32,152 bases of DNA, taken from the NCBI GenBank assembly GCA_018895795.1, contig JAHINZ010000425.1, positions 1 to 32,152 of the forward strand. The letters are read 5' to 3'. Shown piece after piece: positions 1 to 32,152 of this stretch. The position numbers and the translations under genes were made by a program. Positions within the stretch are counted from its first letter, which is position 1, and each line of letters opens with the position of its first letter. The notes below the pieces were generated by a model. That model was not told where the DNA came from. It was given only the letters and a program-made list of their open reading frames with translations, and did not search any database. Source of the DNA: Alphaproteobacteria bacterium. GTDB lineage: Bacteria; Pseudomonadota; Alphaproteobacteria; Caulobacterales; Caulobacteraceae.

Positions 1-6
1 AAGCTT

Positions 7-36
7 GCCCCGCGTCAAGGCGGGGCTTCAAGCCCC
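7..36. repeat. Two overlapping, mutually exclusive hairpins (terminator/REP-like)
   Basis: GCCCCGC(7-13)/GCGGGGC(20-26) and GGGGCTT(22-28)/AAGCCCC(30-36) share 22-26; directly 3' of the minus-strand small ORF. Confidence 0.5.
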
Positions 37-168
37 TTAGAGCGACTGGACCACGAAGGTGATCGCCGACACCGGAACACCCACGATCAGGGCGACGGTG
101 ATCGCGGTCATCAAGACCTTGTCGGCGATGCGGAACAGGCGGGCGGCGTGCATTTTCGGTTGATCCAT
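37..168 (-). CDS. Small single-TM hypothetical protein (43 aa)
   Basis: ATG-to-TAA ORF MDQPKMHAARLFRIADKVLMTAITVALIVGVPVSAITFVVQSL; hydrophobic segment; below the ORF-track length cutoff. Confidence 0.55.
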   Translation of the reverse strand: MDQPKMHAARLFRIADKVLMTAITVALIVGVPVSAITFVVQSL

Positions 169-247
169 AGAGAGGGCTGGACGCGCGCCGGGGAGGGAGG
201 CGTCCATGATCAACAGATAGGCGGTGATTTGGGTTCCAACAATGCTG

Positions 248-266
248 AATATCGATAAACGATATT
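248..266. promoter_or_regulatory. Operator-like perfect palindrome AATATCG-ATAAA-CGATATT
   Basis: 7-bp perfect arms in an AT-rich island upstream of the small minus-strand ORF. Confidence 0.4.
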
Positions 267-293
267 AAAAACTCTTAATGTTGAGTGATGGCA

Positions 294-887
294 TCAGGCT
301 AGTTGCACGGAAGTCACAACCAGGGAATCGCGCCGCGCCACCGCCTCGAACCAGGCCTCCAGAGCGGGTCGGCCGACGCGCCAGTCCAGAACCTTTCGGG
401 CGTCGAAATAGGCCAGCTGGGCGGCAACGGCGATCTCGGCGATCGTGAAGCGATCGACCGTGAAGGCCTGGGTTTCCAGCAGGTCCAGACCGGCGGTGAT
501 GGCGCGAAGCTGGCGCTCCAGCAGCTCGGGACGCTGGTCGTCGGCCGGCCGCATCCGCTCGCGCACGACGGCCACGGCGGCCGAGCCCATGCCGTCGGCC
601 AGGGCCTGGAGCGTCAGGGCCCGTCGGCGATCCTGGCCGGAGGCCGGGATCAGGCCGGCGCCGCCCAGGGCGTCCAGGTGGTCGCAGATCACCGCGGAAT
701 CAAACAGGATCTCGCCGTCGTCGAGGATCAGGGTGGGCACCTGGCTCAGCGGATTGAGGGCGCGCAGACTTTCGTCGGTGAACGGGCTGGCGGTCTCCAG
801 GGTGATGGCGCCGGTCAGGCCGTTTTCGTGGGCGACGATGCGAACCTTGCGCGCAAACGGCGACAAGGCGGAGTAAAGGAGCCGCAT
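294..887 (-). CDS. Glutathione S-transferase family protein
   Basis: MRLLYSALSPFARKVRIVAHENGL...QVPTLILDDGEILFDSAVICDHLD: thioredoxin-fold GST N-domain; start is internal to the longer listed ORF. Confidence 0.85.
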   Translation of the reverse strand: MRLLYSALSPFARKVRIVAHENGLTGAITLETASPFTDESLRALNPLSQVPTLILDDGEILFDSAVICDHLDALGGAGLIPASGQDRRRALTLQALADGMGSAAVAVVRERMRPADDQRPELLERQLRAITAGLDLLETQAFTVDRFTIAEIAVAAQLAYFDARKVLDWRVGRPALEAWFEAVARRDSLVVTSVQLA

Positions 888-911
888 GGGTGATTTCCGA
901 AGGAGGCCGCG

Positions 912-1514
912 ATGGCGTTGAGACTGCAGCCTGGACTTAAGCTTGTCGTGGCCACGCACAACCCCGGAAAGGTCCCGGAAATCGCGGCCCTGCTCGACGG
1001 CCGCTTTGAACTGGTCTCCGCCGGGGCCTTGGGCCTGCCCGAACCGGAGGAAACCGAGACCACCTTCGTCGGCAACGCCCTGCTCAAGGCCCGCCACGCC
1101 GCCGACCTGTCGGGCCTGATCGCCCTGGCCGACGACTCCGGCCTGTCGGTGGCCGCCCTGGACGGCGCGCCCGGCGTCTATTCGGCCCGCTGGGCCGGAC
1201 CGACCAAGGATTTCACCTTGGCCACGGCCAAGGTCGAGCAACGCCTGGAAGAGACCGGCTCGGACGACCGCGCCGCCTGGTTCACCTCGGCCCTGGCCGT
1301 GGCCTGGCCGGGCGGTCCGGCCGTGATCGTGCAAGGCGAGGTGCACGGAACCCTGACCTTCCCGCCGCGCGGAACCCGGGGCTTCGGCTACGACCCGATC
1401 TTCGTCGCCGCCGGCCATGACCTGACCTTCGGCGAGATGGAGCCGACCGCCAAGGACGCCATCAGCCACCGGGCCCGGGCGTTCGAGAAGCTGAAGGCGG
1501 CGCTGTTTGAGTGA
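912..1514 (+). CDS. rdgB: Non-canonical purine NTP pyrophosphatase (RdgB/HAM1)
   Basis: [13 protein letters not shown]..., [37 protein letters not shown] motifs. Confidence 0.95.
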
Positions 1515-2670
1515 GTCAAAGCCAGCCTTCCTCGCCCCCCTCGGCGTCTATGTCCACTGGCCCTACTGCGCGCGCATCTGCCCCTATTGCGACTTCAACG
1601 TCGTGCGCGACCGGGGGCGCGGCGCCGAGCAGGCGCAGCTGGCCGACGCCATCGTCGCCGACCTGATCGCCCAGCGCGCCCTGACCGGCCCCCGCCGCCT
1701 GCTGTCGATCTTCTTTGGCGGCGGCACGCCGTCGTTGATGGACCCGGCCCAGGTGGCGCGGGTGATCGAGACGGCCCGGGGCCTGTGGTCGCCGGTCGAG
1801 GATCTGGAGATCAGCCTGGAGGCCAATCCCACCGACGCCGAGGCCGGCCGGTTCGAGGCCCTGGCGGCGGCCGGTGTCGCGCGCCTGTCGCTGGGCGTGC
1901 AGTCGCTGCACGATGACGCCCTGGCCCTGCTGGGCCGCAATCACGACGCGGGATCGGCGCGGCGGGCGATCGCCGTGGCGGCCCACGCCTTCCCGCGCCT
2001 GTCCATCGACCTGATCTATGCCCGCCCCGGCCAGAGCGTCGGCGCCTGGCGCGCCGAGCTGCGGGAGGCCCTGGCGATGGGTCCCGAGCACGTGTCGCCC
2101 TACCAGTTGACGATCGAGACCGGCACCGCCTTCGATCGCGCGGTGGGCCGCGGCAGACTGATCATGCCGGACGAGGACCTGGGCCACGACCTGTTCGAGG
2201 CCACCCAACAGGTGCTCGAGGCCGCCGGCTTTGACGCCTATGAGGTGTCCAACCACGCCCGGGGGCAGGCGGCGCGCTCGCGGCACAATCTGGTCTACTG
2301 GCGCGGCCATGACTATGTCGGGGTCGGGCCCGGCGCCCACGGCCGGCTGACCTTGCCCGAAAGCCGGGTCGCCACCACCGCCCATCGCAAGATCGCCGAC
2401 TATGTCGCCGCCGTGCGCGACACCGGGGTCGGCTTCGTCCAGGAGACCCTGTCGGCCGTCGAGGCGGCCGAGGAGCGGCTGGTGCTGGGCCTGCGGATCG
2501 ATGACGGCGTGGCCTTCCCGGAGGTGGCGGTCCTGGGCCTGTCGCCCGAGGCCGCCAAGGTGCGCCGCCATGTCGACCTGGGCCTGTTGGTCGATGATCC
2601 GGTACGCCTGCGCGCCACCCGCGCGGGTCGACTGGTGCTGGACCGGCTGACAGGCGCGCTCGCGACCTGA
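1507..2670 (+). CDS. hemW: Radical SAM heme chaperone HemW (coproporphyrinogen III oxidase-like)
   Basis: [18 protein letters not shown] radical-SAM cysteines, [32 protein letters not shown] start overlaps rdgB stop. Confidence 0.93.
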
Positions 2671-2724
2671 TAGGACTATCCGCCGAAGCAGTATCGCGTC
2701 TCCCGGCGCGGCAAGGATTCCCCC

Positions 2725-3612
2725 GTGAGCCGCACGATCACCGCCCCGCCGCCGCTGTCGGACGCCCCCCTGGCGCCCGGCCTCTATCTGGTGGCGACGC
2801 CGATCGGCAATCTGCGCGACATCACCCTGCGGGCCCTGGACGTGATCAACGCCTGCGACCTGTTGCTGGCCGAGGACACCCGCGTGTCGGGCAAGCTGCT
2901 GGCCGCCTACCAGATCTCCAAACGGCTGGAGCGCTATGACGAACACGTCGCCGATCGCGCCACGCCCCGCATCCTGGAGCGGCTGGAGGCCGGCGAGCGC
3001 GTGGCCCTGGTCTCGGACGCCGGCACGCCGATGGTCTCCGACCCCGGCTATCGCCTGGCCAAGGCGGCCATCGCCGCCGGCCATCCGGTGTTTCCGATCC
3101 CCGGGGCCTCGGCGGCCCTGGCGGCCCTGACCCTGGCCGGCCTGCCCACCGACCGCTTCCTGTTCGCCGGCTTCCCGCCGCCCAAGAGCGCCGCGCGCAA
3201 GACCTTCTTCGAGGAACTGGCCCCGGTCCGCGCCACCCTGATCTTCTACGAAGGAGCCTCGCGGGTGGCCGACAGCCTGGCCGACATGGCCGCCGTGTTC
3301 GGCCCGCGCGACGCCGCCGTGGCCCGCGAGCTGACCAAGCTCTACGAGACCTGCACCCGCGGCACGCTGGACGACCTGGCCGCCGATCCGCGCTTCGACA
3401 GTCCCAAGGGCGAGATCGTCATCCTGGTCGGTCCCGGCACGGAACGTCCCGTCCAGGCCGGCGACGCCGAGAGCGCCCTGCGCGAGGCCATGGCCCGCCT
3501 GCCGCTGGGCGAGGCGGCCTCCGAGGTCGCCAAGGCCCTGGGCCTGCCGCGCCGCGACCTCTACCGCCAGGCCCTGGCTCTCAAGGACGCCGCCCAGGAG
3601 ACGGCGGGATGA
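2725..3612 (+). CDS. rsmI: 16S rRNA (cytidine(1402)-2'-O)-methyltransferase
   Basis: LYLVATPIGNLRDITLRALDVI, LLAEDTRVSGKLL, LVSDAGTPMVSDPGYRL; GTG start. Confidence 0.95.
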   Translation: MSRTITAPPPLSDAPLAPGLYLVATPIGNLRDITLRALDVINACDLLLAEDTRVSGKLLAAYQISKRLERYDEHVADRATPRILERLEAGERVALVSDAGTPMVSDPGYRLAKAAIAAGHPVFPIPGASAALAALTLAGLPTDRFLFAGFPPPKSAARKTFFEELAPVRATLIFYEGASRVADSLADMAAVFGPRDAAVARELTKLYETCTRGTLDDLAADPRFDSPKGEIVILVGPGTERPVQAGDAESALREAMARLPLGEAASEVAKALGLPRRDLYRQALALKDAAQETAG

Positions 3613-3983
3613 CCGCCGCCCGCCAGATCCGCGGCGCCCAGGCGCGCTTGTCTGGCCGACGCGCCGAGGTGCTGGCCGCCGCCTGGCTGATGCTGAAGGG
3701 CTATCGCATCCTGGGCTTTCGCCTGACCACGCCGCTGGGCGAGATCGACCTGCTGGCCCAGCGCGGACCCATACTGGCCGTGGTCGAGGTCAAGCGCCGC
3801 GCCCATCTGGACGACGCTCTGGACGCGGTCACCGCCGAGCAGCGGGCCCGGCTGCGGCGCGCCGCCGCCCACATCATCGCCCACCGCAACGGCCTGCGGA
3901 ACGCCAGCGTGCGCCTGGACCTCATAGCCTTGGCCCCGGGCCGTCGGCCGCGCCATCTGCGCGACGCCTGGCGGGAGGCGTGA
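3609..3983 (+). CDS. YraN (UPF0102) family endonuclease-like protein
   Basis: GRRAEVLAAAWLMLKGYRILGFRLTTPLGEIDLLAQRGPILAVVEVKRR; 4-nt overlap with rsmI. Confidence 0.9.
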   Translation: MTAARQIRGAQARLSGRRAEVLAAAWLMLKGYRILGFRLTTPLGEIDLLAQRGPILAVVEVKRRAHLDDALDAVTAEQRARLRRAAAHIIAHRNGLRNASVRLDLIALAPGRRPRHLRDAWREA

Positions 3984-4798
3984 TGACCCGCGCCGAGGCT
4001 GAAGCGATCCTGATCCGTATCGGCGAAGGCCCCGACGAGGGCTTCCCCCTGTTCGAGGCCGCCCTGGCCTGCGCGACGCATGATGATCCCGACCGCGACC
4101 CCGAGCCGACCCTCGCCCTGGGACGCCAGGCGGGCGAACGCCTGATCGAACGCCTCAAGACCGAGTCGCCGGAGGAAGCCGTCGCCGAGGCCCTGGCCGG
4201 CGACCTTCGCCTGACCGGCGACGTGATCACCTATGACCACCCCGACAATGCCGACATCATCGCCATCGCGCAGCGCCGCAAGGGCCTGCCGGTGGCCCTG
4301 GGCGTCTTCTATCTGCACGCCGCGCGCCAGGCGGGCGTGGCGCTGTACGGGGTGGATTTTCCCGGCCACTTCCTGCTGCGCATCGAGACCGACGAAGGGC
4401 CGCTGGCGCTCGATCCGTTCAGCGAGGGCCGGGTGGTGCTACCCTCGGAGCTGTCGCGGCGGGCCCTGCGCACCGGCCTGATGCCCGATGTCGCCGACAA
4501 GCTGGAACGCTTGATGGCCCCGGTCTCCGACCGCGCCGTGCTGATCCGCCTGCAGAACAACATCTTCGCCCGCGCCCAGCAGGCCCGCGACTGGCCTCGC
4601 GCCGAGCGTTCCGCCCTGCGCCGCGCCCTGCTCAATCCCGCCGACCACCGCCCCTGGCTGGACGTCGCCGCCGCCCGCGAAGGCCAGGGGGCCCTGGCGG
4701 GCGCGCTGCAGGCCCTGACCCGCGCCCAGATTCTCGACGGCGGCGCGGCCATCGCCGCCCGCGCGGCGCGCGAGCGGGTGCGGTTGAAGCTGAACTGA
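3983..4798 (+). CDS. SirB1 family / transglutaminase-like TPR protein
   Basis: YDHPDNADIIAIAQRRKGLPVALGVFYLHAARQAGVALYGVDFPGHFLLR; start overlaps yraN stop. Confidence 0.85.
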   Translation: MTRAEAEAILIRIGEGPDEGFPLFEAALACATHDDPDRDPEPTLALGRQAGERLIERLKTESPEEAVAEALAGDLRLTGDVITYDHPDNADIIAIAQRRKGLPVALGVFYLHAARQAGVALYGVDFPGHFLLRIETDEGPLALDPFSEGRVVLPSELSRRALRTGLMPDVADKLERLMAPVSDRAVLIRLQNNIFARAQQARDWPRAERSALRRALLNPADHRPWLDVAAAREGQGALAGALQALTRAQILDGGAAIAARAARERVRLKLN

Positions 4799-4875
4799 GA
4801 GGCGCGTCGGCCGTCGCCTTACGAGGCGGCCGCGCCCGAGATGGCGGCGCGGGTCCTGGCGGTTCGCCTTGAGCC

Positions 4876-5364
4876 TCAGGCCCAGGCCGGCGTCCAGCCC
4901 GCCGCGCCGTCGTCACCCTTGGCGGGAGGGGCCTTCGGGCGGCGAACCCGGCCTTGGCGCGCGCGACCGCCCCGGCGTGCCCGGTCCATGATCCTGGACG
5001 CGCGCGCCCGCGCCCAGGCCAGGGCCGATCGGGCGAGGTCTCGCAGTCCGCGCAGGCGCGCGGCGGCGGCGATCAGGACGACGGTGGCGAAGAGGTCCAC
5101 GAAGGTCGCGACGTCGAAGGCCATCAGCCAGGCCAGACCCTCGGGCAGCATCAGGCTCAGCAGACGCAGGCCTTCGGATTCGAACAGCAGGGCGGCCAGC
5201 AGGGTGACGCCCAGGACGACCTTGGCCAGGATGATCTGGCCCAGCGTCAGGCGTGACAAAGCCTGGGCCGGCGCCTCGATCAGCAAACGTCGCAGGCGCT
5301 TACCCATGTCTGTTTCCGTACAGAGCAAGATCGCGATCAAGGTCGCCAGCAGCATGAACGTCAT
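4876..5364 (-). CDS. Hypothetical membrane protein
   Basis: Hydrophobic stretches MTFMLLATLIAILLC, IILAKVVLGVTLLAALLF, FVDLFATVVLIAAAA; charged C-terminus. Confidence 0.65.
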   Translation of the reverse strand: MTFMLLATLIAILLCTETDMGKRLRRLLIEAPAQALSRLTLGQIILAKVVLGVTLLAALLFESEGLRLLSLMLPEGLAWLMAFDVATFVDLFATVVLIAAAARLRGLRDLARSALAWARARASRIMDRARRGGRARQGRVRRPKAPPAKGDDGAAGWTPAWA

Positions 5365-5495
5365 GTCGAAAGCCCCTGACGATCCTGGTGTGCGCACCGG
5401 AGGTAGGCGTCGTTGTCGGGCGGAACAAGAGCAGGGCGGCGGCCCAGCCGGCGGCCGCCCGCCAAGGCGGTCGTCGCGTACAGGTCCTGGCTCAA
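5361..5495 (-). CDS. Possible 44-aa ORF exactly filling the intergenic gap
   Basis: TTG start overlaps upstream stop (TTGA) and TGA stop overlaps next ATG (ATGA); MSQDLYATTALAGGRRLGRRPALVPPDNDAYLRCAHQDRQGLST. Confidence 0.25.
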   Translation of the reverse strand: MSQDLYATTALAGGRRLGRRPALVPPDNDAYLRCAHQDRQGLST

Positions 5496-6847
5496 GGCTT
5501 GGCCGGAGCTTTGGCCGCCCCATCGCCTTCGCCGGTCGGCGGCGGGGCCTCCCAAAGGAAGCGGATCGGCAGGGTGATCCGCAAGCCCTCGACGGGGTCA
5601 CCCTCGGTGGTCCAGGGGTTCATGCGTATCAATCCGGCCGCCTTGATCGCGGCGGCGGCGAAGTCCAGGCCGGCCGGCTCCTCGCGAACGGCCTGGCACT
5701 CGACCAGATCGCCGGTGGCCGTGAGCGCACAGGAGGCCGCCCCCAGACCCGTCGTGACGCCGGCGGCGGCCGCCGCTTCGGGATAGACCTGGGCCATGCC
5801 TTCTATGGTGAGGGTACGGATCCAGCGCGGCTTGCTCAGCTTGCGGCCCTCCGGCCCGGCGGGGTTTCGGAAACGGAAAGGGATGTCGACCTTGTAGTCG
5901 TACAGGGACTTGGCCTGGTCGCTCTCGAAGACGACCTGAAACGATCGCGACAGGCTCTTGGCCGCCTTGCCAAAGCCCTTGCCCATGGGGTTTTCCGAGA
6001 TCACGTCGCAGGCGTGGGGAACCCCTCTCTTGTCCAGGTCGCAGCGCAGGACCGCGTGGCCGGTCGGGGCGTCGCCGGCCTCGGCGGTGGGCCAGGCCGC
6101 CGCCACCTGGGCCGCCGACGGCGCCACGGTCCAGGGCGGATCGAGCACAAGGCTCTGGCCCGCGGGTCTGACCCCTCCGTTGGCCAATCCAGCCCAGACC
6201 ACCGGGACCGTCACCTCGCCGCCCGGCACGGGCTTGCCGCCCCGGATCTTGGGGCTCATGCGAAATTGCGGGGCCAGTTGCAGCGCGGCCTGCCCGAATC
6301 CCAGACCCTGCGGCTCCTCGGACAGAACCTTGCAGGCCTCCAGGAAGCCCTCGACCGTGATCACACACCCGATCGTCGCCCGGCCGTCGCGGCCGGCCTT
6401 GATCGCGGCGGTCGGGAAGGCGCCGGCCAGGGCGCTCGAGGTCGGCTTCTTGACCCAGTCTGGATTGGCGTCGCCGGGGGCGAGGAACTGGAAGCTGGTC
6501 TTCACCGGTCGACCCGCGACCGGCGCGCCCGAGGCGTCCTTGGTCTTGATCCGCTCCTTGCCGACCAGTTGCAGGGCCGCCGCCCCAAAGCCCAGACCGA
6601 CGGGGTCCTCCTTGAAGATCGTACAGTCGTTGAGCTTGCCATCGCTTCCGGCCACGCAGGCCAGGGTGGCGTAACCCGAGATCTTCCGTTCGAAAGCCGC
6701 CGGGGGATAGGCCGCCTTCACATCAGCCGGCTTGGCGACGGCGACAAACTGCGGCCTCCAGCCGGCGGCGTCATCATCATCGTCCAGCGCCAAGGCCGGG
6801 CCGACGATCGCGGCGAAGACGATCGCCAGGGTCCATGAACGCCACAT
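5492..6847 (-). CDS. Secreted protein with four tandem TonB-C-terminal-like repeats
   Basis: Signal peptide MWRSWTLAIVFAAIVGPALA; four repeats of C-x10-C ... (E/K)(E/D/N)P.G..F..AA. Confidence 0.75.
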   Translation of the reverse strand: MWRSWTLAIVFAAIVGPALALDDDDDAAGWRPQFVAVAKPADVKAAYPPAAFERKISGYATLACVAGSDGKLNDCTIFKEDPVGLGFGAAALQLVGKERIKTKDASGAPVAGRPVKTSFQFLAPGDANPDWVKKPTSSALAGAFPTAAIKAGRDGRATIGCVITVEGFLEACKVLSEEPQGLGFGQAALQLAPQFRMSPKIRGGKPVPGGEVTVPVVWAGLANGGVRPAGQSLVLDPPWTVAPSAAQVAAAWPTAEAGDAPTGHAVLRCDLDKRGVPHACDVISENPMGKGFGKAAKSLSRSFQVVFESDQAKSLYDYKVDIPFRFRNPAGPEGRKLSKPRWIRTLTIEGMAQVYPEAAAAAGVTTGLGAASCALTATGDLVECQAVREEPAGLDFAAAAIKAAGLIRMNPWTTEGDPVEGLRITLPIRFLWEAPPPTGEGDGAAKAPAKP

Positions 6848-6996
6848 CGGAAGACTCCCAGGAACCCCTCGGCGCTGCTCACGCGGATAACGACAGCGCG
6901 CAGCCCTGGGTAGAGCTTAGCCTGGGCGCGAGTCGCTTGCCAAGGGCTGGTGAAGACGCCGGGCTAGGCTTTCGCCGTCGCCCGGCGTCTTGAGAG

Positions 6997-7167
6997 TCAG
7001 GCGTTCTTGTCGACGAGTTTTCCCTGTCCTGGGGGCGGCGCGGCGCGGGGCGCGGCCTTGGCGGCGCCGTCGTCGCCGTCGTGATCGTTGCGGACCTCCG
7101 GTCCGGGGCCTTCAGCGGCTTCGGCCATGGGCGCGGGCGCGGGCGGGGGCGTGCTGGAAATCTTCAT
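6997..7167 (-). CDS. Small Pro/Ala-rich hypothetical protein (56 aa)
   Basis: MKISSTPPPAPAPMAEAAEGPGPEVRNDHDGDDGAAKAAPRAAPPPGQGKLVDKNA; upstream GGAGACTCGC gives a weak SD; below ORF-track cutoff. Confidence 0.55.
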   Translation of the reverse strand: MKISSTPPPAPAPMAEAAEGPGPEVRNDHDGDDGAAKAAPRAAPPPGQGKLVDKNA

Positions 7168-7327
7168 GCGAGTCTCCTGTTTCGGGCGAGCGTCAGGCCG
7201 CCTGATCAGACAGGACGACGCGCTAGGCCCGCCCCCTCAAGGCACTGTTCGCGCGTCGGCGGGAGCGCGCGCGATTGGCGCGGCGCGAAGGGTTTGCGGC
7301 GCCCAGGGTCCGGCCTATGTTCCGCCC

Positions 7328-10237
7328 ATGACCGACACCGCCGCCCCCGCCGATTCCGCGCCCGATCACGCTCACGTCCAGACCCTGACCCAGGACGGTC
7401 CGACGATCCGGCTGTTTCTGGTCGACGGCTCGGCCTATCTGTTTCGCGCCTATCACGCCCTGCCGCCCCTGACCCGCAAGAGCGACGGCCTGCCGGTCGG
7501 GGCGGTGCAGGGCTTCTGCAACATGCTGTGGAAGCTGTTGCGTGACATGCAGGGCGACGCGCCCACCCACCTGGCGGTGATCTGGGACCATGCGGAGAAG
7601 ACCTTCCGCAACGACCTCTATGACAAGTACAAGGCCCACCGGCCGCCGGCGCCCGAGGACCTGATCCCGCAGTTCGCCCTGGTGCGCGAGGCGACCCGGG
7701 CCTTCGGCGTCCCGGCCATCGAACTGGCCGGCTATGAGGCCGATGACCTGATCGCCGCCTATGCCTGCAAGGCCCGCGACCTGGGCGGCGAGGCGGTGAT
7801 CGTCAGCTCCGACAAGGACCTGATGCAGCTGGTCGGCGACGGGGTGTCGATGTTCGATCCGATGAAGGGTCTGCGCATCGATCGCGAGCAGGTGTTCGAG
7901 AAGTTCGGCGTCTATCCCGAGCGGGTGGTCGACGTTCAAGCCCTGTGCGGCGACAGCGTCGACAATGTGCCCGGCGCCCCCGGCATCGGCATCAAGACCG
8001 CCGCCCAGCTGATCAATGACTATGGCGATCTGGACACCCTGCTGGCCCGGGCCGGCGAGATCAAGCAGCCCAAGCGCCGCGAGACCCTGATCGACTTCGC
8101 CGACCAGATCCGACTGTCGCGACGTCTGGTGCAGCTGGACTGCGACACGCCCCTGCCCGAGCCGATCGCCGACCTGACCGTGCGCGAGCCCGACAAGGAC
8201 GTCCTGGCCGCCTTCCTGGAGCTGATGGAGTTCCGCTCTTTGGCCCGCCGGGTCGGCGACGGCAACGCCGCGGCCGCGCCGCGCAGCCTGGATCGCGCCC
8301 CGGGCGCCGCGCCGGGCGCGCCGGTGGCCAGCGTCTCCTATGCCGGGGCCGCCGCCCGCGCCGCCGCCGCCCAGGTCGCCGAGCCGGCGGCCATCGACCA
8401 CGCGGCCTATGTCTCCGTGCGCGATATCGAGACGCTGCAGGCCTGGGTCGCCAAGGCGACGGCCAAGGGGATCGTGGCGTTCGACACCGAAACCGACGCC
8501 CTGTCCTCGGCCACCGCCGGCCTGTGCGGCGTGTCCCTGGCGATCACGCCGGGCGAGGCCTGCTACATCCCGGTCGGCCACTGCGAGAAGGACGGCCTGG
8601 CCCTGGAGGCCGCCGCCGACCTGGAACAGATCCCGCTCGACCAGGTCATCGCCGCGCTGAAGCCGCTGCTGGAAGATCCGGCGGTGCTGAAGATCGCCCA
8701 GAACGCCAAGTACGACATCGCCGTCCTGGCGCGTCACGGCATCGCGGTGTCGCCGATCGAGGACACCATGCTGATCAGCTATGTGCTGGAGGCGGGCCTG
8801 CACGGCCACGGCATGGACGAGCTGTCGGAGCTGTGGCTGGGCCACAAGCCGATCCCGTTCAAGCAGGTGGCCGGCTCGGGCAAGGGCCAGATCAGCTTCA
8901 AGCATGTGGGGCTGAACGAGGCCACGGCCTATGCCGCCGAGGACGCCGACGTCACCCTGCGGCTCTATAACGTCCTCAAGCCACGCCTGGCCCGCGAGGG
9001 TCTGCTGACCGTCTATGAAACCCTGGAGCGGCCGCTGCCGCCGGTGTTGGCGGCGATGGAGAACGCCGGCGTCCGCGTCGATCCCGACACCCTGCGCCGG
9101 CTGTCCAACGAGTTTTCGCTGCGCATGGCCGATTTCGAGGCCCGGGCCCAGGCCCTGGTCGGGCGGCCGTTCAATCTGGGCAGCCCCAAACAGATCGGCG
9201 ATGTGCTGTTTGGCGAAATGGCCCTGAAGGGCGGCAAGAAGACCGCCACCGGCCAATGGTCGACCGACAGCGATGTGCTCGAAGCCCTGGCCCTGGAGCA
9301 TGAGCTGCCGCGCGTGCTGCTGGACTGGCGCCAGCTGTCCAAGCTGAAGGGCACCTATACCGACAACCTGATCGCGGCGATCGCGCCGTCGACGGGCCGG
9401 GTCCACACCTCCTACGCCCTGGCCGCCACCACGACGGGGCGATTGTCGTCGTCCGATCCCAACCTGCAGAACATCCCGATCCGCACCGAGGAAGGCCGCA
9501 AGATCCGCAAGGCCTTCATCGCGGGTCCCGGCAATGTGCTGATCAGCGCCGACTACAGCCAGATCGAGCTGCGCCTGCTGGCCCATATCGGCGACATTCC
9601 GCAGCTGAAGAAGGCCTTCCAGGACGGTCTGGACATCCACGCCATGACCGCCTCTGAGATGTTCGGCGTGCCGATCGAGGGCATGCCCAGCGACGTGCGT
9701 CGGCGGGCCAAGGCGATCAATTTCGGCATCGTCTACGGCATCAGCGCCTTTGGCCTGGCCAACCAGCTGGGCATCGGCCAGGGCGAGGCCGGGGCCTATA
9801 TCAAGACCTATTTCGAGCGCTTCCCCGGCATCCAGGCCTATATGGACGCCACCAAGGCCTTCGTGCGCGAGCACGGCTATGTGACCACCATCTTCGGCCG
9901 CAAGATCAACATTCCCGAGGTCCACGCCAAGTCGGCCGCCATGCGGCAGTTCTCGGAGCGGGCGGCGATCAACGCCCCGATCCAGGGCGCGGCGGCCGAT
10001 GTGATGCGCCGGGCCATGGTGCGGATGCCGGGCGCCCTGAAGGCGGCCGGGCTGTCGGCCCGGATGCTGCTGCAGGTGCACGATGAACTGGTCTTCGAGG
10101 CCCCCGCCGATGAGGCCGAGGCCACCTGCGCCGTCGCCCGCCAGGTGATGGAAAACGCCGCCGAGCCGGCCGTGGCGATCGCCGTGCCGCTGACCGTCGA
10201 GGCCCGGGCCGCGCTCAACTGGGACGAGGCCCACTGA
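7328..10237 (+). CDS. polA: DNA polymerase I
   Basis: 5' nuclease domain (LFLVDGSAYLFRAYHAL), 3'-5' exo (VAFDTETDALSS), polymerase (SADYSQIELRLLAHIG, RRAKAINFGIVYGISAFGLA, LLQVHDELVFE). Confidence 0.97.
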   Translation: MTDTAAPADSAPDHAHVQTLTQDGPTIRLFLVDGSAYLFRAYHALPPLTRKSDGLPVGAVQGFCNMLWKLLRDMQGDAPTHLAVIWDHAEKTFRNDLYDKYKAHRPPAPEDLIPQFALVREATRAFGVPAIELAGYEADDLIAAYACKARDLGGEAVIVSSDKDLMQLVGDGVSMFDPMKGLRIDREQVFEKFGVYPERVVDVQALCGDSVDNVPGAPGIGIKTAAQLINDYGDLDTLLARAGEIKQPKRRETLIDFADQIRLSRRLVQLDCDTPLPEPIADLTVREPDKDVLAAFLELMEFRSLARRVGDGNAAAAPRSLDRAPGAAPGAPVASVSYAGAAARAAAAQVAEPAAIDHAAYVSVRDIETLQAWVAKATAKGIVAFDTETDALSSATAGLCGVSLAITPGEACYIPVGHCEKDGLALEAAADLEQIPLDQVIAALKPLLEDPAVLKIAQNAKYDIAVLARHGIAVSPIEDTMLISYVLEAGLHGHGMDELSELWLGHKPIPFKQVAGSGKGQISFKHVGLNEATAYAAEDADVTLRLYNVLKPRLAREGLLTVYETLERPLPPVLAAMENAGVRVDPDTLRRLSNEFSLRMADFEARAQALVGRPFNLGSPKQIGDVLFGEMALKGGKKTATGQWSTDSDVLEALALEHELPRVLLDWRQLSKLKGTYTDNLIAAIAPSTGRVHTSYALAATTTGRLSSSDPNLQNIPIRTEEGRKIRKAFIAGPGNVLISADYSQIELRLLAHIGDIPQLKKAFQDGLDIHAMTASEMFGVPIEGMPSDVRRRAKAINFGIVYGISAFGLANQLGIGQGEAGAYIKTYFERFPGIQAYMDATKAFVREHGYVTTIFGRKINIPEVHAKSAAMRQFSERAAINAPIQGAAADVMRRAMVRMPGALKAAGLSARMLLQVHDELVFEAPADEAEATCAVARQVMENAAEPAVAIAVPLTVEARAALNWDEAH

Positions 10238-10404
10238 TCGAAACAGGGGCGGAAGCGCCGCCCTGTGACACTTCGCCACGGTAAGGTTAACCCGGTGGAA
10301 AGCCGGGGGCTCGCACATTCCGGATCGGCGTCAGTTCCAAAATCCAGAGGCTAAAGACCTCTATTCTTTGGGGTTTTGCGCCTTAAAATATCTGGAGGCG
10401 GACT

Positions 10405-12330
10405 GTGTCGTTTGGCGATCTGAAAATTCCCCACAAGTTGATGGCGGTCTTCGCCGTCATGCTTGCGACGATCATGCTGATGGGCGGCGCGCTGCTGGCC
10501 AACAAGGTGGTCTATGAGCAGTCGGTGGGCCGAACGGGCCGCGCCTATGAGTCGTTGCGCGCCGCCGACACCGCCGCCTTCCGCCTGACCCGTCAGGAGA
10601 ACTCGCTGCGCGGGTTCCTGCTGTCGGCCGACCCCTACTATGTCGAGCGCCTGGAAAAGGCTCACAAGCCCAAGTTCCTGGCGGCGCTCAAGCAGTTGCG
10701 CGAGCTCGCGGACGGCAATGCCGAGGATCTGGCCCGGATCGCCGCAGTCGAGGCCGCTTACGCCAATTTCCGCGCGGTCGCCATCGAGCCCGGCGAGGCG
10801 CTCGGCGCCGATCCGCTGACCCGGCCGCAGGCCATCGATCTGGTGCGCAACGACGGCGTCGCCGACAAGGCCGTGACGCCGGTCGAGGACGCCATCGAGG
10901 CGATCGTCAAGAATTTCGAAGATATCCTGGCCACCGAGGCCGCCGCCCAGAAGAAGGCCTCGACCGTCTCGACCCTGACCCTGGCCGTCGGCATCCTGAT
11001 CACCGTGGCCATCGCTCTGGGCGGGGGGCTGCTGCTGAGCGGCGCGATCGCCGGGCCGGTCGCCGCCATGACCGCCGCCATGCGTCGCCTGGCGGCGGGC
11101 GACAATACGATCGAGGTTCCGGCCGCCGGCCGCAAGGACGAGATCGGCCAGATGGCCGCCGCCGTCACCCACTTCAAGGAAGCCGCGATCGCCAAGGCGC
11201 GGCTGGAAAGCGACTCGGCCAGCCAGCGTACGCTCACCGAGCGCGAGCGGGTGGAACGCGAGGCTGACAAGGCCGCCGACGCCGAGGCCGACGCCGCCGC
11301 GTTCGGCGCCCTGGCCCAGGCCCTGGACCGTCTGGCCAGCGGCGACCTGACCCACCGCATCTCGGTCGATTTCGCCCCCAAGGCCCAGCAGCTGAAGACC
11401 GACTTCAACGCCGCCGCCGGTCGCCTGCAAGATGCGATGAAGAGCATCGCGGTGACGACCAACGGCGTCAGCGCCGGCGCCGACGACATCGCCCGGGCCT
11501 CCGACGACCTGGCGCGCCGCACCGAGCAGCAGGCCGCCAGCCTGGAAGAGACCGCCGCCGCCCTCGACCAGATCACCGCCACGGTCCGCCGCACGGCCGC
11601 CGGCGCCAAGGAGGCGTCCGACGTGGTGGCCACCGCGCGCGGCGACGCCCAGCGTTCGGGCGAGATCGTCAGCCAGGCCGTCACCGCCATGACGGCGATC
11701 GAGGGCTCTTCGCAACAGGTCAGCCAGATCATCGGGGTGATCGACGAGATCGCCTTCCAGACCAATCTTCTGGCCCTCAACGCCGGCGTCGAAGCCGCGC
11801 GGGCCGGGGAGGCCGGTCGCGGCTTCGCGGTGGTCGCCCAGGAGGTGCGGGCCCTGGCTCAGCGCTCGGCCGACGCCGCCAAGGAGATCAAGATCCTGAT
11901 CTCGACCTCGACCCAGCAGGTCGGCGCGGGCGTCAGCCTGGTGGGCCAGACCGGCGAGGCCCTGCAGCGTATTGTCGAGCAGGTCGCCTCGATCAACGCC
12001 CTGGTCACCGAGATCGCCGCCTCGGCCAACGAGCAGTCCACCGGCCTGCATGAGGTCAATATCGCCGTCAACCAGATGGACCAGGTGGTGCAGCAGAACG
12101 CCGCCATGGTCGAGCAGGCCACCGCCGCCACCCACGCCCTGAAGGGCGAGGCCGGGGAGCTGGCCGGTCTGGTCGGCCGGTTCAAGGTCGTCGAGGGCGG
12201 CGCCCAGGCGACCGCGCGACCCGCCCCGGTCCAGGCCCCGGCCCCGCTCCGCGCCCGTCCTGTCGCCGCCGTTCAATCGAACCGCGGCGGGACCGCGGTG
12301 GCGATGAAAGAGACCTGGGAAGAGTTCTGA
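10405..12330 (+). CDS. Methyl-accepting chemotaxis protein with CHASE3-like sensory region and HAMP
   Basis: [53 protein letters not shown] signalling hairpin; N-terminal TM; C-terminal ETWEEF. Confidence 0.93.
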
Positions 12331-12372
12331 CGGGCGGCCCCAGGCCGAGCGGCCCGCAGCGGCCGCCGCGCC

Positions 12373-12621
12373 CTAGGGGTGGGTCTCCTCCCCGCCGACC
12401 TCATCGCGGAAAATGACCGCCAACTGGTCGTCGTCGTCGAACAGTTCGGCCCGGGTGGCGGCGGCGTGTTCGCGCATCAAGCGGCGACACAGCCTCTGGG
12501 CCTCACCCAGGGTCTGACAGGCCAGCGCCTCCATATGGGGGACGTCCGAGCCGTGTGAATAGACATAGCAAAAGAAGTTCATACCGGGTTCCAGCTCCCG
12601 GATCGCGGATCGGGACGTCAT
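12373..12621 (-). CDS. Hypothetical protein (82 aa)
   Basis: MTSRSAIRELEPGMNFFCYVYSHGSDVPHMEALACQTLGEAQRLCRRL...; the listed longer ORF likely has a false N-terminus. Confidence 0.5.
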   Translation of the reverse strand: MTSRSAIRELEPGMNFFCYVYSHGSDVPHMEALACQTLGEAQRLCRRLMREHAAATRAELFDDDDQLAVIFRDEVGGEETHP

Positions 12622-12821
12622 CGACCGGCACCCTAGCGCCGCCGTCACAGGGCGCTGTCCGGTAGCCGACACTTCGCCCCGCCGCCGATGCAAAACGCCG
12701 AGGCGGGGAAGAGGTTGCTCGGCTCCACGCGCCAACGCGAGCCCACCTCGGCGATTGTCTTGAGGATGAAGGGGCGGCCTGTCGTCCCATAATGGGAATT
12801 GGCGAAATCAGGAGAGCGGGC

Positions 12822-13226
12822 ATGGATGTTTCTAGCGTGGGCGCCATGACGCCGCATGCCGTTTCGGGCGCCAGCTGGGGCGGTCCCCCGCAGCAGAAGA
12901 TGTCAAACCTGTTCGCCGCGATCGATACGGCGGGCGTGGGCAGCATCACCCAGCCCCAGCTGGCGCAAGCCTTTCAGACCCACAAGCCCCCGGTCGTGTT
13001 CCAGCAGCAGGGCCCAGCCGCCATATTCGCCAAACTGGATCCCAAGACCACGGGCAGCGTCTCCAAAGAGGATTTCATCACCGGCATGACCGAGCTGATG
13101 GTCTCGTTGAGAGCCGCTCCCGTCGCCGCCGCCGCGACCCCGAAGCCGGAGGCGACGCTGGCCAAGGCCGCGACCGTCCTGGGCGAGCTCGGCGCGCCGG
13201 GATCGATCCTAAACCAGAAGGTTTGA
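12822..13226 (+). CDS. EF-hand-like domain protein
   Basis: AGGAG 7 nt before ATG; two EF-loop-like segments DTAGVGSITQPQ and DPKTTGSVSKED. Confidence 0.65.
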   Translation: MDVSSVGAMTPHAVSGASWGGPPQQKMSNLFAAIDTAGVGSITQPQLAQAFQTHKPPVVFQQQGPAAIFAKLDPKTTGSVSKEDFITGMTELMVSLRAAPVAAAATPKPEATLAKAATVLGELGAPGSILNQKV

Positions 13227-14183
13227 GCGCAGACCCGGGCTGGCGTCGCAGACCTGGGCGTTGTCGACCAGGAGGTGCTCCACGCCCAACGCCGCGAGCC
13301 AGCGTCCCGCGTCGGGACCCATTACCAGGGCGGCGGTCGCCAGCGCGCCGGCGTTGAGGCAGTCATCGGCCAGGACGGTGACCGAGCAGACGCCCCGCGC
13401 CGGCCAGCCCGTCCTGGGATCCAGGATGTGGCCATAGCGCCGGCCCGCGACCTCCATGAATCGCTCATAGTCGCCGCTGGTGGCCAGGGCGCCGCGCCAC
13501 AGCGGGACCTTGGCGACCAGGGCGTCCGGACGGCGCGGGTGGCGGACGCCGATGATCCATGGCCAGCCGTCCGGTTGCGGGCCGATGACCCGGATGTCGC
13601 CGGCGAGATCGACATAGCCTGAAAGCGCGCCCAGCGCTTGGCAGACCTCCGCGGCGCGGTCCGCCGCGTATTCCTTGCCCAGTCCGCCAAGATCCAGCGC
13701 CAGGCCCGACCTGGCGAAGGTGAGCCGGTCGCCGTCGAGGTCGACCTGCTCCAGACCCACGTTCGGCAGCAGCCGCGCCAAGGCCTCCGGCGTAGGTAAC
13801 GTGCAGGTCTCGAAATTCCAGGCCGAGCGCAGCACGCCGGAGGTGATGTCGAACGCCCCGTCGGACTTGGCGAAGATGGCCTTGGCGTAGGCGATCAACC
13901 CCGCCGTCTCGGGATCCACCGTCAGGGTCCCGCCCGCCTGGGCTTGGCGATTGATCTCCGACAGCGCGCTGTCGGGGCGAAACCGCGAATAGCGCGCCTC
14001 GATCCGTCGGACCTCGGCCTCGGCCGCCAAGGCGATCGGCACAAGATCGCCATCGTCGCGCGCCGCCAGATGAACCGCGCAGTCGCAGCCCATGGCGAAG
14101 AATCCGTGGGTGAGGCCCCTCAAGGCTGCCTCGTCCCGCGCCGGGCCGTGCTGGACGGCTTGGCCCTGATCGATCCCGCGCAT
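13209..14183 (-). CDS. apbE: FAD:protein FMN transferase (ApbE family)
   Basis: FFAMGCDCAVHL, DSALSEINRQA, FDITSGVLRSAWNF, LDLGGLGKEYAADRA, GHILDPRTGWPA, VLADDCLNAGALATAALVMG. Confidence 0.88.
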   Translation of the reverse strand: MRGIDQGQAVQHGPARDEAALRGLTHGFFAMGCDCAVHLAARDDGDLVPIALAAEAEVRRIEARYSRFRPDSALSEINRQAQAGGTLTVDPETAGLIAYAKAIFAKSDGAFDITSGVLRSAWNFETCTLPTPEALARLLPNVGLEQVDLDGDRLTFARSGLALDLGGLGKEYAADRAAEVCQALGALSGYVDLAGDIRVIGPQPDGWPWIIGVRHPRRPDALVAKVPLWRGALATSGDYERFMEVAGRRYGHILDPRTGWPARGVCSVTVLADDCLNAGALATAALVMGPDAGRWLAALGVEHLLVDNAQVCDASPGLRSNLLV

Positions 14184-14417
14184 GCCGTTCGCCCCGCCTC
14201 GGCGCTGATGTCGCCGCCGCCCCGGGAAGACGACGGGCCGCGCCGAGATCCTCAAGGCCGGGGGCCGGCGTGATCGGGCCGAACCCTCGGGATCGGCGCG
14301 CGCGGTCCGGGATCGGCGTCGATCCAAGCCACGTCCGGGCGGCCTGTCGTAACAGGGCCGCGCCGCGTCAAGGGTGTCTGGCTGAAAGCCCAAGGCTTTG
14401 AAGCGCTTGGAGGTCCT

Positions 14418-14493
14418 TGGTGGAGCCGAGGGGAATCGAACCCCTGACCTCCTCATTGCGAACGAGGCGCTCTACCATCTGAGCTACGGCCCC
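14418..14493 (-). tRNA. tRNA-Ala (anticodon CGC)
   Basis: Reverse complement GGGGCCGTAGCTCAGATGGTAGAGCGCCTCGTTCGCAATGAGGAGGTCAGGGGTTCGATTCCCCTCGGCTCCACCA folds as a cloverleaf; anticodon loop TTCGCAA; encoded CCA. Confidence 0.95.
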
Positions 14494-14607
14494 AAGGAAG
14501 CGCGGGAATAAGGCGGGGCGCGGTCCGCGTCAAGCGCCGCAGTTCGGCTTTGCTTGCATGGGCGGGCAAGGCGCGGCAAGAAGTCGAAGGACTCGGACAG
14601 GAAACCC

Positions 14608-14922
14608 ATGGCCGCCATTATCAACTTCGTCTTCTTCATCGCCGCCTCGCTGCTCAGCCTCCTGTGGTGGGCCATTATCATTTCGGCGGTCATGAGCTGG
14701 CTCGTCGCCTTCGACGTGATCAATCTGCGCAACCCGGCCATCTACCAGATCAGCACCTTCCTCGATCGGGTGACCGGGCCGGTGCTGCGGCCGTTCCAGA
14801 AGCTGATCCCGCCGATGGGCGGCGTCGACATCAGCGCGATCATCGTTTTGCTGATCATCACCGGCGTCCAGAACTACATCCTGCCGGCCCTGCACGTCGC
14901 GCTGCTGAACCTGCTGGGCTAG
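14608..14922 (+). CDS. YggT family membrane protein
   Basis: VMSWLVAFDVINLRNPAIYQISTFLDRVTGPVLRPFQKLIPPMGGVDISAIIVLLII. Confidence 0.92.
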   Translation: MAAIINFVFFIAASLLSLLWWAIIISAVMSWLVAFDVINLRNPAIYQISTFLDRVTGPVLRPFQKLIPPMGGVDISAIIVLLIITGVQNYILPALHVALLNLLG

Positions 14923-14925
14923 GCC

Positions 14926-15204
14926 GTGCTGCTGGCCGTCCGCCTGACCCCGCGCGGCGGGCGTGACGGGGCGGACGGCTGGGCGAACGACGCCGATGGC
15001 CGGCCCTATCTGAAGGTGCGGGTGGCCTGCCCGCCGGTCGAGGGCGAGGCCAACGCCGCCCTGATCGCCTTCATCGCCAAGAGCCTGCGCATCCCAAAAT
15101 CCGCCGTCCGGCTAGCGGCGGGGGCGACCGCGCGCGTCAAGCGCCTGGAGATCGACGGCGTCGACGAGGCGGATCTGGAGCGGGTCTTCGGCCCCCGCCC
15201 CTGA
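14926..15204 (+). CDS. DUF167 (YggU) family protein
   Basis: VRLTPRGGRDG...YLKVRVACPPVEGEANAALIAFIAKSLRIPKSAVRLAAGATARVKRLEI; GTG start, 3 nt after yggT. Confidence 0.92.
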   Translation: MLLAVRLTPRGGRDGADGWANDADGRPYLKVRVACPPVEGEANAALIAFIAKSLRIPKSAVRLAAGATARVKRLEIDGVDEADLERVFGPRP

Positions 15205-15212
15205 TTGCGACA

Positions 15213-15250
15213 AAGTGACGCGCCGATTGTCACTTGGGTATAATTTACCC
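15213..15250 (+). promoter_or_regulatory. Putative promoter with TATAAT -10 inside two consecutive inverted repeats
   Basis: AAGTGAC-N9-GTCACTT (15213-15235) then GGGTA-TAATT-TACCC (15236-15250); TATAAT 15239-15244, TGACGC about 17 nt upstream. Confidence 0.5.
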
Positions 15251-15422
15251 TGGACTACGGTTGTGGCGGTGGCGTCAGCCACAAAAATTGCGCGTCCACG
15301 CCCTAAACTTCAGCGATCTGACCGTCGCGGGGCGGGAGGCGCTTCACGCCATCTTAGGTCTTCGGGACCAGACTTTGTTCAAGAACCGCAAGAACAGGGT
15401 CAACCAGGAGGCCCGGACGCTG

Positions 15423-17159
15423 ATGGATGGCAACCAGACCGAGGGGGAAACGGCGCGCGCCGCGGTGTCGCGACGCGCCAATACCCGCCTGCGGTTTGTC
15501 GCCACCCTGACCATCGCATTGATCCTGCATGTCTTCATCGGCATGAGCTGGGTCTGGATCTGGGCCGCGCTCTACATCCTGTTCCAGACGTTGGAGCTGT
15601 GGCTGACCAAGGCGCTGGCCGATGACGCCGAGGCGCGCGCCGCGACCTGGCGTCGCCGCGCCCTGACCGTAGCCCCCTTTTTCAGTTCGGCGATCTTCGG
15701 CTTTCTGGCCCTGCCGCTGTTCGCCTCGCACCAGCGGTTCGCCCCGACCCTGGGCGGCATGTTGCTGGCCGGCGCCCTGCTCAATGTCATCGTGGTCAAT
15801 GCCGGCCTGAGATCAGCGACGCTGGCGTCCGCCTCGCCGCACATCTTCTATCTGTTGGTCGTTCCGCTGGTCGCCCGATGGGCCAATCCCGACGCGCCCC
15901 TGGCCAACGCCCTGTGGTTTGGGGCTTTGCTGCTGATCGCTTCGGTCACCGTGGCCAGTCGCACCTTGGGGACGGCGCTGAAGGCCGAGGCCGACGCCAA
16001 GCAGGAGGCCGAGCGCCGGCGTTTTGAGGCTGAGGAGGCGGTCGCCGCCAAGTCCGCCTTCGTGGCCATGATCAGCCATGAACTGCGTACGCCGATCAGC
16101 GCCATTCTGGCGGGCGCCGCGCGTCTGCACAGCGAGGTTCCCGAGGCGAGCTCCAAGCTCCACGCCCAGCTGATCAGCGACGCGGGCGGTCTGATGAAGG
16201 CGTTGCTCAACGATCTGCTCGACTTTTCGCGTCTGGAGGCCGGCCGCATGGCGGTCGAGACGGCGCCGTTCAACCTGCGCCAGACCGTGTCGGACGCGGT
16301 GCGGTTCTGGCGGCCGGAGATCGTCAAGAAGGGTCTGCGCCTGCGGGTCGAGGGCGCTTCGCGCCTGCCGCGTTGGGTGGCGGGCGACGCCTTGCGGCTG
16401 CGGCAGGTGCTCAACAACCTGCTGTCCAACGCCATCAAGTTCACCCGGCAGGGGACGATCACGGTCCGGCTGGAGGTCGCCGGCGAGGGGGACCGACATC
16501 AGCTGACGATCACGGTCGTGGACACCGGACCGGGCATCTCCGAGGCGCTGATGCCGCGCCTGTTCACCCCCTTCGACCAGTTGCACGCCAGTGTCGTCCG
16601 CCAGCACGGTGGTTCGGGTCTGGGGCTGGTGATCAGCCGCGAACTGGCCCGACTGATGGGCGGCGAACTGGTCGCCAGCAGCGTCGAGGGGCGCGGCGCG
16701 GTGTTCGCCCTGACGGTTCGGGTCGAGGCCGCCCAGCCGCCGGAAGAGGGCCGGCAAGGCCCGTCGATCGCCGGCGCGCGGGTCCTGGTGGTCGATGATC
16801 ACGTCGTCAATCGCCGCGCCATCGAGCTGGTTCTGCAGCCGTTCGGCGTCGAGGCCACCCTGGCCGAGAGCGGGGAACAGGCGCTGGAACTGCTGGGCGC
16901 CGAGGCCTTCGACGCGGTGCTGATGGACGTCTACATGCCCGGCATGGACGGTCGCGAGGCCACACGGATTCTGCGCGCGGGGTCCGGTCCCAACCATGAC
17001 ACGCCGGTGGTCGCGGTCACCGCGTCAGCCACGTCCAAGGACTGGGAGGCCTGCCTGGCCGCGGGCATGAACGGCCATGTCGCCAAGCCGATCGACCCGA
17101 TCGAGCTTTACAAGGCTTTGGCGGGCGTGTTGGCGGGCGGCGTCCGCGCGGCGGCCTGA
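15423..17159 (+). CDS. Hybrid sensor histidine kinase/response regulator
   Basis: HisKA FVAMISHELRTPISAIL, HATPase NLLSNAIKFT..., GSGLGLVISRELA; REC VLVVDDHVVNRRAIELVL...DAVLMDVYMPGMDG; multiple N-terminal TM segments. Confidence 0.93.
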   Translation: MDGNQTEGETARAAVSRRANTRLRFVATLTIALILHVFIGMSWVWIWAALYILFQTLELWLTKALADDAEARAATWRRRALTVAPFFSSAIFGFLALPLFASHQRFAPTLGGMLLAGALLNVIVVNAGLRSATLASASPHIFYLLVVPLVARWANPDAPLANALWFGALLLIASVTVASRTLGTALKAEADAKQEAERRRFEAEEAVAAKSAFVAMISHELRTPISAILAGAARLHSEVPEASSKLHAQLISDAGGLMKALLNDLLDFSRLEAGRMAVETAPFNLRQTVSDAVRFWRPEIVKKGLRLRVEGASRLPRWVAGDALRLRQVLNNLLSNAIKFTRQGTITVRLEVAGEGDRHQLTITVVDTGPGISEALMPRLFTPFDQLHASVVRQHGGSGLGLVISRELARLMGGELVASSVEGRGAVFALTVRVEAAQPPEEGRQGPSIAGARVLVVDDHVVNRRAIELVLQPFGVEATLAESGEQALELLGAEAFDAVLMDVYMPGMDGREATRILRAGSGPNHDTPVVAVTASATSKDWEACLAAGMNGHVAKPIDPIELYKALAGVLAGGVRAAA

Positions 17160-17563
17160 GCCAGGATCGCCGCCAGCCGCGCCTTCAGGGCTTCGGTGTC
17201 CTTCATCTGGCATTCCCAGATCGTCTCGACCCGCCAGCCGGCCGCTGTAAGGGCCTGGGCGGCCCGCAGGTCCCTGGCCCGGTTGCGGACCACCTTGGCC
17301 AGCCAGTAGTCGCGATTGGCCTTGGGCACGCGCGATCCCCGGGCGCAGTCGTGACCGTGCCAGAAACAGCCATGGACGAAGAAGGCCAGCTTGCGGCCCG
17401 GCATCACCAGGTCGGGCTTGCCGGGCAGGTCCTGGCGCTGCAGGCGATAGCGGGCGCCCAGGGCGGTGAGGGTCTTGCGCAGCAGACGCTCGGGTCCGGT
17501 GTCGCGGCTCTTGACCCGGGCCATCACCGCCGAGCGCTTGGCCTTGTCATAGACGTCGGTCAT
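17108..17563 (-). CDS. vsr: Very short patch repair endonuclease (Vsr)
   Basis: MTDVYDKAKRSAVMARVKSRDTGPE..., GKPDLVMPGRKLAFFVHGCFWHGHDC, WLAKVVRNRARD, GWRVETIWECQ. Confidence 0.95.
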   Translation of the reverse strand: MTDVYDKAKRSAVMARVKSRDTGPERLLRKTLTALGARYRLQRQDLPGKPDLVMPGRKLAFFVHGCFWHGHDCARGSRVPKANRDYWLAKVVRNRARDLRAAQALTAAGWRVETIWECQMKDTEALKARLAAILAQAAARTPPANTPAKAL

Positions 17564-17615
17564 GGGCGGGGCTCCAGCGGACGGCGGGTGGTCCGCCGCC
17601 CGCTGGGCGAGGGGC

Positions 17616-18602
17616 TCAGAGGCCGTCGAACAGGGCCGTGGACAGGTAGCGTTCGGCGAAGCTGGGAATGATCGCCACGATCAGCTTGCCGGCATACTCG
17701 TCGCGCAGGGCCAGGTCGAAGGCGGCGGTCAGGGCGGCGCCCGAGCTGATCCCGACCGGGATGCCCTCGACCGAGGCCGCGCGGCGGGCCATGGCGAAGG
17801 CGTCGTCATTGCTGACCTGAACGATGTCGTCGATCACGCCGCGATCCAGGATGCCGGGTACGAAGCCGGCCCCGATGCCCTGGATCTTGTGCGGACCGGG
17901 CGCGCCGCCCGACAGCACGGCCGAGGCCTCGGGCTCGACGGCGACCATCCTCAGCGACGGCTTGCGGGCCTTCAGCGCCTGGCCGACGCCGCTGATCGTA
18001 CCGCCGGTGCCGACGCCGGAGACCACGGCGTCGACCGCGCCGGCGGTGTCGTTCCAGATCTCCTCGGCGGTCGAGACCCGGTGGATCAGCGGGTTGGCGC
18101 TGTTCTCGAACTGCTGGGGCATCACCGCGCCGGGGGTGGCCTCGATGATCTCCTGGGCCCGGGCGACGGCGCCGCGCATGCCCTTCTCGGCCGGGGTCAG
18201 CTCCAGCTTGGCGCCCATCAGCAGCAACATCTTGCGGCGCTCGATCGACATGCTTTCGGGCATCACCAGGATCAGCTTGTAGCCCTTGGCGGCGGCCACG
18301 AAGGCCAGGGCGATGCCGGTATTGCCGCTGGTGGGCTCGACCAGGGTGTCGCCCGGCTTGATCAGGCCCTGGGCCTCCAGCGACTCGATCATCGCCACGC
18401 CGATGCGGTCCTTGACCGAGGCCAGGGGATTGAAGAACTCCAGCTTGGCGACGACCTCGCCCTTGGGCTTGATCTGGGCCGACAGTCGCGGCAGCCGCAC
18501 CAGCGGGGTGTCGCCGATGGTGTCGAGGATGGAGTCATAGATCTTGCCGCGCCCGGAACGCTTGTAGCGGGCCGCGTCGTAGGAGGAGGTGGCGTCGGCC
18601 AT
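17616..18602 (-). CDS. cysK: Cysteine synthase A
   Basis: [33 protein letters not shown] (PLP lysine), [37 protein letters not shown]. Confidence 0.96.
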
Positions 18603-18679
18603 GGGAAGATCTCGCTGAAGCTGGGTCGGCCCGCGGGCCGGAGGCCACCTTAGGACGGGCGGTTTGGCGTGTCAGGGGG

Positions 18680-19804
18680 TCATTCGGCGGCGAGGCTTGC
18701 AGATTTGCTATCGACCAAGGGGTCCAGCAGACGCTCTGCCAGCCAGCGCACCACGGGCAGGGCGACGCCGTCGCCGATCACGTGCAGGCCGGCCGTCTGG
18801 CTGCCCGGCAGGGTGTAGCGGTCGGGCAGACCCATCAGGCGCGCGCCCTCGCGGGGGCTGATCAGGCGCGATCGCACCTGGCCTTGGTCGATGACCAGCA
18901 GGGTCTGGCGCGACGAGCCGCCGCGCGGGGTGCGCAGGCAGCCGGCCAGGCCGTCGAAGCGGACTTCGGCCCGCTGCTCGCCGCCCCGCATGCGCTTGAA
19001 AACCGAGCCGACCGCCCTCTGGCCCTGGGCCAGGCGGGTTTCGACGGCGGTGCGGTGGGCGGGGGCCATCAGGGCCAACAGGGTCCGGGTCTGCTCCGGC
19101 GTGTTCCAGCCCACGGCGGCGTCGGGCTCGAGCATCGCGGCCAGGTCGGTGTTGCGGGCCGGCGGGGCTTGCAGGCCCCACCAGATCCAGTCGGCCTGCA
19201 GCGCGGCCGGCAGTCGGTCGTAGGCCGCCTTGACCGCCTTGGTCTGGAAGGCGCTCGGACCGGCCAGGGCTCCGGCGGCGGCGCGTGTGGCGACCACGAA
19301 CACGCGCGGCCGCGACTGCGGGGTGAACCGCGCCGCGTCGATTTCCAGCGCCCCGAAGCGGTAGCCCTCGTCAGCCAGGGCCTGGCACAGGGCGGTGAAA
19401 TCGCGCCCCTCGTGCGAGGTCAGCAGGCCGACCACATTCTCGACGACCAGGGTGTGGGGCGCGCGGCCCTCGACGCTCAGGGCCTGGATCAGCTTCCAGA
19501 ACCCGAAGAAGGCCGAGGAGCGACCGCCGCTCAGCCCGGCCCGGGCCCCGGCCAGGCTGAAGTCCTGGCAGGGGCTGGAGGCCCAGGCCAGGTCGGCGGT
19601 CGGCAGGTCGGCCGCCTGGATGGCCCAGACGTCGCCTTGGTGGAAGTGCTCGCCCGCGTCGGCGAAATTGGCGCGATAGGTCGCCGCCTTGACCGGGTCG
19701 AAGTCGTTGGCGAAGGCGCAGGTCCAGCCCTCGCCCAGGCCCAGACGGGCCATGCCGCCGCCGGCGAAGAATTCCAGAAAGCGGGCTGGGGCTTTGCGAG
19801 TCAT
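18680..19804 (-). CDS. DNA (cytosine-5-)-methyltransferase
   Basis: Motif I FFAGGGMARLGLG, IV SSPCQDFSLAG, VI VVENVVGLL, VIII TPQSRPRVFVVA, IX RLISPREGARLMGLPDRY, X GDGVALPVVRWLAERLL. Confidence 0.95.
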   Translation of the reverse strand: MTRKAPARFLEFFAGGGMARLGLGEGWTCAFANDFDPVKAATYRANFADAGEHFHQGDVWAIQAADLPTADLAWASSPCQDFSLAGARAGLSGGRSSAFFGFWKLIQALSVEGRAPHTLVVENVVGLLTSHEGRDFTALCQALADEGYRFGALEIDAARFTPQSRPRVFVVATRAAAGALAGPSAFQTKAVKAAYDRLPAALQADWIWWGLQAPPARNTDLAAMLEPDAAVGWNTPEQTRTLLALMAPAHRTAVETRLAQGQRAVGSVFKRMRGGEQRAEVRFDGLAGCLRTPRGGSSRQTLLVIDQGQVRSRLISPREGARLMGLPDRYTLPGSQTAGLHVIGDGVALPVVRWLAERLLDPLVDSKSASLAAE

Positions 19805-19851
19805 GACGCGAGAGTCTAGCCTCAGTCGGGCAATAGGGGATAGCCGCCGCC

Positions 19852-20298
19852 ATGTTTCGCACAGCCGTGTTCTGCGCCCTGGCCTTGGCCCTGACCGGCT
19901 GCGGCGAGTCGATGGGCGCGTCCGAGGACGCCCCGCCGCCGGCCGACGCGCCGGTGGTCAAGGGCGCGGACTATTCCGGCGATATCGACGTCATCGGGAC
20001 CGAGCCGTTCTGGAGCGTGAAGATCCGCGCCGGCGGCGTCGCGCTCAGCCGGCCCGATCACCCGGAGGTCCGCAACGCCAACCCCGGCGTGCGGATCGAT
20101 GGCCAGCAGGGGGTCTGGGATTCCAACGGCCCGACCGAGGGCGAAGGCCGGCTGGTCGTGCGGCTGACGCCGGGCGTCTGCACCGACGGCATGTCCGACC
20201 GGGTCTACCGGTTCTCGGCGGAAATCTGGGTGGACGGCGAGACGCTGAAGGGCTGCGCCGACCATACCGATCAGCTGCAGGCTCAGCCCAAGCCTTAG
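19852..20298 (+). CDS. Lipoprotein, COG3650-like
   Basis: Lipobox ALTGC; GTEPFWSVKIRAGGVALSRPD, TPGVCTDGMSDRVYRFSAEI...LKGCAD. Confidence 0.8.
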   Translation: MFRTAVFCALALALTGCGESMGASEDAPPPADAPVVKGADYSGDIDVIGTEPFWSVKIRAGGVALSRPDHPEVRNANPGVRIDGQQGVWDSNGPTEGEGRLVVRLTPGVCTDGMSDRVYRFSAEIWVDGETLKGCADHTDQLQAQPKP

Positions 20299-20429
20299 CC
20301 GTGGCGCAGCTGGATCGTCTCGAACGCGGACTGGGTCTGGCGCGGCTTGTTGCTTCCGGGCGTGGGCAGCAGCAGGCCGATCGTCACGGCGACTAGCAGG
20401 GCAAGGGCAAGGGAGGCCTTGATGGCCAT
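20295..20429 (-). CDS. Small single-TM hypothetical protein (44 aa)
   Basis: MAIKASLALALLVAVTIGLLLPTPGSNKPRQTQSAFETIQLRHG; AAGGCCTCCC-type purine-rich region is weak; stop overlaps the convergent lipoprotein stop. Confidence 0.5.
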   Translation of the reverse strand: MAIKASLALALLVAVTIGLLLPTPGSNKPRQTQSAFETIQLRHG

Positions 20430-20552
20430 GGCGGGTCTCTGGTCTGGCGTTGCGCGAAAATCGCGGCCGCGCTTCAGCAACACAGATAGTTGCCAAAACC
20501 CGACGTTCAAGCACCTCCCGAAAGAATGGGCGCAAAGCGTTACCGGAATGCA

Positions 20553-20592
20553 AATCGGGCCGGGAACCCCTTTGGAGGGGCCCGGCCCGATT
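20553..20592 (-). terminator. Strong hairpin, likely intrinsic terminator downstream of thiolase
   Basis: AATCGGGCCGGG/CCCGGCCCGATT (12 bp perfect) plus inner CCCCT-ttgg-AGGGG. Confidence 0.65.
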
Positions 20593-20606
20593 GAGCTCAG
20601 TCTCGT

Positions 20607-20714
20607 CTCCCTTCCCCCTTGATGGGGGAAGGGCGGGGATGGGGGTGAAGCGGCGGTTCCGCCGGCAGACGCCCTTTCACCCCACCCAACCCTCCCCCAT
20701 CGAGGGGGAGGGCT
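20607..20714. repeat. REPIN-like imperfect inverted repeat (element A)
   Basis: CCCTTCCCCCTTGATGGGGGAAGGG...TGGGGGTGAAG versus reverse complement of CTTTCACCCCACCC..CCCTCCCCCATCGAGGGGGAGGG; central CGGCGGttCCGCCG hairpin. Confidence 0.75.
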
Positions 20715-20723
20715 CATTTCACG

Positions 20724-21911
20724 CTAGAAGATTTCGAACAGGCCGGCGGCGCCCATGCCGCCGCCGATGCACATGGTCACCACGCCCAGCTTGGCGCCGC
20801 GACGCTTGCCTTCCAGCAGCATATGGCCGGCGCAGCGGGCGCCGGTCATGCCGAAGGGGTGGCCGATGGCGATCGAGCCGCCGTTGACGTTGTACTTTTC
20901 CGGATCGATGCCCAGCTTGTCGCGGCTATAGAGGCACTGGCTGGCGAAGGCTTCGTTCAGTTCCCACAGGTCGATGTCGTCAACCTTCAGGCCGTGGCGT
21001 TCCAGCAGGCGCGGCACGGCATAGACCGGGCCGATGCCCATTTCGTCGGGCTCGCAGCCGGCGACGGCGAAGCCCCGGAAGGCGCCCAGCGGGGTCAGGC
21101 CGCGACGGGCGGCCTCGGCGGCTTCCATGATCACCACGGCGGCGGCGCCGTCCGAGAGCTGGCTGGCGTTGCCGGCGGTGACGAACTTGCCTTCACCCAT
21201 GACGGGCTTGAGGCTGTTGAGGCCTTCGAGCGTGGTTTCGGGACGGTTGCACTCGTCCTTGTCGACCACGTAGTCGACGAAGCTCTCTTCCTTGGTTTCC
21301 TTGTTGACCACCTTCATCTTGGTGGCCATCGGCACGATCTCGTCGTTGAACAGGCCGGCCACCTGGGCGGCGGCGATGCGCTGCTGGCTGCGCAGGGCGT
21401 ATTCGTCCTGAACTTCGCGGCTGATATTGTAGCGCTTGGCCACGATGTCGGCGGTGTCGATCATCGCCATCCACAGGGCCGGATGGGTCTTCATCAGCTT
21501 CTCTTCGGTGATGTGGAAGCGGTTCATGTGACCGCCGCCCTGCACCAAGGAGATCGACTCGACGCCGCCGCCGATGGCGACATTGGCGCCGTCATTGCGC
21601 ACATAGTTGGCCATCGTGGCGATGGCCTGCAGGCCCGACGAGCAGAAGCGGTTGATGGTCTGGCCCGAGACGGTGACGGGCAGGCCGGCCCACATGGCCG
21701 CGTTGCGCGCCACGTTCATGCCGGTGGCGCCCTCGGGACCGCCGCAGCCCAGGGCCACGTCTTCCACTTCGCCGCCGTCGAGACCGGCGCGCGACACGGC
21801 GTGCTGGATGGCGTGACCGGCCATGGCCGCGCCATGGGTATTGTTGAAACCACCGCGGTTGGACTTGGCCAGACCGGTGCGGGCGTAAGAGACGATGACC
21901 GCTTCGCGCAT
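20724..21911 (-). CDS. Acetyl-CoA C-acyltransferase (thiolase)
   Basis: [79 protein letters not shown]. Confidence 0.95.
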
Positions 21912-22081
21912 TGGGCGCTTCTCCCCGTTAAACGTTAGTTTGAATTGGCGGCGACCTTAGACGCTGAATTCCGTCAGCGAAAGGTCACGCGAACGTAAAG
22001 CGTCTTGACCTCTCCGGGCGTCGGATGGACGCTCCTGAACAACGATAAGATACCATCACAAGAGTCCGGGGAGGACCGACC

Positions 22082-23827
22082 ATGGCCGATCAGGCTTACG
22101 ACCTCGTGCTGCGCGGCGGGACCGTGCTGGACGGCTCCGGCGCCGAGGGCTTCGTCGCCGACGTCGGCGTCAAGGACGGCCTGATCGCGGCCATTGGCCC
22201 GAGGCTGGCCGCCGGCCGCGAGGAGATCGACGCCACCGGCCGTCTGGTCACCCCCGGCTTTGTCGACATCCACACCCATTATGACGGCCAGGCGACCTGG
22301 GACACCCGCATGACGCCCAGCTCCGGCCATGGGGTCACCACGGTGGTGATGGGCAATTGCGGCGTCGGCTTCGCGCCCTGCAAGCCCGAGGACCGCGACC
22401 GGCTGATCCGGTTGATGGAGGGCGTCGAGGACATCCCCTTTCCGGTGCTGACCGAGGGCCTGCCCTGGACCTGGGAGAGTTTCCCCGACTATCTGGACGC
22501 GCTGGAAAAGCGCCGGTTCGACGTCGATATCGGCGCCCAGCTGCCCCATGCGGCCCTGCGGGTGTTCGTGATGGGCGAGCGCGGAGCCAATCGCGAACCG
22601 GCGACGCCGGCCGATATCGCCGCCATGGCCGCCCTCGCCAAACGGGCGGTCGAGGCCGGGGCCCTGGGCTTTTCCACCTCGCGCACCCTCAACCATCGCA
22701 CCAGCGACGGCCAGCCGACCCCGACCCTGACGGCGGGTGAGGATGAACTGACCGGCATCGCCCTGGGTCTGGCCGCCGCCGGCAAGGGCGTGCTGCAACT
22801 GGTCTCCGACTTCTTCCCCGACGGCCTGGCCGAGCTGGCCATGCTGCGCCGGATCGTCGAGCGCTCGAGGCGACCGCTGTCGTTCTCGCTGGTCCAGAGC
22901 CCCAAGTCGCCGGACGGTTGGAAGGCGATGCTGGCGGGCCTGCAGGCGGCGGCCGACGCCGGCCTGCCGATCAAGGCTCAGGTCTGCGGCCGTCCGGTGG
23001 GGGTGCTGTTCGGGCTGGAGCTGACCCTCAATCCGTTCAGCCAGAGCCCGGTCTTCGCCGACATCGCCGGCTTGCCGCTGGCCGAAAGGGTCGCCGCTCT
23101 GCGCGACCCGGACTTCCGGGCCCGCCTGCTGGCCGAGAAAAGCGATCCCAAGGGGCCCTTCGCCGGCAGCGCGCTGCGGGCCTGGGACAATCTGTTCCCG
23201 ATGGACGAGGTCCCCGACTACGAGCCGACCGCCGACCAGACCGTGGCCGCCCTGGCCGCCGCCTCGGGTCGCGATCCGGCCGAGGTGGCGCTGGACGCGA
23301 TGCTGCGCAACGACGGGCGCGGCATGCTCTATCACCCGTTCCTGAACTATGCCGACGGCTCGCTGGACCCCAGCTTCGCCATGCTGAGCCACAAGGACAC
23401 CGTGCCGGGCCTGTCGGACGGCGGGGCCCATGTCGGCATGATCTGCGACGGCAGCTTCCCGACCAGCAACCTGGTTCACTGGACCCGCGAGCGCACCCGC
23501 GGTCCGCGCATTCCGCTGGCGACCATGGTGGCGATGCAGACCCGCGACACCGCCCTGACCGTCGGCCTGAGGGATCGCGGCCTGATCGCGCCCGGCTATC
23601 GGGCCGACCTCAATGTCATCGACTATGAGGGCCTGAGACTGGACGCGCCCCGCGTCGCCTACGACCTGCCGGCCGGCGGGCGGCGGCTGACCCAGAAGGC
23701 GTATGGCTATGTGGCGACGATCGTCGGCGGGGTGGTGACCTATCGCGACGGCGAGCCGACCGGGGCCCTGCCGGGAAGGCTGGTGCGCGGCGCCCAGGCG
23801 GCGCCGATGGCCCTGGCGGCGGAATAG
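22082..23827 (+). CDS. N-acyl-D-amino-acid deacylase family amidohydrolase
   Basis: [82 protein letters not shown]. Confidence 0.9.
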
Positions 23828-23835
23828 GCGGCCCA

Positions 23836-23909
23836 CTTGCCCCCTCCTGGCTGCTGCGCAGCCGTCCTCCCCCTCCGGGGGAGGAGCGCGTCAGCGCGGA
23901 GGGGGCGAG
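23836..23909. repeat. Palindromic three-arm repeat (element B)
   Basis: CTTGCCCCCTCC/GGAGGGGGCGAG closing stem; arms GGCTGC-tgc-GCAGCC, TCCTCCCCC-tcc-GGGGGAGGA, GCGC-gtca-GCGC. Confidence 0.8.
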
Positions 23910-23919
23910 TACCGAGTCC

Positions 23920-24351
23920 CTATTCCCCGAACCCGTCGCCCGGCGTCATCGGCGACAGCCGGATCAGCCGCGAGTCCTCGACCGCCGCCTGTCGATGCTT
24001 GACGAACTCGCGGTAGTCGGGGTCGGTGACCATGGCCAGGAAGGCTCCGGCGTTGGGGTATTCGGCGATAAAGGCCAGGTCCCAGCGCTCGTCGGTCGGG
24101 CCCGTCAGCACGACCTCCGGCTTGCCCGCCCAGATCTGCTTGCCGCCCAGCTTCGCGAACAGGGCGGCGGTCTCCCGGCCATAGGCGCGATAGGCGTCCA
24201 GGCCCGAACGGCCCTTGCCGTGCTCGGGATGGTCGGCCGGATAGTCGGCCAGGGCCTTCAGACGCACCAGGTTGAGCATCTGGATCGGCGTATCGCGCGG
24301 CAGGCCCTTGAAGGCGTCAAACTGCGCGCGGGTCGGGTCGATGCTGGACAT
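23920..24351 (-). CDS. DUF1330 domain-containing protein
   Basis: PIQMLNLVRLKALADYP...YRAYGRETAALFAKLGGKQIWAGKPE..DLAFIAEYPNAGAFLAMVTDPDYRE. Confidence 0.85.
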   Translation of the reverse strand: MSSIDPTRAQFDAFKGLPRDTPIQMLNLVRLKALADYPADHPEHGKGRSGLDAYRAYGRETAALFAKLGGKQIWAGKPEVVLTGPTDERWDLAFIAEYPNAGAFLAMVTDPDYREFVKHRQAAVEDSRLIRLSPMTPGDGFGE

Positions 24352-24363
24352 GGGGCGGTCTCC

Positions 24364-25176
24364 CTAGTGTTGCTTGCGGCCATTTGGCGGCCAAAGGACG
24401 AAAAGCGCCAGGGCCAGCAGGGCCAGGGCGATGGCTTCGGCAGGGCGTGTTCGCCAGGCGCCGACCGCGCCGAGGCCGTTGATCACGAAATGCGGCACGA
24501 TGCCGGCGATCAGCACGCCGCCCCGCGTCCGCATGAATAGCCAGGTCATCAGCAGCGATAGAGCGATCGTGCCCAGGGCGTACCAGCCCAGGTTCGAAAG
24601 CGACGAATTGACGATGCCCGAGAACAGGAAGGCTGGGATGTGCCAGATCGTCCAGACGACGCCCAACGCGCCGCCGGCGACCAGCGGCGGCCAGCGGTCC
24701 AGCAGGCGGGGCAGGGCGTAGCCGCGCCAGCCGAGCTCCTCGCCCAGGGGCCCCGAATTCGTGAGGATCTGGGCGGTGGTGAACAACAGCAACGGGGTGG
24801 CCACCAGCACGTCGCCGGGCCGCACGGGCCAGGCGCTGAACGCAGGAACCAGCAGGCTGAGACCCAGGGCGATCGCCGGCAGGGCCAGGAACGCGAGGGC
24901 CAGCGCCCAGAGCGGCGTCACCTGGATCAGACGGCGGCCAAGTCGACCCAGGCCCGCCGTCCCCTCGAACGTCAGGGTCAGGGCCAGGGCGACGAGGGTC
25001 GGAGAACAGGCCGCCAGCAGATAGGCCGGCGACCCATAGACGAAGGGGCCGAAGACGGCCGTCAAGGGCTGGGGAAAGAGCAGATAGAGTCCGCCGACGC
25101 CCCAGGTGATCAGGAAGACGAGACCCAGAAAGAGCCAGACGCGGCGGAATTCGCGGCGGCTGGCTCTCTCCGCCAT
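24364..25176 (-). CDS. CPBP family intramembrane metalloprotease
   Basis: GPLGEELGWRGYALPRLLDR (EExxxR), TIWHIPAF, multiple TM segments. Confidence 0.88.
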   Translation of the reverse strand: MAERASRREFRRVWLFLGLVFLITWGVGGLYLLFPQPLTAVFGPFVYGSPAYLLAACSPTLVALALTLTFEGTAGLGRLGRRLIQVTPLWALALAFLALPAIALGLSLLVPAFSAWPVRPGDVLVATPLLLFTTAQILTNSGPLGEELGWRGYALPRLLDRWPPLVAGGALGVVWTIWHIPAFLFSGIVNSSLSNLGWYALGTIALSLLMTWLFMRTRGGVLIAGIVPHFVINGLGAVGAWRTRPAEAIALALLALALFVLWPPNGRKQH

Positions 25177-25180
25177 GGCC

Positions 25181-25879
25181 TCAGCGTTTCGGCAGGATGG
25201 TCAGGCCATCCGGCAGTTCATTAGCGTCGTCGGCCTTGACCGGAACATGGCTGGACAGGATCTGGCCGGTGCGGGTGACGGCGGCGACGAAGCCGTCGGC
25301 GACCTTGCCGCGCTTCAGGCCAGCCACCAGGTCGGCCACCACCTCGTCCCAGACCGTGTTGGGGGCGGCCTTGTAGATGCCCTCGTCGGCGATGACCTCG
25401 ACGCGGTGCTCGGCCAGGGCGGCGAAGATCAGCACCCCCGTCCGATCACGGGTTTGGTGCAGGCCCTGGCTGAGGAACTGGTCCATGGCCGCGCGCTTGA
25501 CCCGGGCCGTCTTCAGGGCGCCGGGCGTCAGGGCGCGGCGCACGGGCGGGATCGAGGCGATCAGGGCCGCCAGGATGAAGATCGCGACCTGCAGGGCGAT
25601 ATAGACCGACAGGGCCGAGAAGATCGCCGTGTCGGTCGCCGTGGCGTGGCCGATCGTCCAGCCGCCGAACAGCCTTGTCAGCATGTCGGGACGCAGGCCG
25701 GCGAACAACGCCGCCGCCGGCAGCACCAGGGCCGTCGCGGCCGCCCAGACCAGCGGCGTTTCGCGATAGTCCGACACCTCGGGCGCCAGGACGCAGAAGA
25801 TCTCGCCGGCGGTGGTCTTTTCGGCCGCCGCCACCGCCTGGGCGATGCGAGCCTGGTCTTCGGGGGATATCTTGCGCAT
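25181..25879 (-). CDS. TPM domain-containing membrane protein
   Basis: ISPEDQARIAQAVAAAEKTTAGEIFCVLAPEVSDY...RTGVLIFAALAEHRVEVIADEGI; ATG shares one base with preceding TGA. Confidence 0.85.
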   Translation of the reverse strand: MRKISPEDQARIAQAVAAAEKTTAGEIFCVLAPEVSDYRETPLVWAAATALVLPAAALFAGLRPDMLTRLFGGWTIGHATATDTAIFSALSVYIALQVAIFILAALIASIPPVRRALTPGALKTARVKRAAMDQFLSQGLHQTRDRTGVLIFAALAEHRVEVIADEGIYKAAPNTVWDEVVADLVAGLKRGKVADGFVAAVTRTGQILSSHVPVKADDANELPDGLTILPKR

Positions 25880-26661
25880 CACCAGCTCCCTGAGCTTCCG
25901 CCGCCGCCGAACGAGCCGCCGCCGCCGCCGCCCCAACCGCCGCCGCCGCCGCCGCCCCAGTCATTGTTGCGACCGCCGCCGTTGCTCAGCGCGCCCAGGA
26001 TGATCCACGGCAGGGCCGAGCCCAGACCGCCATGGCGACCCCGGCCCCCGGGCAGCAAACGGGTGATCAGGAAGATGACGAAGAAAAAGATCAGGATGGC
26101 CGCGATCCCGCCGCCGCCGCCGCCGCGCTGGGCGGCCTTGGGCTGGGCCGCCTGGGCGGCATTGGCCTTGGCCTGGTCCTCGGGCAGGGACAGCTGGGCG
26201 AGGATCTCGTCGGCCCCGGCCACCACGCCGCCTTGCAGGTCGCCGGCCTTGAACTTGGGCAGCACGGCGGTCTGGATGATCAGGCTGGACAGGGCGTCGG
26301 TCAGGATCGGCTCGAGGCCATAACCGACCTCGATCCGGACCTTGCGGTCATTGGGGGCGACCAGAAGGATGACGCCGGTGTTCTTGTCCTTCTCGCCGAT
26401 CCCCCAGGTGCGACCCAGCTGATAGCCGTAGTCCTCGATCTCATAGCCTTGCAGCGTCGGGACCGTGGCCACGACCAGCTGACGACCGGTGCTGTCCTCC
26501 AGGCCTTTCAGCTTGGCGGTCAGGTCGGCCTCGACCTGGGGCGACAGGATATTGGCCTCGTCGACCACGCGTCCCGACAGGGCCGGGAACTGGGGCGCGG
26601 CGAAGGCGGGCGCGGCGATCAGCACCAGGAGCGCCAGCGCGGCGGTCGCCCATCGCCTCAA
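25879..26661 (-). CDS. TPM domain (YgcG-like) protein, Gly-rich C-terminus; TTG start proposed
   Basis: Signal peptide (M)RRWATAALALLVLIAAPAFA; LSGRVVDEANILSPQVEADLTAKLKGLEDSTGRQLVVATVPTLQGYEIEDYGYQLGRTWGIG; WGGGGGGSFGGGGSSGSW end. Confidence 0.85.
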   Translation of the reverse strand: MRRWATAALALLVLIAAPAFAAPQFPALSGRVVDEANILSPQVEADLTAKLKGLEDSTGRQLVVATVPTLQGYEIEDYGYQLGRTWGIGEKDKNTGVILLVAPNDRKVRIEVGYGLEPILTDALSSLIIQTAVLPKFKAGDLQGGVVAGADEILAQLSLPEDQAKANAAQAAQPKAAQRGGGGGGIAAILIFFFVIFLITRLLPGGRGRHGGLGSALPWIILGALSNGGGRNNDWGGGGGGGWGGGGGGSFGGGGSSGSW

Positions 26662-26668
26662 CCCAGCA

Positions 26669-26790
26669 GCGGGGGAGGCGTCACGGCGCGGAACGCGCCG
26701 TGACGGAGGGGGCGCGACGGTCTGGAAGGCGCGCGCGAACGCCCCCTCCACCGCTTCGCGGTCCCCCTCCCCCGCGCTGCGGGGGAGGGG
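26669..26790. repeat. Compound palindromic repeat (element C)
   Basis: CGTCACGGCGCG-gaa-CGCGCCGTGACG; GGAGGGGGCG(26705-26714)/CGCCCCCTCC(26740-26749); ACCGC-ttc-GCGGT; CCCCTCCCCCGC-gct-GCGGGGGAGGGG. Confidence 0.8.
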
Positions 26791-26809
26791 AGATCGGAAC
26801 GCCTTCACT

Positions 26810-27451
26810 TTAGTTGGCCGCCGGAGCCGGAGCAGAGGCCGGCGGGGCGGAATCGAAGCTGACCGTCGGCGCGGCCTGGGCCGAGACCGAGGCCTGGAAC
26901 AGCTGAGCCGGCTTCTGGCCGCTATAGACCGTCTTGGCCCACAGGATGCTGGGGAAGGTCCGCAGGGTGGTGTTGTATTTCTGGGCGGCCAGATTGTAGT
27001 CGCGACGCGAGATGGTGATGCGGTTCTCGGTGCCTTCCAGCTGGCTTTGCAGGGCCATGAAGTTCTGGTTCGACTTCAGATCCGGATAGCGCTCCTGGAT
27101 GACCATCAGCCGGCCCAGCACGCCCGACAGCTGATCCTGGGCGGCGGCGAACTTCTGGAACTGGGCCGGATCGGTGATGGTCGAGGCGTCGACCTTGACC
27201 TGGGTGGCGCTGGCGCGGGCCTGGGTGACGGCGACCAGGGTGTCTTTTTCCTGGGCCGCATAGCCCTTCACCGTGGCGACCAGGTTGGGCACCAGGTCGG
27301 CGCGGCGTTGATACTGGTTCTGCACCTCGGCCCAGGCGGTCTTGGTCGCCTCGTCCTGGGTGGGAATGGTGTTGATCCCGCAGCCGGCGAGACCGGTCGC
27401 GAGGGACACGACCAGCGCGAGGCGCGCGGCGTTTTTGACGAAACGGTTCAT
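26810..27451 (-). CDS. LemA family lipoprotein
   Basis: Lipobox LAGC; AEVQNQYQRRADLVPNLVATVKGYAAQEKDTLVAVTQARA...VIQERYPDLKSNQNFMALQSQLEGTENRITISRRDYNLAAQKYN. Confidence 0.95.
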   Translation of the reverse strand: MNRFVKNAARLALVVSLATGLAGCGINTIPTQDEATKTAWAEVQNQYQRRADLVPNLVATVKGYAAQEKDTLVAVTQARASATQVKVDASTITDPAQFQKFAAAQDQLSGVLGRLMVIQERYPDLKSNQNFMALQSQLEGTENRITISRRDYNLAAQKYNTTLRTFPSILWAKTVYSGQKPAQLFQASVSAQAAPTVSFDSAPPASAPAPAAN

Positions 27452-27531
27452 TCAGCCCTCCAGGCCAGAAAGGAAGCTCACATACCGCTGATAGATAGCG
27501 CGTCCCTTGATCCACGTCAGGTCGGTTGAGG

Positions 27532-28833
27532 TTAAACCTTCTCCATTTCGGCGAAGGCTTTCCGGCGCGGGCCCAGATAGCCGAACAGCCAGGCGGCCAC
27601 CTTGCGGATCTGGATCTCCTCGCTGCCCTCGGTGATCCGGTAGCGGCGGTGGTGGCGATAGATGTGCTCGAACGGCTTGTGGCGCGAATAGCCGATGCCG
27701 CCATGCACCTGCATGGCCCGGTCGGCCGCCTCGCAGACCAGGCGGTTGGCCTGGTAGTTACACATCGAGACCTTGTCGGAGAGGCGCTTTTCCACCTCCG
27801 GCTTGGTCATCTGGTCCATCTCCCAGGCGGTCTTGCGGATCAGCAGGCGCAGCATCTCGGCGGTGCTGGCCAGTTCCACCAGCGGGAACTGGATGGCCTG
27901 GTTCTCGGCCAGGGGCTTGCCGAAGGGCTTGCGGATCCGGGCGTACTTGACGCTCTCTTCTATGCAGAAGGTCGCCGCGCCCAGGCTGGAGGCGGCCTGG
28001 CGGATGCGGTTCTCGTGCACGAAATGCTGGGCCAGGGCCAGGCCGCCGCCCTCGGGGCCGAACATGGCGCTGTCAGGGACCCACACATTGGTGAAGCTGA
28101 CCCGCGGGTGGTCGGTCGGCATGTTGAAGGTCCAGAGATATTCCTCGATCTTCACGCCGGGCGCATGGGCCGGGACCAGGAACGCCGTGATGCCCTTGGC
28201 CGAGCCATCCTCGCCGTCGGTGCGGGCGAACAGGCAGCAGTGGGTGGCGGCGTGCATGCCGGTGGTCCACATCTTCTCGCCATTGATCCGCCAGCCGGCC
28301 TCGCCCTTGTGGACCTCGCGCACGGCGCGGGTCTCCATGAAGGTGGCGTCGGAGCCGTGGTCGGGTTCGGTCAGGCCGAAAGTCGGACGGAAGGCGGCCT
28401 TGTCGAGCATGTCGGTGATCAGGTGCTGCTGATCGGGGCGGCCAAAATCGCGGATCATCAGCACGAACGGATTGTTGCCGACGATCGAGTGCTCGTTCTG
28501 CAGGTCGTTGAACAGCCCCAGGCCTTTGCTGGCCAGGTGCTCGCGGATCACCGCCATCCAGAGGTTGGAGCCGTCCTGGCCGCCGAACGCCTTGGGCAGG
28601 GCGAAGCGGTAATGGCCGGCGGTGTCGGCCAGCTTGCGGGCCTTGGCCAGCAGTTCTTCCCAGTCGTGGCGGGGCAGGCCGCCGCCGTCCCAGTCGGTGC
28701 GGGCCCATTCGCGGCGATGGTCGAAGAAGCGTTCATTGTCGTCGCGGGCCTGCAAGGGCGCGATCTCATCGGTGATGAACTGGTCGAGCACGGCCAAATA
28801 GGCCGTCAGTTCCGCCGGTAGGGTGAAGTCCAT
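27532..28833 (-). CDS. Acyl-CoA dehydrogenase family protein
   Basis: FGLTEPDHGSDATFMETRAV, INGEKMWTTGMHAATHC, AMQVHGGIGYSRHKPFEHIYRHHRRYRITEGSEEIQ. Confidence 0.95.
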   Translation of the reverse strand: MDFTLPAELTAYLAVLDQFITDEIAPLQARDDNERFFDHRREWARTDWDGGGLPRHDWEELLAKARKLADTAGHYRFALPKAFGGQDGSNLWMAVIREHLASKGLGLFNDLQNEHSIVGNNPFVLMIRDFGRPDQQHLITDMLDKAAFRPTFGLTEPDHGSDATFMETRAVREVHKGEAGWRINGEKMWTTGMHAATHCCLFARTDGEDGSAKGITAFLVPAHAPGVKIEEYLWTFNMPTDHPRVSFTNVWVPDSAMFGPEGGGLALAQHFVHENRIRQAASSLGAATFCIEESVKYARIRKPFGKPLAENQAIQFPLVELASTAEMLRLLIRKTAWEMDQMTKPEVEKRLSDKVSMCNYQANRLVCEAADRAMQVHGGIGYSRHKPFEHIYRHHRRYRITEGSEEIQIRKVAAWLFGYLGPRRKAFAEMEKV

Positions 28834-28965
28834 GGCCGAGCCTCCCTGCACGTTTTTGGGTTCTTGTCGGCGGACTATGCGCGCCCCTTGGCCCGGGCCA
28901 AACCGTGCCGTTGGGGAACGGTGTTCTTAACCGCCCCTTGACCAAGGGCCTGTAGGATCGGCCGC

Positions 28966-29391
28966 ATGATCATCATGGTTGCCGCCGCGATCCTTGGCGC
29001 CGCGCTCGGACTGTTCGTCCGGCCGAGGGTCCTGGGCGTGCTCGTCGCCGTGCTGGCGGTGGGCTCGGTGGAGGGCGGGGCCCTGCTGCTGGTCAAGATG
29101 CTGGAGGGCCAGCCCAATCGCGAACTGCTGATCGGCCGCCTGCAGACGGCGTTCGGCGATGACCTGCTCAGCTCGGCCGCGCCGGTGGCCGCCGCCCTGA
29201 TCGGCGCCGTGCTGGCGGCGTTGATGGGCCAGTTCTCCGATCCGGAAAAGTCGGTGTCGATGCTCACCGGCGACGAACTGCGGCGCAAGGTCGGCAAGGA
29301 CGGACGCTATGCGCGGGTCCAGGGCATGGTCGAGGATCGGCAGATCCACCAGAAGGCCGAAAGCCGCATCGACTCCATCCTGGGTCTGTAG
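28966..29391 (+). CDS. Hypothetical membrane protein
   Basis: MIIMVAAAILGAALGLFVRPRVLGVLVAVLAVGSVEGGALLL; second hydrophobic segment AAPVAAALIGAVLAALM. Confidence 0.7.
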   Translation: MIIMVAAAILGAALGLFVRPRVLGVLVAVLAVGSVEGGALLLVKMLEGQPNRELLIGRLQTAFGDDLLSSAAPVAAALIGAVLAALMGQFSDPEKSVSMLTGDELRRKVGKDGRYARVQGMVEDRQIHQKAESRIDSILGL

Positions 29392-29453
29392 TTCTCCGAA
29401 CTCGCGAAAAGGTCGTCGTTTCTAAAAAAAACGTAACGCGGCCAAATTCAGCT

Positions 29454-29492
29454 TGCGCAATTTCTGGGCGCTGATATCTAAGCACTGCTTAG
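29454..29492 (+). promoter_or_regulatory. Putative promoter with overlapping 15-bp palindrome
   Basis: TTGCGC-N16-TATCTA followed by CTAAGCA-C-TGCTTAG (29478-29492), about 120 nt upstream of the 29611 ORF. Confidence 0.4.
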
Positions 29493-29610
29493 TTTGGCCT
29501 TGTGGCGTCGGTGGGGATACCGAAGCTTCAATCCTTGAGGCCAGGCCCACAGTACGCGTTTCGCCGATCATCGATTTTATCACAACTCCCCTGAACGTTG
29601 GAGGGCTCCT

Positions 29611-29931
29611 ATGAAGCTCCGTACCCTTGCGGCTGTCGCCGCTCTGTCCGTCTCCATGTTTGCCGGCGCCGCCCTGGCCGATGGCCGCGTCGCCGCAGCT
29701 CTGGAAGCCCCTGTCGCCGCCAAGACCAAGATCGTCGCCGGCGGCGCCGTGTTTGTCTGCGACGGCGCCGAGTGCGTCTCGACCTCGGCGCCGTCGCGCG
29801 CCATCACCGCCGCGTCGTGCAAGGCCCTGGCCAAGGAAGTCGGCCGCGTCTCGGCGTTCGGCGGCGAAACCAAGTCGCTCGACGCCGCCGACCTGGACCG
29901 CTGCAACCTGTCGGCCAAGGCTGACAAGTAA
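29611..29931 (+). CDS. Small secreted protein, resembles the CC_3452 family
   Basis: Signal peptide MKLRTLAAVAALSVSMFAGAALA; KIVAGGAVFVCDGAECVSTSAPSRAITAASCKALAKEVGRVSAFG; family name from memory. Confidence 0.7.
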   Translation: MKLRTLAAVAALSVSMFAGAALADGRVAAALEAPVAAKTKIVAGGAVFVCDGAECVSTSAPSRAITAASCKALAKEVGRVSAFGGETKSLDAADLDRCNLSAKADK

Positions 29932-29944
29932 GCCCTTTCTGTAA

Positions 29945-29983
29945 CCAGACGCTTTGGGGCGTTCGCGTCCCGTCTGGCTGTTT
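29945..29983 (+). terminator. Intrinsic terminator-like hairpin with UUCG tetraloop
   Basis: CCAGACG...GGGCG-TTCG-CGTCC-CGTCTGG followed by CTGTTTCC. Confidence 0.7.
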
Positions 29984-30063
29984 CCTCGAGCATCGTCCTG
30001 ATGGGCGGCGGGCTGGTCCCGTCGCCCTTTTTCTTTTCGCCGATCTTCAGTACTGGGGACGCC

Positions 30064-30303
30064 ATGACCACGACCCTCGCCGCCCAGATCGAAGCCGCCC
30101 TGCGCGAAGTCGCCGGGAGCCAGACCCGTCCCTCGTCCCTGTTGATCGACTATGGGCCCGACGGCGATGACGAGGGCCTGGCCGTGCGCGCCTGGGTGGA
30201 GCGGTCGACCCGCAGCCTGGTCTTCGCCCAGGGCGAGGCGCGGCGCCGCAACGGAAGCCTCGCGGCGGCCGGTTCGGCCGTGTTTCGCCGCGTCGGGGCC
30301 TGA
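30064..30303 (+). CDS. 79-aa protein resembling the C-terminal half of a hotdog thioesterase
   Basis: SSLLIDYGPDGDDEGLAVRAWVERSTRSLVFAQGEARRRNGSLAAAGSAVFRRV matches the strand pattern of PaaI-like hotdog proteins. Confidence 0.55.
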   Translation: MTTTLAAQIEAALREVAGSQTRPSSLLIDYGPDGDDEGLAVRAWVERSTRSLVFAQGEARRRNGSLAAAGSAVFRRVGA

Positions 30304-30317
30304 TCGCTCCGGTTTGG

Positions 30318-30346
30318 TTGCGACTGCGAAAAGCCCGTGTTATGAG
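30318..30346 (+). promoter_or_regulatory. Putative sigma70-type promoter of the atp operon
   Basis: TTGCGA (30318-30323)-N17-TATGAG (30341-30346). Confidence 0.5.
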
Positions 30347-30481
30347 GCGCGCGGCTTCGGATGGGGTGGCGCGCCAGCGCCGGCCCTCCATGTGCTTTTT
30401 TCAAGCGCGCTCAAGCCTTTAAGCCGGGACGAGGGTTAATCTTCTTGTCCGCGGCGATTGCAACGCACCGGGCGGAACCAA

Positions 30482-32152
<1,671 letters not shown>

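Follow-up and report, generated by a model that had tools for sequence, protein, structure and literature searches.

A secreted protein with four tandem TonB C-terminal domains and no motor-coupling parts from a Caulobacter-type bacterium

Overview

The 32,152-nucleotide stretch of DNA analysed here (hereafter 'the window') carries, at positions 5492..6847 of its minus strand (stop codon included), a gene for a secreted protein of 451 amino acids that presents four TonB C-terminal (TonB_C) domains in series. The four-repeat protein belongs to a small family without an assigned function and is a new form of TonB_C protein. Its anatomy is firmly that of a motor-less periplasmic protein. As for its function, we tentatively infer that the exported four-domain protein serves as a passive, multivalent periplasmic binder of extended envelope-protein segments, a reading that we hold as plausible with appreciable doubt.

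The gene and its exported product

The coordinates given in the initial annotation proved correct, although the strand had been omitted; both the length of the protein and the positions of its eight cysteines (64/75, 161/172, 269/280 and 373/384) are exactly as described there. An open reading frame for 665 amino acids on the opposite strand (4841-6838) was rejected as a gene and is regarded as an antisense effect of high G+C content. The minus-strand frame is taken as the real gene because dN/dS is below 1 (0.18-0.40 for the mature protein in eight ortholog pairs) and because orthologs align with it. Moderate purifying selection thus acts on the sequence.

By eye, the N-terminus reads as a Sec-type signal peptide (residues 1-20; 6788..6847, minus strand) with an A-L-A / L cleavage site, MWRSWTLAIVFAAIVGPALA being followed by LDDDDD, and it lacks a lipobox cysteine. 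Residues 1-24 have AlphaFold pLDDT values below 50, and a hydrophobic stretch is found at this position in almost every full-length homolog. The window protein carries neither a transmembrane anchor with the Ser/His motor-binding motif nor a Pro-rich or otherwise extended periplasmic arm: the chain is folded from about residue 30, and the first TonB_C domain starts some 10 residues past the signal peptide. That the exported protein has neither an anchor nor a Pro-rich linker, as described before, is therefore borne out by both the sequence and the AlphaFold model. At the other end, a disordered tail rich in Pro, Ala and Lys (residues 433-451; 5495..5551, minus strand; pLDDT 46-69) often ends in KP among the orthologs of alignment A1.

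Four TonB_C folds in series

In a Pfam-A scan, TonB_C (PF03544) is the sole family found, matching four stretches (E=1.1e-26) with a score of 93.5 bits where the curated cut-off is 24.6, and the NCBIfam model TIGR01352 likewise matches in four stretches. All four repeats are encoded on the minus strand. R1 (residues 30-122; 6482..6760), delimited by Pfam, fold and tree, is the extra N-terminal unit of the four-repeat proteins. R2 (residues 129-219; 6191..6463) contains the best Pfam stretch (143-218), corresponds to r1 of three-repeat relatives and is the repeat closest to the anchored TonB domain. R3 (residues 237-329; 5861..6139) and R4 (residues 340-432; 5552..5830), each delimited by Pfam, AlphaFold and tree, correspond to r2 and r3 of those relatives.

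An AlphaFold2 model computed from alignment A1 of 30 homologs (mean pLDDT 88, pTM 0.69) predicts for every unit a short lead-in strand, which carries a Trp in R2-R4, followed by two helices, a beta-hairpin, a long helix and a last strand. The best Foldseek match in the PDB is 2gsk_B, the TonB chain of the BtuB:TonB complex (TMt 0.77), and further top matches include 1u07, the FusB structure 7zc8 (rank 4) and FoxA-bound TonB (6i97). TolA structures rank far below TonB, and the Pfam scan of the window protein gave no TolA family match at E values up to 10. Pfam, AlphaFold and Foldseek thus agree on the four TonB_C folds that had been proposed from the repeats, and structure prediction returned what had been expected.

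A cysteine pair within each domain

All eight cysteines of the protein fall into four C-x10-C pairs, each placed by the model on the two strands of a hairpin. The pairs, all on the minus strand, are C64/C75 in R1 (6623..6658; strands 58-66 and 71-81), which is conserved; C161/C172 in R2 (6332..6367; strands 155-163 and 168-178) and C269/C280 in R3 (6008..6043; strands 262-271 and 277-286), both invariant in alignment A1; and C373/C384 in R4 (5696..5731; strands 366-375 and 380-390), kept in at least 90% of A1, where one row ends early at its contig end. When eight cysteines were placed at random in 430 positions, no trial out of 200,000 produced four pairs spaced exactly 11 residues apart, which puts the arrangement far beyond chance. 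The motif P-x-G-x-x-F-x-x-A-A, reported to follow every pair, is indeed present in all four repeats (DPVGLGFGAAA, EPQGLGFGQAA, NPMGKGFGKAA and EPAGLDFAAAA).

Since the two cysteines of each pair sit on the two strands of a hairpin, a cross-strand disulfide is likely, and such a bond across the first beta-hairpin very probably staples each domain; this view derives from the modelled geometry together with conservation. Across 57 multi-repeat homologs, 187 exact C-x10-C pairs are kept, and most repeats without one still have two cysteines at nearby spacing, for example C-x14-C in the L063 proteins and C-x11-C in the peptidase fusion P0003 discussed below, in keeping with what a bond would need. 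The pair is gone from a small number of divergent first repeats, and the first repeat of L114 has 78/88.

The pairs noted earlier are thus real, but they are not peculiar to the window protein. P0002 (contig C481), the anchored TonB encoded in the same genome, combines an S-x3-H-bearing transmembrane helix with a Pro-rich arm and a single TonB_C domain, and it shares the W-x3-P lead-in, the C-x10-C pair and the GFG motif. The cysteine pair is a mark of the TonB C-terminal domain throughout the clade, anchored TonB included.

Comparison with known TonB_C proteins

The window protein has in common with TonB energy transducers (E. coli TonB and P0002) the C-terminal fold, the YP motif and the core glycines, and with P0002 also the cross-hairpin cysteines. 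It differs from them in having four domains rather than one, in being exported, and in lacking the transmembrane anchor, the Ser/His motif and the Pro-rich arm. The residues that are invariant in the anchored TonBs of the clade fall into two groups. Core positions (P172, A175, G182, C188, G194, C199, E204, P206 and F211) persist in almost every repeat, whereas the charged helix-1 residues of anchored TonBs (R169, D173, R174 and R177) have disappeared from R1-R4 completely or almost completely. For example, R174 is found in none of 60 repeats from 15 orthologs, whereas 8 of 9 anchored TonBs from the clade have it; P0002 itself has Gly at this position. Placed by the YP motif, R174 aligns with Arg166 of E. 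coli TonB, a positively charged residue described as strongly conserved and as touching Glu56 in the plug of FhuA (PMC6118199). R1 and R3 have also diverged at strand-edge and loop positions.

FusB, a TonB homologue of Pectobacterium (7zc8), has a similar C-terminal fold with a different domain count and 25-28% identity. Fusions of TonB_C to MecR1/BlaR1-type (M56) peptidases use the same disulfide-type unit; the window protein has no M56 or other membrane domain, and TonB_C is all that Pfam finds in it.

The TonB family survey by Chu et al. in 2007 is reported to describe proteins with two C-terminal domains in series as membrane-anchored TonBs. Tandem TonB_C domains are common to those proteins and to the present family, which differs in having three or four domains, in being secreted and in forming an orthologous family. 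Our literature searches found no characterised secreted protein with multiple TonB_C domains, nor any four-repeat homolog with a function already assigned.

Distribution and history of the repeats

A 39-genome sample of the genus contains 14 other genomes with close four-repeat orthologs, which are 52-62% identical along their length; the copy in one (G191) is split over two contigs. Two further genomes (G176 and G150) have more distant four-repeat versions. Three-repeat relatives occur in G047, G182 and G022 and throughout Caulobacteraceae, and the number of repeats in homologs ranges from two (G154) to five (L078 and L080). The expectation in the initial annotation that TonB_C normally occurs singly consequently does not make the tandem arrangement unique, as relatives with two, three, four or five repeats are common in Caulobacteraceae. 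Outside this family of bacteria, a 240-genome sample of the class yielded no match at E<=1e-14, and a wide phylogenetic spread was rejected at this threshold; a two-domain alignment does occur in another family of the order (G224 and G251). No match was found on a plasmid. In G047, four three-repeat secreted TonB_C genes lie head to tail beside polA (L058:5353-9438; C1:96364-100305).

A maximum-likelihood tree of 63 repeat units, built on few columns and with many forks open, pairs R2 with r1 (support 97/87), R3 with r2 (98/96) and R4 with r3 (98/84) of the three-repeat proteins. R1 forms its own clade (97/92) and is the least conserved repeat (mean identity 51.8% against 59.9-61.1%). R2 lies near the anchored TonB and M56-fused domains with weak support, and some divergent repeats are placed elsewhere (e.g. 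r2 of L029, L032 and L035, and r1 of L027 and L035). Since R2-R4 match r1-r3 and R1 stands apart, the tree shows an older three-domain secreted protein that gained an N-terminal unit. A TonB-type domain of the clade would thus have been duplicated into a secreted protein consisting of R2-R4, which would later have acquired R1.

An accessory gene at a fixed site

In every Caulobacter locus examined, and also in genus g22 (G090 and G076), the gene is divergent from polA, which encodes DNA polymerase I and in the window occupies 7322..10237 of the plus strand, counted from a conserved MTD start within an open reading frame listed from 7088. The families of polA and the other neighbours were read from sequence, with Pfam scans of selected neighbours. 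Close relatives that lack the gene retain its flanks. In G082, a PEP-mutase-type neighbour directly adjoins polA, whose partial product shares 96.6% identity with its G173 counterpart; in G056 the flanks are the same as those of G142; and G188 retains a decayed remnant. The simplest history we can infer is that of an accessory gene at a fixed site that has been lost repeatedly, and an accessory function is indicated because close relatives live without the gene.

When the upstream regions were aligned, no regulatory site clearly shared among them emerged outside the polA start region. The neighbours are housekeeping genes, polA among them, and no Ton genes were seen in the Caulobacter neighbourhoods inspected for them. 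In another genus, one four-repeat gene and an exbD-tonB pair are about 3 kb apart (L095; exbD recognised by eye), and another four-repeat gene is arranged tail to tail with a gene for a TonB-dependent receptor (L098). These two links to the Ton system were judged too sporadic to indicate a Ton-gene neighbourhood.

Two other arrangements were encountered. At six loci of family F2 (L096, L097, L100, L102, L109 and L113; another genus and G043), a three- or five-repeat gene sits beside a same-strand gene for a protein of 450-490 amino acids, near a release-factor-3-like gene. The neighbouring protein, which looks helical and repetitive, has no Pfam or NCBIfam match at the loci where it was scanned (L100 and L109). 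Separately, the genome of the window encodes a protein with a single TonB_C domain (L003/L116; G000:C457:12267-12716) that has no evident signal peptide and ends in a hydrophobic segment, a possible tail anchor; the genus sample offers a single weak relative of its C-terminal part (G121).

Possible functions

Because coupling to ExbB/ExbD in the manner of TonB is impossible without an anchor or arm, the window protein should transmit no energy. What its domains may have retained is the means of gripping. The C-terminal domains of TonB and TolA engage their partners through beta-strand addition (PMC12204202), and the strand used for this purpose is present in the predicted fold, so that a binding edge is predicted by homology to have been kept. 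Under the reading we favour, the strand-addition edge of each domain would grip extended segments of envelope proteins. TonB-dependent receptors, which would be buffered or tethered, are candidate partners; the genome of the window encodes at least 56 Plug domains, and receptor counts per genome, which are lower bounds reaching at least 87, do not separate strains with the gene from those without it. The divergence of R1 and R3 suggests that not every domain need bind alike, or at all. Speaking against passive binding are the neighbourhood devoid of Ton genes and the closely related strains that live without the gene.

A rather unlikely alternative is that the protein is a sensory module, either a soluble form of or a partner to the ligand-binding domain of BlaR1/MecR1-type M56 peptidases, and that it binds an envelope signal and plays no part in nutrient uptake. 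P0003 of genome G169 (763 amino acids; L064:5284-7572) fuses an M56 peptidase with an HExxH motif (Pfam E=4.5e-25) to three TonB_C repeats, of which Pfam finds one and a profile built from the family finds three, and it is followed directly by two secreted three-repeat genes. In addition, single-domain M56-TonB_C fusions of Caulobacter (L075-L077) carry the most R2-like domain outside the family (56% for G035), and the M56-fused domains likewise lack D173, R174 and R177 of anchored TonBs. However, the fusion with three repeats was observed in a single genome, the Caulobacter neighbourhoods showed no recognisable M56 gene next to the gene, and no M56 protein in the genome of the window (87% complete) has a TonB_C match. 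These M56 assignments are by Pfam only, since a local M56 profile included TonB_C sequence and its matches to multi-repeat proteins were discarded.

It is less probable still that the protein is a dedicated competitor of TonB, whose four domains would curb import by filling the TonB boxes of TonB-dependent receptors. Receptors are abundant, the strand that pairs with the TonB box is present in the fold, and there is a laboratory precedent: a free periplasmic TonB domain made in E. coli is reported to inhibit transport by FecA and FhuA (Howard et al. 2001, reference 46 of PMC9769762). The loss of the helix-1 charges weakens this reading, as the arginine known to contact the FhuA plug is conserved in the anchored TonBs of the clade and missing from the repeats. 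This loss argues against a faithful TonB mimic and is still compatible with strand binding. Gene order shows no link to Ton genes, and G056 and G194 are among the strains that have large receptor sets and lack the gene. Competition is possible, but is not supported over sensing or wall-binding roles.

Marginally less credible than competition is a structural role in which the repeats act as wall-binding units that bridge peptidoglycan or other parts of the envelope. Association of the TonB C-terminal domain with peptidoglycan has been discussed (review PMC9022066), and both the variable repeat number (two to five) and the Lys/Pro-rich tail would suit a tether, yet Pfam finds no wall-binding motif in the window protein and no cell-wall gene was recognised beside it. 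A speculation that we rate scarcely lower combines two of these ideas: Caulobacteraceae might have made the TonB C-terminal domain into free periplasmic strand-binding arrays of two to five domains. Such arrays would act as receptors for protein segments that become exposed and would signal to BlaR1-type peptidases, thereby monitoring the envelope with components borrowed from the import machinery. Finally, an ordinary energy transducer, to which the TonB_C and TIGR01352 matches might point, is very improbable for a protein that, unlike P0002, has a cleavable-looking signal peptide and neither a Ser/His-motif anchor nor a Pro-rich arm.

Significance

Automatic annotation would label the members of this family 'TonB family protein', even though energy transmission in the manner of TonB is impossible for them. 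If strand binding by these repeats is true, the end domain of TonB could serve on its own as a gripping module, and certain Caulobacter strains would constitute a natural test of whether import is regulated by free TonB domains. The clean presence or absence of the gene at one fixed locus makes the comparison of such strains straightforward.
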